Source: Thiorhodococcus drewsii AZ1
GTDB taxonomy: Bacteria > Pseudomonadota > Gammaproteobacteria > Chromatiales > Chromatiaceae
Assembly (NCBI RefSeq): GCF_000224065.1
Contig: NZ_AFWT01000002.1
Coordinates: forward strand, 124,001-188,000
Length of the DNA: 64,000 nucleotides
Direction: 5' to 3'
Shown: in pieces, positions 1 to 64,000 of the stretch
Position numbering within the stretch: position 1 is the first letter of the stretch
Layout of the letters: each line of letters begins with the position of its first letter
Translations under genes and position numbers: made by a program
The notes under the pieces: generated by a model
Databases searched by the model: none
What the model was told of the DNA's origin: nothing
What the model saw: only the letters and a program-made list of their open reading frames with translations

Positions 1-1
1 C

Positions 2-133
2 CCCCAGTTCCAGCGCGCCGAGCGCAGGGCGCGCGAGGCAGGACGCGGGATTTGGAGCACGCCCGGGCTACATCAAACGCCCTGGCGCTTCCGGCACAAC
101 AACCGACGCGGCGCTCGATCAAACGCGCAGTAG
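2..133 (+). CDS. C-terminal end of a staphylococcal-nuclease-like (thermonuclease) protein, partial
   Basis: Only the last 43 codons and a TAG stop are in the window; the frame is open to the left edge. The visible residues FQRAERRAREAGRGIWS match the closing helix of thermonuclease (SNase) domains, where an A-E-x2-A-R run is followed by G-x-G-I/L-W. After it comes a short basic, unconserved tail. The catalytic Arg/Glu residues would lie outside the window, so activity cannot be judged. It converges on tsaC and the two coding ends overlap by 15 bp (119-133). The call rests on one short motif. Confidence 0.55.
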   Translation, partial: PQFQRAERRAREAGRGIWSTPGLHQTPWRFRHNNRRGARSNAQ

Positions 134-682
134 CTGTCCGGTCAAACCATCACGAATCCGCGAGGGCCGATTCGCACCCGAACAGGCGCCAGCCAGCACA
201 TAGTCCGGCCCATTCTCAAAACCCAGACGCACCTGCACCGCGGTTCGCGCCGGTCGAAGCTGGGCCCGATTCGCGCTAGTCGAGACAATCGGACCACCAT
301 AGGCGCGACAGAGCGCGGCCGCGATCGGGTGCGCCGTCACCCGAACCGCAAGCGTCTCGAAGCGACCTGTAAGCCAGTCCGGCGTCCGCTCACTCGCGGG
401 AAAGAGCCAGGTATTGGGTCCCGGCCAAGAAGACCAGATTTCGCGGAGACGATCCTCGGGCAGAGACTCCACGAAAGGCTTCAGCTGATCTTGATGCGAG
501 GCGATGAGGATCAGCCCCTTGGAAACCGCGCGCTGCTTGATCGCGAGCAGGCGCTCCACCGCTTCACCGTTCCAGGGATCGCACCCCAGACCAAAAACGG
601 CCTCGGTCGGATAGGCGATCACCCCGCCCGAGCGCAGGCATTGAACAGCGATACGGAGACGATGCGACGAAATGACGGACAT
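119..682 (-). CDS. tsaC: Threonylcarbamoyl-AMP synthase (Sua5/YrdC/YwlC family)
   Basis: Makes threonylcarbamoyl-adenylate from threonine, bicarbonate and ATP, the first step of t6A37 modification of ANN-decoding tRNAs in the cytoplasm. The 187-residue length is that of the short bacterial TsaC form without the Sua5 C-terminal domain. Visible family motifs are VIAYPTEAVFGLGCDP near residue 20 (nucleotide/threonine pocket), a K-Q-R and S-K-G pair near 50-55, and the STSAN loop near 136. The ATG at 682 opens the domain directly. In E. coli tsaC lies in the smg-topA(yrdD)-tsaC order; here topA is also upstream on the same strand, but a two-gene plus-strand insert (HDOD and amidase) separates them. 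Confidence 0.92.
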   Translation of the reverse strand: MSVISSHRLRIAVQCLRSGGVIAYPTEAVFGLGCDPWNGEAVERLLAIKQRAVSKGLILIASHQDQLKPFVESLPEDRLREIWSSWPGPNTWLFPASERTPDWLTGRFETLAVRVTAHPIAAALCRAYGGPIVSTSANRAQLRPARTAVQVRLGFENGPDYVLAGACSGANRPSRIRDGLTGQLLRV

Positions 683-898
683 GGGGGATACTCAATCAGC
701 GAACAGGTGGACACGTATCGAAGAGAAGTCAACGCAGCCAGAAAACAGGATCGGCGCCCGAACAAGCCGTTACCGGATCTCGCGCCCTGGAGCGGCACTC
801 GCATTTCGCTGAGACACCCACAGAACGTAGACTCCCGCTATGGAAATACGCGGAACACTCTCCTATAGTTTTGGGCTGCGTCGTCCACGGTTGTCAAC

Positions 899-2401
899 GT
901 GAATACACCGCTCCCAAAGCCCAAGACCAAGCTCGATACCTGGATGGACCTCATCCGCCAGCAGAAGATGCCCGTCTTCGACGCGACGGTGCAGAAGATA
1001 TTCAGGATCTCACGCGACGACAAGGCACCCTTATCGGACCTGGCCAGTATCATCCTTCACGACCCGGCCTTCACGGCGCGCGTGCTCAAACTCGCCAACT
1101 CCATCCATTACAACCCATCGAGCACGGCCATCAGCACCATCACCAGGGCCGTGATCGTGCTCGGAATCAACGCCGTCTGCAACATCTCACTGACCCTCTC
1201 GCTGGTCGAGGCCACGATCGAGGGCGCGGCCAAGCAGCGCTTCGCCCGCGAACTGGGGCGAGCCATGCACGCGGCCGTACAGGCGCGCGGCCTCGCCATG
1301 GCGCGCGGCGACAAATCGCCGGAAGAGGTCTTCATCGCCACCCTGCTGACACGCATCGGTGAACTGGCCTTCTGGTGCTTCGGTGGCGAACTCGGCGAAC
1401 AGCTCGAACGACTGAGCAACACCCCGGGCATCTCCCCCGAACAGGCGCAAGAGCGCCTCCTCGGTTTCCGTTTGAGCCAGCTCAGCCGACAACTCATCCA
1501 CGAGTGGCACCTGACCGAGCTTCTCCAGGATACCGTCGATCATCCCACCAAGAGAAACGACCGCGTTCTGACACTCGCGCTCGGCCATCAGATCGCGCGC
1601 TGCGCCGAGGAAAAGGGTTGGCAATCGCCAGACATGGAGAAGCTGGTGAACAAATCCGCAATCCTCGCCGCACTCTCGAAGAACGACGCGCGCAGCATGC
1701 TGCACCAAGAAGCCAGACAGGCATGCATCATGGCGACCGATTACGGCGCCGACTTCGCCGCCCCATACATCCCGCAACCTGCGTCCTCGCGCGACCGCAG
1801 CCAGGAGCCGACCGGGGCCGAGACGTCCATTCTCGCAAGCAAGCCCGCTCCGCCCCCGTCTGGAGGTCTGCCCTCGGACCAACTGACACAGATGAAGATC
1901 CTGCGCGAACTCGCGACCCTACTGGCCGAGGAACGCTGCGACCTCAATGTCATCATGGAACTCGTGCTGGAAGGCATCTATCGCGGCATTGGAATGGACC
2001 GGGTTCTATTCGCACTGACCACCCCCGACAAACGCATCGTCAAAGCCAAATACGCGCTGGGAGTGGACAACGAGCGCCTGATGCAAGAATTCCAGTTCGT
2101 GCGCGCACCCGGTCAAACCAACATTCTGTTCGAGACCCTGGACCGCAAGCTGCCGCGACTGGTGAATGCCCGCGATCAGGAGAGCGGCACCACGATACCC
2201 GAGAGTCTCGAACGTCTTGTCGAATCAGCCACCTTCATGCTGGCGCCCATCATCGTCAGCAATCAATGCATCGGAGTGCTCTACGCAGACCGGGGCCCGA
2301 GCAAACGACCGCTCGATCCGACGAGCTTCCAGGATTTCAAGCATTTTGCGTATCAAGCCAACATGGGGCTGACCCAGATCCGATCGCGTCAAAGGGGGTG
2401 A
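899..2401 (+). CDS. HDOD-GAF signalling protein
   Basis: A 500-residue cytoplasmic regulator. Residues about 18-215 form an HDOD domain (degenerate HD-type helical bundle: ASIILHDPAFTARVLKLAN, then VIVLGINAVCNISL), and residues about 325-495 form a GAF domain (LAEERCDLNVIMELVLEGI ... APIIVSNQCIGVLYADRG). The usual second HD signature is weak (TLLTRIGELAFW), so it is probably a binding rather than a hydrolase domain. HDOD proteins commonly act in signal transduction; the ligand here is unknown. The start is a GTG without a clear Shine-Dalgarno. Its stop is 4 bp before the amidase gene, so the two are likely co-transcribed. A second HDOD protein is encoded at 24312-25553. Confidence 0.85.
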   Translation: MNTPLPKPKTKLDTWMDLIRQQKMPVFDATVQKIFRISRDDKAPLSDLASIILHDPAFTARVLKLANSIHYNPSSTAISTITRAVIVLGINAVCNISLTLSLVEATIEGAAKQRFARELGRAMHAAVQARGLAMARGDKSPEEVFIATLLTRIGELAFWCFGGELGEQLERLSNTPGISPEQAQERLLGFRLSQLSRQLIHEWHLTELLQDTVDHPTKRNDRVLTLALGHQIARCAEEKGWQSPDMEKLVNKSAILAALSKNDARSMLHQEARQACIMATDYGADFAAPYIPQPASSRDRSQEPTGAETSILASKPAPPPSGGLPSDQLTQMKILRELATLLAEERCDLNVIMELVLEGIYRGIGMDRVLFALTTPDKRIVKAKYALGVDNERLMQEFQFVRAPGQTNILFETLDRKLPRLVNARDQESGTTIPESLERLVESATFMLAPIIVSNQCIGVLYADRGPSKRPLDPTSFQDFKHFAYQANMGLTQIRSRQRG

Positions 2402-2405
2402 CATT

Positions 2406-2975
2406 GTGCGAGGAGCGGAACGAAGAAAGTCGTCTCTATCTCTGATACTGGCCTGCATGCTCGCGCTCATTCCGGGAGCCGGAGCAAGCGCGCGCCCGAT
2501 CGATCTCATCGTCATCCACGCCACCGGCGGACCTGGATGCAAGCACGGACGGCTATGGCATGCGCCGGGCGGAACCCTCGAATCGAACCTGCGACATTTC
2601 GCCACCCACCCCAATATCGGCTATCACTATCTCATCGGGCGCGACGGGGAAACGGTCGCCGGCACCCCGGAGACGCAGGTCGCCTTTCACGCACGCGGAC
2701 GCAACTCCTCCTCGATCGGCATCGAGCTGGTCAATGACGGCAACGGCAAGGACCCCTTCCCTCCCGCTCAGATCAACGCACTGATCGATCTGCTCGCCCG
2801 ACTGCTGCACCGGTACGACCTCACTCCTGATCGGATCCTGGGTCACAGCGAGGTCGATCGACGCGCCTTCGTCTGCGGCAAGAAACGCTACAAGCTCAAG
2901 ATCGATCCAGGCGGAGAGTACCCCGGATCGAGCGGAAATTTTCCCTGGAAGCGCGTCAGAGAGGCACTGCGCTAA
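2406..2975 (+). CDS. N-acetylmuramoyl-L-alanine amidase (Amidase_2), exported
   Basis: Predicted to cleave the amide bond between N-acetylmuramic acid and L-alanine of peptidoglycan or muropeptides. After a signal-like stretch (SLSLILACMLALIPGAGASA) the Amidase_2/PGRP fold is clear: VIHATGG, NIGYHYLIGRDG, FHARGRNSSSIGIELVNDG and ILGHSEVD, with zinc-binding His residues in the first and last of these. Total 189 residues, the AmpD/AmiD size class; the signal sequence argues for a periplasmic AmiD-like enzyme, not cytosolic AmpD. The GTG start at 2406 has a GGGGG Shine-Dalgarno about 7 bases upstream. It follows the HDOD-GAF gene by 4 bp and converges on topA. Confidence 0.85.
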   Translation: MRGAERRKSSLSLILACMLALIPGAGASARPIDLIVIHATGGPGCKHGRLWHAPGGTLESNLRHFATHPNIGYHYLIGRDGETVAGTPETQVAFHARGRNSSSIGIELVNDGNGKDPFPPAQINALIDLLARLLHRYDLTPDRILGHSEVDRRAFVCGKKRYKLKIDPGGEYPGSSGNFPWKRVREALR

Positions 2976-3018
2976 TCGAACGGCACGCTAATCGCGCGGT
3001 GCCCAGAGCGACGCATAC

Positions 3019-5325
3019 TCACTTGGATTCGAGCGGCTGTTCCTCCGCCTCCTCAATCGCCTCGCGATAGCCGCATTCCTTCTGCGGACACACCTTGGCT
3101 GCACCCTTGGTCTTGGTGACCTTGAGGGTCAGGATGGGCCAACTGCATTTGGGGCAAGACTCGGCGAGCGGAGCGTCCCAGACGGCATAATCGCAAGTCG
3201 GATAGGTCGAGCAGGAATAGAAAATCTTGCCGCGCCGCGACTTCTTCTTCTGCAGCGTCCCCTTGCCACATTTGGGGCAGGCAACGCCCGTATCCTCAGG
3301 CTTTTCCAGCGGCTCGATGTGCTTGCAGTTGGGATAAGCGCTGCAGCCGATGAACTTACCGTAACGCCCGCGCTTGACCTCCAATGCCGAACCGCACAGC
3401 GGACAGGACCGCCCCTCGACGATCTCTGGGGCCTCCTGCTCTGCCTTGTCGGCGTTCAGGTCGCGCGTGTAGTCGCAATCCGGATAGTTGGTGCAACCGA
3501 TGAAGCGTCCGTTGCGTCCGAGCCGGATCGAGAGCTGGCCGCCACACTTGGGGCAGGTCTCGTCGATACGCTCCTGGGTCACATCGCTGCGCTTGACGTG
3601 CTCCTGGGTGTGATCGACCTGATCCTTGAAGGGCCGCCAGAACCGCTCCAGGAGCGGAATCCATTCACCCTCGCCGCGCGAAACCGCGTCCAGATCGTCT
3701 TCGAGTCGCGCGGTGAAGTCGTAGTCGACATATGAGGTGAAGTACTCAGTCAGGAACTTGTTGACCACACGCCCGACATCGGTCGGCGAGAAGCGCTTTT
3801 TGTCGAGCACCACGTATTCGCGATCCTGAAGCGTCGAGATGATGGAGGCATAGGTCGAGGGACGACCGATACCGAACTCTTCCAACGCCTTGACCAGCGA
3901 CGCCTCGGAATACCGAGGCGGGGGCTCGGTGAAATGCTGCTCGGCGCGGACCTGAATCAACTCGACCAGATCGCCCTCCTTCAGATCGGGCAGCATGCGC
4001 TCCTCGTTGTCGTCGGCGCTCTTGGCGTCGTCACGACCCTCGAGATAGACCCGCATGAAGCCGGGCTCGGCGACCACCGACCCGGTCGCGCGCAACAGAT
4101 TGCCCGCCCCGGCGCTCAGATCGATCGCCACCTGATTGATGAGCGCATGGTTCATCTGACAAGCCAAGGTGCGCTTCCAGATGAGCTCGTAGAGCTTGGC
4201 CTGCTCCACCGTCAGGTGGGCCTTAATGGCCGACGGCTCGCGCAGGATGGAGGTCGGACGAATGGCCTCGTGGGCCTCCTGTGCATTCTTCGACTTGGTC
4301 TTGTAGTGCCGCGCCTGATCGGGAAGATCGTCCGCCCCGTAACGCTCGGCGATATGGGATCGGATCTCGGTCAGCGCCTCCTCGGCCAGATTGACAGAGT
4401 CGGTACGCATGTAGGTGATGAGACCCACGGCGCCGCCACCGACGTCGACGCCCTCATAGAGCTGCTGGGCCACGCGCATGGTGCGCTGGGCCGTGAACCC
4501 CAGCTTGCGCGCCGCCTCCTGCTGCAGGGTCGAGGTGATGAAGGGCGGCGCGGGGAAACGCTTGCGCTGCTTGCGCTCGACCTTTTCGACCTTGAGCGTG
4601 CCATCGGCGGCCTGCTCGAGCGTCGCCTTAACCTCGGCGGCACGCCCCTCGTCGGTGATGCTGAACTGTTCGACCTTCTCGCCACCGAAGGTCGTCAGCT
4701 TGGCGCTGAATGATTTCGCGTCCTTGCTCGCATCCGCCTCAATGGTCCAGTACTCCTGACGAACGAATGCCTCGACCTCGTTCTCGCGCTCGCAGATGAG
4801 ACGCAGCGCCGGACTCTGAACCCGTCCGGCGGACAATCCGCGACGGATCTTCTTCCACAGCAAGGGCGACAGATTGAAGCCGACCAGATAGTCGAGCGCA
4901 CGGCGCGCCTGCTGGGCATTGACCAGATCGTAGGAAAGCTCGCGCGGATTGGCGATCGCGTCTTGGACGGCCCGCTTGGTGATCTCGTTAAAGACCACAC
5001 GGTACACGGGGCGCTTGCCAAGCTGCCTGCGGCTCTTCAGCAGCTCGTAGAGATGCCAGGAGATCGCCTCACCCTCGCGGTCCGGGTCGGTCGCGAGATA
5101 GAGGGTGTCGGCCTCCTTGAGCTTCTTGGCGATCGCCTGGACGTGCTTCTCGTTGCGATCGATGATCTGGTACTTCATGGCGAAGCCATGATCCGGGTCG
5201 ACCGCTCCCTCCTTGGGGACCAGGTCGCGGACGTGTCCGTACGAAGCGATCACCTCGAAGTCGGCTCCGAGGTATTTCTTGATGGTCTTGGCCTTGGCCG
5301 GCGATTCGACGATGACGAGATTCAT
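3019..5325 (-). CDS. topA: DNA topoisomerase I (type IA, omega protein)
   Basis: Relaxes negatively supercoiled DNA by transient single-strand cleavage. The 768-residue protein begins with the TOPRIM motif LVIVESPAKAKTIKKYLG, carries the metal-binding DPDREGE at 80-86, and the active-site tyrosine at 305 in GLITYMRTDS. The C-terminus holds four Cys4 zinc ribbons starting CPKCGGQL, CPLCGSAL, CPKCGKGT and CPKCSWPI, typical of proteobacterial TopA. It is transcribed after dprA and smg with a 204-bp spacer to smg, an arrangement shared with many gammaproteobacteria. Confidence 0.97.
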   Translation of the reverse strand: MNLVIVESPAKAKTIKKYLGADFEVIASYGHVRDLVPKEGAVDPDHGFAMKYQIIDRNEKHVQAIAKKLKEADTLYLATDPDREGEAISWHLYELLKSRRQLGKRPVYRVVFNEITKRAVQDAIANPRELSYDLVNAQQARRALDYLVGFNLSPLLWKKIRRGLSAGRVQSPALRLICERENEVEAFVRQEYWTIEADASKDAKSFSAKLTTFGGEKVEQFSITDEGRAAEVKATLEQAADGTLKVEKVERKQRKRFPAPPFITSTLQQEAARKLGFTAQRTMRVAQQLYEGVDVGGGAVGLITYMRTDSVNLAEEALTEIRSHIAERYGADDLPDQARHYKTKSKNAQEAHEAIRPTSILREPSAIKAHLTVEQAKLYELIWKRTLACQMNHALINQVAIDLSAGAGNLLRATGSVVAEPGFMRVYLEGRDDAKSADDNEERMLPDLKEGDLVELIQVRAEQHFTEPPPRYSEASLVKALEEFGIGRPSTYASIISTLQDREYVVLDKKRFSPTDVGRVVNKFLTEYFTSYVDYDFTARLEDDLDAVSRGEGEWIPLLERFWRPFKDQVDHTQEHVKRSDVTQERIDETCPKCGGQLSIRLGRNGRFIGCTNYPDCDYTRDLNADKAEQEAPEIVEGRSCPLCGSALEVKRGRYGKFIGCSAYPNCKHIEPLEKPEDTGVACPKCGKGTLQKKKSRRGKIFYSCSTYPTCDYAVWDAPLAESCPKCSWPILTLKVTKTKGAAKVCPQKECGYREAIEEAEEQPLESK

Positions 5326-5529
5326 GCGGGATTCTATTGGATTTGGCGTCGTTTCTTTAGGTTAAACCCAGGGCGAAGCTCGACGTCAAGGGCCTTTGGC
5401 AGAATCGCCAATGTGTGGATGCAATAGGAAACCGGTGCAATGCGCCCCTCTCGCGGACGCAAGACGGACGCGATTCGACACAAGAGCATCAGCCCCTCCC
5501 TGAAAGACGGTGCCGAACCGAGTTCGAGA

Positions 5530-6006
5530 TCAGTGCAGATAGACGGGATCTTCGTTGTAGAGCATATCTTCCATCTGGGTAAAGGCATCCTCTTGCCCCG
5601 GACGATTCATCAGGACCAGCAGCGCCACCCATTTGACCTCGTCCGCCAGGACCTGAGGATGATCGATCGCCAGCAAGCGATCGATCACGAGTTCGCGACT
5701 GACCGGATCCAGGATCCCCCCATGCTCCAACGACATCAGCAACCCCCGCACCTCGGGATCCAGCTTGCTGCATTCGAGATCGCTGTAGACACGGATGGAG
5801 CCGACCGGATGGAGATGTCCCTCGGTTGCCTCGACGCCCACGGCGAGTTCGTCGAGCCAGCGCAGAGCCTTATCGATCTCGTTCTGACTAAAGCCGGCCT
5901 GAGCCAGCTCGTCCTCAAGCTCGCTTTGCTCGACAGGAGGCTGACCATCGCCATCCATGTAATTCTCGTAAAGATAGATCAGGACATCGACCATATTTTC
6001 GTACAT
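5530..6006 (-). CDS. smg: Smg family protein (DUF494)
   Basis: A 158-residue acidic, helical protein of the Smg/DUF494 family, usually encoded next to dprA, as here. I placed the start at the ATG at 6006, giving MYENMVDVLIYLYENYMDGD, the family's standard N-terminus; the longer frame upstream adds a basic, unconserved stretch. The C-terminal part carries the GGILDPVSRELVIDRLLAL-like helix block typical of the family. Its biochemical function is not settled. It lies 75 bp downstream of dprA and 204 bp upstream of topA on the same strand. Confidence 0.9.
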   Translation of the reverse strand: MYENMVDVLIYLYENYMDGDGQPPVEQSELEDELAQAGFSQNEIDKALRWLDELAVGVEATEGHLHPVGSIRVYSDLECSKLDPEVRGLLMSLEHGGILDPVSRELVIDRLLAIDHPQVLADEVKWVALLVLMNRPGQEDAFTQMEDMLYNEDPVYLH

Positions 6007-6081
6007 CAGCCAACCTCGATGGCATCTTCGACCCAAAGATCGAAGCAAACGCGCGCCGATCGGCGCCAAAACGGGTCTTCG

Positions 6082-7242
6082 CTAGCCGGAAGAGCGGCAA
6101 TAGCGTCCACCCGGCACCGATGATACATGACCATTCAATTCCAGGAGCAACAACATGGACATCACCTGATCCGCCGGCAGCCCTGTGCGCGCGATCAATT
6201 CGTCCGGGGCCATCGGGTCGAATTCCAATGCATCCAGCAGGCGTCGCTCATCCCCTTGCAGACCCTCGGCGGACATTCCGGCTACCGGAGAGGGAGGCGA
6301 CTGACTGGCAGACGCCAAGGCCGCATTCAACAGTGGCGCCAATTCAGCCAGGATATCGGAGGCGCTTTCGACCAACCTGGCGCCGTCGCGGATGAGACCA
6401 TGACACCCGCGCGCCAAGGGATTGCGGATCGAGCCGGGAACGGCGAAGACCTCACGTCCCTGCTCCAGGGCGCAACGTGCCGTGATGAGCGAACCGCTCT
6501 TGAGCGCCGCCTCCGTGACCAGCACCCCGAGACTCAAGCCACTGATGAGCCGGTTGCGACGCGGGAAGTTACGCGCCAGCGGCCCCCGTCCCGGCGAAAA
6601 CTCACTGACCAGGGCTCCGTTCTCGGCGATACGGCAGGCCAAATCCAGATGGGAGGCCGGATAGACCAGATCCGGCCCCGTCCCCATCACAGCAATGGTT
6701 TGCCCGGATTCGAGCGCGGCGGTATGGGCCACACCGTCGATTCCGACCGCAAGCCCACTGGTGACGACCAGCCCCCAGCCCGCCAACTCGCGAACGAGCT
6801 CGGCGGTGATCTCGCGCCCGCCTGGGGTCGGGTTGCGACTGCCGACGACGGCGATCTGAGGCTCGCGAAGCAGTGCGGGATCGCCTCGGACATAGAGCAG
6901 CGGAGGCGGATCCGCAATCTCCGTCAACTGCGGCGGATAAAATGGATCGTCGATGGCGATCAGGTGGGCATCGGGACGCTCGCCCCAGCTCAGAATGGCC
7001 TCGACGGCCTCGGTATCCGGCTGTTTGAGCGCGTCCACACAGGCTGGCTTGAGCCCCAGCTCGGACAGCGCCGATCGGGACGCGGCAAGCACGCCGGCCG
7101 GATCGCCGAAATGCTCGCAGAGACGCACGGCGGTACGCGGACCGATCCCGGGCGCCGAGAGGAGAATGAGCCAGTCGCGGTTGGATCGTCGAGCATCGCG
7201 CAACGATCCAAGCGGCGAGGGATCAGGATGGGGGAGAGGCAA
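6082..7242 (-). CDS. dprA: DNA-processing protein DprA (Smf)
   Basis: Binds incoming single-stranded DNA and loads RecA during natural transformation. The 386 residues comprise an N-terminal helix-hairpin-helix/SAM-like region (LILLSAPGIGPRTAVRLCEHFG), the DprA Rossmann domain with VGSRNPTPGGREIT, VTSGLAVGIDGVAH and FPRRNRLISGLS, and a C-terminal winged helix of the DML1 type (DAL...DELIARTGLPADQVMSML). The start is uncertain: the longest frame begins with TTG at 7242 and overlaps the preceding LysM gene by 20 bp; no Shine-Dalgarno is evident. A functional DprA hints at, but does not prove, competence. Confidence 0.95.
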   Translation of the reverse strand: MPLPHPDPSPLGSLRDARRSNRDWLILLSAPGIGPRTAVRLCEHFGDPAGVLAASRSALSELGLKPACVDALKQPDTEAVEAILSWGERPDAHLIAIDDPFYPPQLTEIADPPPLLYVRGDPALLREPQIAVVGSRNPTPGGREITAELVRELAGWGLVVTSGLAVGIDGVAHTAALESGQTIAVMGTGPDLVYPASHLDLACRIAENGALVSEFSPGRGPLARNFPRRNRLISGLSLGVLVTEAALKSGSLITARCALEQGREVFAVPGSIRNPLARGCHGLIRDGARLVESASDILAELAPLLNAALASASQSPPSPVAGMSAEGLQGDERRLLDALEFDPMAPDELIARTGLPADQVMSMLLLLELNGHVSSVPGGRYCRSSG

Positions 7243-8416
7243 TCCAATCGCCGACGTTGATGAAATGGCTCGCCTTCAGAATCACACCGAAGCTGACTCT
7301 TTCAAAGGATCGAAAGACCATCAGGACGCCAGACTGCTCGAACGGCTTGAAATACTTCTGATTGTTACGACGGAAGTCCATATGCAACGGGAAGGGGGCG
7401 TTGGAGTCCGGTTCATCCGCGCGCCAGCCTTTCTTCTCGTAATCGCTGCCGAACCAGAACTCGCTGGAGAGCGGTCCCGGACCGCGCCAGTTCGGCTCGT
7501 GGGCACCGCTCTTGACCATATCCCGCTCCTTGGTGCCACCGATGTAGGTCTCGAAGACGTGTCCCGGCTCGATCCCGTCACGCGTGCCTCGATTGATAAC
7601 GACGACATCGTAGGGCCCGATCTGGGATACCCCGTTGAGCACGGAGATGATGCGCCCGCGCAGCCCCTCAGGCGCCGGATGCGGGAAGAAGTTTTCCAAC
7701 CGACGCTCCGCATCGCCCGGAATGACGCGATCCCCAATCGAGACCTCGCGTTCCATGCTCACGACCTTCAGCTTGGCCGGATCCCCGATCCGCTCCAGCT
7801 GCGCATCGGCGACAAACACAGCCTCGTAACCGAGCAATTCGTTGCTATCCGGATCCCTCAACTCGTCACCAGGACGCAGGATCTGGAATGCCGTTTGGGT
7901 ATTGGTGCGGATGCGGCGGACATAGATCGAATCGCCGACCCCGGCGATCAGATGCTCGTCCGGAAAACCGACCACATAGGGCGCGCGCTTGATGTCCTGC
8001 GCATCGGCGACGTAGGGCCGGGTCAGGAAGGGCGCAATGCTTGAGATCCGAATCGTCGGCACCGCCGCCGAAAGCGGGGAGGAGCGCACATGCGGAGTCA
8101 GCCGCACCACGCGCGGCCCGGCACCGCGTCTGGCCCGAATGCGCGGCTCGCCGCCGACCATGGTCAGCTCCAGCACGTCGCCCGGATAGATGAGGTCCGG
8201 ATCCCCGACGCCGGGATTGGCTTGCCAGACCTCAGGCCAGAGCCAAGGATCCCTCAGAAATCGCCCAGCGATATCCCAGAGCGTGTCACCCGAGCGCACC
8301 ACATAGGTTTGAGGAGCATCGGGTGCAAGCTCGGCCCCGGAGGCGACCGGAACCAGCAGAATCATTGACCCCAAGAGGAGCGACACTCGAACGAAATGGC
8401 GAATAGCGACGCGCAT
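7223..8416 (-). CDS. LysM peptidoglycan-binding domain protein, exported
   Basis: A 397-residue envelope protein. I chose the ATG at 8416, which has a GGAGGG Shine-Dalgarno and starts a signal peptide (VSLLLGSMILLVPVASGA). A LysM domain follows immediately at about residues 35-85 (TYVVRSGDTLWDIAGRF, then DPDLIYPGDVLEL), expected to bind N-acetylglucosamine-containing glycan. The remaining 300 residues are a conserved region found in LysM proteins encoded upstream of dprA in many gammaproteobacteria, containing a repeated SAF-like beta element (GYEAVFVADAQLERIGDPA). It diverges from def by about 200 bp. Its exact role is unknown; localisation at the cell wall is inferred. Confidence 0.88.
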   Translation of the reverse strand: MRVAIRHFVRVSLLLGSMILLVPVASGAELAPDAPQTYVVRSGDTLWDIAGRFLRDPWLWPEVWQANPGVGDPDLIYPGDVLELTMVGGEPRIRARRGAGPRVVRLTPHVRSSPLSAAVPTIRISSIAPFLTRPYVADAQDIKRAPYVVGFPDEHLIAGVGDSIYVRRIRTNTQTAFQILRPGDELRDPDSNELLGYEAVFVADAQLERIGDPAKLKVVSMEREVSIGDRVIPGDAERRLENFFPHPAPEGLRGRIISVLNGVSQIGPYDVVVINRGTRDGIEPGHVFETYIGGTKERDMVKSGAHEPNWRGPGPLSSEFWFGSDYEKKGWRADEPDSNAPFPLHMDFRRNNQKYFKPFEQSGVLMVFRSFERVSFGVILKASHFINVGDWIASPPS

Positions 8417-8614
8417 GGACCCTCCACGATGGTCGAAACGGGATTCACCCGCCCCTACTAAGGGGTGTAGTATCTTAGCGATAGTAGCGCACACGACTTC
8501 ATAACTTCCACCCGTTCGCACTCCTGAGAGAAAGCCTATCCGGATCTTACGGCTCCCGGCTCGTAGCGTACGAGGTGGAGACTTCCCGAAACATATTGCA
8601 TTCCGACATCAGAG

Positions 8615-9145
8615 ATGGCCAAGCTCGATATCCTCACCTTTCCCGACCCCAGACTGCGCCTGAAGGCGCTGCCCGTGACGCAGGTCGACGACTCGGTCCG
8701 CGAGCTGGTCGACGACATGCTCGAGACCATGTACGCCGCGCCAGGCATCGGCTTGGCCGCGAACCAGGTCGACGTGCAGCGCCGGATCGTGGTGATCGAC
8801 ACCTCCGAGAACCACGACACCCCCCTCTGCCTGATCAACCCCGAGATTCTCTCGAAAGAGGGCAAGACCCAAATGGACGAGGGCTGCCTCTCGGTGCCCG
8901 GCTTCTTCGAGCCGGTCACGCGCGCAGAGGCGGTCACGGTCAGCGCGCTCGATCGCGATGGCAACCCCTTCACCCTGGAGGCCGACGGGCTGCTGGCCGT
9001 CTGCATCCAGCACGAGCTCGATCATCTGGACGGCAAGCTGTTCGTCGATCACATCTCCATACTCAAACGCCAACGTATTCGCCGCAAACTCGAAAAGGAT
9101 CAGCGCCAAGCCCAGGCCGCAGAGCCACGCCGGGGTGCCATCTAG
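8615..9145 (+). CDS. def: Peptide deformylase
   Basis: Removes the N-formyl group from nascent proteins. All three metal-site motifs of the 176-residue enzyme are intact: GIGLAANQ (motif 1), EGCLSVPG with the metal-binding Cys (motif 2) and QHELDHLDG with the two His ligands and catalytic Glu (motif 3). It starts the plus-strand block def-fmt-rsmB, which couples N-terminal formyl metabolism with 16S rRNA methylation, and lies divergent from the LysM gene, so a promoter is expected in 8417-8614. Confidence 0.97.
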
Positions 9146-9242
9146 TGCGTCGCGTCTTCGTCTTCCCTCATCCCACGACACCGAGCGCGAGATCCTCGTC
9201 CGATCCGAGCCTCTCCCACCGACTGCAACGCAAGGATCGCCC

Positions 9243-10181
9243 ATGAACCGGCTGAAGGTCATCTTCGCGGGAACGCCAGAATTCGCGGTCCCGAGCCTCG
9301 CCGCGTTGATCGCCGCCGATCTGGACGTGGTCGCGGTCTATACCCAGCCGGATCGCCCGGCCGGACGTGGCAGAAAACTACAGATGAGCCCGGTCAAGGA
9401 GTTGGCGCTCAACGCATCCATTCCGGTGTTCCAGCCGCTCAGCCTGAAGCGCGACCCGGACGCGGTCGCCCAGCTGCGATCGCTCGACGCCGATCTCATG
9501 GTGGTGGTGGCCTACGGGCTGCTGCTGCCCACGGATGTGCTGGACGCACCCCGGCTCGGCTGCGTCAACGTCCATGCCTCGCTGCTGCCACGCTGGCGTG
9601 GTGCCGCACCCATCCAACGCTCGGTGCTGGAGGGCGACGCCACCACCGGCGTCTGCATCATGCGCATGGAGGCCGGACTCGACACAGGTCCGGTCTACCA
9701 TCGAGTCGAAACGCCCATCGCGCCGCGCGAGACCGGCGGGTCGCTGCACGATCGCCTCTCGACCCTGGGCGCCGAGGCCCTGACTGCGGCCTTGCCCGGG
9801 ATCGCCGACGGCTCGACCGAGCCCGAACCGCAAGACGACACGGCCGCCACCTACGCCCACAAACTGAGCAAGGAAGAGGCCGCGATCGACTGGTCTCTCA
9901 GCGCTACGGCCATCGAACGCCAGATCCGTGCCTTCGACCCCTGGCCGGTCGCACAGACCCAGCTCGACGGCGAAACGCTGCGCATCTGGGACGCCGAGGC
10001 AGAAAACGACACCGACAGCGCGCCACCCGGTACGGTGTTGGACACCGGCAAGAGCGGCATCCGCGTCGCGACCGGTGCGGGACAACTGCGCATCACCCGC
10101 CTCCAGCCATCGGGAAAGAAACCCATGCGCGCGGCGGACTATCTGAATGCACGCAACCTGGACGGCGCTCGCTTTGGTTGA
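9243..10181 (+). CDS. fmt: Methionyl-tRNA formyltransferase
   Basis: Transfers a formyl group from 10-formyl-tetrahydrofolate to initiator Met-tRNA. The ATG at 9243 gives 312 residues starting MNRLKVIFAGTPEFAVPSL, the standard family start; the frame is open further upstream but that part is unconserved. The catalytic loop HASLLPRWRGAAPIQRS and the C-terminal oligonucleotide-binding-like domain (IDWSLSATAIERQIRAFDPWP) are present. It is 97 bp after def and overlaps rsmB by 35 bp, so translational coupling is likely. Confidence 0.97.
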   Translation: MNRLKVIFAGTPEFAVPSLAALIAADLDVVAVYTQPDRPAGRGRKLQMSPVKELALNASIPVFQPLSLKRDPDAVAQLRSLDADLMVVVAYGLLLPTDVLDAPRLGCVNVHASLLPRWRGAAPIQRSVLEGDATTGVCIMRMEAGLDTGPVYHRVETPIAPRETGGSLHDRLSTLGAEALTAALPGIADGSTEPEPQDDTAATYAHKLSKEEAAIDWSLSATAIERQIRAFDPWPVAQTQLDGETLRIWDAEAENDTDSAPPGTVLDTGKSGIRVATGAGQLRITRLQPSGKKPMRAADYLNARNLDGARFG

Positions 10182-11514
10182 ATCCGTTAGAACCAAGGCC
10201 GCCCCGGCGGGTGCACAGGCCCGCGCCATGGCGGCACGCGCCGTCTATCGGGTCCGAGACCGTGGCGAATCACTGACCCGAGTCATCCGGGACTCACACT
10301 CGACCGAATCAAGCGTGGATCATGCCCTGATCCAGGAGATGAGCTATGGCACGCTGCGCCAGCTGCCGCGCCTGGAGGCCATCTCCGCTCGCCTGCTCAA
10401 CCGCGCACTCAAGCATGGCGACCGCGATCTCGACGCACTCATCCTGGTCGGGCTCTATCAGCTGAGCGCCATGAGCACACCGCCGCACGCGGCCGTGTCG
10501 GCGACGGTCGATGCCGTCCGACTGCTCGGAAAGGCCAACAAGGCACCGCTGGTCAATGCACTGCTACGCCGCTTCCAGCGCGAGCGCGAGGCGCTGGAGG
10601 CATCCGTCGACTGCGACCGAGATCTCCAATGGCTGTTCCCCGCCTGGCTGCTCAAGCGTCTGCGCGCGGACTGGCCAGACGATTGGCAGCAGATCGTCGA
10701 GGCCAGCAACGACCGGGCCCCCATGAGCCTGCGCGTCAATCGCATGCACCTCGACCCGCAGCAATACGCCGAACGCCTCGCCGCGGCCGACATCGGCTCG
10801 ACGCCCATCCCAGGCTCCGAGGCCGGTCTGATGCTGAACCGGCCGCGTCCGACGCGCGAGCTCCCCGAGTTCGACCGTGGCTGGGTCTCGGTCCAGGACG
10901 CCGGCGCACAACTCGCCGCCCAGCTACTCGACGCCCAGCCCGGACAGCGGGTGCTGGATGCCTGCGCCGCTCCGGGCGGCAAGACCGCCGCGATCCTCGA
11001 GCGGGTAGGCAATCAGGTTGAGCTGACCGCGATCGATCAGGATCCGACACGTCTCGCCTCGGTTCAAACCCTTTTGACCCGATTGGGATTGACTGCCGAG
11101 GTCGCGGTCGGCGACGCCAGCGATCCGTCCGGAGACTGGGCCGAGCGCCGTTACGATCGCATCCTACTCGACGTACCCTGCTCCGCCACCGGAGTCATCC
11201 GCCGCCACCCCGACATCAAGTGGCTCAGACGTGAGAGCGACATCGAGACGCTCCGCGAGACCCAGCGACGCATTCTCGACGCCATCTGGCCGCTCCTCGC
11301 GCCGGGAGGACGCCTGCTTTACGCCACCTGCTCGCTGCTGCCGCAGGAGAACCAATCCCAGATCGCCGCCTTCCTGTCGCGCCAGCCCGAGGCGCGCGAA
11401 ATCGCGCTGGAGACGGAGCGCGGACGTGCGCTGCAGCATGGCCGTCAGCTCCTGCCGACAGCAGGCGGAAGCGACGGTTTCTATTACGCCCTGATCGAGA
11501 AGGACACCGCATGA
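10147..11514 (+). CDS. rsmB: 16S rRNA (cytosine-967-C5)-methyltransferase RsmB (Sun)
   Basis: Methylates C967 of 16S rRNA. The 455 residues contain an N-terminal NusB-like RNA-binding domain (ARAMAARAVYRVRDRGESL onwards) and a C-terminal SAM-dependent domain with DACAAPGGKTAAILE (SAM loop), DVPCSATGVIRRHPDIKW (first Cys) and YATCSLLPQEN (second, catalytic Cys). The ATG at 10147 lies inside fmt; a start a little further in, near the NusB-like domain, cannot be excluded. Its stop overlaps the next start as ATGA. Confidence 0.95.
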   Translation: MHATWTALALVESVRTKAAPAGAQARAMAARAVYRVRDRGESLTRVIRDSHSTESSVDHALIQEMSYGTLRQLPRLEAISARLLNRALKHGDRDLDALILVGLYQLSAMSTPPHAAVSATVDAVRLLGKANKAPLVNALLRRFQREREALEASVDCDRDLQWLFPAWLLKRLRADWPDDWQQIVEASNDRAPMSLRVNRMHLDPQQYAERLAAADIGSTPIPGSEAGLMLNRPRPTRELPEFDRGWVSVQDAGAQLAAQLLDAQPGQRVLDACAAPGGKTAAILERVGNQVELTAIDQDPTRLASVQTLLTRLGLTAEVAVGDASDPSGDWAERRYDRILLDVPCSATGVIRRHPDIKWLRRESDIETLRETQRRILDAIWPLLAPGGRLLYATCSLLPQENQSQIAAFLSRQPEAREIALETERGRALQHGRQLLPTAGGSDGFYYALIEKDTA

Positions 11515-12095
11515 GGTCTCCGCGCCCGATCAGACTCAGAATCTCACTCCAATTCGGGATCGCGCTGTGCCTCGCAGTCGCGCTCGCCTCGCCAATCCTC
11601 GCCGAGGACGACTTTGATGTGCGACAGGCGCAGATCCGACTCGTCGATGGGGTCTATCGGCTGAGCGCCCAGATCGATTTCAACCTCAGCGACAATGCCT
11701 TGGAGGCGCTCGGCAACGGGGTGCCACTGACCATCGTGACCCACATCCAGGTCCGCCGCACCGAAGCCTGGATGTGGGAGGACAGCCTGCTCGACCTGCA
11801 GATCCGCAACGCTATCCGTTACAAGCCGCTTTCGGAGAACTACGAGGTCTACCGCCTTCCGGGCTCGACCGGCCGTAGCTTCGTCACCCGCGAGGCGGCG
11901 ATCCGGGCGCTCGGCGAGTTGAACGATCTGCAGCTCGTCGACCAGAAGGATCTCGATCCGGACGAGGACTACGAGGTCCAGCTCAAGGTCTTCCTGGACA
12001 TCGAGCAGCTGCCCCTGCCCCTGAGACCCCTCGCCTATCTGATGCCCTCCTGGAAACTCGCCAGCGGGTGGACCAAGTGGCCAATAACACGCTGA
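11511..12095 (+). CDS. DUF4390 domain protein, exported
   Basis: A 194-residue protein with an N-terminal signal-like segment (SLQFGIALCLAVALASPILA) and a single DUF4390 region (IRLVDGVYRLSAQIDFNLSD ... GNGVPLTIVTHIQV). The family has no assigned activity. It starts by a 4-base ATGA overlap with rsmB and its end overlaps the NtrY-like kinase by 28 bp. DUF4390 genes sitting directly before ntrY recur in gammaproteobacteria, which suggests a periplasmic accessory to the sensor, but that is inference. Confidence 0.85.
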   Translation: MRSPRPIRLRISLQFGIALCLAVALASPILAEDDFDVRQAQIRLVDGVYRLSAQIDFNLSDNALEALGNGVPLTIVTHIQVRRTEAWMWEDSLLDLQIRNAIRYKPLSENYEVYRLPGSTGRSFVTREAAIRALGELNDLQLVDQKDLDPDEDYEVQLKVFLDIEQLPLPLRPLAYLMPSWKLASGWTKWPITR

Positions 12096-14278
12096 ACTGG
12101 CGGCGCGGACTCGGCACCCTACCGGTCGCGCTCCTGATCGTGGGTCTGTTCGTCGTCCTGGTGCTGATGCGGGACGCCGTACAGAACTCCGAGACCCTGA
12201 GCCGCGCCTTCGTCCCTCTGCTCGCCGTGGTCCTGGTTGGCCTGGCGGTGCTGGCGGTGCTGGTGCTCGTCAACGTGGTCAAGCTGGTGCGACGCTACCG
12301 TCGCCAGGCGGCGGGATCACGCCTGACCGCGCGTATCGTCCTGCTCTTCGCCTTCATCTCGCTGTTGCCGGTGGGCGTGGTCTACTACTTCTCGCTCGGC
12401 TTTCTGCTGCGCGGTATCGACAGCTGGTTCGACGTCGCCATCGGCAAGGCGATGCAGGACGCCCTGGTGCTGAACCAGGCCTCGCTGGACCTCAACCAAA
12501 GGGTCCTGAGCAAATACACCGAACAGCTCCTGGACAGCATCGAGGACCGATCTTCGACCGCGATCGCACTCAGCCTCAACAATCTGCGACGCCAGGCGGG
12601 TGCGATCGAACTGACCGTCTACGGTCAGGGCGGCATGGTCCTGGGGACCTCAAACGAGGATCCGACCCAGCTGGTCCCCAATCACGCCGAGCGCGAGATC
12701 CAGCAGAGCGTGCGCGCCGGGACCAACTATGTCGGGCTGGAGACGGGCACCGGCGAGGATCTGGTGGTGCGGGTCCTGGTCCAGGATCCGCGCGGGCGCC
12801 CGATGCAGATGCAGGCGATCTTCCCGACCTCGGCACGCATCAGCGAGCTCTCGACCCGACTCGAAGACGCCTACAACCGCTACACCGAACTCGCCTATCT
12901 GCGCCAGTCGCTCAAGTTCAGCTTCTCGCTGACCCTCTCGCTGGTGCTTCTGTTCGGACTCATGGCGGCGCTGATCGCGGCCTTCCACACCGCGCGCCGG
13001 CTGGTCGCGCCCATCGCCGATATCGCCCGAGGCACACGCTCCATTGCCGAGGGTGAATACGAGCAGCAGATTCCGCTGCCGAGCCACGACGACGAACTCA
13101 CCTTCCTGGTCGCCTCCTTCAACGCCATGTCGCGCCGCATCAGCCAAGCACGCGACGCCGCCGCGCGCAGCAAACAGGCGGTCGAGACCCAGCGCAACTA
13201 TCTGGAAACCGTCCTCGGACGCCTGTCCTCTGGCGTGGTCGCCTTCGACGACAACCAGCGCATGCGCACCACCAACCCGGCCGCGCGCAGCATCCTGGCA
13301 CTGGAGTTCGCCGAGGACGCAGGCCCAACGCTGGAGCGGATCGAGCACAGCCAGCCCTGGATCACCCCCTGGACCGAGACGGTCCGCAAACACCTCGCCG
13401 CAGGCCATGCTTGGCGGGCGGAGGTGACGCTGCAACGCGCCGAGGGCAACCAAACCCTCATGTGCCGAGGCAGTCCCTTGCCGCTCTCGGACTCCAAGCA
13501 TCGTGGCCACGTGGTGGTCTTCGACGACATCACCTCGCTCATCACCGCCCAGCGCAACGCCGCCTGGGGCGAGGTGGCGCGGCGCCTGGCGCACGAGATC
13601 AAGAATCCGCTCACCCCGATCCAGCTCTCGGCCGAACGCCTGCGCCACAAACTGCTACCCAAGGCAGAGGAGGCGAACGCCGGCTTCATCGACCGCTCCA
13701 CTCGCACCATCATCCAGCAGGTCGAGGCCATGAAGGCCATGGTGAACGACTTCTCCGACTATGCCAGGACGCCGCAGATTCAACAGACACCGCTCGTATT
13801 CGATCAGCTCGCGCAGGAGGTTCTGGATCTCTATCACAGCGCCGGCACACCCTCGCTCGACATCCAACTCGGCACGCCGGGGATCTTAGTGCGGGGCGAT
13901 CCGTTGCGTCTGCGCCAAGTCATCCACAACCTGATCAAGAACGCCCAGGAGGCATTGGAAGGGCATGACGCCGCACGCATCCAGGTCTCCACGGAACGCT
14001 TGGAGCAAGAGGAAGGCCCCTTCATTCAATTCGTGGTCGCCGACAATGGACCGGGGTTCGAACCTCAGCTCATGGATCGACTGTTCGAGCCCTACGTAAC
14101 CACCAAGGCCAAGGGCACCGGGCTCGGTTTGGCGATCGTCAAGAAGATTATTGAGGAGCACGGCGGTATGATCACGGTCGAAAACACCGGTGAAGGCGCC
14201 CTCATCAGGGTTCGGCTGCCGGTCTGGCAAGCCGCCTCGTCGGCGGCCCAAGGTCAGGAGCAACACACAGACTCATGA
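12068..14278 (+). CDS. ntrY: NtrY-type membrane sensor histidine kinase
   Basis: Sensor of a two-component pair with the following ntrX. The 736-residue protein has two N-terminal hydrophobic segments (about 18-34 and 48-70), a third near 90-110, a periplasmic-type sensor region, another membrane segment near 295-315, a HAMP linker (AAFHTARRLVAPIADIARGT), a PAS domain (about 380-490), then HisKA with LAHEIKNPLTPIQLSAERL (phospho-acceptor His509) and an HATPase domain with NLIKNAQEAL, DNGPGF and GTGLGLAIVKKI. NtrYX pairs are linked to nitrogen or redox responses in other proteobacteria; the signal here is not known. The start is a GTG, and the stop overlaps ntrX by 4 bp. Confidence 0.93.
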   Translation: MDQVANNTLNWRRGLGTLPVALLIVGLFVVLVLMRDAVQNSETLSRAFVPLLAVVLVGLAVLAVLVLVNVVKLVRRYRRQAAGSRLTARIVLLFAFISLLPVGVVYYFSLGFLLRGIDSWFDVAIGKAMQDALVLNQASLDLNQRVLSKYTEQLLDSIEDRSSTAIALSLNNLRRQAGAIELTVYGQGGMVLGTSNEDPTQLVPNHAEREIQQSVRAGTNYVGLETGTGEDLVVRVLVQDPRGRPMQMQAIFPTSARISELSTRLEDAYNRYTELAYLRQSLKFSFSLTLSLVLLFGLMAALIAAFHTARRLVAPIADIARGTRSIAEGEYEQQIPLPSHDDELTFLVASFNAMSRRISQARDAAARSKQAVETQRNYLETVLGRLSSGVVAFDDNQRMRTTNPAARSILALEFAEDAGPTLERIEHSQPWITPWTETVRKHLAAGHAWRAEVTLQRAEGNQTLMCRGSPLPLSDSKHRGHVVVFDDITSLITAQRNAAWGEVARRLAHEIKNPLTPIQLSAERLRHKLLPKAEEANAGFIDRSTRTIIQQVEAMKAMVNDFSDYARTPQIQQTPLVFDQLAQEVLDLYHSAGTPSLDIQLGTPGILVRGDPLRLRQVIHNLIKNAQEALEGHDAARIQVSTERLEQEEGPFIQFVVADNGPGFEPQLMDRLFEPYVTTKAKGTGLGLAIVKKIIEEHGGMITVENTGEGALIRVRLPVWQAASSAAQGQEQHTDS

Positions 14279-15642
14279 GCGCAACCCATATACTGGTAGT
14301 CGACGACGAGCCCGACATTCGCGGCCTGGTCAAAGACATCCTCGAAGACGAAGGCTATACCGTCGCCATCGCCGAGAACGGCGAGGCCGCGCGCCACGCC
14401 CTACGCGACCGACGTCCAGATCTGATCCTGCTGGATATCTGGATGCCCGACATCGATGGCATCACACTGCTCAAGGAATGGTCGGAAGAGGACGACCTCC
14501 CCTGCCCCGTCATCATGATGTCCGGCCATGGCACGGTCGAAACGGCCGTGGAAGCGACGCGCCTGGGCGCCTACGACTTCCTCGAAAAGCCCCTTTCGAT
14601 GGCCAAGCTCCTGCTGACCGTCGAGCGCGCGCTCGAAGCGGACAAGCTCCAGCAGGAGAACATCGGACTCAAGCGCCGCGCCCCGCAGGTTCACGAGCCG
14701 GTCGGGCGCAGCGCCGTCATGCAGCGCCTGCGCGAGCAGGTCAAGCGCATCGCCCAGCACGACACCTGGGTGCTGATTACCGGCGAATCGGGCAGCGGTC
14801 GCGAGACCTTCGCCCGTTATCTGCACTCGCAGAGCGCCCGGCGCGAGCGGCCCTTCGTGGATCTCAGCGTCTCCTCGCTGGCCGGCGGCAATGCCTCGCG
14901 CGAGCTCTTCGGCACCGAGGACGGCGAACACACCCATTACGGCAGCCTGGAGAAGGCGGCGGGCGGCACGCTGCTGCTCGACGAGGTCGCCGACATGGAA
15001 TGGGAGGCGCAATCCAAACTCCTGGGCGCGCTCGACAGCGGATCCTTCCTCCGGGTGAGTGGCAACGAGCCGGTACGCATCGACGTGCGCATCGTCGCGG
15101 TGACCCAACGCAACCTCGAAGACGAGGTCCGGGCCGGACGCTTTCGCGAGGATCTCTTCTACCATCTCAACGTGGTCCCGCTGAACATCCCGTCGCTTCA
15201 GGAGCATGCCGAGGACGTTCCCGATCTATTGAATTTCTATCTCGATTATTTTGCCACGCACGAGAAGCTGCCCTATCGCCGCTTCAGCGTCGGCGCCCAG
15301 AACTTCCTGCGCAACTACCCCTGGCCGGGCAACGTCCGCGAGCTAAAGAACCTGGTCCAGCGCGTCCTCATCCTGGGCGCCGGCGACGAGATCAGCCAGA
15401 AAGAGGTCGAGAGCGCCCTGGGCGCGCCACCACCGGTCCAGGCGCAGGCACTGGAAGGGCTCGTCTCCTTCGACCAGCCGCTGCGCCAGGCGCGCGAACA
15501 GTTCGAGAAGGCCTACCTGGACTACCAGCTCGAGAAGCACGCGGGCAATGTCAGCAAGATGGCCAAGGAGGCCGGAATGGAGCGCACCCATCTCTACCGC
15601 AAGCTGCGTTCGCTCGGCATCGAGATCAAAGAACGCCGATGA
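14275..15642 (+). CDS. ntrX: NtrX-type response regulator with atypical sigma-54 interaction domain
   Basis: 455 residues: receiver domain (HILVVDDEPDIR, phospho-Asp54 in LLDIWMPD, Lys105 in FLEKPLS), an AAA+ domain (about 143-370), and a Fis-type helix-turn-helix (GNVSKMAKEAGMERTHLYRKL). The AAA+ domain is altered: the Walker A reads GESGSGRE at 170-177, with Arg for the usual Lys, and the place of the GAFTGA loop that contacts sigma-54 reads EDGEHTHYG around 215-223. Walker B (LLLDEVADM) is kept. It may therefore regulate without classical sigma-54 activation. It overlaps ntrY by ATGA and ends before the repeat-rich spacer to trkA. Confidence 0.92.
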   Translation: MSATHILVVDDEPDIRGLVKDILEDEGYTVAIAENGEAARHALRDRRPDLILLDIWMPDIDGITLLKEWSEEDDLPCPVIMMSGHGTVETAVEATRLGAYDFLEKPLSMAKLLLTVERALEADKLQQENIGLKRRAPQVHEPVGRSAVMQRLREQVKRIAQHDTWVLITGESGSGRETFARYLHSQSARRERPFVDLSVSSLAGGNASRELFGTEDGEHTHYGSLEKAAGGTLLLDEVADMEWEAQSKLLGALDSGSFLRVSGNEPVRIDVRIVAVTQRNLEDEVRAGRFREDLFYHLNVVPLNIPSLQEHAEDVPDLLNFYLDYFATHEKLPYRRFSVGAQNFLRNYPWPGNVRELKNLVQRVLILGAGDEISQKEVESALGAPPPVQAQALEGLVSFDQPLRQAREQFEKAYLDYQLEKHAGNVSKMAKEAGMERTHLYRKLRSLGIEIKERR

Positions 15643-15646
15643 GGGA

Positions 15647-15681
15647 TCAGCTTCCAGCCGCCAGCCGCCAGCCGCCAGCGG
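15647..15681 (+). repeat. Heptanucleotide tandem repeat, CCAGCCG type
   Basis: Directly after the ntrX stop there are five degenerate 7-bp units: TCAGCTT, then CCAGCCG three times, then CCAGCGG. The shared core is CCAGC with a fixed period of seven. Confidence 0.85.
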
Positions 15682-15742
15682 AGCAATCGGCACGCTCGGC
15701 AGCCGACCATCGCCTTCTGCAGGCTCCATGGCCATCGCCCCT

Positions 15743-15767
15743 GGAGCGCCTTGGGCGCTCCTCTTCT
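15743..15767 (+). terminator. Hairpin with pyrimidine-rich tail between ntrX and trkA
   Basis: GGAGCGCC at 15743-15750 pairs perfectly with GGCGCTCC at 15754-15761 across a 3-base loop and is followed by TCTTCTA. The stem is terminator-like, but the tail has few T residues, so termination would be partial at best. Confidence 0.35.
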
Positions 15768-15795
15768 AGCTGGAAGCTGGAAGCTGGAGGCTGGA
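15768..15795 (+). repeat. Heptanucleotide tandem repeat, AGCTGGA type, carrying the trkA ribosome binding site
   Basis: Three exact AGCTGGA units and one GGCTGGA unit lie immediately before trkA. The unit is the reverse complement of the CCAGC core found in the first array. The last copy supplies GGAG at 15793-15796, six bases before the trkA ATG at 15803, so the repeat doubles as the Shine-Dalgarno. Confidence 0.8.
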
Positions 15796-15802
15796 GGCCA
15801 GC

Positions 15803-17176
15803 ATGAAAATCATCATTCTGGGCGCCGGCCAGGTCGGTACCTCGGTGGCTGCCAATCTAGTCAGCGAGGCCAATGACATCACCGTCGTCGACCACAACCC
15901 CGATCTGTTGCGCGAACTGCAGGATCGCTTCGACCTACGCACCGTGATGGGCCACGGAGCCCATCCGGACGTATTGCTGCGCGCGGGGGCCGAGGACGCG
16001 GACATGATCATCGCCGTCACCAACAGCGATGAAACCAACATGGTGGCCTGCCAGGTCGCCTACACGCTCTTCCACACGCCAACCAAGATCGCTCGGGTAC
16101 GCGCGCCGAGCTTTCTGGAACAGCCCAAGCTGTTCAGCTCCGACGCACTGCCGATTGATGTGGCCATCAGCCCCGAGGCGCTGGTCACCGATTACATCAT
16201 CCGTCTGATCGAAAATCCTGGAACGCTGCAGGTGCTGGACTTCGCCGGCGGACGCATCCGGCTGGTCGCGGTCAAGGCCTATTACGGCGGCCCCTTGGTC
16301 GGCCAGGAGTTGCGCACGCTCCAGGAGCGCATGCCGCAAGTCGAGGCACGGGTGGCCGCCATCTACCGTCAGGACCGCGCCATCCAGCCCGAGGGCGACA
16401 CCGTCATCGAGGTCGACGACGAGGTCTTCTTCCTCGCCGCGCCAGTGCACATCCGCGCCGTCATGGGAGAACTCCGACGACTCGACGAGTCCTACAAGCG
16501 ACTCATCATCGCCGGCGGCGGCAATATCGGCACCCGGCTGGCCAAGGCGCTGGAGCAGAGTTTCCGGGTCAAGATCATCGAGCGCAAGCTGGGACACTGC
16601 AAACGCATCGCCGAAACCCTTGAGAAGACCATCGTGCTGCATGGCGACGCGGCCGACCAGGATCTGCTCCTGGAAGAAAACATCGAGAGCACCGACGTCT
16701 TCTGCGCCGTGACCAACGACGACGAAGCCAACATCCTCTCGGCCATGCTGGCCAAGCGGCTCGGTGCGCGCAAGGTGATGGCACTGATCAATCGCGCCTC
16801 CTATGTCGATCTGGTACAGTCTGGCTCCATCGATATCGCCATCTCGCCCCAGCAGGCCACCATCGGCAGCCTGCTCAAGCATGTTCGACGCGGCGACGTG
16901 GTCATGGTCCATTCGCTGCGGCGCGGCGCGGCCGAGGCGATCGAGGCCATCGCGCATGGCGACAAGATATCGAGCAAGGTGGTCGGGCGCGCCGTCGGCG
17001 ACCTCAAGCTTCCGAAAGGGGCCTCCATCGGCGCGCTGGTGCGCGGCGATGCGGTGATCATCGCCCACAAGGACACCCTCATCGAGTCCGAGGATCACGT
17101 CATCCTCTTCCTCCAGGACAAGAAACGCATCTCCGAGGTCGAACGCCTATTCCAGGTCGGCGTGACCTTCCTCTGA
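15803..17176 (+). CDS. trkA: Trk potassium uptake system peripheral protein TrkA
   Basis: Cytoplasmic NAD-binding regulator that gates the TrkH potassium channel. The 457 residues are two tandem copies of a Rossmann RCK-N domain plus [23 protein letters not shown] at the start and [18 protein letters not shown] near 235, each with the GxGxxG fingerprint. Length equals that of E. coli TrkA (about 458). The ATG at 15803 has its GGAG within the heptad repeat. trkH follows after 31 bp, and rsmB is a few genes upstream, as in E. coli where rsmB precedes trkA directly. Confidence 0.97.
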
Positions 17177-17207
17177 CCCGACCCACCGATATTCGCGATC
17201 CGGATCT

Positions 17208-18659
17208 ATGAAGTTCACCGTCGTTCGGAAGGTCCTGGGGCTGTTGCTGACGGTCTTCAGTTTCACCATGCTCCCCCCAGTCGTGGTCGCGCTCATCTAC
17301 CAGGAGGGCTCACCCGGCCCCTTTCTGATCGCCTTCGCCATCATTCTCGGCACCGGACTCGCGATCTTTTTCCCGGTTCGCCAATCGCGGCATGTGCTGC
17401 GACTGCGCGACGGCTTTCTGGTGGTTGTGCTCTTCTGGACCAGCCTTGGCCTGGCCGGGGCACTGCCCTTCCTGCTCGCGCCGCACCCCGATATCTCGGC
17501 GACCGACGCCGTCTTCGAGTCGCTGTCCGGACTCACGACGACCGGGGCGACCGTGATCCTCGGACTCGACGATCTACCCAAGTCGATCCTCTTCTACCGT
17601 CAGCAGCTTCAGTGGCTGGGCGGCATGGGCATCATCGTCCTGGCCGTCGCCGTCCTGCCCATGCTCGGTATCGGCGGCATGCAGCTCTATCGGGCCGAGA
17701 TGCCTGGCCCCATGAAGGACTCCAAGCTCACTCCGCGCATCACGGAGACGGCGAAGGCGCTCTGGTACATCTATCTCTGGATGACGGTCGCCTGCGCCCT
17801 CGCCTACTGGGGCGCAGGGATGACGCTGTTCGATGCCATCGGGCATGCCTTCTCGACCGTTGCCATCGGCGGTTTCTCGACCCACGATCTGAGTATGGGG
17901 TACTTCAACAACCCCTTGATCGAGATGATTGCGGTCTTCTTCATGCTGCTCGCGGGCATGAACTTCACGCTCCACTTCGCCGTGGTGCGGCGCCAGAATC
18001 TCGGCCTCTATTTCCAGGACAGCGAGTTCCGCTTCTATCTGCTGATCATGGGGACTGTCACCTTGATCGTGACACTGGCGCTCTACTACACGGACACCTA
18101 CGTCACCTGGAGCGATGCACTGACCAAGGGGCTCTTCCAGGCCGTGTCGATCGGCACCACCACCGGGTTCACGACCGCCGAGTTCTATTTCTGGACCCCC
18201 TTCCTGCAAATCCTGCTGCTGTTCGCCAGCTTCATCGGCGGCTGCGCCGGATCGACCGGCGGCGGAATCAAGGTGATCCGCTTTCTGCTCCTCATCAAAC
18301 AGGGGATGCGCGAGATCGACCGGCTCATCCACCCCAACGCCCAGCTGCCGGTGCGGATCGGCGGCAAGAGCATCGACCATCGCGTCGTGGATGCCGTCTG
18401 GGGGTTCTTCTCGCTCTACGTGGCCTGCTTCATCCTCATGTATCTGATGCTGGCGGCGACCGGACTGGACCTGCTCACGGCCTTCTCTGCGGTTGCGGCC
18501 TGCATCAACAACCTGGGGCCGGGTCTGGCCCAAGTCGGCGCCCATTACGCCGACCTTTACGACCCTGCAAAGTGGATCCTCTGTTTCGCCATGTTGCTCG
18601 GGCGCCTGGAAATATTCACACTCCTTGTATTGCTAAGCCCGACCTTCTGGCAACGCTGA
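17208..18659 (+). CDS. trkH: Trk potassium transporter membrane subunit TrkH
   Basis: Inner-membrane potassium-translocating subunit. The 483 residues are strongly hydrophobic with the four pore-loop repeats of the SKT superfamily; visible loops include SLSGLTTTGATVI, TVAIGGFSTHDLS and IGTTTGFTTAEF, followed by GGCAGSTGGGIKVIR, the characteristic intramembrane loop region, and a last loop near AACINNLGPGL. Size matches E. coli TrkH (483). It forms a two-gene unit with trkA. Confidence 0.97.
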   Translation: MKFTVVRKVLGLLLTVFSFTMLPPVVVALIYQEGSPGPFLIAFAIILGTGLAIFFPVRQSRHVLRLRDGFLVVVLFWTSLGLAGALPFLLAPHPDISATDAVFESLSGLTTTGATVILGLDDLPKSILFYRQQLQWLGGMGIIVLAVAVLPMLGIGGMQLYRAEMPGPMKDSKLTPRITETAKALWYIYLWMTVACALAYWGAGMTLFDAIGHAFSTVAIGGFSTHDLSMGYFNNPLIEMIAVFFMLLAGMNFTLHFAVVRRQNLGLYFQDSEFRFYLLIMGTVTLIVTLALYYTDTYVTWSDALTKGLFQAVSIGTTTGFTTAEFYFWTPFLQILLLFASFIGGCAGSTGGGIKVIRFLLLIKQGMREIDRLIHPNAQLPVRIGGKSIDHRVVDAVWGFFSLYVACFILMYLMLAATGLDLLTAFSAVAACINNLGPGLAQVGAHYADLYDPAKWILCFAMLLGRLEIFTLLVLLSPTFWQR

Positions 18660-18701
18660 ACGCGGCCCCGCGCGGAGCGAATCGAGGGCCATTTACTCAG
18701 A

Positions 18702-18717
18702 ACCTCTTGGAAGAGGT
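18702..18717 (+). terminator. Short perfect hairpin after trkH
   Basis: ACCTCTT at 18702-18708 pairs with AAGAGGT at 18711-18717 across a GG loop. There is no T tract after it, so it is only a possible transcript end or stabiliser for the trk mRNA. The rest of 18660-18874 shows nothing I can name. Confidence 0.3.
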
Positions 18718-18874
18718 CTAAACATGGCCTTGGCACAGCCTTGCCCCAATGAATGGGCTCCAGATCACCCTATCGACGCTGTAGATCAGATAAGATCGGC
18801 CAATTGAGATTCCGTCGTCCCGAACAGCCCCGAGCCTCTAGACAATCCACGCCAAGACAAGGTATTCCCCAAAC

Positions 18875-20524
18875 ATGAACCCAATGCGCCGAATCACCGT
18901 AAACAGCCGTCTATGGATTCTGATGGGAATCGTCGCCCTGGGAATCGGCATCGGTTTCGGTGTGGCACTCTGGGAACTACGCGTCATGCTGATGGACGAG
19001 AAGGCCACCCAGCTGACCAAATTGGTGGAGACGGCAACCAGCACCATCAACGCGCGGTATCGCGCGATGAGCCAAGGCGCCATGGATGAGACAGCCGCCA
19101 AACAGGCGGCACTCAAGGAGCTTTCCACCCTCAGATACGAAGGTGGAAACTATTTCTGGGTGACGGATCTCTCCGGACAGGCCGTCATGCACCCGCTCAA
19201 GCCGGAACTCGACGGAACCGACACCCGTCCCCTGACCGACGCCAACGGCAAGCGTTTCTGGGAGGAGATCTGGAAGAAGGCAAACGCAGAGGGCCGAGGC
19301 ACCGTGTCCTATGCCTGGCCCAAGCCCGGCGAGACACAACCCGGACCGAAGCTCGCCTATTTCCAAACATTCGAGCCCTGGGGTTGGGTCGTCGCCACTG
19401 GGATCTATATCGACGATGTCGATGCCTCCTTCAAGGACAACGCGATCATTCTTGCGGGCGTCGGCGGCCTGGTCCTGCTGATCGTGCTCACCCTCACCGC
19501 ATTCACCGGGCGCTCGATCGTGACGCCGGTCCGCGAGGCAACCCACGCCATGATCGATATCGCGCGTGGCGCGGGCGACCTCACCAAGCGCCTCGCAACC
19601 GAGGGACGCGACGAGGTCGCCGAACTGGCCGCTGGATTCAACGCCTTCGCATGCAAGACCGAGGGCATGGTCGTCCAAGTCGCTCAGGCCACCATCAGGA
19701 TCGCCGCAGCGGCCGAGGAACTGACGGCCGTGACCGAAACCAGCAGCGAGGGCATGGAGCGCCAGCGCGGTGAGGTCCAACAGGTCGCCACCGCCGTCAC
19801 CCAGATGTCGGCCACCATCCAGGACATCGCCCAAAACGCCGAGGCCGCCGCCGCCTCGGCATTCGCGGCCGACAGCAGCGCACGCGAAGGCGGAGAGACA
19901 GTCAAGGGCGTTCTGGAAGCCAACCGGCACCTCGCCGCCGAGGTCGAGCAGGTCGCGGGAAGCATTCATCGCTTCAGCGCGCAGAGCCAATCCATCGGCA
20001 GCGTGCTCGATGTCATTCGCGAAATCGCCGAACAGACCAATCTGCTGGCCCTGAACGCGGCGATCGAGGCAGCGCGGGCCGGCGAGCAGGGACGCGGATT
20101 CGCCGTCGTCGCCGACGAGGTGCGCACGCTGGCCAGTCGAACCCAACAGTCCACCAGCGAAATCCATAGCATGATCGAGACACTGCGCACGGTGGCCAAG
20201 GAGGCGGTGGAACGTATCGAACGGGGCGAATCCATTACGACGGACACCCTGGCGCAGGCGACTCATGCACAGGAGGCGCTGGACCAGATTCTGGACTCCA
20301 TCGGTAACATCCGCGATATGAACACCCAGATCGCCAGCGCCGCCGAGGAGCAAGCGGCCGTGGCTCAGGAAATCGACCGTAGCGTCGTCAGCATCTCGGA
20401 GCTATCGGAGGATTCGGCACAGCACTCAGAACATACGGTCGCAGCCAGTCGCGAACTCTCCCAACTGAGCGCGGACCTTCAGACCATGGTCGGCCATTTC
20501 AAGGTCGGAACCAGGCAGGCATGA
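18875..20524 (+). CDS. Methyl-accepting chemotaxis protein with Cache sensor domain
   Basis: 549-residue transmembrane chemoreceptor. A first membrane segment (about 9-30) is followed by a single-Cache periplasmic sensor (about 35-190; hallmark [18 protein letters not shown]), a second membrane segment (about 190-212), HAMP ([21 protein letters not shown]) and a long cytoplasmic coiled coil with the strongly conserved hairpin tip [20 protein letters not shown] followed by [15 protein letters not shown]. No C-terminal CheR-binding pentapeptide is seen. The ligand is unknown; small organic acids are common for this sensor class. It stands alone, 215 bp after trkH, with no visible Shine-Dalgarno. 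Confidence 0.93.
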
Positions 20525-20767
20525 CGTGTACACTTTGCCAAGCCCTTCCCGAAACGGCTCCAGCCCCACGCGCACACTCGGGGTCCGCGCATAAGACGCT
20601 TAGCGAACGAGCGCATACCCAATGACGCCGGATTGAGGTTCGCTTCAAGGCGACATGGATGTTGACAGAAATCGCCTTGACCGTCATTTGATAGCGGGAG
20701 CGGAGGTACTGCGCCACATACACACGAACGAGCAGCGATCTCGTCGAACCACTCGACGCCCTCAGCC

Positions 20768-23692
20768 GTGACCGATCGATATGGAACCGCTACCCGCACT
20801 GATACCCTAATGGCCTCCGAAACACATCAGATCCTCGTCATTGAGGACGATCCCGCCCACGTCGAAGCCATTCGACGCTCGCTCGAATCTGGGGAACAGT
20901 TCGCCTGCATGCGTGTCGCCACCTCGCTGACCGAGGCTCGACGATGTATCGTCGAATCGTCCCCCGACATCGTCATCGCCGACCTCAATCTATGCGATGG
21001 CAAGGCCTATGATCTGATCAGCGATCAACCCGATCCCGGCTTCCCGCTGCTCGTCATGACCAGCCATGGCGACGAGCAGATGGCGGTGCAGGCATTGAAG
21101 GCCGGCGCCTTGGATTATGTCGTCAAGTCGCCCGAAACCCTTGCCCAGATACCACGACTGCTCGAGCGGGTGCTGCGCGAATGGGGACATATCCGCGAGC
21201 GTGCGCAGGCACAGCGCGCACTGCGGGAGTCGGAGCGCCGTCTGATGGACATCATCGATTTCCTGCCGGACCCAACCTTTGCGGTCGATCGCGAGGGCCA
21301 TCTCATTGCCTGGAACCATGCGCTGGAGCGCATCACCGGACGCGACAAGTCGCGCGTGCTCGGGCAACACATTCACAAGCAATACTCCGCCTTTTACGAC
21401 ACCCCTCATCCAACGCTGCTGGACGCGGTCCTGAATCCCAAGGTCGATTTCAGTGCGGACTACGACTACATCAAGCGCGACGGCGACCAAATCGTCGCCG
21501 AGATCTTCAGTTCCAGGCTCAACGACGGGAAAGGCGCCCACCTGTGGATCGTCGCCGCACCACTGTTCAACACCGACCGGGAACTCGTCGGAGCCATCGA
21601 GTCGATCCGCGATATCAGCGACACCAAACAGGCCCAAATCGAGCTGCAGCAGGCCTACGGCGAGACCCGCGCCATCACCGAGGCCGTACACGACATTCTC
21701 TACATGGTCGACCGGAGCGGACGGCTCATCTGGTGGAACAAGCGGCTCGAAGAAGAGACCGGCTGCTCGGGCGAGTCGTTGCGCAACCGCCCCTTCTCGG
21801 ACTTTTTCGTCGAAGAGGACGTCAAAAAAATGCGCAACGCGTTCGAGAATGCCTTGAATAAAGGCTATGGCGAGGTCGAAAGCCTGGCGCTCACGACCAA
21901 TGGACTCCGCACCTATCGCTACAACGGTGTTCCCGTTCGTGACTCTTCGGGCACCATCATCGGCGTCGCCGGCGTCGGCCAGGACATCACCGCAAGCGTA
22001 CGCAACCATGAAGAGCTACGGCTCGCCGCGACCGTTCTCAAAAACATCCGCGAAGGACTCATGATCTCGGATGCCCAAGCCAACAAGGTGATCGCCATCA
22101 ATCCGGCCTTCACCGAGATCACTGGCTACACGCAAGCCGAGGCGCTGCAGGGCACCACCCGAATGCTCCGATCGGGGCGACACGACCCAGCCTTCTACCA
22201 GGCCATGTGGGCCTCGATCAAACGCTCGGGACACTGGCAGGGCGAAATCTGGAACCGCCGCAAGAATGGAGAAATCTTTCCGGCCTGGCTGACCATCAGC
22301 ACCGTGCGCGACGAGTCGGGCGAGATCAGCAACTACGTGGCCGTCCTCTCGGACATCAGCAAGATCAAGCAATCCGAGGCTCAGCTGGAGCACCTGGCCC
22401 ACTATGATCCCTTGACCAACCTGCCGAACCGCCTGCTGCTCAACTCCCGCCTGGAGCACGCGATCCAGCGCGCCAGGCGCAACAACACCAAGGTCGCCGT
22501 GCTCTTCATCGACCTGGATCGGTTCAAGCATGTCAACGACAGCCTCGGCCATCCGGTCGGGGACGAACTGCTACAGGCGGTCGCGCGGAGACTGTCCGGC
22601 CGCATTCGCAGCGAGGACACGCTCGCACGCCTCGGCGGAGACGAATTCGTCGTGCTGCTGGAATCCATCGCCAAACCCGGCGAGTGCGGACTGGTGGCTC
22701 AGATGATCATCAGCCTCATGCAACCACCCTTCCGCCTGAGCGACGAGCGCGAGATCTTCATCGGCGCCAGCGTCGGAATCAGCATCTACCCGGATAACGG
22801 CGCGCATGCCATCGATCTGTTGCGCAATGCCGATACCGCCATGTCCCAAGCCAAAATCCAGGGGCGCAATACCTATCGCTTTTACATGGAGTCGCTCACG
22901 CGGGCGGCCAATGCGCGGCTGACGCTCGAATCCAAGCTCCGTCACGCACTGGACAGCGAGGAGTTCCTCGTCCATTTCCAGCCCCAGGTCTCCATGTCAA
23001 ACGAACGCATCCTCGGCGTCGAGGCGCTGGTCCGATGGCAAGATCCAGAGGAAGGACTCATTCAACCAGACCGGTTCATCCCCCTAGCCGAGGAAACCAG
23101 GCTAATCGTCCCGCTCGGCGCCTGGGTGCTGAGGCAATCCTGCCGCCAGATGCGCATCTGGCGCGATGCCGGTCTGCCACCCATGACGATCGCGGTCAAT
23201 CTGTCGATCCAGCAGTTTGCCCAACGCGACCTGGCGGTTCAGGTTGCCGACATCCTTGAGGCGTTCGACCTGCCCGCCAGCTGTCTCGAACTGGAGCTGA
23301 CCGAGAGCATGATCATGCAAAACGATGCGCACGGCATCGACATCCTCAACGAACTGCAAGAACTGGGGGTCGGGCTCGCGATCGACGATTTCGGAACCGG
23401 CTATTCCTCGCTCGCCTATCTGAAACGCCTGCCGATCGACACGCTCAAGATCGACAAGAGCTTCGTCGATGGCATCCCAAACGACCGCAACGATGCTGAG
23501 ATCGCCACCACCATCATCGCGATGGCGCACAACCTCAAGCTCAGCGTCTTGGCCGAGGGGGTCGAGACGCCCGAGCAGCGCATCTTCCTGCGAGATTCGG
23601 GCTGCGATAGCTATCAGGGATATCTCTTCAGTCGCCCCGTTCCGGCGGAATCGATCGAAGCCCTCTTCAGGCATCCCCCCAAGATCGACTGA
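20768..23692 (+). CDS. REC-PAS-PAS-PAS-GGDEF-EAL c-di-GMP signalling protein
   Basis: 974-residue cytoplasmic protein. A receiver domain (ILVIEDDPAHVEAIRRSL; Asp in VIADLNL; Lys in YVVKS) is followed by three PAS domains (roughly 150-270, 280-395, 400-520), a diguanylate cyclase domain with intact RLGGDEFVVL near residue 624, and a phosphodiesterase domain with intact EALVRW near residue 752, plus DDFGTGYSSLAYLKRLPIDTL-type and KIDKSF motifs further on. Both catalytic signatures are complete, so it may make or degrade c-di-GMP depending on the signal. The start is a GTG at 20768 or an ATG at 20810; neither has a good Shine-Dalgarno. No partner kinase is adjacent. Confidence 0.93.
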   Translation: MTDRYGTATRTDTLMASETHQILVIEDDPAHVEAIRRSLESGEQFACMRVATSLTEARRCIVESSPDIVIADLNLCDGKAYDLISDQPDPGFPLLVMTSHGDEQMAVQALKAGALDYVVKSPETLAQIPRLLERVLREWGHIRERAQAQRALRESERRLMDIIDFLPDPTFAVDREGHLIAWNHALERITGRDKSRVLGQHIHKQYSAFYDTPHPTLLDAVLNPKVDFSADYDYIKRDGDQIVAEIFSSRLNDGKGAHLWIVAAPLFNTDRELVGAIESIRDISDTKQAQIELQQAYGETRAITEAVHDILYMVDRSGRLIWWNKRLEEETGCSGESLRNRPFSDFFVEEDVKKMRNAFENALNKGYGEVESLALTTNGLRTYRYNGVPVRDSSGTIIGVAGVGQDITASVRNHEELRLAATVLKNIREGLMISDAQANKVIAINPAFTEITGYTQAEALQGTTRMLRSGRHDPAFYQAMWASIKRSGHWQGEIWNRRKNGEIFPAWLTISTVRDESGEISNYVAVLSDISKIKQSEAQLEHLAHYDPLTNLPNRLLLNSRLEHAIQRARRNNTKVAVLFIDLDRFKHVNDSLGHPVGDELLQAVARRLSGRIRSEDTLARLGGDEFVVLLESIAKPGECGLVAQMIISLMQPPFRLSDEREIFIGASVGISIYPDNGAHAIDLLRNADTAMSQAKIQGRNTYRFYMESLTRAANARLTLESKLRHALDSEEFLVHFQPQVSMSNERILGVEALVRWQDPEEGLIQPDRFIPLAEETRLIVPLGAWVLRQSCRQMRIWRDAGLPPMTIAVNLSIQQFAQRDLAVQVADILEAFDLPASCLELELTESMIMQNDAHGIDILNELQELGVGLAIDDFGTGYSSLAYLKRLPIDTLKIDKSFVDGIPNDRNDAEIATTIIAMAHNLKLSVLAEGVETPEQRIFLRDSGCDSYQGYLFSRPVPAESIEALFRHPPKID

Positions 23693-23713
23693 CGCACCGA
23701 CTCACAGCGGCCG

Positions 23714-23732
23714 GATCCGAAGCGTTCGGATC
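23714..23732. terminator. Perfect hairpin between convergent genes
   Basis: GATCCGAA at 23714-23721 pairs with TTCGGATC at 23725-23732 around GCG, in the 64-bp gap between the convergent GGDEF-EAL gene and mobB. There is no strong T tract on either side, so this is a possible bidirectional transcript end only. Confidence 0.35.
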
Positions 23733-23756
23733 GATTCAACCTCGGCCCAACGCCGC

Positions 23757-24311
23757 TCAGCTCAACTCCATTATGAAATCGGCGATAGATTCCGGATCGT
23801 CGAGTGGAAGGGTTTGCGGATGCGCGGCGGTTGGCAGGGGATCCTGTGTCGCAACGGCAATGATATCGGGGTCGGACGGATAGAGCGGGGGCTGACCGAG
23901 AATCGCGCGATAGACCTCGATCTTGGGATAGGCCGCGTGCTTGAAGCCCTCCACCAAAATCAGATCGAGACGCTCGCATTCGAAACGCGCCAGCATTTCG
24001 TCCAAATTCGGATCGTCCTCGCGCGCGCGCTCCTCGACCTGGAGCGCCCAGCGGGCCCGCGACGCCAGGAGGGTCTGAGCCGCGCCCGCAGCGCGAATCT
24101 CAAAGCTATCCTTCCCCGGAACATCGAGATCGAATCGATGATGGGCATGCTTCAGATAACCGACCCGCAGCCCCTTGGCGGTGAGCTCAGCGACCACCCG
24201 CCGCAAGAGCGTCGTCTTGCCGCTGCCGCTAGGCGCCACGAAACCGAAGACGGGGAGCGTCCCCTTCACCGAAGTGGAACCAAATCGCTCACGCTCATCC
24301 ATCGTCCGCAC
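23757..24311 (-). CDS. mobB: Molybdopterin-guanine dinucleotide biosynthesis adaptor MobB
   Basis: GTP-binding accessory of molybdenum-cofactor (MGD) synthesis. The 184-residue protein starts with a P-loop GFVAPSGSGKTTLLRR and has the family's GYLKHAHHRFDLDVPGKDS and LDLILVEGFKHAAYPKIEVY motifs. Two starts are possible: GTG at 24311, which abuts the upstream gene's stop and has an AAGGG element in front, or ATG at 24302. No mobA or moa/moe gene is next to it. It is coupled to an HDOD regulator, an unusual partner. Confidence 0.93.
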   Translation of the reverse strand: MRTMDERERFGSTSVKGTLPVFGFVAPSGSGKTTLLRRVVAELTAKGLRVGYLKHAHHRFDLDVPGKDSFEIRAAGAAQTLLASRARWALQVEERAREDDPNLDEMLARFECERLDLILVEGFKHAAYPKIEVYRAILGQPPLYPSDPDIIAVATQDPLPTAAHPQTLPLDDPESIADFIMELS

Positions 24312-25553
24312 TCAACCCTTTTCGCCCCGAAGCATGGCCATGACATCCGAGATCTGCTCGCTCGCCTCGGCGATCACATCGACCTCCTCAGTTTGCCCCA
24401 CCCGCCCCAGACCCAGTTTGTAATAGGCGGGAACGTCATAATAGCGCGGCAGCGGTCCACGCGACTCGGATTGATGCAGGCGATAGAGACGCGCCAGGAG
24501 GACGATGTCGCAATAATCGGGACGATCATCTTGATCCCTGTACCAATGGTCGGACTCACGGACCACCCGCACCAGCTCGGACCCCAGACCCCAATCGTTC
24601 ACCACCAGCTCGCCGACCATGCCCTTGAGTCGCAGAATCGCCGCGTCCAGCTCATCGTCCGCGATCTCGCGCTCATTACGGCTGACGAAGTCGATGATGG
24701 GCACCACACCGACGTCATGAAGCAGCCCGGCCAACAGCGCCTGCTCGGGATGAAATCCCTCGCACTGCCTCGCGATTACGAAGCTGAGCGCCGAGATATG
24801 CACGCAGCGGTTCCAGGCGGCCTTCATGTGATGTTTCATGAGCGGAGACTTGCTCTTGAACACCTGCTGCATCGAGAGACTCATGACCACCGATCGGGTC
24901 ATCTCCATGCCCAGACGAATGATGGCGTTGCGCACATCGGCGATCGGCTTGGCGCCCCGATACATGGGGCTATTGGACAAGCGGATCAGACCGCCGGTGA
25001 CGGCCAGATCCATCTGCACGATGCGTGCGAGACGGGAGGAGGTGATATTTGGATCATTCATCGCATCCTGGATCGCCCGCGCGATCTTGGGCAGCGGGGG
25101 CAGGGACAAACGACCGTCCTGACTGGCCTGATACAGACTGGCGAGCAGACCGGTTTCCGTTTTGCTGAGCTGCGTCCTCTGAAGCGCCTCGTCCGATTTC
25201 GACGGATCTGGATCGAGGGCCAGGAACAACTGACGATCGAGGCGCAAGAACTCGCAGTCGGTCAGAAACACGGCATGGTCGCGCAGTCGATTCTCCGAGA
25301 AGACCGGCTGACAGGCCCGCATGGTCCCCGCCTCCAGGATCTCTTTGTCGTCCCCCTTGAAGAGACAGACCTTCCCCGACAGCAGGTATCCCAGCCAGGG
25401 ATGCTCTTGAATCGCGGTCATCTTTCGCCCCGCAGACACAGTGGCAATCTGTCCGGAATGGGCGAGCCGCGCGCGATCCTCCTTAGCCAGCTGATGAACA
25501 GGGGCCAGGTCGTCAAGCGTCGATGCCGAAAGCGAGTGAGTCATGCGTTTCAT
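24312..25553 (-). CDS. HDOD protein with N-terminal cyclic-nucleotide-binding-like domain
   Basis: 413 residues. Residues about 15-130 resemble a cNMP-binding beta roll (LAKEDRARLAHSGQIATVSAG ... GYLLSGKVCLFKGDDK), with no obvious phosphate-binding Arg signature, so ligand binding is doubtful. Residues about 150-350 form an HDOD domain (LPPLPKIARAIQDAMNDPNI, IIRLGMEMTRSVVMSLSMQQ, LLAGLLHDVGVVPIIDFV) that retains an HD pair. Start codons at 25553 (longest) or 25541 are both possible. The stop lies immediately before the mobB GTG, so the two genes are almost certainly one operon. It diverges from ettA by 228 bp, which holds nothing else I recognise. Confidence 0.85.
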   Translation of the reverse strand: MKRMTHSLSASTLDDLAPVHQLAKEDRARLAHSGQIATVSAGRKMTAIQEHPWLGYLLSGKVCLFKGDDKEILEAGTMRACQPVFSENRLRDHAVFLTDCEFLRLDRQLFLALDPDPSKSDEALQRTQLSKTETGLLASLYQASQDGRLSLPPLPKIARAIQDAMNDPNITSSRLARIVQMDLAVTGGLIRLSNSPMYRGAKPIADVRNAIIRLGMEMTRSVVMSLSMQQVFKSKSPLMKHHMKAAWNRCVHISALSFVIARQCEGFHPEQALLAGLLHDVGVVPIIDFVSRNEREIADDELDAAILRLKGMVGELVVNDWGLGSELVRVVRESDHWYRDQDDRPDYCDIVLLARLYRLHQSESRGPLPRYYDVPAYYKLGLGRVGQTEEVDVIAEASEQISDVMAMLRGEKG

Positions 25554-25781
25554 CCAAAGTGTTCGCCACTACAACTATAGATTGACCCAAGCGGTTAAAG
25601 CCCGTCCAGTCTCTATCGGCCAGGATGCCCCATCCGACGGGGACTTTGGACATTCTCGCGACGACAGCGCAGAATGCATACCCTACGGAGGCGCAACACC
25701 TTCCTCGCGGCATGCGCCGCAGGTCCGCCAAGCGGATCGCTCCCAAGCATTCATCACGATTAGACTCAGCATTCGCACCCA

Positions 25782-27449
25782 ATGGCTCAATACATTTACA
25801 CGATGAATCGGGTTGGCAAGATCGTGCCGCCCAAGCGCGTCATCCTGCGCGACATCTCTCTCTCATTCTTCCCCGGCGCCAAGATCGGCGTACTGGGCCT
25901 GAACGGCTCGGGCAAGTCCTCGCTGCTACGCATCATGGCCGGTGTCGACACCGAGATCGAGGGCGAAGCACGCCCCCAGCCCGGCACCAAGATCGGCTAT
26001 CTGTCTCAGGAACCGCAGCTGGATCCGAGCAAGGATGTGCGCGGCAATGTCGAGGAGGCGCTCGAACACATCAAGGCCGCGCTCACGCGTCTGGATGCCG
26101 TCTACGCCGCCTATGCCGAGCCGGACGCCGATTTCGACGCGCTCGCCCAGGAACAGGCCGAACTCGAGAACCTGATCGAAGCGACCGACGGCCACAATCT
26201 GGACCGCACGCTGGAGGTCGCCGCCGACGCCTTGCGTCTGCCGCCCTGGGATGCCGACGTCACCAAGCTCTCCGGTGGCGAACGCCGCCGCGTCGCGCTC
26301 TGCCGCCTGTTGCTCTCCAAGCCCGACATGCTGCTGCTCGACGAACCGACCAACCATCTGGACGCCGAGTCGATCGCCTGGCTGGAGCGCTTCCTGCACG
26401 AGTATCCGGGCACCGTGGTGGCCGTCACCCACGACCGCTACTTCCTCGACAATGTCGCCGGCTGGATTCTGGAGCTCGACCGTGGCCACGGCATCCCCTG
26501 GGAAGGCAACTATTCCTCCTGGCTCGATCAGAAGGAGAAGCGTCTGGAGCTGGAACAGAAGCAGGAACAGGCCCGCATCAAGGCCATGAAGCAGGAGCTA
26601 GAGTGGGTGCGCTCCAACCCCAAGGGTCGGCATGCCAAGAGCAAGGCGCGTCTCGCCCGCTTCGACGAGTTGCAATCGCAGGACTTCCAGGCCCGTAACG
26701 AGACCAACGAGATCTACATCCCGCCGGGTCCGCGTCTCGGCGATCTGGTGATCGAGGCCGAGGGGTTGAAGAAGGCCTACGGCGACAACCTGCTCTACGA
26801 AAACCTCTCGTTCAGTCTGCCGAAGGGCGGCATCGTGGGGGTTATCGGCCCCAACGGCGCGGGCAAGACCACCCTCTTCCGCATCATCACCGGCAAGGAA
26901 CAGCCCGATGCCGGCACCCTGAAGGTCGGTGAGACGGTGCAGGCGGCCTATGTCGATCAGAGCCGCGACGCGCTCGACGACAGCAAGACCATATGGGAAG
27001 AGATCTCGGACGGTGCCGACAACATCATCGTCGGACGCTACGAGATGTCGTCGCGCGCTTACTGCGGTCGTTTCAATTTCAAGGGAACCGATCAGCAGAA
27101 GCGCATCGGCGACCTCTCGGGCGGCGAGCGCAACCGCGTCCACCTGGCCAAGGTACTGAAGAGCGGCGGCAACCTGCTGCTGCTCGACGAACCGACCAAC
27201 GACCTCGACGTCGAGACTCTGCGCGCACTCGAAGAGGCGCTGCTGGTGTTCCCCGGCTGTGCCGTGGTCATCAGCCACGACCGCTGGTTCCTCGACCGTA
27301 TCGCCACCCACATCCTGGCGTTCGAAGGCGATTCCGAGGTGGTCTGGTTCGAGGGCAACTATGCCGACTACGAGGCCGATCGTCACCGCCGTCTAGGCAC
27401 CGAGGCCGACCAGCCGCACCGCATCAAGTACCGCCGTCTCTCCGCCTAA
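25782..27449 (+). CDS. ettA: Energy-dependent translational throttle protein EttA (ABC-F ATPase)
   Basis: Cytoplasmic ABC-F protein that binds the ribosomal E site and gates entry into elongation according to the ATP/ADP ratio. The 555 residues hold two ATPase cassettes: [14 protein letters not shown] with [15 protein letters not shown], and [14 protein letters not shown] with [15 protein letters not shown], both with LLLDEPTN Walker B segments, joined by a charged linker ([20 protein letters not shown]). The N-terminus [13 protein letters not shown] and the arm in the first cassette are those of EttA, and size matches the E. coli protein (555). Confidence 0.97.
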
Positions 27450-27459
27450 GATCCGATCA

Positions 27460-27510
27460 TCAGCCACCGGCTTCCAGCTCACAGCAGTGTAGCGAGAAAC
27501 GGGTGGCTGA
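27460..27510. repeat. Inverted repeat between ettA and the DUF815 gene
   Basis: TCAGCCACC at 27460-27468 is matched by GGTGGCTGA at 27502-27510. The sequence between contains CTTCCAGCT, resembling the CCAGC heptad words near trkA. It may be a stable mRNA hairpin or a decayed repeat. Confidence 0.4.
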
Positions 27511-27538
27511 CTGCCGACCGCCTGAATTGGCTGCAAAC

Positions 27539-28405
27539 ATGACTCAAACCGATCGACTCCTGACCCGACTCGACGCGCTCGTCGACCGACTGGAACAGCT
27601 GCTCCCATCCGACACACCAACACCCGATTGGAGCGCGCACGCCTTCCGCTGGCGCGCCAAGGCCGAAAGCGGTTGGCTGCAAGCGGTTCATGCAACGCAC
27701 CGACTCGAACTCGCCGACCTGCTGGGATTGGAGCGACAAAAGGAAGAGATCGACCGCAACACCGCCCAGTTCATTGCCGGACGCGGCGCCAACAATGTCC
27801 TCTTGTGGGGCTCGCGCGGCACCGGCAAGTCTTCGCTGGTCAAGGCGGTCTTCAATCGCTACCGCGACCAGGGGCTGCGTCTCATCGAGGTCGACAAGGA
27901 CGACCTCATCCAGTTGCCCGACATCTTGGACCTCATCTACAACCGACCCGAACGCTTCATCCTCTTCTGCGACGACCTCTCGTTCGAGGCCAACGAATCG
28001 AGCTACAAGGCACTCAAGGCGGCACTCGACGGCTCCATCGCCGCGACACCTGACAACGTGCTCATCTATGCCACCTCGAATCGCCGCCATCTGCTGCCCG
28101 AGTTCCATTCGGAGAACCGCGAGGCGCGCATCCAGGACGGCGAGCTGCATCAAGGCGAATCGGTCGAGGAAAAGATCTCGCTGTCCGATCGCTTCGGTCT
28201 CTGGGTGTCCTTCCATCCCTTCAACCAAGCCCAGTATCTGGAAGTCGTGCGCCACTGGCTCGAACGCCTGAACGCCGAGCCCGACACACACGGAGATTGG
28301 GAGCTGATCGAACGCTCTGCCCTGCAATGGGCGCTACGCCGAGGATCGCGCAGCGGACGCACCGCATGGCAGTTCGCCAAGGATTGGGCCGGACGCGTCA
28401 ACTGA
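27539..28405 (+). CDS. DUF815 family AAA ATPase
   Basis: 288-residue cytoplasmic P-loop ATPase of the DUF815 family. Visible: Walker A LLWGSRGTGKSSLVKAVF near residue 97, Walker B FILFCDDLSF near 142, a sensor-like IYATSNRRHLLPEF and a conserved DRFGLWVSFHPF segment. The ATG at 27539 gives the N-terminus MTQTDRLLTRLDALVDRLEQ; the frame stays open far upstream inside ettA in an unconserved register, which I discarded. The family's role is not established. It follows ettA by 89 bp. Confidence 0.88.
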   Translation: MTQTDRLLTRLDALVDRLEQLLPSDTPTPDWSAHAFRWRAKAESGWLQAVHATHRLELADLLGLERQKEEIDRNTAQFIAGRGANNVLLWGSRGTGKSSLVKAVFNRYRDQGLRLIEVDKDDLIQLPDILDLIYNRPERFILFCDDLSFEANESSYKALKAALDGSIAATPDNVLIYATSNRRHLLPEFHSENREARIQDGELHQGESVEEKISLSDRFGLWVSFHPFNQAQYLEVVRHWLERLNAEPDTHGDWELIERSALQWALRRGSRSGRTAWQFAKDWAGRVN

Positions 28406-28434
28406 GGCGACGGAACCGCACAGGCACGAAAGGG

Positions 28435-28471
28435 CGCGCAGGTCTTTCTTGGCGTGCCCCGCACCTGCGCG
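28435..28471. terminator. Inverted repeat in the convergent DUF815/tatD gap
   Basis: CGCGCAGGT at 28435-28443 pairs with ACCTGCGCG at 28463-28471 across a 19-base loop, midway between two convergent genes. No T tract; a weak candidate for a shared transcript end. Confidence 0.3.
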
Positions 28472-28486
28472 GTTCAACGCCTGTCT

Positions 28487-29263
28487 TCAAACCGAAGGCC
28501 GGAAGAGTCTCAGATAGTTCTCTGCGGTCAGGGCTGCGACTTCATCCCGATCCATGCCGCGAATCTCGGCAATGCAATCGGCGACATGCTGAACATAGCG
28601 CGGCTCGTTCGGTCGGCCGCGATGCGGTACCGGGGCGAGATAAGGTGAGTCGGTTTCGATGAGCAGACGATCCAGCGGCACCTGGCGCGCCACCTCGCGC
28701 AGATCGGCGGCATTGCGGAAGGTGAGGATCCCCGAGAAGGAGACGTAGAAGCCCAAATCGAGTCCCTGTTTGGCCATCTCCCAGGACTCGGTGAAGCAAT
28801 GCAGCACACCGCCGACCGCGTCGGCGCCCTCCTCGCGCAGGATACGCACCGTATCCTCGCGGGCATCGCGCGTATGGATGATGAGCGGTTTAGCGCACGC
28901 ACGCGCGGCGGCGATATGGACGCGGAAACGCTCGTGCTGCCAGGCGAGGTCGCCCTCGCTACGAAAGTAATCCAGCCCCGTCTCGCCGATCGCGACATTA
29001 CGCGCGTCCTCGGCCAACTCGACCAGACGCTCGAAGGTCGCCTCGATCCCGTCTTCATGATTGGGATGGACACCGACCGAAACGTCCACCTCTGGATAGG
29101 GATCGATCAGTCGGCGCATCGCAGAATAGCTTTCGAGGTCGATGCCGACACACAGCATGCGACCGATACCCGCCTCTCGGCAGGCGCGCATCATGGTGTC
29201 GAAATCGCCGGCATGGTTCTTGAGATCGACGCGGTCCAGATGGCAGTGCGAATCAACGAGCAT
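28487..29263 (-). CDS. TatD family metal-dependent DNase
   Basis: 258-residue TIM-barrel metal-dependent hydrolase. Metal ligands are visible in LVDSHCHLDR (HxH), GETGLDYFRS (Glu), IIHTRDAREDTV (His), GVLHCFTES (His) and ETDSPYLAPVPHRG (Asp). The ATG at 29263 has AAGGA six bases upstream; a TTG one codon earlier is less likely. It closes the minus-strand run that begins at yceD. In Pseudomonas the same holB-pilZ-tatD order is found. TatD, YcfH and YjjV paralogues are hard to separate by sequence alone, so no symbol is given. Confidence 0.93.
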   Translation of the reverse strand: MLVDSHCHLDRVDLKNHAGDFDTMMRACREAGIGRMLCVGIDLESYSAMRRLIDPYPEVDVSVGVHPNHEDGIEATFERLVELAEDARNVAIGETGLDYFRSEGDLAWQHERFRVHIAAARACAKPLIIHTRDAREDTVRILREEGADAVGGVLHCFTESWEMAKQGLDLGFYVSFSGILTFRNAADLREVARQVPLDRLLIETDSPYLAPVPHRGRPNEPRYVQHVADCIAEIRGMDRDEVAALTAENYLRLFRPSV

Positions 29264-29272
29264 CAAGGATCC

Positions 29273-29644
29273 TTACATGGTGTGATTAGGGCGATCCGAG
29301 GTCAGCGCACCGGCGAGATAGTCCTCGATTTTGCGCCGGGCAATGCCCTTGTCCTGATCGCTGAACTGAACCCCGACACCGATGGAGCGGTTTCCCTCCG
29401 CCCCGGACGGGGTGACCCAGACGACCTTGCCGGCCACCGGGATGCGATCCGTCTCGTCCATCAGTTGCAGCAGCAGGAAGATCTCGTCGCCGAGCTGGTA
29501 TTTCTTGGCGGTCGGGATGAAGAGCCCACCGTTCTTGATGAAGGGCATGAATGACGCGTAAAGCGCGCTCTTGTCCTTGATGGCGAAGCTGAGGATCCGC
29601 TGCTGTCCCCCGAGTCCACCGAGGGGATTGGAGGGCATGCTCAT
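29273..29644 (-). CDS. pilZ: Type IV pilus assembly protein PilZ
   Basis: 123-residue founding-type PilZ protein needed for type IV pilus assembly in Pseudomonas and Xanthomonas, where it bridges the ATPase PilB and FimX. The start MSMPSNPLGGLGGQQRILSF lacks the RxxxR motif that binds c-di-GMP in other PilZ proteins, while the beta-barrel core (LYASFMPFIKNGGLFIPT, GKVVWVTPSGAEGN, IGVGVQF) is typical. Context fits: holB precedes it and tatD follows, as in Pseudomonas aeruginosa. A FimX-like protein is encoded at 58910-60997 in this window. An alternative ATG lies two codons in. Confidence 0.93.
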   Translation of the reverse strand: MSMPSNPLGGLGGQQRILSFAIKDKSALYASFMPFIKNGGLFIPTAKKYQLGDEIFLLLQLMDETDRIPVAGKVVWVTPSGAEGNRSIGVGVQFSDQDKGIARRKIEDYLAGALTSDRPNHTM

Positions 29645-29647
29645 GAG

Positions 29648-30682
29648 TCAGTATCTCCGGGTTTCGATGCGCTGGCTGAGCCGGAACCAGTCGATGGCCA
29701 GCGCTTCCAGCATCAAGGAATGATTCAGGTTGCTATCGGCGAGCGCCCGACTCTCCATAATCCGCTTGAGAAACCGATGGCCCGCCGCCGACTCGATCCG
29801 CTCGGCCAGCTGACTGAATGCCTCGCGCTGGTCCGGATTGATGAGTTTGACCGCTTCGGGGACCGCCTTCAACCGCAAGAGGTCACAGACCCAGCCGCTC
29901 AACCAATCGAGCATCTGAGCCGGACCCTGGGCAGTCCATGCGGCCGCCTCGACAACCGGGTCGCGCCGGCCCAAGGCAAGATCGATAAAGCCTTCGAGTC
30001 GCTGACGCCTCTGATCGAAGAGATCCTGATCGAACTCGACCAAGGCCCGTAAGGGCGCGCCGTGGGCCAAACGCAACGGGATGATCGGATCCATATCCGG
30101 GCACGGTAGACGCCCGCTCAACCACGCCAGCGCAACGGATTCATCCGGAATCGGCACCTTGATCTGCAGGCAGCGGCTACGAATGGTCGCCGGTAGCTGC
30201 CCGGAGTGCTCGGCGATCAGACACAAAAGGGTCTGGCCCGAGGGTTCCTCAAGGGTTTTGAGCAGCGCATTGGCGGCGGATGGATTGAGGTGGTCGGCCG
30301 GGTCGATCAGGGCGACCTTCCAGTCCGCACGGCTCGGGGTCAGCGATTCATGCTCCGAAAAGGTCCGTATCGTGCCGACCGAAATCTCGCGCGACTTGCC
30401 GCCGGGCTCCGGACCCACCCGAGTCAGATCCGGATGACTGCCCGCCGCAAGCAGCAGACAATCCGGACAGTGTCCGCAGGCGTATCCCTCGGCATCACGT
30501 GCCCGACAGAGCAGCGATCGGGCGAATGCCTCGGCGAGTTCGCGCTTACCGACCCCCTGAGGACCGGTAATGATCATGGCATGCGCCAACCTCTGGGAGT
30601 CGCGCGCGGCCCCCACACGCGACCAGATTTCATCCAGCCAAGGCGGAAGTCGGACCGAGCCGGGATCAGCCGTCGCGTTCAT
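29648..30682 (-). CDS. holB: DNA polymerase III subunit delta prime
   Basis: Stator subunit of the clamp loader that places the beta clamp on DNA. The 344-residue protein has the AAA+ core beginning LAHAMIITGPQGVGKRELAE, the zinc-binding Cys cluster YACGHCPDCLLLAAG with an upstream Cys (LLCRARDAEG), the VALIDPADHLNPSAANALLK Walker B region and the SRC motif in ATIRSRCLQI. It is located between tmk (9 bp upstream) and pilZ (3 bp downstream), the normal gammaproteobacterial arrangement. Confidence 0.96.
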   Translation of the reverse strand: MNATADPGSVRLPPWLDEIWSRVGAARDSQRLAHAMIITGPQGVGKRELAEAFARSLLCRARDAEGYACGHCPDCLLLAAGSHPDLTRVGPEPGGKSREISVGTIRTFSEHESLTPSRADWKVALIDPADHLNPSAANALLKTLEEPSGQTLLCLIAEHSGQLPATIRSRCLQIKVPIPDESVALAWLSGRLPCPDMDPIIPLRLAHGAPLRALVEFDQDLFDQRRQRLEGFIDLALGRRDPVVEAAAWTAQGPAQMLDWLSGWVCDLLRLKAVPEAVKLINPDQREAFSQLAERIESAAGHRFLKRIMESRALADSNLNHSLMLEALAIDWFRLSQRIETRRY

Positions 30683-30691
30683 GGGGCCGCA

Positions 30692-32358
<1,667 letters not shown>

Positions 32359-32371
32359 GGATGGCCCCTCC

Positions 32372-33256
32372 TCATTCAGGCCTTCGAGCGGCCGACCAGA
32401 ACTCCCGCAGAAAGGTCCAGGGCAGGCCATCCAGTGAATAGGAATGTCCGTCGAGCTCACGCACGGGCCAGACGCCAACCAGCGTGTTGGTCAGCAAGAG
32501 TCCCTGGGAGCGCTCGATCTCCGATGGCCCGAGCGGCTCGACGCGACAGGGAATGCCGGCGGTCTCGGCCCTTTCAAGGAGCAGGGCGCGACGCGTCCCG
32601 GCGATACCGGCCCGGTCGACCGGAGGTGTCCGTAGCGCACGACCGTCCCAGAGAAAGGCGTTGGTCATGGTCCCGCCGACCAGGAATCCGGATGGATCGA
32701 GCATCAGCCCCTCCTCGATCGTCCCATTCTCGGCCTCCAGACCATCCCACTCGCGACGCGCGAGCACCGAATCCAATCGATTGAGGTGCTTCATCCCGGC
32801 CAACGCGGGGTTTAACGAGGCCGGCGTTCGACAATAGCGCGCGCGAATCCCCTCCTCCCGGAACCGATCGACCCCGGAAGCAAGAGGATAGACCAAGAGC
32901 AAACGATGCGGCTCAGGCGCAGCTGGAGGCCGATAGCCTCGACCACCACGACCACGGGTGACGAGGATCTTGAGAACCGCCGAATCGAGTCCGGCGACGA
33001 GCGCCCGCACCTCGCGACCGAGGTCGTCCGCAGCGGGAAGCGGGATACCCAGACGCTGGGCACCAGCATACAAGCGATCGAGATGACGACGCCACTGACA
33101 GGGACGTCCATCCTGGATCAGAACCGTCTCGAACAGACCGTCGCCATACTGAAGCCCACGATCGAGAACCTCAATGAGTTCGGCCGGACGGCCATCGATA
33201 AAAACCACCGGGGACGCATCAAGCGTCCCCGGTGGTTTCAGTCTTTCATCCGTCAT
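32372..33256 (-). CDS. pabC: Aminodeoxychorismate lyase
   Basis: PLP enzyme (branched-chain aminotransferase fold) that converts 4-amino-4-deoxychorismate to p-aminobenzoate and pyruvate in folate synthesis. Motifs: VLDRGLQYGDGLFETVLI, the Lys-containing MKHLNRLDSVLARREW and EGLMLDPSGFLVGGTMTN. The start is ambiguous. ATG at 33256 gives 294 residues, but the first 16 residues (ending near TLDASPV) are encoded by a perfect terminator hairpin and are not conserved; GTG at 33208 gives MVFIDGRPAE, matching the usual family N-terminus, and leaves an 82-bp gap after fabF. Neither start has a convincing Shine-Dalgarno. folK, another folate gene, lies elsewhere in the window. Confidence 0.93.
   Translation of the reverse strand: MTDERLKPPGTLDASPVVFIDGRPAELIEVLDRGLQYGDGLFETVLIQDGRPCQWRRHLDRLYAGAQRLGIPLPAADDLGREVRALVAGLDSAVLKILVTRGRGGRGYRPPAAPEPHRLLLVYPLASGVDRFREEGIRARYCRTPASLNPALAGMKHLNRLDSVLARREWDGLEAENGTIEEGLMLDPSGFLVGGTMTNAFLWDGRALRTPPVDRAGIAGTRRALLLERAETAGIPCRVEPLGPSEIERSQGLLLTNTLVGVWPVRELDGHSYSLDGLPWTFLREFWSAARRPE
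33200..33238 (-). terminator. Strong intrinsic terminator in the pabC start region
   Basis: A 16-bp perfect stem (33202-33217 with 33223-33238, arms rich in ACCGGGGACGC) closes a 5-base loop and, on the minus strand, runs into TTTTT at 33204-33200. It comes about 55 bases after the fabF stop and lies either within the first codons of pabC (ATG start) or over its GTG start. Confidence 0.85.
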
Positions 33257-33263
33257 GCCCAGA

Positions 33264-33285
33264 GTTTCAACGCGCGCGTTGAAAC
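33264..33285. promoter_or_regulatory. 22-bp perfect palindrome between fabF and pabC
   Basis: The sequence GTTTCAACGCG is followed directly by its exact reverse complement, giving a perfect 22-bp palindrome five bases after the fabF stop. It could be an operator for a dimeric regulator or an RNA hairpin preceding the terminator. I saw no second copy in the window. Confidence 0.5.
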
Positions 33286-33290
33286 CCGAG

Positions 33291-34529
33291 TCAGGCGCGC
33301 CGGAAGATCAGGGTTCCGTTGGTGCCGCCAAAGCCAAAGGAATTGGACAGCGCAACCTCAATCGGCATCTCACGCGCCGTATTGGGCACGTAGTCGAGAT
33401 CGCAGTCCGGATCCGGAGTCTGATAGTTGATAGTCGGTGGAGCCACCTGATCGCGAAGCGCCAGAATGGTGAAGATGGCCTCGGCACCACCAGCCGCGCC
33501 CAGCATATGACCGGTCATGGACTTGGTCGAGCTGACGCACAGCTTGTAGGCATGATCGCCGAATGCACGCTTGACGGCGCGCGTCTCAGCCGCATCGCCC
33601 GCAGGAGTCGAGGTGCCATGCGCGTTGATGTAGTCCACCTGCTCCAGGTTGAGACTCGCATCGTCGAGCGCCGTGAGCATGCAGTTCGCCGCACCCTCGC
33701 CGTCTTCCGACGGAGCGGTCATATGGTAGGCATCCGAGTTCATGCCAACGCCCACCAGCTCGGCATAGATGGTGGCACCGCGCGCCTTGGCGCGTTCGTA
33801 CTCTTCGAGCACCACCACGCCGGCACCGTCGCTGAGGACGAAACCATCGCGTTCCTTGTCGAAGGGACGACTCGCGGCCTCCGGTGCGTCGTTACGGGTC
33901 GAGAGCGCACGTGCTGCGGCGAATCCACCCAGACCGACCGGTGAGGTCGCCATCTCGGCACCACCCGCGACCATGACGTCGACGTAGCCGTGACGGATCA
34001 TGATGGCGGCCTCGCCGATGTTGTGCGCACCCGTGCTACAGGCGGACACGATCGAGTAATTCGGACCCTTGAGACCGAATTTGATCGACAGGTTGCCAGC
34101 CACCATGTTGATGATGTTAGCGGGCACGAAGAACGGCGAAATGCGCCGCGGTCCCTTATCGCGATACGCCTGGTAGTTGTTCTCGATACCGGTGATTCCA
34201 CCGATGCCGGAGCCGATCGCGACACCGATCCGACGGCAGTTGGACTCGTCGATCTCCAACCCGGAGTCGGCGATGGCCTGACAGCCGGCCGCCATGCCGT
34301 AGTGGATGAACTTGTCCATCTTCTTGGCTTCTTTTTCCGAGATGTACTGACTCGGATCAAAACCATAGATTGGACCGCCGAAGCGGGTACTGAACGGTTC
34401 GATATCGAAATGGGTAATGGGCTTGATCCCGCTTCTGCCAGCCAGAATGCTGTCCCAGGAGGATTTGACATCTAGACCAACGGGGGCCACGAGGCCCAAA
34501 CCGGTGACGACTACCCTTCTTCCTGCCAT
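33291..34529 (-). CDS. fabF: 3-oxoacyl-ACP synthase II
   Basis: Condenses malonyl-ACP with acyl-ACP to extend fatty acids. The 412-residue enzyme carries the active-site Cys in [13 protein letters not shown], the two catalytic His in [15 protein letters not shown] and [15 protein letters not shown], and the C-terminal [12 protein letters not shown] motif. It is 99 bp downstream of acpP and upstream of a palindrome and a terminator, so most fab transcripts probably end after it. Confidence 0.97.
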
Positions 34530-34628
34530 TACTTACCTCTATCGTTCAGAACGCCACTTTCGACGAGCCCGATCCGCGCCCAGATCCATTTGCGGCGCGT
34601 GGCGGTACGCATGATCGCGAATCCGGCC

Positions 34629-34865
34629 TCAGGCCTGATGCGCGTTGATGTAATCGATGGCCTGCTGGACCGTCGTGATCTTCTCTGCGTCTTCGTCCGG
34701 AATTTCGGTCTCGAACTCTTCTTCAAGGGCCATGACCAACTCCACGGTGTCGAGGGAGTCCGCACCCAGATCGTCGACGAAGGACGCCTCGGCGTTGACT
34801 TCTTCTTCTTTGACGCCCAATTGCTCGACAACGATTTTACGAACTCGATCTTCAACGCTGCTCAT
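34629..34865 (-). CDS. acpP: Acyl carrier protein
   Basis: 78-residue acidic carrier whose Ser in the DSL motif ([20 protein letters not shown]) receives phosphopantetheine. The ATG at 34865 follows an excellent GGAGG (34880-34876) on a lower-GC leader. Codon use and sequence are those of a very highly expressed gene. It is flanked by fabG upstream and fabF downstream. Confidence 0.98.
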
Positions 34866-35018
34866 AGGAATAATTCCTCCGGATGAAAAGAAATGGCCCC
34901 TTCTGGACCAGGGCGTATTCTAGTGACAAACGATGATCGATGAAAGCCAAGATCGGCTATAGCGATCATCATTCAAAAAACTGATTTAAAAGGAGTATTT
35001 GATTTAATACCGTCTACA
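34866..35018 (-). promoter_or_regulatory. AT-rich acpP leader and likely promoter region
   Basis: 153 bp between fabG and acpP are markedly AT-richer than the surroundings, suggesting a separate acpP promoter inside the operon. Next to the start codon, the minus-strand bases AGGAATTATTCCT (34878-34866) form a small palindrome that overlaps the Shine-Dalgarno. I could not assign -35/-10 boxes with confidence. Confidence 0.45.
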
Positions 35019-35759
35019 TCACGCCATGTGCATGCCGCCATTGACATGCAAAGTTTCACCCGTGATGTATGCGCCACCCGGCGAGGCCAGAAAGGCGACC
35101 GCGCTTGCGATCTCCTCCGGCTGACCAAGCCTGGCCAGCGGGATGGCCGAAAGCAGGCTTTCGCGATGCGCATCGGGCAGCGAGCGGGTCATATCCGTAT
35201 CGATGAAGCCCGGCGCCACACAATTAACGGTCACACCGCGTGAACCCACCTCACGAGCCAAAGACTTGGTGAAGCCCATCATGCCGGCCTTGGCCGCCGC
35301 GTAGTTGGTCTGGCCGGCATTGCCCATGGCACCGACCACCGAGGCGATGTTGATGATGCGTCCCTTGCGGGCCTTGGTCATGGCGCGCAGACAGGCCTTG
35401 GAGAGGCGGTACAGAGAAGTCAGGTTGGTATCGATCACCGAATCCCACTCATCGTCCTTCATCCGCATCAGCAGATTGTCGCGCGTGATGCCGGCATTGT
35501 TGACCAAAATACTCGGCGCGCCGAACGCCTCGGTCATCTGGGCCAGCGCCGCATCGACGGAGGCTTGGTCGGAAACGTTCAGGACCAGCCCCATACCTTG
35601 GTGACCGACCTCGGTCAGCGCCTGACCGATTCCAGCCGCGCCGGATTCCGTCGTGGCCGTCCCGACAACGGTCGCGCCCTGTTCGGCCAGGAGCATGGCG
35701 ATCGCACGGCCGATTCCACGAGAAGCGCCGGTTACGAGCGCGATTTCACCTTTAAGCAT
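35019..35759 (-). CDS. fabG: 3-oxoacyl-ACP reductase
   Basis: NADPH-dependent short-chain dehydrogenase reducing beta-ketoacyl-ACP. 246 residues with the nucleotide fold VTGASRGIGRAIAMLLAEQG, the NNAG motif in ILVNNAGITRDNLLMRM, and the catalytic Ser/Tyr/Lys in NIASVVGAMGNAGQTNYAAAKAG. Its start overlaps the fabD stop by 8 bp. Confidence 0.97.
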   Translation of the reverse strand: MLKGEIALVTGASRGIGRAIAMLLAEQGATVVGTATTESGAAGIGQALTEVGHQGMGLVLNVSDQASVDAALAQMTEAFGAPSILVNNAGITRDNLLMRMKDDEWDSVIDTNLTSLYRLSKACLRAMTKARKGRIINIASVVGAMGNAGQTNYAAAKAGMMGFTKSLAREVGSRGVTVNCVAPGFIDTDMTRSLPDAHRESLLSAIPLARLGQPEEIASAVAFLASPGGAYITGETLHVNGGMHMA

Positions 35760-36696
35760 GGGCTGTGGCCTCCAGCGCCGCCTCTAGAGTCTTGGGATCG
35801 AAGACCGGCAGCGTCTTCATGTTGTCATCGATTCGTTTGCATAGACCGGTCAATACCTTACCGGGGCCGCACTCCAGAGCGGTCTCGACGCCTTGCTTGG
35901 CCACCGTCTGCACGGTCTCGACCCAGCGTACCGGACTGTAGAGCTGACGCACCAGGAGATCCCGCAATGACTCGACCGATTCTGCGGAGGTCACGCTGAC
36001 ATTGTGCAGCACCGGAACCACCGGCACCGACAGGGCGATATCGGCGAGACGCTCGGCGAGACGCTCGGCGGCGGGCTGCATCAGGGCGCAATGAGAGGGC
36101 ACGCTGACCGGCAACGCCAGCGCGCGCTTGGCACCAGCCGCCTTGGCGGCCGTAATCGCACGTGCGACCGCAGCACTCTCGCCGGCAATGACGACTTGCC
36201 CGGGGGAGTTGAAATTGACCGCCGACAGAACCGCACCCTGCGCCTGTTCCTCGCAGACGGCGAGCACCTGCTCGTCAGCGAGTCCGAGCACGGCCGCCAT
36301 GGCGCCCTGCCCAGCGGGCACGGCCTCCTGCATAAACCGCGCACGATCTGCGGCAAGACGCACGCCATCGGCGAAGGAAAGCGACTCGGCCGCGACCAGC
36401 GCGGCATATTCACCGAGGCTGTGGCCCGCCATCAGGGCCGCGGATCCGCCGCCGGCCTGAAGCCAAGCGCGCCACACGGCGATCCCGGCGGCCAGCATCG
36501 CCGGTTGGGTGTTCTCGGTCAGATCGAGATCCTCTTTCGGACCCTGACTGACGAGTTGCCAGAGATCTTTGCCGAGCGCGTCGGACGCCTCCTCGAAGGT
36601 GTGGCGGACGCTGGTATAGGATTCGGCAAGCGCATCGAGCATGCCGACGGACTGCGAGCCCTGACCGGGAAAGAAGACTGCGAGAGTGTTTGCCAT
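35752..36696 (-). CDS. fabD: Malonyl-CoA:ACP transacylase
   Basis: Transfers malonyl from CoA to ACP. 314 residues with N-terminal FPGQGSQSVGM, the nucleophile Ser in AGHSLGEYAALVAAE and the partner His in VPSHCALMQPA. It lies between fabH (56 bp upstream) and fabG (8-bp overlap). Confidence 0.97.
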   Translation of the reverse strand: MANTLAVFFPGQGSQSVGMLDALAESYTSVRHTFEEASDALGKDLWQLVSQGPKEDLDLTENTQPAMLAAGIAVWRAWLQAGGGSAALMAGHSLGEYAALVAAESLSFADGVRLAADRARFMQEAVPAGQGAMAAVLGLADEQVLAVCEEQAQGAVLSAVNFNSPGQVVIAGESAAVARAITAAKAAGAKRALALPVSVPSHCALMQPAAERLAERLADIALSVPVVPVLHNVSVTSAESVESLRDLLVRQLYSPVRWVETVQTVAKQGVETALECGPGKVLTGLCKRIDDNMKTLPVFDPKTLEAALEATAHA

Positions 36697-36752
36697 TGGA
36701 AAGGATGCGTTGCGATCTATTGAGGTTTTCGGAATCGACGGAGGTGCGGGGC

Positions 36753-37709
36753 TCAGTAACGAACCAGCACGGATCCCCAGGTGAAGCCGCCCCCGAACGC
36801 CTCCATCAGCAGCCGTTCGCCACGTTGAACGCGTCCATCCCGAACGGCCTGATCGAATGCCAGCGGGATCGAGGCCGAAGAGGTGTTGCCGTGCTCGCCG
36901 ACCGTCACCACCACCCGCTCCATCGGAAGGCCCAGCTTGCGCGCCGTCGCCTGAATGATGCGGATGTTCGCCTGATGCGGAATCAGCCAGTCGACATCCG
37001 ACTTGCTCATGCCGTTGGCCTCAAGCGTCTCCTCGACGATCCGCCCGAGCGTGGTCACGGCGAAGCGGAAGACCTCGTTGCCCTTCATTTCGACATAGGG
37101 GGAGCCCGTATGGGCGTTACCGACACCGGCAGGTACCTGCAGCAGGTCCTTGTAGGCGCCGTCCGCGTGGATATGGGTCGAGATGATGCCGGGCTCGTCC
37201 GATGCCTCCAGCACGACTGCGCCAGCACCATCGCCGAACAGCACGCAAGTGCCACGATCGTTCCAATCGAGGAGGCGCGAGAAGGTCTCAGCGCCAACCA
37301 CCAGGGCGCGCTTGGCCGAACCGGTGCGAACGAACTTGTCGGCGATGCTCATCGCGTAGACGAAACCGGCGCAGACTGCCTGGACATCGAAGGCCGGGCA
37401 GCCGTGGACGTCGAGACGCTGCTGGAGCAGACAGGCCGTACTGGGGAAGGCCTGGTCCGGCGTGGTGGTCGCAACGACGATGAGATCCAAATCGGCGGCC
37501 TGGATTCCGGCTGCGTCCAGCGCCCGACGGGCGGCGGCCTCGGCCAGATCGCAACAGGTCTCGCCATCCGCTGCAAGGTGCCGCTTCTCGATACCGGTGC
37601 GCTCCAGAATCCAGTCGGCCGTCGTGTCGACGATCTTCTCCAGATCCGCGTTAGTCACCACGCGCTCCGGCAGGTAGCTGCCGGTCCCGAGAATGCGGGA
37701 ATATTTCAT
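36753..37709 (-). CDS. fabH: 3-oxoacyl-ACP synthase III
   Basis: Starts fatty acid synthesis by condensing acetyl-CoA with malonyl-ACP. The ATG at 37709 gives 318 residues beginning [15 protein letters not shown], the family's N-terminus. Catalytic Cys-His-Asn are in [21 protein letters not shown] and [14 protein letters not shown]. Its ATG shares one base with the plsX TGA (TGATG), indicating coupled translation. Confidence 0.97.
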
Positions 37710-38737
37710 CAAGCCGTTTCCCTGTACTGAGTGGGATCCAGATGTCGCCCGACCTGCTCGCCAATGCGTTGCGGGATGTTCGCGATAATCTCTTTCTCGG
37801 CGATATAGATGGCGTTCTCGAACGCCATCTGATCCGCGCCGCCATGACTCTTGATGACGATGCCACGGAGCCCGAGCAGACTGGCACCGTTGTAGCGACG
37901 TGGATCCATGGTTCGCTTGAATGCCTTGAGAATGGGCAATGCAGCCAACCCAGAGAGCTTCGTGAACCAGTTGCGCTTGAACTGGGCGCTCAGCGAGTTC
38001 CCGATGAATTTGGCCACGCCCTCGCTGCACTTGAGGGCCACGTTGCCGATGAACCCATCGGTGACGACCAGATCGATGTCTTCGAGATAGATGCCGTCGC
38101 CTTCGATGTAACCGATGTAGTTCAGGCCGCTGTTCACCAAAAGCTCATGGGCCTGCTTGACCTGCTCGTTGCCCTTGATCTCTTCCTGACCGATATTGAG
38201 CAACGCGACACGCGGCTTGTCGATCCCGTCGACGGCGGACACCAGCTCGCTGCCCATGACCGCAAACTGGAACAGATGCTCCGCCGTGCAATCGACGTTC
38301 GCACCAAGATCCAGCATGTGGGTGTGGCCAAACATGGACGGAACGGCGGTGATGATGCCGGGGCGATCGACGCTCGGCAGCGTTTTCAGCACGAAGCGCG
38401 CCGTCGCCATTAGGGCGCCCGTGTTCCCCGCGCTCACGCACGCGTTGGCCTCGCCCGCCTTGACCAGATCGATGGCGACACGCATGGAGGAGTCCTTCTT
38501 CCCCCGCAACGCCTTGGAGGGAGACTCGTCCATGCCCACTTCCTGCGAAGCGGGATGGATACGAATCCGATCCCTCGGCGCTCGCTTCAGAAGCTCCTCG
38601 ATACGTGCCTCATTGCCGACCAGGATGAGGTCGACATGGGGATTCGCCGCCGCGAACTTGACTGCTGCGGGCACAACGACGCCTGGACCGTGATCGCCAC
38701 CCATGGCGTCTAGCGCAATGGTACATCTCTGCTTCAT
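37709..38737 (-). CDS. plsX: Phosphate acyltransferase PlsX
   Basis: Makes acyl-phosphate from acyl-ACP for phospholipid synthesis at the membrane. The ATG at 38737 yields 342 residues starting [19 protein letters not shown], with [11 protein letters not shown] and [18 protein letters not shown], both diagnostic. The frame is open 21 codons upstream, but that part is not conserved. It follows rpmF by 59 bp and is coupled to fabH. Confidence 0.97.
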
Positions 38738-38796
38738 GACCTTAGTCTTACGACCCAAACCGGCTGGATGTTGGAGACTGGAGCGAGCGCTCGCAA

Positions 38797-38973
38797 TCAC
38801 TCCGACTTGTCCACAACCTTGCGGCCGCGATAGAAGCCATCGGGGGTCACATGATGACGCAGATGCGTCTCGCCACTGGTCGGATCGACCGCGAGGGTCG
38901 GCTTGGACAGTGCGTCGTGCGAGCGGCGCATGCCGCGCTTCGAGGGGGTCTTGCGGTTTTGTTGGACGGCCAT
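38797..38973 (-). CDS. rpmF: 50S ribosomal protein L32
   Basis: 58 residues from the ATG at 38973: [20 protein letters not shown] at the N-terminus, then [19 protein letters not shown]. The zinc-binding Cys residues seen in some L32 forms are absent, so this is the Cys-free type usual in gammaproteobacteria. It stands between yceD (116 bp upstream) and plsX, the conserved order. Confidence 0.97.
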
Positions 38974-39089
38974 CGTACTCTCCACAGGCTGAGCGAAGTC
39001 AGGACTCAGCCGCTTCACCCATTAGGTTTCAATTCAAAATCCAAATCGACCTGCCGGCACTCCAGGATTACCCCAAAGACCGGAGGAAG

Positions 39090-39668
39090 TCAGTTCAGTT
39101 TCTCCGACTCGCGCTTGAGCGCAGCGAGAACGGCAAAGGGATGTTCATCCCGTCCATCGCTCGCCTCCGCCTCAGACGCCTTCTCACCGACACCGGAGGC
39201 GGCACCCTCATCGACGGGATGCCCCGGAGGGAGGCAGGCACCCGGCGCGTGCCGAGGAACGATCGGAATGGAGAGCAGCAGCTCATCCTCGATAAAATCG
39301 AGCAGACGCATCGAATCGTCCTCGACGACCAATACATCCAACTCATCCCCCAGCGCGTTCGCCACGTGGTCGTTAGGCGCCAGGGCCACGCGCGGCGCGG
39401 CCTCGACATCGACCAACAGGTTTCCCATACAGCGCTGGCAAACGAGTTTGAGCTGGGCTCGAATCTGGCCAGAGACCAGAAACCGCCCCGCCTCATCCCG
39501 CCCGAAATCGAGACGATAGGAGACCAACGAAGGCCCCGACTCGCCTTCGGAATCGACGACCGCCGCCACAACGCGCGGCAGATCGCTCAAGGCGACACGG
39601 CCAACGAACGAGAGGCCGCCTTTCGCCGCGCGCCAGGGGTCGAGATGCTCGGGGAGGGATTCCGACAT
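39090..39668 (-). CDS. yceD: YceD family protein (DUF177)
   Basis: 192-residue member of the YceD/DUF177 family, nearly always encoded directly before rpmF and thought to act in 23S rRNA or large-subunit maturation. Typical features: N-terminus SLPEHLDPWRAAKGGLSFVG, the Cys pair CQRCMGNLLVDVEA, and the acidic FIEDELLLSIPIVPRH. Its first gene position and the promoter-like boxes only a few bases ahead of the ATG suggest a very short leader. No Shine-Dalgarno is seen. Confidence 0.92.
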   Translation of the reverse strand: MSESLPEHLDPWRAAKGGLSFVGRVALSDLPRVVAAVVDSEGESGPSLVSYRLDFGRDEAGRFLVSGQIRAQLKLVCQRCMGNLLVDVEAAPRVALAPNDHVANALGDELDVLVVEDDSMRLLDFIEDELLLSIPIVPRHAPGACLPPGHPVDEGAASGVGEKASEAEASDGRDEHPFAVLAALKRESEKLN

Positions 39669-39677
39669 AAGCCGGCA

Positions 39678-39707
39678 AAGTTAACCGATCAGGACTGACC
39701 GAGTCAA
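39678..39707 (-). promoter_or_regulatory. Candidate sigma-70 promoter for yceD-rpmF-plsX
   Basis: On the minus strand TTGACT (39707-39702) and TAACTT (39683-39678) are separated by 18 bases. The expected start of transcription, about 39671, is only some three bases from the yceD ATG at 39668, which would mean a near-leaderless mRNA. Confidence 0.4.
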
Positions 39708-39847
39708 TTGAAGCGCATCAATCCAAACAAGATTTTGAGACAAAGCTTGTGCAGCCAAACCCGTCTCACACGGCGCGGGGATCGAGCCCGCGTGATCGCG
39801 GCTCAAAGGACGTGGACGACAGAGGCGCGGGAGCCTTTGCTTTGGGC

Positions 39848-39898
39848 AAAAAAAAATCCCCGCCCTCTTCGCCGGAGTCGATGGCGAAGCGGAGGGGA
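39848..39898 (-). terminator. Strong intrinsic terminator upstream of yceD
   Basis: On the minus strand a stem of about 15 bp (CTTCGCC core at 39867-39873 with 39883-39889, extended by C-G, U-G and A-U pairs to 39857 and 39898) precedes nine consecutive T. It ends a minus-strand transcript that cannot be the fab operon, since the operon starts downstream of it. Confidence 0.85.
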
Positions 39899-40006
39899 AG
39901 TTCAAGTGTTACCGCACTCTATGAAGTATTGGATCTGAATCCATCCGCAACCTTCGCGCCCCTCAAGCCCGAAGGCCCCGAGGCATGACACGCGACTACG
40001 GCGTGC
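39848..40006 (-). ncRNA. Possible small RNA ending at the isolated terminator
   Basis: About 160 bases lie between a TATTAT box (40017-40012, minus strand) and the strong terminator at 39848-39898. The stretch contains no convincing reading frame and is less GC-rich than its surroundings (about 39905-39955). No -35 box was recognised. The alternative is a long 3-prime UTR of the response regulator gene at 40381-40998. No known RNA family was recognised. Confidence 0.3.
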
Positions 40007-40380
40007 GGTTTATAATAAATAGCTCGGCGACGAATCGTCCGATGCTCCTCCTCGTCTTCTTCTCGTTAAATCTCTTGCTGCGCCCGTCACAGCCAAACCA
40101 GGCGCCTGATGGCGATACCCTGGGATCTGTCAACTGCAGGAATCACATTTCTGCAATTCCCTTCGAATTGCGAGGCAGAATAATCGACGAACGGCAACCG
40201 AGATATCCGTAGGACCACTCAGTTTCCGGTGCGCGCTAGAGATCGAGCCATTCCGGCCAGCCAGGGCGGAAGATCAAACCGAAGAGGAATCGGGAGGTAC
40301 GAGGGCAATGCCGAAAGCACGGAGCCAGACGCCCCGATCGCCATGAGGAGCCTGGAGCCTGGGACGGCCCCAGATCATTT
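39900..40380. other. Intergenic region with no recognised gene
   Basis: Apart from the small-RNA candidate at its lower end, this stretch holds one clear hairpin (GCAATTC at 40153-40159 with GAATTGC at 40165-40171, 5-base loop). A 75-codon plus-strand frame at 39985-40212 has no recognisable homology and no Shine-Dalgarno; I do not call it. Confidence 0.5.
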
Positions 40381-40998
40381 TTAGGGTGAGCGAACCGGAC
40401 AGACTGCCGCCATGCGGCAGAGTTCGGCCAAATTGGACGCCTGCATCTTCTCCATCATACGCGCGCGGTGATTCTCGACCGTGCGCGGACTGATCCCCAG
40501 GTGACGCGCGATATCCTTGTTCGTCATCCCCTGGGTGGTGAGCAGCAGGACTTCGTGCTCGCGCGGGGTCAGCAGGCGAAAGCGCTCCAGAATCCCCTCC
40601 TCGGAGGCGGCCGTCTCGCGCCGCTTGCGATTCTCGGCAAAGGCCGCCTCGACCCGCTTCAAGAGGATATCGGTACTGGCCGGCTTTTCGAGGAAGTCGA
40701 TAGCGCCACCCTGAATGGCACGCACCGTCGTCGGCACGTCGCCAAAGGCGGAGAGAAAAATGATGGGCAGCAGGCTGCCACGCTCCAACAAGGCGTTCTG
40801 TAGATCGAGCCCAGTCATCTCGGGCATACGCTGATCGAGCAGCAGACAGCCTTGATCTTGTGGAGAAAAGGCATCGAGGAAGGCTGCGGCGGAGGCGAAG
40901 CTCCTGGCCCGATACCCGGCGAGATCAAGGATGAGCGTCAGCGAATCGCGCATGCCCTGATCGTCATCCACGATGAAAACGGTCTGTACATCTGTCAT
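40381..40998 (-). CDS. FixJ/LuxR-type response regulator, orphan
   Basis: 205 residues from the ATG at 40998 (MTDVQTVFIVDDDQGMRDSL). Receiver domain with acidic pair at DDDQ, phospho-Asp in CLLLDQRMPEMTG and Lys in DFLEKPAS, then a linker and a LuxR/GerE helix-turn-helix (LTPREHEVLLLTTQGMTNKD, GISPRTVENHRARMMEKM). This is the FixJ/TodT subgroup, usually paired with a PAS-containing kinase and often serving redox, tetrathionate or C4-acid sensing. No kinase gene lies nearby. Upstream is the heptad-repeat region shared with folK. Confidence 0.92.
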   Translation of the reverse strand: MTDVQTVFIVDDDQGMRDSLTLILDLAGYRARSFASAAAFLDAFSPQDQGCLLLDQRMPEMTGLDLQNALLERGSLLPIIFLSAFGDVPTTVRAIQGGAIDFLEKPASTDILLKRVEAAFAENRKRRETAASEEGILERFRLLTPREHEVLLLTTQGMTNKDIARHLGISPRTVENHRARMMEKMQASNLAELCRMAAVCPVRSP

Positions 40999-41111
40999 TC
41001 CATTGGCCCCTGGACGCGAAGCTGCAAGCGAAGCACATCCTATCGCAAGGTAGATCAAAACATCCTGCTATTGTCGCAAACACTGCTACGCTTGTGACCC
41101 TCGACACACGA

Positions 41112-41164
41112 CCAGCGGCCAGCGGCCAGCGGCCAGCGGCCAGCGGCCAGCGGCCAGCGGCCAG
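41112..41164 (+). repeat. Heptanucleotide tandem repeat, seven CCAGCGG units
   Basis: Seven exact copies of CCAGCGG (41112-41160) and a partial CCAG stand in the divergent gap between the response regulator and folK. The unit belongs to the same CCAGC-core family as the arrays before trkA. Confidence 0.95.
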
Positions 41165-41221
41165 GATGATCGCACCAGCGAACGATCCAATCTAAAGTTG
41201 CCCCAGACGACAAGAAGCGCC

Positions 41222-41758
41222 ATGACATCCCAGACCACGGCTTTCATCGCAATCGGCTCGAACATCGAGCCGGAGCACCATATCGAGCAGAGCCTCGCGC
41301 GGCTGAACGCGCTCCCGGGCACGCAGATCCAGCGCTGCTCCTCATGGTATCGGACCAAGGCCTGGGGCATCGAGGAGCAGCCGGATTTCGTCAACCTCGT
41401 GGTCGAATTGAGCACGCCACTGAGCCCGAGCGCCCTACTGAACGAGACGCAAGGGATCGAGTCCGATCTCGGCCGCGTACGTCATCTCAAGAATGGCCCG
41501 AGAACCATCGATCTGGATATTCTGATCTTCGGCGATCGGGTGATCGAGGAAGCCGACCTGCGCATTCCGCATCCTGGGCTCGCGCAGCGCGATTTCATGT
41601 TGATCCCGTTGATCGAGATCGCCCCGGACACCCTGCACCCGGTCCAGGGGTGCAGGATGAGCGCGCTGACCGATGAGATCATCTATCGCCAAATACTGGA
41701 ATCGATCAGGCCCGGGGATAGAGCTCCGGAAGCGGCCCCTCATCCCCTTCATCCATAA
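41222..41758 (+). CDS. folK: 6-hydroxymethyl-7,8-dihydropterin pyrophosphokinase
   Basis: Transfers pyrophosphate from ATP to the pterin in folate synthesis. From the ATG at 41222 it has 178 residues: FIAIGSNIEPEHHIEQSL, then the KNGPRTIDLDILIFGD signature with its magnesium-binding Asp pair, and LRIPHPGLAQRDFMLIPL. A TTG at 41198 would add eight unconserved residues. It converges on batD with a 53-bp coding overlap (41706-41758). Confidence 0.96.
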   Translation: MTSQTTAFIAIGSNIEPEHHIEQSLARLNALPGTQIQRCSSWYRTKAWGIEEQPDFVNLVVELSTPLSPSALLNETQGIESDLGRVRHLKNGPRTIDLDILIFGDRVIEEADLRIPHPGLAQRDFMLIPLIEIAPDTLHPVQGCRMSALTDEIIYRQILESIRPGDRAPEAAPHPLHP

Positions 41759-43541
41759 GCGCGCCGGCCCGATCGAGCAGCGGACCAAGACGACTCCAAA
41801 CGGCGCTCCCATCCCAGCTTGAGCCGGGCGGCGCATAGATGGCGCGATCGATCTCGGTCAGGACCTCCAGCGCATCCGCGTCATCGAACCGTAGCGCGAG
41901 CGCATTCAATCCGTTGGGCGACGCCTCGCCCCACATCGCCTGCCCCCAGAGGATGAGCGCCTGACGCGCCGCGCGCGGGTCATTATCCAGACATGCCTTC
42001 TCGATTCGACGTCGAGCGGCGGAGCGATCGAGACCGCGCAGCCCACCGATGCTCGGGCTCAACTTGGCGGAATCCCGAGCCGAGTCCCGTCTGACGCGCC
42101 GCTCGCGCAGCCACCAGACCAGTGTCGCGAGCCAGGCGAACCCAAAGCCTCCGGCCAGCCAGGGCCAGATTCCACTCCCCGTACCCGAGCCAGGCGACTG
42201 TGCCGGAGCCGGAACCATCACCGCAGGAGACTTGGGCTCGGGCGCAGCGGTGGTCGGCTCGGCCGTCTGAGAGCTGCCAACCGGCGGGGGTTGCACGTCA
42301 GGTGCCGGACTGGGAGCCGGCCCGCCGGCGACCTCGACCGTGCGCGCCGGAACCACCGCTACGCGCGGCAGGTCGGCCTTGGTATCCCACCAGGGCAGAC
42401 GGATCTCGGGTAGCGTCAGACGGCCCGCACGGGTCGGTACGATGGCGGTCTTGAAGGTCTTGACAGCGGTCGGCGCCGCCGTCCCTGCCAGATCCTCGCT
42501 CTTGGGCTGATCGGGATAGACCTGAGCGCCTTCCAGGGTTCCAGTATCCAGATTGGGCAACTGGGCCGAGGTGGCGCCCTCGACCGTCAGGGTCAGGGTG
42601 CGTGTCACCGGCTCGCCGACCTTGAAGACCGGAGGATTCGGTGTCCATTCGTCGGCGATCTGCACCGAGGTCGCCGGCAACCAGATGGAGCCCGACTCCG
42701 CAGGCTGGGGGCGCACCTCAAGCGTCACGTCGTCCGCCCGCTCGATGATCCGACGGGTCGACTGACCGAACCCGGCGATATTGGGAAAGCCCTGGAACAT
42801 GCTCCCACCGAAGGCCTCGTCCAGATCGGCGAATGGATCGCGCCGCGCACGACGACTGGTGTCGAGCACCATGGCTTCCAATCGCGGCGAGGCGATGGTC
42901 AGGGGTCCGCTCTGTAATGGCGTCACCCGGTAGCGGCGCTCGATGACGCGATAGAGCACGCCGTCGACGTATTCGTCGTAGCTGCGGTCGTCGCCGACCT
43001 GCTGGATGGTCGCATTCTCTGCGACAGGATCGGACAATGCGGCCCGCTGTGGCGGCTGGCGGAAATAGACCTTGATTCGATAATCGAATGCCTGCTGAAC
43101 GTAAGGGGTGTGTTCGCTCACCTCCTCCTTGAGGAACAGCGGTTTGTTTCCCGTGCTCGCGATATTGGCCGAACCCGTCACCACCTCGACGGTGACCGGC
43201 TGACTCTGGCTCTGTCCCAGGGTAAGCGACGGAATCCTGAGCACGCCGGGGTGCTTGGGCGCCAACTCGATCGTCCATTCCCGCGTGCTCGACATCCGAC
43301 CGTTGACGATACTGGTGGTCTTGCTCTGTCCACGGCTCAGGATGTCGAAATCGCGACTCAGAGGCGAAAGATCCGGTTCGCCTTGGGTATCGCCCTCGGC
43401 CACCAGTTGCAGACTGACGGTCTCGTTGGCATTGATGCGCGTGCGATCGACCCGTGCCGTCAGATCGGCGGCCTGAACAGCGAGTCCAATCGACAGCAGC
43501 AGCACGCCTAACGCCGCGCGCAAAAGCGGTGTGTTCAGCAT
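41706..43541 (-). CDS. batD: BatD-like protein, exported and membrane-anchored
   Basis: 611 residues with a signal peptide (ALGVLLLSIGLAVQAA), an extended beta-rich periplasmic part containing repeated immunoglobulin-like segments (WTIELAPKHPGVLRIPSLTL), a Pro/Ala-rich stretch around 420-455, one membrane segment (WLAGGFGFAWLATLVWWL) and a short cytoplasmic tail. This is the BatD (Bacteroides aerotolerance) layout. It is the last gene of the MoxR/Bat operon and shares one base with the previous gene's stop (TGATG). Function is inferred only from the operon; a role in envelope stress is suggested in other bacteria. Confidence 0.9.
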   Translation of the reverse strand: MLNTPLLRAALGVLLLSIGLAVQAADLTARVDRTRINANETVSLQLVAEGDTQGEPDLSPLSRDFDILSRGQSKTTSIVNGRMSSTREWTIELAPKHPGVLRIPSLTLGQSQSQPVTVEVVTGSANIASTGNKPLFLKEEVSEHTPYVQQAFDYRIKVYFRQPPQRAALSDPVAENATIQQVGDDRSYDEYVDGVLYRVIERRYRVTPLQSGPLTIASPRLEAMVLDTSRRARRDPFADLDEAFGGSMFQGFPNIAGFGQSTRRIIERADDVTLEVRPQPAESGSIWLPATSVQIADEWTPNPPVFKVGEPVTRTLTLTVEGATSAQLPNLDTGTLEGAQVYPDQPKSEDLAGTAAPTAVKTFKTAIVPTRAGRLTLPEIRLPWWDTKADLPRVAVVPARTVEVAGGPAPSPAPDVQPPPVGSSQTAEPTTAAPEPKSPAVMVPAPAQSPGSGTGSGIWPWLAGGFGFAWLATLVWWLRERRVRRDSARDSAKLSPSIGGLRGLDRSAARRRIEKACLDNDPRAARQALILWGQAMWGEASPNGLNALALRFDDADALEVLTEIDRAIYAPPGSSWDGSAVWSRLGPLLDRAGALMDEGDEGPLPELYPRA

Positions 43542-45646
43542 CAGGGTAAACGCCCCTCTCGACGAAGATGTTGTAACAAGAAACGCTGACGCAACAATCC
43601 GGCCGGATCGTCTGGAACGCTGCGCAATTGGGCCTCCATCGCCTGCTGACGCTCGCGCTCGGCAGGCGTCAGATCATCCAGGCCAGACCCTGACTTGGAC
43701 GCGTCCTGCTCGGAGTCCGGGTCGGATTGCGCCGCATGCAATCGACGCTGGATCGCTGCGTTCGCGTCAGAGTCTCGATCCGAATCGGCCGATTCATCCG
43801 ACGATGCCCCCAGCGCGTCCTTAGAGAAATCCTCGGCGCTGGGCTTGGATCCGGCCGACCGATCGGCGCCCTGGGACTGATCGCCATCCGCCGCCGATGT
43901 GTCGCTATTCGATTCCGAGCCCTTGGATGACTGCCCCGCCTCGGACTCCTGCGACGACTGATCGGACGGTTCGCCCGCATTCGAGGTTTGTGGGGTCTGC
44001 CCCGAAGCCTTGGATGACTCCTGGTTCTGTGCCTGACTCCCAGATTGGCCATCACTCCCATCAGGCGCCTTGTCCTGGTTCTGGCCAGAATTCTGGTCCG
44101 CGCCAGACTCGCCCGAGCCGGACTGATTCGATTGCGACTGGTCTTGCGCGTCTTCTCCTCCCTGGTCTCCAGCAGATTCGGAACCCTGTTTTGAGTCGCC
44201 CTTCTGCGACGGATCCTGCTGTGACTGGTCTTGCTTCTGCTGAGAGTCCTGCTGACTCGAATCCTGATCCTGGCGCTGTTTCAGGAGCTGCTTGACCAGC
44301 TCGAGATTATGCTTGGCGTCGGCGTGATCCGGGTTCTGTTTCAGTGCGTGCTCGTAGGACTTCACCGCCTCGTCGAGCCGACCGAGCCGCGCCAGCGCAT
44401 TGCCTCGATTGTAATCCGCCTCGGGGCCTTGCAGATTGGCCAGCGATTCCAGCGACTGATCGTAGTGCCCAGCACGATAGTGCGCCGCCGCGCGCCAGGA
44501 CGGGTCGGAAAAACGCTCTGCCGCGCCAGCGGCATCGCCCGCATCGAGCCTGTGCGCGGCCTGCTGATCCGGGCGCGCCCAGAGATCCGACCAACCGAAG
44601 GCGTAGCTCGGCTGCGGCGGCAGGAAACAGACGAGCATCAGCGCCGGCAACAGCCAACCGCGACGGAAGGCCAGTGCCGCCAACGGCAAGACGAGCAGCA
44701 GCAGCCAGGGCCCCTCCTCGCGCCAGCGGTCGGCGATCAGATCGGTCTTCTCGACCGTCGCGTTCAAGGCGGACGTGGAGTCGACGAGTGCCGCCGTATC
44801 CCCCTCGCCAACCTTGGCAACCAGGAAGCGTCCGGCACCGGCACGCGCCAGCTCCTTCAGCCGCTGACTGTCGAGGCGCGCCATAAGGATCCGCCCGTCG
44901 GACGCCTTGAGAAAACCGCCCTGAGGATCCGGCACCGGCGCGCCCTTGGCGGTGCCGACCGCGAGCACGGACAGATGACGTCCCTTGGACGCCAGAGCGT
45001 GCGCCTGTTCCAGCGCGCCGGCCATCGACCCCACGTCGTCCGTCACCAGGATGAGCGTTCCGCCGTTCGACTTGGCGCGATCGAGCATCTCGCCCGCCAG
45101 CTTCAGGGCCAGATCGGTCCGGCGCGGTCCAGGCACCGGGATCAGGTCCGTACTCAACTGGGGCACCTGGGCGGCGATGGTCCGCGCATCCGTGGTCAGG
45201 GGCGACACCACGAAGGGCTCGGAACCGAAGGCGATCAGACCCACCTGCCCCTCTTTGCTCGCCTTGAGCAGATCCTGGATCTCAAAGCGCGCCCGAGCCA
45301 GACGCGAGGGCGCGAGGTCGGCCGCGTTCATCGTCGGGGACAGGTCCAGCAGGATGATCCGCTGCGCAGCGGTCGTGAAGACCGGTTGAGGCAATCGCTC
45401 CCAGACCGGACCGGCGAGTGCGAGCACCACCAGGGCGCTGGCAAGGGTGAACAGGAGCAGCGGCAGACGCCGTCCCGCCCCCGACGTCTCGCCGACCAGA
45501 AGGTGTGGCAACAGATGGGCGTCGACCAGTCCGCCCCAGACCGAGTCGCCGGATCGGCGACGCCAGGCCACAACGGCGATCAGCAAGATCGGCACCAAGG
45601 CGAGAAGCCAGAAGGGTCTCAATAGATGAATGTCGGGCATCGTCAA
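43541..45646 (-). CDS. BatB/BatC-type protein: VWA domain, TPRs and low-complexity tail
   Basis: 701 residues. Two membrane helices frame an N-terminal region, then a von Willebrand factor A domain (IILLDLSPTMNAADLAPSRL; metal site DLSPT, and LILVTDDVGSM), a helix near 305-330, TPR repeats about 370-440 (ADYNRGNALARLGRLDEAVK) and a long Gln/Ser/Asp/Gly-rich disordered tail (about 445-670). It joins what are two proteins, BatB and BatC, in other species. The TTG at 45646 has GGGAGG seven bases upstream; an ATG two codons later is the alternative. 19 bp separate it from batA. Confidence 0.9.
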   Translation of the reverse strand: MTMPDIHLLRPFWLLALVPILLIAVVAWRRRSGDSVWGGLVDAHLLPHLLVGETSGAGRRLPLLLFTLASALVVLALAGPVWERLPQPVFTTAAQRIILLDLSPTMNAADLAPSRLARARFEIQDLLKASKEGQVGLIAFGSEPFVVSPLTTDARTIAAQVPQLSTDLIPVPGPRRTDLALKLAGEMLDRAKSNGGTLILVTDDVGSMAGALEQAHALASKGRHLSVLAVGTAKGAPVPDPQGGFLKASDGRILMARLDSQRLKELARAGAGRFLVAKVGEGDTAALVDSTSALNATVEKTDLIADRWREEGPWLLLLVLPLAALAFRRGWLLPALMLVCFLPPQPSYAFGWSDLWARPDQQAAHRLDAGDAAGAAERFSDPSWRAAAHYRAGHYDQSLESLANLQGPEADYNRGNALARLGRLDEAVKSYEHALKQNPDHADAKHNLELVKQLLKQRQDQDSSQQDSQQKQDQSQQDPSQKGDSKQGSESAGDQGGEDAQDQSQSNQSGSGESGADQNSGQNQDKAPDGSDGQSGSQAQNQESSKASGQTPQTSNAGEPSDQSSQESEAGQSSKGSESNSDTSAADGDQSQGADRSAGSKPSAEDFSKDALGASSDESADSDRDSDANAAIQRRLHAAQSDPDSEQDASKSGSGLDDLTPAERERQQAMEAQLRSVPDDPAGLLRQRFLLQHLRREGRLP

Positions 45647-45665
45647 TCGATGACCTCCCTAGAAA

Positions 45666-46646
45666 TCAGACACGACGAACGGCCGCGTTCAGCGCCAGCC
45701 CGGTCGCCAACATCAGGGCGAGCGCGGCCGGCCAGACGAAGAGCGCGCGCTGAGGCCGATAGGTCCGCTCGTCCCGCTGGTTGGGTTCGAGCCGATCGAG
45801 TTCGGCATAGATAGACTCCAGCTGCTCGCGATTGGTCGCGGCGAAGAAGCGGCCACCGCCGATCTTGGCGATCTCCTTGAGCGTGCTCGGATCGAAGTCC
45901 GACCCTTGTCGCACCAGGCGCATGCCGAAAGGCGTGCGGATACCGACATCGCCACCACCGATGCCGATGGTGTAGATGCGCACCCCGGCCTGGGCGGCCA
46001 GCTTCGCCGCCGCGATCGGGTCGAGCGCGCCCGCCGTATTCTCGCCGTCGGTGAGCAGGATCAGTACGCGATTGCCCTCGGGCTGGTCGCGCAGACGCTT
46101 CACCGCCAGCGCGATGGCGTCCCCGATCGCCGTCTCGCGACCCGCCAATCCGACCACGGCCTCGCGCAGCATGGTCGCAACCGTCTCAGCGTCGAAGGTC
46201 ATGGGCGTCTGCAGATAGGCCTGGGAGCCGAAGAGGATGAGCCCGAGTCGATCCTCGGCGCGACGCTCGATGAAACGCGAGGCCACCGCCTGGACCGCCG
46301 CCAGTCGCGAAACGGCGTGTCCGTTCAGCTCGTAGTCATCCTGTTCCATGCTGCCCGAGATATCGACCGCCAGCATCAGGTCGCGCCCGGCGATCGGCAG
46401 TCCGATCGGATCGCCGACCCATTGTGGCCGCGCCGCCGCCAGCACCAGCAAGCCCCAGGCCAGCAGTGCAACACCGACCCGCCAGCGCGAAATCCGGCCA
46501 GGTCGAGACGTGGTTTCCAGGGCGAGACGACGGTAGAAAGGCAGACGCAATGCGGCGCCCGCCTCCTCGGACGCACGCGGCAGAAATCGAGCCAGCAGGG
46601 GCAGCGGCAGCGTGGCAAGCACCCAGGGCCAGTCCAGTTGAATCAT
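45666..46646 (-). CDS. batA: BatA-like VWA-domain membrane protein
   Basis: 326 residues from the ATG at 46646 (MIQLDWPWVLATLPLPLLAR). A membrane helix near 60-75 precedes a von Willebrand A domain with a complete metal-ion site: DISGS in LMLAVDISGSMEQDDYELN, Thr in GRETAIGDAIALAV and Asp in ILLTDGENTAG. A final membrane helix (LFVWPAALALMLATGLALNA) anchors the C-terminus. Its start overlaps the DUF4381 stop by ATGA. Confidence 0.92.
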   Translation of the reverse strand: MIQLDWPWVLATLPLPLLARFLPRASEEAGAALRLPFYRRLALETTSRPGRISRWRVGVALLAWGLLVLAAARPQWVGDPIGLPIAGRDLMLAVDISGSMEQDDYELNGHAVSRLAAVQAVASRFIERRAEDRLGLILFGSQAYLQTPMTFDAETVATMLREAVVGLAGRETAIGDAIALAVKRLRDQPEGNRVLILLTDGENTAGALDPIAAAKLAAQAGVRIYTIGIGGGDVGIRTPFGMRLVRQGSDFDPSTLKEIAKIGGGRFFAATNREQLESIYAELDRLEPNQRDERTYRPQRALFVWPAALALMLATGLALNAAVRRV

Positions 46647-47131
46647 GATGCAGCCTCCGCGTTGGCGCGAATCCAGCGCTCGGCGAGCTGGATCAGACCA
46701 TCCGAATCGGTCTTCTCCAAGCACCGGCCGCGAAACGAGACCTTGAGCAGGGCACGCCCCGGTCCATCGCTGAACCCGCCCTCGCCGCCCGTGGCGTCGA
46801 GAAAACCCAGCCAGTCGCGCCCACTGAGTCCGGCGACCCGCTCGCGCGGAAAACGCGCCAGCGCCACACGCCGGAGCAGACGCGATAGCTCGGCGACGAA
46901 ACGACGCTCATCGCCGTCACGCTCCAGGCTCGTGCGCAGCTCGACCAGTTGCGCCAAGGCCGCGCGCGGCATGGCGCGACGTCGCCGCCAATGCCTCAAC
47001 CCGATCGAGGCAACCGCAAGCACCGCGAGCAGCAGGACGAGCAAGGCCCACCAACCGGGCGCAGGCGGCCACCAGCTCACTGGATCGGGCAGATGCCAGT
47101 CGCTCAGACCGGCCAATGGATCGGCATTCAT
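46643..47131 (-). CDS. DUF4381 family membrane protein
   Basis: 162 residues: a short N-terminal segment (LSDWHLPDPVSWWPPAPGWW), one membrane helix (ALLVLLLAVLAVASIGL) and a basic cytoplasmic tail with ELSRLLRRVALARFP. DUF4381 proteins are regular members of MoxR-DUF58-BatA operons; their own activity is unknown. Four-base overlaps on both sides (ATGA) show tight coupling. Confidence 0.9.
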   Translation of the reverse strand: MNADPLAGLSDWHLPDPVSWWPPAPGWWALLVLLLAVLAVASIGLRHWRRRRAMPRAALAQLVELRTSLERDGDERRFVAELSRLLRRVALARFPRERVAGLSGRDWLGFLDATGGEGGFSDGPGRALLKVSFRGRCLEKTDSDGLIQLAERWIRANAEAAS

Positions 47132-48108
47132 CTGCGCCCTCCCGTGGACCCAGCCACTCGACCGCCCCCCAACGCCAGCGCCAATGCCGGACCGACCGCA
47201 TCCTCGGTCGTGAGCGAGACCAGATGGGCCCGCTCACGTCGCGCCAGCTGCTCCAGACGGTCGCGCTGCTGGGCGAAATAATCCTCATAGGCGCGTCGCG
47301 CGGCAGCGCTGGTCAGGTCCAGAATGCCCCGCTCCTGCTCGGTCCACACCGGATAGCGGCCGGGAGGCGGCACGCTCGACTCGATCAGATCCTGGACCTG
47401 GACCAGGATGAGCTCGCTCCCAGACGTAATCTGGGATGCCCAGCCGCCACGCTCGGCCGAGAGCTCGGCAAAATCGCTGACGACGACCACCAGGCTGCCT
47501 GGACGCACCAGTCGCACCAAGTGCTCGGCGGCCGATTCGATCGAGGCATGGCCGCCGCCACTCTCGATGCCATTCGCAACGCGGGGCGCTGCGGCGAGAC
47601 GGTCGAGCAGCGGCAGCAGCGCGGTACCACGCGCGGCCGGACGGCGCTCCAGATGGCTCGATTCGTCGAAGACCAGACCACCGACCCGGTCGCCGCGGTC
47701 TGAGGCGGCCCATCCGAGCAATGCGGCAACCTGGGCGGCGATCACCGACTTGAAGGCGACACGGGTCCCGAAACGCATGCTGGATCCCTGGTCGATCAGC
47801 AACCACACGGGCCGCTCGCGCTCCTCGCGAAAGAGCTTCACATGAGGGACGCCGGCGCGTGCCGTCACGCGCCAGTCCATGTTGCGCGGATCGTCTCCGG
47901 GCTGATAGCGACGCGACTCGTCGAACTCCATCCCCCGTCCGCGAAAGCGCGAGAGATGGCCGCCGCTACGGGTCGCGAGCACCCGGCCGCGCGGAGCCAG
48001 ATCCAGACGCCGGGCCTGACCGCGCAGCGCGATCAGCTCCTGGAGCCCGATACGAATTCCGCGCGGCGGAGCGTCGCCACCGGAACGATTGCTGCTGAAG
48101 GGACTCAT
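47128..48108 (-). CDS. DUF58 domain protein
   Basis: 326 residues from the ATG at 48108 (MSPFSSNRSGGDAPPRGIRI). The DUF58 signature is the block FRGRGMEFDESRRYQPGDD followed by RNMDWRVTARAGVPHVKLF, then a VWA-like fold (VWLLIDQGSSMRFGT, LVVVVSDFAELS). DUF58 proteins accompany MoxR ATPases, probably as their substrate or adaptor. It is 13 bp after the MoxR gene and overlaps the next by ATGA. Confidence 0.92.
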   Translation of the reverse strand: MSPFSSNRSGGDAPPRGIRIGLQELIALRGQARRLDLAPRGRVLATRSGGHLSRFRGRGMEFDESRRYQPGDDPRNMDWRVTARAGVPHVKLFREERERPVWLLIDQGSSMRFGTRVAFKSVIAAQVAALLGWAASDRGDRVGGLVFDESSHLERRPAARGTALLPLLDRLAAAPRVANGIESGGGHASIESAAEHLVRLVRPGSLVVVVSDFAELSAERGGWASQITSGSELILVQVQDLIESSVPPPGRYPVWTEQERGILDLTSAAARRAYEDYFAQQRDRLEQLARRERAHLVSLTTEDAVGPALALALGGGRVAGSTGGRR

Positions 48109-48121
48109 GCGACGCGATCGA

Positions 48122-49147
48122 TCAAGGAGCAGGCACCCGCGCCAGGAGCGCGGCGATGAAGGCATCCGGGCTGTGACCGGCCGCCTCCGCCTCATAGGAC
48201 AGCAGTACGCGGTGACGCAGCACATCGGGCGCCAGCGTCTGAACGTCCTCGGGTGATACATAGTCGCGCCCGCTCAGCCAGGCCAACGCTCGCGAGCAGC
48301 GATCGAGCGCGATGGTGGCGCGCGGGCTGGCACCGAAACGCAGCCAACCGTCGAGATCCTGTGCATAGGCCCCCGGATTGCGGGTCGCCATCACCAGATG
48401 GACCAGATAGTCCTCGACCTCCGGGGCCATGTAGAGCCCCAGAATGGCCTGGCGCGCCGCGAAGACGTCGGACTGCGAGACCTCGACCCGGGAGGTTTCG
48501 GGTGGCTCGCCACGCGCCTCGTCCCGGGTCAAGCGCAGGATGGCACGCTCGGTCGCGAGATCGGGATAATCGACCCGTACGTGCAGCAAGAACCGGTCGA
48601 GCTGCGCCTCGGGCAAGGGATAGGTTCCCTCCTGCTCGATCGGGTTCTGGGTCGCCATCACCAGGAACAGCGGCGGCAAGGCATAGGTCTCGCGCCCCAC
48701 CGTGACCTGACGCTCGCCCATCGCCTCCAGCAAGGCCGACTGCACCTTGGCCGGCGCCCGGTTGACCTCGTCGGCCAGCAGCAGGTTGTGGAAGATGGGC
48801 CCGCGATCGAAGCGGAAGCTGCCGTCGTTGGGACGATAGATCTCGGTCCCGGTCAGGTCGGCCGGCAGCAGGTCGGGGGTGAACTGGATACGGTGAAAGT
48901 CGCCCTCCAGCCCCAGCGCCAACTGTTTGACGGCGGTCGTCTTGGCCAGACCGGGCGCGCCTTCCACCAGGAGGTGCCCGTCGGCCAGCAGCGCGATCAG
49001 CAGTCGATCGATGAGCGCGCGCTGGCCCAGGATGTTGCGCCCGATCTGTTCGCGTAGCGCGGAAAAGGTTTCAGCCAGCCCGCTCGCCCCGGTCTGTTTC
49101 CGCAGCGAGGGATTCGGCTGCGTCGTCTGTGTCTCGTCCAAGGTCAA
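48122..49147 (-). CDS. MoxR family AAA+ ATPase
   Basis: First gene of the Bat operon; MoxR ATPases act as chaperone-like remodelers of VWA partner proteins. The 341-residue form starting with TTG at 49147 has a GGAG six bases upstream; a further TTG at 49189 extends the frame by 14 codons. Motifs: EGAPGLAKTTAVKQLALG (Walker A), LLADEVNRAPAKVQSALLEA (Walker B), VMATQNPIEQEGTYPLPEAQ (sensor 1) and GASPRATIALDRCSRALA (sensor 2). Confidence 0.94.
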   Translation of the reverse strand: MTLDETQTTQPNPSLRKQTGASGLAETFSALREQIGRNILGQRALIDRLLIALLADGHLLVEGAPGLAKTTAVKQLALGLEGDFHRIQFTPDLLPADLTGTEIYRPNDGSFRFDRGPIFHNLLLADEVNRAPAKVQSALLEAMGERQVTVGRETYALPPLFLVMATQNPIEQEGTYPLPEAQLDRFLLHVRVDYPDLATERAILRLTRDEARGEPPETSRVEVSQSDVFAARQAILGLYMAPEVEDYLVHLVMATRNPGAYAQDLDGWLRFGASPRATIALDRCSRALAWLSGRDYVSPEDVQTLAPDVLRHRVLLSYEAEAAGHSPDAFIAALLARVPAP

Positions 49148-49348
49148 GTCGATCTCCGTTGTACCAAAAGAGCGATCGGCCTCCAGCAACCGGCCGCCAA
49201 CCTTGCGGCGGCACTGCCTCCGGCCTTGCTGGAGGCGGGCATCTGGAAGCGGAAGACGCTCATCTATTGTCGATGTCGAACTCGACGCCTTCGGCCGTCG
49301 GTTGGGAATACAGTTCCAGATTCGGCGGTCTATGTCCGTTAAATCTTG

Positions 49349-50053
49349 TTAATCGTGAGGGCTTGGCCAGATTCGGACGAGGTGTTCGAGCAGGTCGCCC
49401 GGACGCTCCAGCAGACAATCGGGGCCTGCCGAGGCGAGTCCCTCTGGCGCGGTGTAACCCCATGATACGGCAGCGAATCCGGCGCCGACATCGCGCGCGG
49501 CATCCAGGTCGCGCAGCTCATCGCCGACATAGATCAGATCGGCGGCCCGAATGCCCTCGCGCCGGATCAGACCACGCAAGGCCCGCGCCTTGCTGAAGAG
49601 CCCGGTGCCGCCGATGACGACGTCGAACTGGTTCAGACCATAACGGGCGACATAGTCGCGCAGACTGGATTCGGCGTTGGAGGACAGCAGACCGAGCCGG
49701 TAGCCGCGTCGATCGAGTTCGAGGAGGAGCTCGGGCACGCCCTCGACCGGAGGCGTCTCCATCAGCTCGGCACGCATGGCGGCACGCATGCGTCTGGCGA
49801 GCTGGGGTACGCGATACAGGGGCACGCCGAGGATGCGGATCACGTCGCGGACATGCATCCCGCGCATATCCTGGAGCTGTTCCCGAGTCAGGTCACCGCA
49901 GCCGAAGGCGGGACCGACCGACTGCAACGCATTGAAGGCGGCATCGAAGCTGTAGACCAGGGTTCCATCGAAATCGAAACAAATCTGAGGCAAGGCAAGA
50001 CTCTGAAACAGAGGTCGGGTGGACACCGAACCCACCCGACCGAAGCGACACAT
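49349..50053 (-). CDS. HAD-superfamily phosphatase (phosphoglycolate phosphatase-like)
   Basis: 234-residue HAD hydrolase: motif I ICFDFDGTLVYSFDAAFNAL, motif II LGLLSSNAES, Lys of motif III in GLFSKARALRG, and motif IV IYVGDELRDLDAARDVGAG. An alpha-helical C1 cap lies between motifs I and II, as in Gph/PGP enzymes. The substrate cannot be told from sequence. It begins 5 bp after the SPFH gene at 50059-50949, so it is probably co-transcribed. Confidence 0.88.
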   Translation of the reverse strand: MCRFGRVGSVSTRPLFQSLALPQICFDFDGTLVYSFDAAFNALQSVGPAFGCGDLTREQLQDMRGMHVRDVIRILGVPLYRVPQLARRMRAAMRAELMETPPVEGVPELLLELDRRGYRLGLLSSNAESSLRDYVARYGLNQFDVVIGGTGLFSKARALRGLIRREGIRAADLIYVGDELRDLDAARDVGAGFAAVSWGYTAPEGLASAGPDCLLERPGDLLEHLVRIWPSPHD

Positions 50054-50058
50054 CGACC

Positions 50059-50949
50059 CTATGGGCCGACCTGAACCAGGATTTCCGAACCGCTCGGCAA
50101 CACCTCGACTGCCGCGCCGGACTGGATGAGCTGCTCGGTCTCCATCACCTCCATCACGGCATCCAGCACCTCCGAATCCTTCTGGGCGATGGCGTTCAGC
50201 GCATCGCCGACGATCGCTGGACGCGCCGCAGCAGCCTCGGCCATCTTCTGGGAGACCTTGAAAGCGGTCTGACTCTTGATGAGGCCGACCCGGTTCTCGC
50301 CGTCCTGCTTCATGGCGCTGGTCACCTGCACCAGACGCTTGACCACCTTTTCGGTGATGTTATCGACCATCTGGCGATCGGTGAAGGCGACCTTGCGGAT
50401 ATAGACCGAACCGAGCTTGTAACCCCATTGCTCGGACAGTGGCGAGACCGTCACCCGCACCCGGCGGCTGAGCTGATGGCGATCCTCCAGCATCTTGTCC
50501 ATCTCCAGGTTGCTCAGGGTCGAGATGGTGGAGCTGGCCACATTGGCCTGAAGCGAGGACTCGGGATTGGCGTTGCGGAACAGATAGGAGACCGGATCGC
50601 TGACCTGCATCTCGTACCAAATGCCCACACCCATGGGCGTGCCCTCCTCCGAGTTGACCATCTGGTCGCGCAGATAATGCTGACGCAGCGTGGTCGGAAC
50701 GCGATACAGCTTGCCGAAGAAGGGTACCAGTAGCGCCTTGACCCCGAAATGGGCCAGCGGAAAACGCAGCCCCGGTTCGTCCAGGGTACCGATGACCTTG
50801 CCGAACAGGGTGAAGACCTGTGCCTGGCGTTCGACAACGACCGCGTACAGACCCAGGATTCGGGCAATGGCGAGCAACACTGGGATGTAGACGACGCCGA
50901 GCACGAAGGCGATGACCACACCGATCGAGCTATCCAGATCGAGAAACAT
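50059..50949 (-). CDS. SPFH/Band 7 membrane protein (slipin-like)
   Basis: 296 residues: an N-terminal membrane segment (IGVVIAFVLGVVYIPVLLAI), an SPFH/Band 7 domain (about 30-220; VVVERQAQVFTLFGKVIGTL, VNSEEGTPMGVGIWYEM) and a short helical tail (AIAQKDSEVLDAVMEVMETE). Expected to oligomerise at the inner membrane as a scaffold. It lies 21 bp after a second SPFH gene, indicating a hetero-oligomeric pair in the manner of HflK/HflC, though it is not HflK/C by sequence. Confidence 0.88.
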   Translation of the reverse strand: MFLDLDSSIGVVIAFVLGVVYIPVLLAIARILGLYAVVVERQAQVFTLFGKVIGTLDEPGLRFPLAHFGVKALLVPFFGKLYRVPTTLRQHYLRDQMVNSEEGTPMGVGIWYEMQVSDPVSYLFRNANPESSLQANVASSTISTLSNLEMDKMLEDRHQLSRRVRVTVSPLSEQWGYKLGSVYIRKVAFTDRQMVDNITEKVVKRLVQVTSAMKQDGENRVGLIKSQTAFKVSQKMAEAAAARPAIVGDALNAIAQKDSEVLDAVMEVMETEQLIQSGAAVEVLPSGSEILVQVGP

Positions 50950-50970
50950 GACGACCTCCGGGTGCTGGAA

Positions 50971-51954
50971 TCAGCGGAACGCCGATGTGGTTTGAATGAT
51001 GCGAGCGGCCTTGCCGAGCAACGGCACGCGCAAATTGCGCACATAGCCCCTCAGGGCATCCGGCCCGCCACTGGTCTTGATCCGCAGCAGGGTTTCGGCC
51101 AGCTCCTTGAGCGGTGCCACCTCGGCCTGGGCGTTGTTGCGTGCGATCTCCACGGCGCGCGTGCTCATGGTGATCTGCTGTTCGGCATCGGCGCGCGCGG
51201 TACTGATGTCGGCCGCGACCTGATTGCGGGTGGTATTGATGGCCGAAAGCGCCCGATCCACCTCGGGCGGCGGGTCGATCTGGGTGATGAGCGCCGCGTC
51301 CAGCTCGATCCCATAGCGTGCCCAGGTCGAGCGGCATTGCTGTTCCATGTAATCGTTCAGTAGCGGCAGATTCTTGCGCAGGTCGTTGATTGAAACGCCC
51401 TCGGACAACTCGGGCGCGCTGCCGGCATCCGAGGTCTCCGGATCGGCAACCAGGCTCGCCCCCTTGGGGTCGACGAAGTTGGCGATACGCTCGCGCAGCA
51501 CCGAGATGAAATAGCCCATGACGTGCTCAAGCGGACTGTCCACGCCAAAAAAATAGGCATAGAGATTTTTCTCGGAGACCCGGAAGCGGATCTGGCCGCC
51601 CACGCCGGTGGTGAGGTTGTCCTTGGTCACGGCCTCGACGGTCATCTGTGTCTTGGTCGGATCCCAGGTCAGATCGATCGCCTGGGTGACGACACGGACC
51701 TTATGGACCTCTTGCCAAGGCCATTTGAAATAGGGCCCGCCGGGACTGATGGTACGCAGACGCGGAAAGCGGTAGCGCTCCTGCTCCTCCGCGTTCAGCG
51801 AATCGTCCTGGACCATGACCTTACCGAGTCGCTGGGCGCGACCGAAGGAGGTGATGATGGCGCGTTCGTCCGGTTTGACGGTGTAGAAGGCGCGGATGAA
51901 GACCTTATAGACGAGATAGAACGCCAGGCCGAAGAGAAAAGCGGTCACATACAT
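50971..51954 (-). CDS. SPFH/Band 7 membrane protein
   Basis: 327 residues from the ATG at 51954, which has GGAG nine bases upstream (an open frame extends further but is not conserved). N-terminal membrane helix (VTAFLFGLAFYLVYKVFI), SPFH domain from DERAIITSFGRAQRLGK to about residue 235, and a coiled-coil tail (ADISTARADAEQQITMSTRA). The region after ISPGGPYFKWPWQEVHKV resembles stomatin-type proteins. Paired with the downstream SPFH gene. Confidence 0.88.
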   Translation of the reverse strand: MYVTAFLFGLAFYLVYKVFIRAFYTVKPDERAIITSFGRAQRLGKVMVQDDSLNAEEQERYRFPRLRTISPGGPYFKWPWQEVHKVRVVTQAIDLTWDPTKTQMTVEAVTKDNLTTGVGGQIRFRVSEKNLYAYFFGVDSPLEHVMGYFISVLRERIANFVDPKGASLVADPETSDAGSAPELSEGVSINDLRKNLPLLNDYMEQQCRSTWARYGIELDAALITQIDPPPEVDRALSAINTTRNQVAADISTARADAEQQITMSTRAVEIARNNAQAEVAPLKELAETLLRIKTSGGPDALRGYVRNLRVPLLGKAARIIQTTSAFR

Positions 51955-52059
51955 GAGCTCTCCTGGTGCGATAGACGGAAAGGCAATCCAATGGTACAGC
52001 CTGCGCGCGCCTCCCGCCGATCGCATCAGGCCGCCATGCCGGCACGCCCCAGTTCGGGG

Positions 52060-52713
52060 TCAGTCGCTCTTAAATCCGGCGGCGGCGTGGCTCCCATCGC
52101 AAAAGGGCTTGTTCTTGGAGGCCCCGCAGCGACACAGAAAGACATTCTCGCCCTGCCAGGCGACGCGCCCAGAGCCCGCCTGGATCGTCAGCTTGCCCTC
52201 GACCTGCACCGGGCCATCCTTGATGGAGCGCACCACCACCGGACCTCCGGTCGACTGCAATCCGCGACCACGGTCGCCGACCGCGCCGCCGTCCCTGAAA
52301 CCGGCGCCCTCGTGACTGCCGTCGCAGAAGGGTTTGTTCTTGGAGGCCCCGCAGCGACAGATGGCCGCGCGCGTGCGCACACCGGGCATGTCATCGGGCG
52401 CGTTCTCGATCTGGATGTCGCCCGTCAGATAGTAGGGACCATCGCTGGCGATCATCAGCCGGTTCTCGGTCGGCGGGGATTCGGGTTCGCCAGACTTGTC
52501 TCGATAGGTGAGCGCACCGCTCGGACATCGCTCGACCACCTCGCGCACCTCCGCCTTGGTCACGGCGTCCGGGAGGCACCAAGGCTCGCGCCCGCCGACG
52601 AAGAGATCGCCCTTCGCCTTGCCGCACTCGCCGACATGGATGCAGAGCCGACTGTCCCAGCGAACATCAATCTCTTCGCCCGGAAAATCGACACAGGTTT
52701 GTTCGTCGCTCAT
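52060..52713 (-). CDS. Iron-sulfur protein with one divergent [4Fe-4S] domain and two CDGSH domains
   Basis: 217 residues. The N-terminal part (about 20-70) is a Fer4_19/DUF1271 mono-cluster domain with Cys in LCIHVGECGKAKG, EPWCLPDAV and ERCPSGALTYR. Two CDGSH [2Fe-2S] domains follow, each reading CRCGASKNKPFCDGSH: one near residue 118, one near 194, with an insert of about 60 residues between. Clusters with one His ligand are redox-tunable. The biological role is unknown; a redox or Fe-S transfer function is inferred. Confidence 0.92.
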   Translation of the reverse strand: MSDEQTCVDFPGEEIDVRWDSRLCIHVGECGKAKGDLFVGGREPWCLPDAVTKAEVREVVERCPSGALTYRDKSGEPESPPTENRLMIASDGPYYLTGDIQIENAPDDMPGVRTRAAICRCGASKNKPFCDGSHEGAGFRDGGAVGDRGRGLQSTGGPVVVRSIKDGPVQVEGKLTIQAGSGRVAWQGENVFLCRCGASKNKPFCDGSHAAAGFKSD

Positions 52714-53044
52714 GGTTCTGTCCTCTTGGCATGATCCTAAAGATTAGGCGCAGTCGAACCCGCAAAGGACGAGAAAATGGGGGTTCCAATTGGCCCGTTG
52801 CGGACAATCGCTGCATGAAGGGCTCGGTCCATCAGCTTGGGGCGGATCGAGCAGAATCCACGACGGCCGCCCTCCCTGCGCGATTGAACTTCCGAGAGCT
52901 TGCCCTATCCCATGGGTCATATGCATCGCCAGTCGTATCGGCACTTCAACGCGCTCCATCGACGCAGAGAATGACGCCGACGGGGCGCTCTCGGACCGGC
53001 ACTACCCCGGCCCAAGACTCCGCTAACCCACTGGAGATGAGGCT
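52714..53044. other. Intergenic region, nothing recognised
   Basis: 331 bp between the divergent CDGSH and DUF2189 genes. It must hold promoters for one or both, but I see no clear boxes, repeats, RNA genes or conserved frames. GGAGATGAGGCT in front of 53045 provides the Shine-Dalgarno for the DUF2189 gene. Confidence 0.4.
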
Positions 53045-53821
53045 ATGAGATCACAGACAGTCCGCTCGTCACGTCCACTGCTCGACGGCGCCCCCTCCGT
53101 GCATCACATCGAGATCGACGAGCCGCTCGACTGGCTCAAACAGGGAGTCGCCACCTTCGCCCAAGCACCGGGACACAGCCTGCTCTACGGCACGCTCTTC
53201 GCCCTCGCCTGCTGGGGTTCGATCGGGCTCACCTGGTCCATGCCCTGGTTTGCCCTCGCCTTCCTCACCGGACTCATGTTGCTCGGCCCCTTTCTGGCGG
53301 CCGGACTCTACGTGGCCGCACGCCAGCAGGAGTCAGGACAATCCGTGAGCATTCGCGACAGCCTGAATCTGCTCTGGCTCAGACGCACCAATCTGAGTCT
53401 CTTCGTGCTCTTTCTGGGTCTGATCACCGCCGCCTGGATCAGGCTTTCCGCTCTGCTGTTCGCGATCCAGTTCGACGCACTGTCGCCCAGCATCGACAGC
53501 TATCTGGGCATGTTTTCGGGTCATTTCGACCCCTTGATCGCCGGATTCTTCCTCGGTATCGGACTCCTTCTCGCCATCACCGTCTTCGCCACCAGCGCCC
53601 TCGCCATCCCCATGATCCTGGACCGGGACGTCGATCCGATAACCGCCATCAACACCAGCCTACGCGCCTTCGCCATCAACTGGCCGGGCATGCTGGTTTG
53701 GGCGGCGAGCATCGTCACACTAAGTGGAACCGGCATCCTCACCGGATTCATCGGCATGGTCGCCCTCTTCCCGCTGCTCGGCTATGCAACCTGGCACAGC
53801 TATCGCCGTATGGTCGCTTGA
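53045..53821 (+). CDS. DUF2189 family integral membrane protein
   Basis: 258 residues with about six hydrophobic segments, for example LLYGTLFALACWGSIGLTWS, FLTGLMLLGPFLAAGLYVAA and GFFLGIGLLLAITVFATSAL. DUF2189 proteins are found near cytochrome or Nap genes in some species, but the function is unknown. Shine-Dalgarno GGAGATGAG lies just ahead of the ATG. The 3-prime end overlaps the convergent amidohydrolase gene by 22 bp. Confidence 0.87.
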   Translation: MRSQTVRSSRPLLDGAPSVHHIEIDEPLDWLKQGVATFAQAPGHSLLYGTLFALACWGSIGLTWSMPWFALAFLTGLMLLGPFLAAGLYVAARQQESGQSVSIRDSLNLLWLRRTNLSLFVLFLGLITAAWIRLSALLFAIQFDALSPSIDSYLGMFSGHFDPLIAGFFLGIGLLLAITVFATSALAIPMILDRDVDPITAINTSLRAFAINWPGMLVWAASIVTLSGTGILTGFIGMVALFPLLGYATWHSYRRMVA

Positions 53822-54582
53822 CCAGGCGAACCCCGTTCTTTTGAATAGAAATCCGAGGCGTTCTCCCACAGGACCAACCTGGCCCCCTCCTCGCCGAGCA
53901 CGTCGATCACCAGTGACAGATCCGCGTTCAAGAAGGGACGCGGTGCCCGCGTCGAGGGAAGGTCGGTCCCGAACATGAGCGCCCTCGGATTGCTCCTGTG
54001 GATCGCGAGCAAGGCGTCTCCAACATCGAAATCAACCCGGCCAAAGCCGCTCGCCTTGACCCGAACGCCCTGCTCGACGAGACGCAGAAGACGCGGCAGC
54101 CCTCGCTTGGACAGCCCCAGATGATCGATACTCACGACGGAAAGACGTCGCAAAAGCGGCTCCAGATCGGACAGGTCACCCGTATCCGCATAGACTTCGC
54201 TATGCCATCCGACCAGATCATGGACACGCGCTGCCAGCGACTCGACCGTCCGCAGGGACATCGACCCGCCGCGTCTCAGGTTGAAACGCAGACCCCGAAT
54301 GCCCCGTGCATCGAGGCGCTTGATCGCCCGCTCGGAGACAGTCGCCGGAAGCTGAGTAACGCCAACAAACCCCGGACCGAGCCGTTCCAGCGCCGCAAGC
54401 AGATAGCCCTGATCGAACCGTTGAAACGAACCGGACACGACCGCTCCACCAACCACACCCAGAGACGCGGCGCGATCCAAATAGTCGCCGACTCCGAAAG
54501 GCTCGGGTACAAATCCCGCATTGGCCCACAGCGGAAAATTCGGATCGATGATATGGAAATGCGCGTCGAAGATCTTTCGCAT
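53800..54582 (-). CDS. Amidohydrolase family protein (Amidohydro_2)
   Basis: 260-residue TIM-barrel hydrolase of the PF04909 type: metal-binding HxH in FDAHFHIIDPNFPLWA, GIRGLRFNLRRGG, VSIDHLGLSKRGLPRL and the late Asp in LMFGTDLPSTRAPRPF. Sequence neighbours include 2-pyrone-4,6-dicarboxylate lactonase-like and decarboxylase-like proteins; the substrate here is not predictable. It converges on DUF2189 and starts 33 bp from the divergent DUF4139 gene. Confidence 0.87.
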   Translation of the reverse strand: MRKIFDAHFHIIDPNFPLWANAGFVPEPFGVGDYLDRAASLGVVGGAVVSGSFQRFDQGYLLAALERLGPGFVGVTQLPATVSERAIKRLDARGIRGLRFNLRRGGSMSLRTVESLAARVHDLVGWHSEVYADTGDLSDLEPLLRRLSVVSIDHLGLSKRGLPRLLRLVEQGVRVKASGFGRVDFDVGDALLAIHRSNPRALMFGTDLPSTRAPRPFLNADLSLVIDVLGEEGARLVLWENASDFYSKERGSPGQATIRR

Positions 54583-54615
54583 GCCCGCCCCCTACCACAG
54601 ATCAATGAGGACATG

Positions 54616-56091
54616 ATGAACCGCAAACGCCCAGCCTTCTCTCCCGCCCAACCACGCTATAGGTTACATGCAGCAGTGTCGCTCGCGGCCTTGGCCCTCG
54701 GCCTCTTCAGCTCCACAGGAATCGCAATGGATCAGGAACGCCGTGTCGAGGACTCGGCCCAGCAGGGGCTGGCCGTCACCATCTACAACCAGGATCTCGC
54801 ACTGATCAAGGATCAGCGCCAGGTCACGCTGGAGCACGGCGAGAACCGGCTCGCCTGGCGCCAGGTCTCCGCACACATTCGCCCCGAGACTGCTCTACTG
54901 ACCTCGGTCTCGGAGGACGTGGGCCTGACCCTGCTGGAACAGAACTTCGACTACGACCTGCTCACACCCCAGAGCTTGCTGAAAAAATATGTCGGACGGA
55001 AGGTCGAGGTCGTGCGTACCAACGACGCGGGCGAACGCACCACCGAGTCGGCCACCCTGCTCGCAGTCAATGATGGTCCCGTGCTGCGCTATGCCGACCG
55101 CATCGAGACGCAGGTCGTTGGACATCTCGCCTTTCCCGATGTCCCGGACGATCTACGCGACGAGCCGACGCTGGTGCTGCACCTGAGGGCCTCCGAGGCG
55201 GGCGAGCGCGATCTGCAGCTCTCCTATCTGACCTCGGGTCTGTCCTGGAAGGCGGACTATGTCGCCGATCTGAGTCAGGACGAGCGCACCATGGATTTGA
55301 GCGGTTGGGTCACGCTCACCAACGCCAGCGGTATCGCCCTCCGCCAGGCGCAAATCCAGCTGGTGGCCGGCGAGGTCAATCAGGTCAGCAACGAACATCC
55401 GATGCCGTTGATGCGCAGCAAGATGGCCATGGCAGCGGCGGCGCCCATGCCCGAGGAAGAGGCGCTCGCCGAATATCACCTCTACACCCTGCCCCGACAG
55501 ACCGACATTCTGAATCAACAGACCAAGCAGGTCGCGCTGCTCAGCGCCAGCCAAATACCCGTGACCAAGGAGCTGGTCGTTCGCGGCCAGCCCTATGCCT
55601 ATCAGTCCAAGACTGGAGACGGCTGGAGCAAACTCGCGGTGGAGTCCTTGCTCAAATTCGTCAACCGCGATGGCTCGCTCGGGATTCCGCTGCCCAAGGG
55701 GGTGATTCGGGTCTACACCAAGGACAGCCAGGGACATGCCCAATTCATTGGCGAGGACGGGATCGACCACACCCCGAAGAACGAGACCGTAGCGCTCAAG
55801 CTGGGCGAGAGCTTCGATGTCACCGCACGCCGCAAACAGACCGCCTTCAAAAAGCTATCCGGATCCTCGGCCTATAACTACGCCTACGAGGCAAGCTTCG
55901 AGATGGAACTCAAGAACGCCAAGCCGACACCGGCCAAGGTCCGGGTCATCGAAACCCTGCCGGGCGATTGGGACATCCTCAAGGAAAGTCAGCCCCACAC
56001 CAAGGAGGCGTCCAACCTGGCCTCTTGGGTAGTCGAGGTTCCAGCCGACGGGGGCACGACGCTCAGTTGGCGCACTCAGGTCCGATTCTGA
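54616..56091 (+). CDS. DUF4139 domain protein, exported
   Basis: 491 residues with a signal peptide (LHAAVSLAALALGLFSSTGI) and a DUF4139 region (QLSYLTSGLSWKADYVADLS, ESLLKFVNRDGSLGIPLPKG) of unknown function, preceded by an alpha/beta N-terminal part (GLAVTIYNQDLALIKDQRQV). I used the ATG at 54616, which is at proper distance from GAGG; the ATG at 54613 is too close. The frame is open far upstream, opposite the amidohydrolase gene, but that is an artefact of the other strand. Confidence 0.88.
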   Translation: MNRKRPAFSPAQPRYRLHAAVSLAALALGLFSSTGIAMDQERRVEDSAQQGLAVTIYNQDLALIKDQRQVTLEHGENRLAWRQVSAHIRPETALLTSVSEDVGLTLLEQNFDYDLLTPQSLLKKYVGRKVEVVRTNDAGERTTESATLLAVNDGPVLRYADRIETQVVGHLAFPDVPDDLRDEPTLVLHLRASEAGERDLQLSYLTSGLSWKADYVADLSQDERTMDLSGWVTLTNASGIALRQAQIQLVAGEVNQVSNEHPMPLMRSKMAMAAAAPMPEEEALAEYHLYTLPRQTDILNQQTKQVALLSASQIPVTKELVVRGQPYAYQSKTGDGWSKLAVESLLKFVNRDGSLGIPLPKGVIRVYTKDSQGHAQFIGEDGIDHTPKNETVALKLGESFDVTARRKQTAFKKLSGSSAYNYAYEASFEMELKNAKPTPAKVRVIETLPGDWDILKESQPHTKEASNLASWVVEVPADGGTTLSWRTQVRF

Positions 56092-56127
56092 TCCGCGACA
56101 CCTCTGTCAGACCGGCTCCAGGTGCCA

Positions 56128-57162
56128 TCAGGCCCGCTCCACGGGAAAGGTGAGCACCTGATCGATATGATCGGCCTCGGCCGCGATCATCAGCAATCGA
56201 TCGAGGCCCAGAGCCACACCGGAGCAGTCTGGCATTCCGGACGCGAGCGCCGCGAGGAAGGCGTCGTCGACCGGCGGCTCGGGCAGGCCCAGATCGCGTC
56301 GGACCACGAGATCGTCCATGAAGCGTCGACGCTGCTCGTCGGCATCGGTCAGCTCGTGAAACCCGTTGGCCAGCTCGATGCCCTCGATATAGAGCTCGAA
56401 TCGCTCGCCGGCCGGAAAGGGACCCGGTCGAACGCGGGCCAGTGCCGCCTGCGAGGGCGGATAGTCGTGAAGGAAGGTCATGCCGCCACGACCGAGTCCG
56501 GATTCAAGCCGATGGGTCAGCAGCAGGTCGAGCCATCCATCGCGATCGAGTTCCAAATGGCCCGCATCCACCATCCCGGCGTCGGCCGCCGCGCAGCGCA
56601 GACTCTCGATACTCGCCGACCAGGGATCCAGGTCCAGTTGCCGCATAAAGAGATCCCGGTAGCGGATCCGCTCGTCGGGCATGTCGGGACGCCCCAGGAT
56701 TGCGCGCACCAGGTCCGCGACCTCGTTCATGAGACGCTGGTGGTCCCAGCCCGGCCGATACCATTCCAGCAGGGTGAACTCGGGGTGATGACGGCGTCCA
56801 CGCTCAGCGTCGCGGAAGACCTTGCAGATCTGGTAGATGGGTCCCGAGCCTGCAGCGACCAGACGCTTCATCGCAAACTCGGGAGAGGTGTTCAGATAGA
56901 GCGCCCGATCACCGCCCGGCCCCTCGATCGAGGTTCGTAGGCTGGCGAGCGCCGGATCCGTCACCGCAGCGCGCGAGAGGATGGGTGTCTCGACCTCCAT
57001 CACGCCAGCGGCGGCGAAGAAGGCGCGAGCCCGACCAAGCAGGTCGGCCCGCGCCCGAATCCGCTCCAGCGATGCGCTCGGCCGCCAGTCGGCGCCCTCG
57101 AACTCGCTGGAAGGATCTGGAAATTCGGTCAGATGTCCGACCCCGTTCGAGGCCGTCGTCAT
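56128..57162 (-). CDS. epmA: EF-P lysine lysyltransferase EpmA (PoxA/GenX)
   Basis: Lysyl-tRNA-synthetase-like enzyme that attaches (R)-beta-lysine to Lys34 of EF-P. 344 residues, the short PoxA form without an anticodon-binding domain. Class II motifs: [34 protein letters not shown] (motif 2) and [17 protein letters not shown] (motif 3). Its start overlaps the efp stop by ATGA, so enzyme and substrate are co-translated, a direct functional link. Confidence 0.97.
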
Positions 57163-57731
57163 GCGTCCTTGGCGCGCGACACGTACTCACCGGTGCGGGT
57201 GTCGACCTTGATGAGCTCGCCGGTCTGCACGAACAGCGGAACGCGAACCACGGCACCAGTTTCGAGGGTTGCCGGCTTGCCGCCGCCACCGGAGGTATCG
57301 CCTTTGAGGCCCGGATCCGTCTCGGTGATCTCGAGTACCACGAAGTTAGGCGGCTCGACGGAGAGCGGAGCGCCGTTCCAGAGGGTGACCTTGCAGATGT
57401 CGTTATCTTTGATCCACTTGGCGGCCTCGCCGACGGCGGGCGCGTTGGCGGTCATCTGCTCGAAGGTCTCCTGATGCATGAAGTGCCATTCTTCGCCGTC
57501 GTTGTAGAGATACTGCATCTCCGTATCATGGACATCCGCCGCCTCGACGGTATCGCCCGACTTGAAGGTCTTTTCGACCGTGCGACCGGTCTTCAGATTG
57601 CGTACACGCACGCGGTTGAATGCCTGTCCCTTGCCGGGCTTGACGAACTCGTTCTCAACGATGGTGTACGGATCCCCGTCCAACATGATCTTGAGTCCGC
57701 CCTTGAATTCATTGGTGCTATAGAAAGCCAT
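57159..57731 (-). CDS. efp: Translation elongation factor P
   Basis: Relieves ribosome stalling at polyproline. From the ATG at 57731 (GAGGA Shine-Dalgarno) it is 190 residues: three beta-barrel domains, with the modification loop VKPGKGQAF placing Lys34 exactly where EpmA acts. The end carries the [16 protein letters not shown] and [20 protein letters not shown] signatures. It is divergent from epmB by 49 bp and coupled to epmA. Confidence 0.98.
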
Positions 57732-57765
57732 GTCATCCTCAGTGTCTGTGAAGCTAAACCGGAGA

Positions 57766-57795
57766 ATGTTATCCCAAACCATGGTGACTTGTCAG
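57766..57795 (-). promoter_or_regulatory. Candidate sigma-70 promoter for efp-epmA
   Basis: On the minus strand CTGACA (57795-57790) and TAACAT (57771-57766) are 18 bases apart, placing the start of transcription near 57759 and giving a leader of about 28 bases. The -35 lies within the first codons of the divergent epmB gene. Confidence 0.45.
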
Positions 57796-58776
57796 AGCGA
57801 GACCTGGCGGTCGGCGCTGACCAATTCTTTCACCAAGCTCGACGGGCTGCTGGACAGTCTCGGGCTGGAGAGGCATGAGATTGCGGACCTGGATCCAAAC
57901 CCGGACGGCTTCCGGCTCCTGGTACCACGAGGCTTCGCCGCGCTGATGCGGCATGGCGACCCGATGGATCCCTTGCTGCGCCAGGTGCTACCACTGCGAA
58001 TCGAGCGCGACAGGGTCGAGGGCTTCGTTGCCGATCCGGTCGGGGACAGTGCAGCGGACCGGGGAAACGGCCTACTCCAGAAGTACCGTGGGCGGGCGCT
58101 GCTCATGACGACCGGCGCCTGCGCCATCCATTGCCGTTACTGTTTCCGTCGCCATTTTCCCTACGCCTCGCTGCCCGCGCGCGGGACAGGCCACCAGGCA
58201 GCCATCGCGCAGATTGCCGAGGACGACTCTCTGAGCGAGGTCATTCTCAGTGGCGGCGATCCGCTCATGCTCGATGACGCACAGCTGCGGCAGCTTCTGT
58301 CGGCGCTGGACGCCATCCCGCACCTACGTCGGCTGCGGATCCATACCCGACTCCCGATCGTGCTGCCGGAACGCATCACCGATGAACTCTGCAGGATGCT
58401 GACGGCGCTGGGTCTGCAAACGATCATGGTCATCCACGCCAACCACCCCCATGAACTAGGCATCCAAACCGGACGAGCGCTGCGGCGATTGACTCGGGCG
58501 GCGGGTGTAACGCTGCTGAACCAAAGCGTCCTCTTGAAGGACATCAACGACGACCCGGAGGTCTTGGAGCGTCTGAGCGAACGACTGTTTGAAAACGGGG
58601 TCCTCCCCTATTACGTCCACCAACTGGATCGCGTGGAAGGGGCCGCACATTTTTCGGTTGCGGACGACGAAGCGAAACGACTCATGGATTGTCTTCGTCA
58701 ACGTCTGCCCGGATATTTGGTTCCGCGCCTGGTCCGGGAGATCCCCGGAGAGGGCTCGAAGACGCCCGTCGACTGA
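57781..58776 (+). CDS. epmB: EF-P beta-lysylation protein EpmB (lysine 2,3-aminomutase-like)
   Basis: Radical-SAM, PLP-dependent enzyme that makes (R)-beta-lysine for EF-P. From the ATG at 57781 it is 331 residues. The SAM cluster motif [15 protein letters not shown] gives CxxxCxxC, followed by [12 protein letters not shown] and [16 protein letters not shown]. Upstream ATG and GTG codons exist but the conserved part begins here ([20 protein letters not shown]). Together with efp and epmA the whole modification route is encoded in one 2.6-kb locus. Confidence 0.96.
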
Positions 58777-58909
58777 ACGCCGACACCGATTGAAAAACAC
58801 GCACTAATTGAGGAAATACCCAAACGCGTTGCCTTTCGAGTCGAGTCGTCGCATCCTAGAACGCATACGAGATTCGAGACCTCCATCGCCCAGCCCAGAA
58901 ACCCACAGC

Positions 58910-60997
58910 ATGTCACTGCACACTCAAACAGCGAACCTGCTTCTGATCACCACAGAAACCAGTGAGTCCGAAAGACTTTTAGGAGGACTGCGCGAAGAGG
59001 GTTTGGCGTCGAAAAGCGTCAGCGTCCCGAATGCAGACCGACTCGCCGAGACACTCACGCAGCGTGGCTGCGACATCATCATCTGTTTCGCCAGCGACCG
59101 CGACCTCGATCTCGACGCCGTGCTGACGGCCTACCGCAAGCTGAGCGCGGACGTTCCACTGATTCTTGTCACCGATGGCGACACCGACGCGGGTCTCACG
59201 ATCAAGGCACGCCGCGCCGGCGTGCGCGATCTCGTCGAAAGCGGCGACAGCGAACGCCTCAAGCTCGCGGTCGCCCGCGAACGCTCCGATCTATTCCGGC
59301 GACGCGAGGCGGACACCCTGAGCGGACGACTGAAGGACTGCGAACAACGCTCGCTCGAAATCATCGAAGTCACGAGCGCCGGGGTCGCCTTCATCCAAGA
59401 CGGTCTGCATGTGGAAACCAATCCGGCCTACCTGGGCCTCTTTGGTTTCGAGACCAAGGATGATGTGCTGGCGACGCCCTTCCTAGACTTGGTCGAACCC
59501 GCCGCGCAGAAACGGGTTCGAGACATCCTGCGTGTGAACACGTCCCAAATCACATCGACTCCGATCGAGTTCGATCTGGTTTGTCGCCGAACCGATGGCA
59601 GCCCGTTCGGCGCCCACCTGCTCGCGGCACCCTCCGAGTTCGAGGACGAACCCTGCCTGCGTCTGATCCTCCAAACAAACGCCTCCTCGCCCGCCCCCAA
59701 TGCCAGCAATCAGGCCCAGGGAACCGGCAACGAGATCGGCCTCATCAGCTTCCTTGCCGAGATCGAGGCACACATTGGCAACGAACGTCTCGTCGACAGA
59801 GACTTCGCCATTTTCTATATCCGTATCAAGAACAGCGCCGATCTCCTCCGAGATCTTGGACTCACCCATGCGCTCGAACTCTTCGAGGAGTTCGCCAAGA
59901 CGCTCGTAGAGATCATCGCTGGAACGGGATTCCTTGCGCGACTCGGAGACGACGGTTTCGGACTGATCGTGGATGATCTGGGGGCATTCGAGGCCAAGTC
60001 CTTGGCAGAACGCATCACCAGCCAGGCGCGCCTGCCCGGCCAGCGCCGCGCGACGAACGACACCGCCGCAGATTGCGAGATCGGCTACTTCCTCGTGAGC
60101 GACCGAGCGGCGGCGGCCGAGGACATCGTCAACGCCGCACATCGACTCTGCATCGGTCACGACTTCAGCGAGCGGAATCATGTGCCCGGACAGCAGCCGC
60201 CGACCTCGCTCGCCGCGCGGGTCAAGCAAGAGGTCGAGGACGAAGACGGCGACGTCAACATCGCGCGCAAGATCGAATACGCGCTGCACAACGATCAGCT
60301 CAAGTTGGTCTATCAGCCGATCATCAGCCTGATGGGCGACAACCAGGAGAACTACAGTGTTCTGGTACGGCTGCTGGACGAAGAAGAGAACCTGCTCGAG
60401 GCCAAGGATTTCATCGGCCCCGCCATCCGCAGTGGACTGATCGAGGAGGTCGACAAGTGGACGATCCGCTCGTCGATCCGGGTCATCGGCGAGCAGCGCA
60501 AGGCCGGACATAATCTCAGCCTGTTCGTCAATCTCTCCGAGGATACCTTCAGGAACCCGAGCATCGTCCTATGGATCTGCGACTGTCTGCGCGAATTCGA
60601 CGTCCGAGGCAATTGGCTCACCTTCCAGTTCCAGGAGGAGCTGGTGGTCGGCAACCTGGCCAGCCTCAGCAAATTGGTCGAGACACTGAAGAAGATCAAA
60701 TGCCGCGTAGCGATCAACCGATTCGGGGTCAGCGAACGGCCGGAACTGATCCTGCAGGGGCTCTCGCTCGATTTCGTCCTGTTGAAACCGAGCTTCGCTC
60801 AGGGACTCGCCGACGACGCCGACAAGCAGCAGCGACTCCTGCAGCTCGCAACCCTGGCCAAGGAATTCAACGTTAAGAGTATCGTTACCGGGGTCGAGGA
60901 TGCCCGCGCCCTCACCGTACTCTGGACGGCCGGGGTCGATTACGTGCAGGGCAATTTCCTCCAGCGCCCCTCCCCGACACTCGAAGTCCAGGCCTAA
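58910..60997 (+). CDS. fimX: FimX-like degenerate REC-PAS-GGDEF-EAL protein
   Basis: 695 residues, close to the 691 of Pseudomonas aeruginosa FimX, which controls type IV pili and twitching by binding c-di-GMP. Order: a receiver-like domain (about 8-125) lacking an acidic pair and phospho-Asp (DIIICFASDRDLDL), PAS (about 140-265), a GGDEF domain whose motif is GDDGF at 346-350, and an EAL domain whose motif is SVLVR at 483-487 inside LVYQPIISLMGDNQENYSVL. FimX has GDSIF and EVL at these places. It is thus probably a c-di-GMP receptor, not an enzyme. ATG at 58910 is preferred over TTG at 58808. Confidence 0.88.
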   Translation: MSLHTQTANLLLITTETSESERLLGGLREEGLASKSVSVPNADRLAETLTQRGCDIIICFASDRDLDLDAVLTAYRKLSADVPLILVTDGDTDAGLTIKARRAGVRDLVESGDSERLKLAVARERSDLFRRREADTLSGRLKDCEQRSLEIIEVTSAGVAFIQDGLHVETNPAYLGLFGFETKDDVLATPFLDLVEPAAQKRVRDILRVNTSQITSTPIEFDLVCRRTDGSPFGAHLLAAPSEFEDEPCLRLILQTNASSPAPNASNQAQGTGNEIGLISFLAEIEAHIGNERLVDRDFAIFYIRIKNSADLLRDLGLTHALELFEEFAKTLVEIIAGTGFLARLGDDGFGLIVDDLGAFEAKSLAERITSQARLPGQRRATNDTAADCEIGYFLVSDRAAAAEDIVNAAHRLCIGHDFSERNHVPGQQPPTSLAARVKQEVEDEDGDVNIARKIEYALHNDQLKLVYQPIISLMGDNQENYSVLVRLLDEEENLLEAKDFIGPAIRSGLIEEVDKWTIRSSIRVIGEQRKAGHNLSLFVNLSEDTFRNPSIVLWICDCLREFDVRGNWLTFQFQEELVVGNLASLSKLVETLKKIKCRVAINRFGVSERPELILQGLSLDFVLLKPSFAQGLADDADKQQRLLQLATLAKEFNVKSIVTGVEDARALTVLWTAGVDYVQGNFLQRPSPTLEVQA

Positions 60998-61012
60998 CCG
61001 ACAGCCCCGAAA

Positions 61013-62083
61013 TCAGCGCCCCATTGAGGGATAAACGAAGGTCTCCGCTGGGAGGCTTTTCACCTGAGGCTTCTGGGGCTTCTGCTTCGACAAGCCGGTT
61101 CTGCGCTGTGTCAGCTCCTCCAGATGGCTCTTGAGCAGCGAGTTGTTCGGCGCGTTCAGCCGGCTCATCAGACGCGTCGGCATCTTGTAGCTCGGCGACT
61201 TGGTGCCAGACGACTCCAGCGGCCCCGGCCAAACGTAATCCCCACCGACTCCAGGGCCCCTCGGCGCAAACCCAATCGTCGCCGACGGTGTCGGCGCACC
61301 CGGACCCACCATAGCAAGAACAGTCTCCAGAGGCATTCCGAGCAGCGTCTCCGCCCGTTTGGAATAGAGGGAGACGCCCTTCGTCCTTAGATACCGCGTC
61401 AACACCTGACGGGTGTAGGCCTGGGTCTCAGGAAACGCGACGACTCCACCCCCTTGATCCATGGCGCCCTCACCCGCGTTGTAGGCCATGACCGCATGAC
61501 CCAAGCTGCCGTATTTTTCGATCAGACGCTTCAGATGGCGTATCCCAACGTCCAGATTGGTCTCGACGTCGAAGAGCGCATCCGGCGAGGTTACACCATA
61601 ATCGCCGGCCGTTTCAGGCATCACCTGCATCAGCCCAATGGCACCAGCCAACGACACGGCATGGGGATCATAGGCCGACTCGACAGCGACGAGCGCGTTC
61701 AGCAACAACGGATCCAGCCGATAGCGCGCGGCATAGCGATCCATGGTCGCCCTGATGCTCGAGCGCGACGGAACGGGACCTTCGGGCGGCTTGGGCACCT
61801 CGCGGGCGACAGGTTTCTCCGGCTGTACCGAAGCCGCCTCCGATGTCGTCTGCGCGCCGACCGCAGACTGATCGACGGAGACCGCCACCTCTCCCCGGCC
61901 GCCATCCTGTTCCACCGCGTCGGCCGCCTTGCAGACCGCGAGATGGGAACTCAGGACACACAGGAATGCGAAACCCAAACTCGGCGCGACAGCGCCAAGA
62001 GGTCGCACGCATCGCGCGCGAAACCCAGGGCCGGCTCCTAAACCTGGAAGAGCGTAAAAATCGCTGGTAACACTGCTTTTCAT
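61013..62083 (-). CDS. Lytic transglycosylase (SLT domain), exported
   Basis: 356 residues. GGGGGAG lies five bases ahead of the ATG at 62083; an N-terminal hydrophobic segment (SLGFAFLCVLSSHLAVC) may be a signal or lipoprotein sequence. The SLT domain (about 115-235) has the catalytic Glu in LNALVAVESAYDPHAVS, then GAIGLMQVMPETAGDYGV, DVGIRHLKRLIEKYG and HAVMAYNAGEGAM. The 120-residue C-terminus is Pro/Ser-rich and unconserved. It cleaves glycan strands of peptidoglycan. Convergent with fimX (15-bp gap) and divergent from the ATPase gene. Confidence 0.92.
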   Translation of the reverse strand: MKSSVTSDFYALPGLGAGPGFRARCVRPLGAVAPSLGFAFLCVLSSHLAVCKAADAVEQDGGRGEVAVSVDQSAVGAQTTSEAASVQPEKPVAREVPKPPEGPVPSRSSIRATMDRYAARYRLDPLLLNALVAVESAYDPHAVSLAGAIGLMQVMPETAGDYGVTSPDALFDVETNLDVGIRHLKRLIEKYGSLGHAVMAYNAGEGAMDQGGGVVAFPETQAYTRQVLTRYLRTKGVSLYSKRAETLLGMPLETVLAMVGPGAPTPSATIGFAPRGPGVGGDYVWPGPLESSGTKSPSYKMPTRLMSRLNAPNNSLLKSHLEELTQRRTGLSKQKPQKPQVKSLPAETFVYPSMGR

Positions 62084-62294
62084 AACTCCCCCTAACGGAC
62101 ATGCAAGCGCATCTGCAACGGCAACTCAAGACAAGCAGTCAATCAAGGGCGGAAACACCGAACAAACACCCATTGACCGACCAAACAACACAGACCGAGT
62201 TTGTTAAACTGCGGCCTCGACTTAGCCGGGCCGATCTTCGCGTAGATCAGGCACCATGCCTCTATGGACGTCAATCACCCCTGGGAATTCGAAG

Positions 62295-64000
62295 ATGTAC
62301 GAATCTTTTTTTGGACTCGACGAAAAACCATTTTCGCTCCTCCCGGACCCCAGTTTCTTCTATCTCAGCAAGATCCATCAAGAGGCGTTGACGCTCGTCG
62401 AATACGGGCTCTATAACCAATCCGGATTCACCGTACTGACCGGCGAAGTCGGCTCCGGCAAGACGACCCTGATGCGTTATTTGCTCGGTCAGCTCGATGA
62501 CGAGCTGACCGTCGGGCTCATATCGAACACCCATCAATCGCTCGGACAGATCATGGACTGGGTCTGCGCCGCATTCGAGCTCGATGCGCCGAGCGGTAAA
62601 AAACTCGATCAACATCAAGCCTTCGTCGACTTCCTGCTAAAACAATACTCAAAGGGCAAGAAGACCCTGCTCATCATCGACGAGGCGCAGAACCTCGGTC
62701 TCGAAAGGCTCGAAGAGATCCGCCTTCTATCCAACATCAACGCCGACAAGGATCTGGTCCTACAACTCCTACTTCTCGGCCAGCCGCAGCTCAGACAACA
62801 GCTCAGAAAACCCGAGTTGGAGCAGTTCATTCAGCGTGTTTCGGCGTCCTATCATCTCGGACGCCTCTCATCCGAAGAGACCTTTCACTACATCCGGCAC
62901 AGACTTCGCGTCGTCGGCGGCAGCAAGGAGATATTCACCCCGGACGCCTGCCATGCCGCCTTTCATTACAGCAAGGGCATCCCGCGTATCATCAACCTGA
63001 TCTGCGAGACCGCGCTCGTACTCTCGTATGGCATGGGGGAAAAGATCGTCACCGGCAAGGCGATCGACGACTTCGTCCAATCAGAGGCCTCGCACCTGCT
63101 CTTCGCTGTCGACTCGGATGAGCGCGTGCCCTTGACCGAAGAGGCCGTCCAGCGCTTTATGGCATCCGTCGGCTATACCCAAGAGGAGCAAGCCCCTCTT
63201 CTGGAAGAACCGGCACCCGAGGTTGGCGTCGAGCGCAAGGAAACAGAGACCGAACCCACCTCGGCCGAATCCCAGCCCCATGACCGAAGCCACTTCAACG
63301 CAACGGATGCCCCCCAGGAGCCTGCGAGCGGCGACGCGCACTCACCCACTCGATCATCAGCCGAACCCTCTTCTCCCGCGCCTGAGCCAGCGCCCGCGCA
63401 CGAAGCCCTACATCCAACCAAGCGGCAGCCAGCCAAGGCTCTCGGCTTGGTCGTGCAAAGCGTCGCAAACCGCGAGGCCGAGGACGCCATTCCGCCAATC
63501 CGCCTCACCGAGGAGGACCTACCTCAGGCGGATTTTGCTGCCGCCCAGCAGTTAATCGAATCCGGACAGGTTCCCAAGCGCCAACGGACGAAAGAAATCC
63601 TCGCCATCACTCTGGGGCTCGGGCTGGGATTCGTTTTGGCGCTCTCGTATGTGCTCTGGGGACATAAAGAGCGGCCCCAAGAACCGGCCGTGGCGGAATC
63701 CCAAGCAGCGTCGACCGATCCGACAGAGACCGAACAGACGAGCGCTGCGCTAGAGACCCCGCAAACGCCTCCACCGCCCGCCGCTGTAGACGCAAATCAA
63801 CCATCGACCGTGGCCTCGACGACGGATGCGACCGAGGACCCAACGCCCGTAGCAACGGATGAAACCGCCGTCATGGCTCAGACGCCAAAGACCCCGGAAG
63901 CGACCACACCCGCATCGGCCCAACCCGAGAAGCAGGACTCGACAGCCTCGACGGAAGAGCCAGACACATCCATGGCCCAGGCTCGGCCTGTCGAGGAGAC
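62295..64000 (+). CDS. ExeA/GspA-type AAA ATPase, C-terminus beyond the window
   Basis: At least 568 residues; no stop before the right edge. The N-terminus MYESFFGLDEKPFSLLPDPS is the classic ExeA/GspA/MshM start; Walker A is LTGEVGSGKTTLMRYLLGQL and Walker B KTLLIIDEAQNL. After the AAA core (to about residue 270) comes a linker rich in Glu/Pro/Ser, a membrane helix near 436-456 (AITLGLGLGFVLALSYVLWG) and a long Thr/Glu/Pro-rich periplasmic stretch. Members act in secretion, pilus or exopolysaccharide export. The part after the window could hold a peptidoglycan-binding domain, as in GspA. Confidence 0.85.
   Translation, partial: MYESFFGLDEKPFSLLPDPSFFYLSKIHQEALTLVEYGLYNQSGFTVLTGEVGSGKTTLMRYLLGQLDDELTVGLISNTHQSLGQIMDWVCAAFELDAPSGKKLDQHQAFVDFLLKQYSKGKKTLLIIDEAQNLGLERLEEIRLLSNINADKDLVLQLLLLGQPQLRQQLRKPELEQFIQRVSASYHLGRLSSEETFHYIRHRLRVVGGSKEIFTPDACHAAFHYSKGIPRIINLICETALVLSYGMGEKIVTGKAIDDFVQSEASHLLFAVDSDERVPLTEEAVQRFMASVGYTQEEQAPLLEEPAPEVGVERKETETEPTSAESQPHDRSHFNATDAPQEPASGDAHSPTRSSAEPSSPAPEPAPAHEALHPTKRQPAKALGLVVQSVANREAEDAIPPIRLTEEDLPQADFAAAQQLIESGQVPKRQRTKEILAITLGLGLGFVLALSYVLWGHKERPQEPAVAESQAASTDPTETEQTSAALETPQTPPPPAAVDANQPSTVASTTDATEDPTPVATDETAVMAQTPKTPEATTPASAQPEKQDSTASTEEPDTSMAQARPVEE

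Follow-up and report, generated by a model that had tools for sequence, protein, structure and literature searches.

In the 64-kb window, the whole stretch of DNA that was analysed, from a bacterium related to purple sulfur bacteria, the fab operon is followed by a GC-rich hairpin with a T-tract (hairpin B), and the stem lies inside the open reading frame of the next gene, pabC, if the ATG at 33256 is used. Judging from the sequence, we consider it rather probable that this element is the usual acpP-fabF intrinsic terminator, moved into the coding sequence of pabC, where it would terminate transcription partially and step down the expression of the genes that follow. The same bases of pabC would then encode protein and limit the output of downstream folate, cell-wall and replication genes.

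Results

Layout of the fabF-pabC junction

All genes at the junction are on the minus strand; fabF is followed by pabC and then by mltG, tmk, holB and pilZ. The gap between the fabF stop codon and the pabC ATG measures 34 nt and contains, in this order, 5 nt, a complete palindrome (hairpin A, 33285-33264) and 7 nt. The features are:

33291-34529, minus strand: fabF, which closes the fab operon and has its stop codon at 33293-33291 (open reading frame and NCBIfam TIGR03150)
33264-33285, no strand assigned: hairpin A, perfect 22-bp palindrome GTTTCAACGCGCGCGTTGAAAC in the fabF-pabC gap (homologous hairpins in Thiobaca and three genomes of genus g56)
32372-33256, minus strand: pabC, ATG at 33256, with a 17-residue N-terminal extension (TIGR03461 pabC_Proteo above cut-off, from residue 20; frame of the extension kept in G001)
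33202-33238 (scored core 33205-33235), minus strand: hairpin B, AAACCACCGGGGACGC-TTGAT-GCGTCCCCGGTGGTTT, a perfect 16-bp stem with a 5-nt loop in pabC codons 7-18; predicted intrinsic terminator
33199-33204, minus strand: T-tract TTTTTA, from the pabC codons GTT TTT ATC
33206-33208, minus strand: GTG at codon 17 as an alternative start, located in the 3' arm of stem B; disfavoured

Both the perfect 22-bp palindrome after fabF and the perfect 16-bp stem at the start of pabC were found where the original prediction had placed them. Stem B starts at pabC codon 7, spans 33238 to 33202 and leads on into TTTTTATCGATGG.

Hairpin B as a predicted intrinsic terminator

Terminators were scored with a d'Aubenton Carafa-type function (a decaying T count added to the stem energy per base), taking the best of nested stems. 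With d = 50.5, hairpin B outscores every other predicted intrinsic terminator on both strands of the window. A single further locus has d > 10, and none was found in three one-strand shuffles; scored on the plus strand, the same stem reaches 25.7. The 16-bp perfect stem is stable and GC-rich (core dG -30 kcal/mol), and its minus-strand reading leads into TTTTTATCG. Directly 3' of a 13-bp core stands TTTTTATC, three T of which can pair with AAA. A scan of the window with a fixed terminator consensus did not return the site, because three T out of five are consumed by the full 16-bp stem. Once the A-U pairs at its foot are left unpaired in the scoring, hairpin B comes out as the best terminator in the window. 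Such A-U pairs at the stem foot are common in real terminators.

The proposal that the fab operon ends in an intrinsic terminator overlapping the start of pabC is supported by the best score in the window and by the recurrence of this position in a second genus, whereas the operator-controlled switch proposed along with it is not. The corollary that expression of pabC-mltG-tmk-holB-pilZ would need polymerase to read through is supported as well.

The second-best predicted intrinsic terminator of the window (39857-39898, minus strand, d = 39.8, nine T after the stem) stands ahead of the yceD-rpmF-plsX-fab genes.

Hairpin B is maintained

Hairpin B is no accident; it is maintained through paired changes. 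Its stem is the longest perfect stem in the window, just as hairpin A is the longest perfect zero-loop palindrome. From dinucleotide shuffles, 0.13 palindromes as long as hairpin A are expected per window, and perfect stems of at least 13 bp did not occur in any of 15 such shuffles. The RNA of the junction folds with z = -5.6. When the window segment was recoded synonymously with local codon usage, none of 3000 recodings matched the native energy of hairpin B (-36.6, compared to a mean of -19.2 and an sd of 3.8), and none had a 16-bp stem, the longest being 10. The codons of the T-tract are rare, GTT and TTT making up 9.9% and 12.5% of their families in the genes of the window.

The only other genome available for comparison within the genus, G001 (L008), differs from the window at seven arm positions but retains the potential for 15 of the 16 pairs, with the pabC frame unchanged. 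The double changes turn A-U into G-C and C-G into G-U, and the chance of keeping the pairing is 0.007 in a simple model that ignores coding. Only 2 of 3000 synonymous recodings matched the energy in G001. Its terminator score is d = 11.5, with only TTT after the stem.

Three genomes of another genus, g56 (L046, L063 and L048), have CCCGCAGC...GCTGCGGG as their stem instead, followed by TTTTTATTGAYGG. Stem and TTTTTATYGAYGG (TTTTTAT) end at the same nucleotide relative to the conserved pabC codons (d = 25-27), and L048 has a change from G-C to A-T at pair 7, the one compensatory pair in this trio. As 11%, 4% and 18% of the synonymous recodings are at least as stable here, this test does not by itself establish selection on structure in the trio, and the case stands on position, T-tract and the compensatory pair. 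The PabC tree, whose deep forks are weak, does not unite the trio with the genus of the window, speaking against common ancestry of the two in-frame terminators; their placement within the open reading frame probably arose twice in Chromatiaceae.

Family-wide, structure at this place is modest: z < -2 was found in the B segment of 20% of the junctions, compared to 5% of control segments, and most other Chromatiaceae do not have a hairpin in this segment. Predicted terminators are present at 22 of the 129 fabF-pabC junctions examined, E. coli among them, mostly in the gap. One gap, that of L061 (G177), measures 313 nt, with AGGATT/AATCCT repeats in a long inverted array that looks like an insertion of repeats.

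The comparison also bears on the question of whether hairpin B, which begins about 18 nt after the pabC start codon, acts on the mRNA and not on the polymerase, either by protecting the fab segment against 3' exonucleases or by tuning pabC translation, with termination playing a minor part. That G001 keeps the stem with a short T-run, and that several relatives have U-less hairpins 3' of fabF, would fit such a role. However, it does not account for a T-tract made of rare codons right after differing stems, in the window and in the three genomes of the other genus, and we regard this explanation as unlikely.

The start of pabC

The original prediction had placed the terminator either inside the first codons of pabC or over a GTG start. 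The former stands with the ATG at 33256, while the GTG (codon 17, 33208-33206), lying within the 3' arm, is disfavoured. If PabC nevertheless started at GTG 33208, hairpin B would be an ordinary intergenic terminator that just touches the start. The protein would then begin with MVFIDGR and align with the E. coli type of start, relative to which codons 1-17 are an extension, and PabC family models indeed match only from residue 18-20. Against this start speak not only its position within stem B, but also the extension of G001, which retains length, frame (VSDDILKPVGALSAPSLVSIDGR versus MTDERLKPPGTLDASPVVFIDGR) and 7 residues after the start. Moreover, L046 and L063 have the same kind of terminator, yet no ATG, GTG or TTG from codon -17 or -14 to the conserved region, so that, barring an unusual start, the hairpin there belongs to the coding sequence. 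A start at the GTG therefore seems improbable to us.

Near the pabC start, TTGAAA is found 8-11 nt upstream in three genera (L007, L043, L044, L045, L046, L048 and L063), and no clear Shine-Dalgarno sequence is visible upstream in these loci. In L046, L063 and L048, the pabC ATG lies between the arms of an 8-bp inverted repeat, TTGAAACC...GGTTTCAA, which could hide the start codon in a hairpin.

A terminator within a reading frame might also be a regulated attenuator, with read-through depending on translation of pabC, perhaps by ribosomes that restart after the fabF stop codon and melt hairpin B. The hairpin starts 18 nt into the open reading frame, where an elongating ribosome would open the stem, the fabF stop lies 34 nt upstream, a distance that hairpin A would shorten, and the ATG is not preceded by a clear Shine-Dalgarno sequence. 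However, no convincing antiterminator was seen: the minimum-energy fold retains both hairpins, and a 7-bp alternative pairing seen by eye (GGUUUCA/UGAAACC) would leave most of stem B intact. Polymerase arrives at the T-tract some 55 nt past the start codon, which would leave little time for initiation, hairpin A is missing in G001, and the equivalent junction of E. coli shows plain partial read-through (PMC6131387). Taken together, this makes a regulated attenuator quite unlikely. A riboswitch or other known RNA element can be dismissed, since no Rfam family matched at the junction up to E = 1.

We are a little more doubtful still about a broader scenario, in which the first pabC codons are a dual-purpose segment that also serves as a translation-sensitive terminator, restarting ribosomes decide on tmk/holB transcription, and the arrangement evolved independently in two or more lineages of Chromatiaceae. 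If true, such a terminator would link lipid synthesis to folate, cell-wall and replication genes.

Hairpin A and the operator question

Homologues of hairpin A occur at the same place in Thiobaca trueperi (TTTTTCAACGGTCCCGTTGAAAAA), G062, G057 and G060. Its outer arms, TTTC and TTGAAA, are identical across the five genomes of three genera, and the middle varies between genera with pairing mostly kept. Pairing is found in 91% of cells, as opposed to 29-53% with the partner strand slid; a shuffle test on the five sequences is not significant, and the covariation is only suggestive. Hairpin A is missing from G001, the other genome of the genus. Allochromatium and relatives have unrelated hairpins 3' of the fabF stop.

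Taking the palindrome for an operator, at which a bound regulator controls passage into pabC, has in its favour the perfect 22-bp symmetry and the identity of the outer arms. However, the genome contains no second site with up to 3 mismatches, and only one imperfect match with up to 2 when the centre is left free; the palindrome is absent in G001, and no promoter was found adjoining it. A varying middle with kept pairing is no less compatible with an RNA hairpin than with a protein site. The operator-controlled switch of the original prediction is therefore not upheld, and we consider an operator highly improbable. Nor is the palindrome a REP-like or mobile repeat, since its arms are not repeated as pairs and occur elsewhere only as isolated single arms with 1-2 mismatches. 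We take hairpin A for an RNA structure belonging to the 3' region of fabF, with a conjectural role, rather than for an operator.

Discussion

A model for the junction

According to the reading that we prefer, partial termination within pabC, many of the polymerases leaving fabF would stop around pabC codons 18-21. The fraction that reads through would express pabC-mltG-tmk-holB-pilZ, creating a step-down in stoichiometry, with high levels of the fab products and lower levels downstream. Stem B would also protect the 3' end of the fab mRNA. Hairpin A, the other hairpin in the 3' region of fabF and one that lacks a U-tract, may stabilise this end or may draw the fabF stop towards the start of pabC.

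A consensus scan found no promoter between fabF and pabC. With a terminator that leaves no gap behind it and without a consensus promoter, the genes that follow should depend on read-through or on promoters invisible to the scan. This counts against partial termination, because the essential genes tmk and holB would be among them. Also counted against it are the mere TTT after the stem in G001, the failure of the fixed scan to report the site, a score that picks the best among nested stems, and the lack of a hairpin in this segment in most other Chromatiaceae.

With unrelated stem sequences over the same codons in two genera, the junction makes a clean candidate for an intrinsic terminator that selection has retained where a protein-coding sequence begins. 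Should termination be confirmed, expression of the essential replication genes tmk and holB depends on read-through in these bacteria, and sites of this kind would escape terminator predictors that leave out coding sequence.

Comparison with known systems

The closest parallel is the acpP-fabF region of E. coli, with the same gene order and a predicted intrinsic terminator right after fabF (25-41 nt downstream in L146). Transcripts of E. coli acpP-fabF read through into pabC and mltG (PMC6131387). The E. coli terminator lies in a 119-nt gap before pabC, whereas it is inside pabC here, and a constitutive promoter is listed at the E. coli fabF-pabC boundary (PMC3946193), but none was found here.

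Internal terminators also set operon stoichiometry in the ABC importers of Ruminiclostridium (PMC9045158). They share with hairpin B a long GC-rich stem, a weak U-tract and a location between genes that need different expression, but they are intergenic, whereas the stem described here is coding.

Finally, premature 3' ends have been mapped in E. coli 5' UTRs and open reading frames, at or inside the starts of genes, some of them scored as intrinsic, as in ispU, others tied to translation, as in mdtUJI (PMC7815308). Hairpin B resembles them in its position at or inside the start of a gene. In contrast to mdtJI, where termination is Rho-dependent and involves a separate small upstream open reading frame, it is a predicted intrinsic site within the gene that follows an upstream operon.
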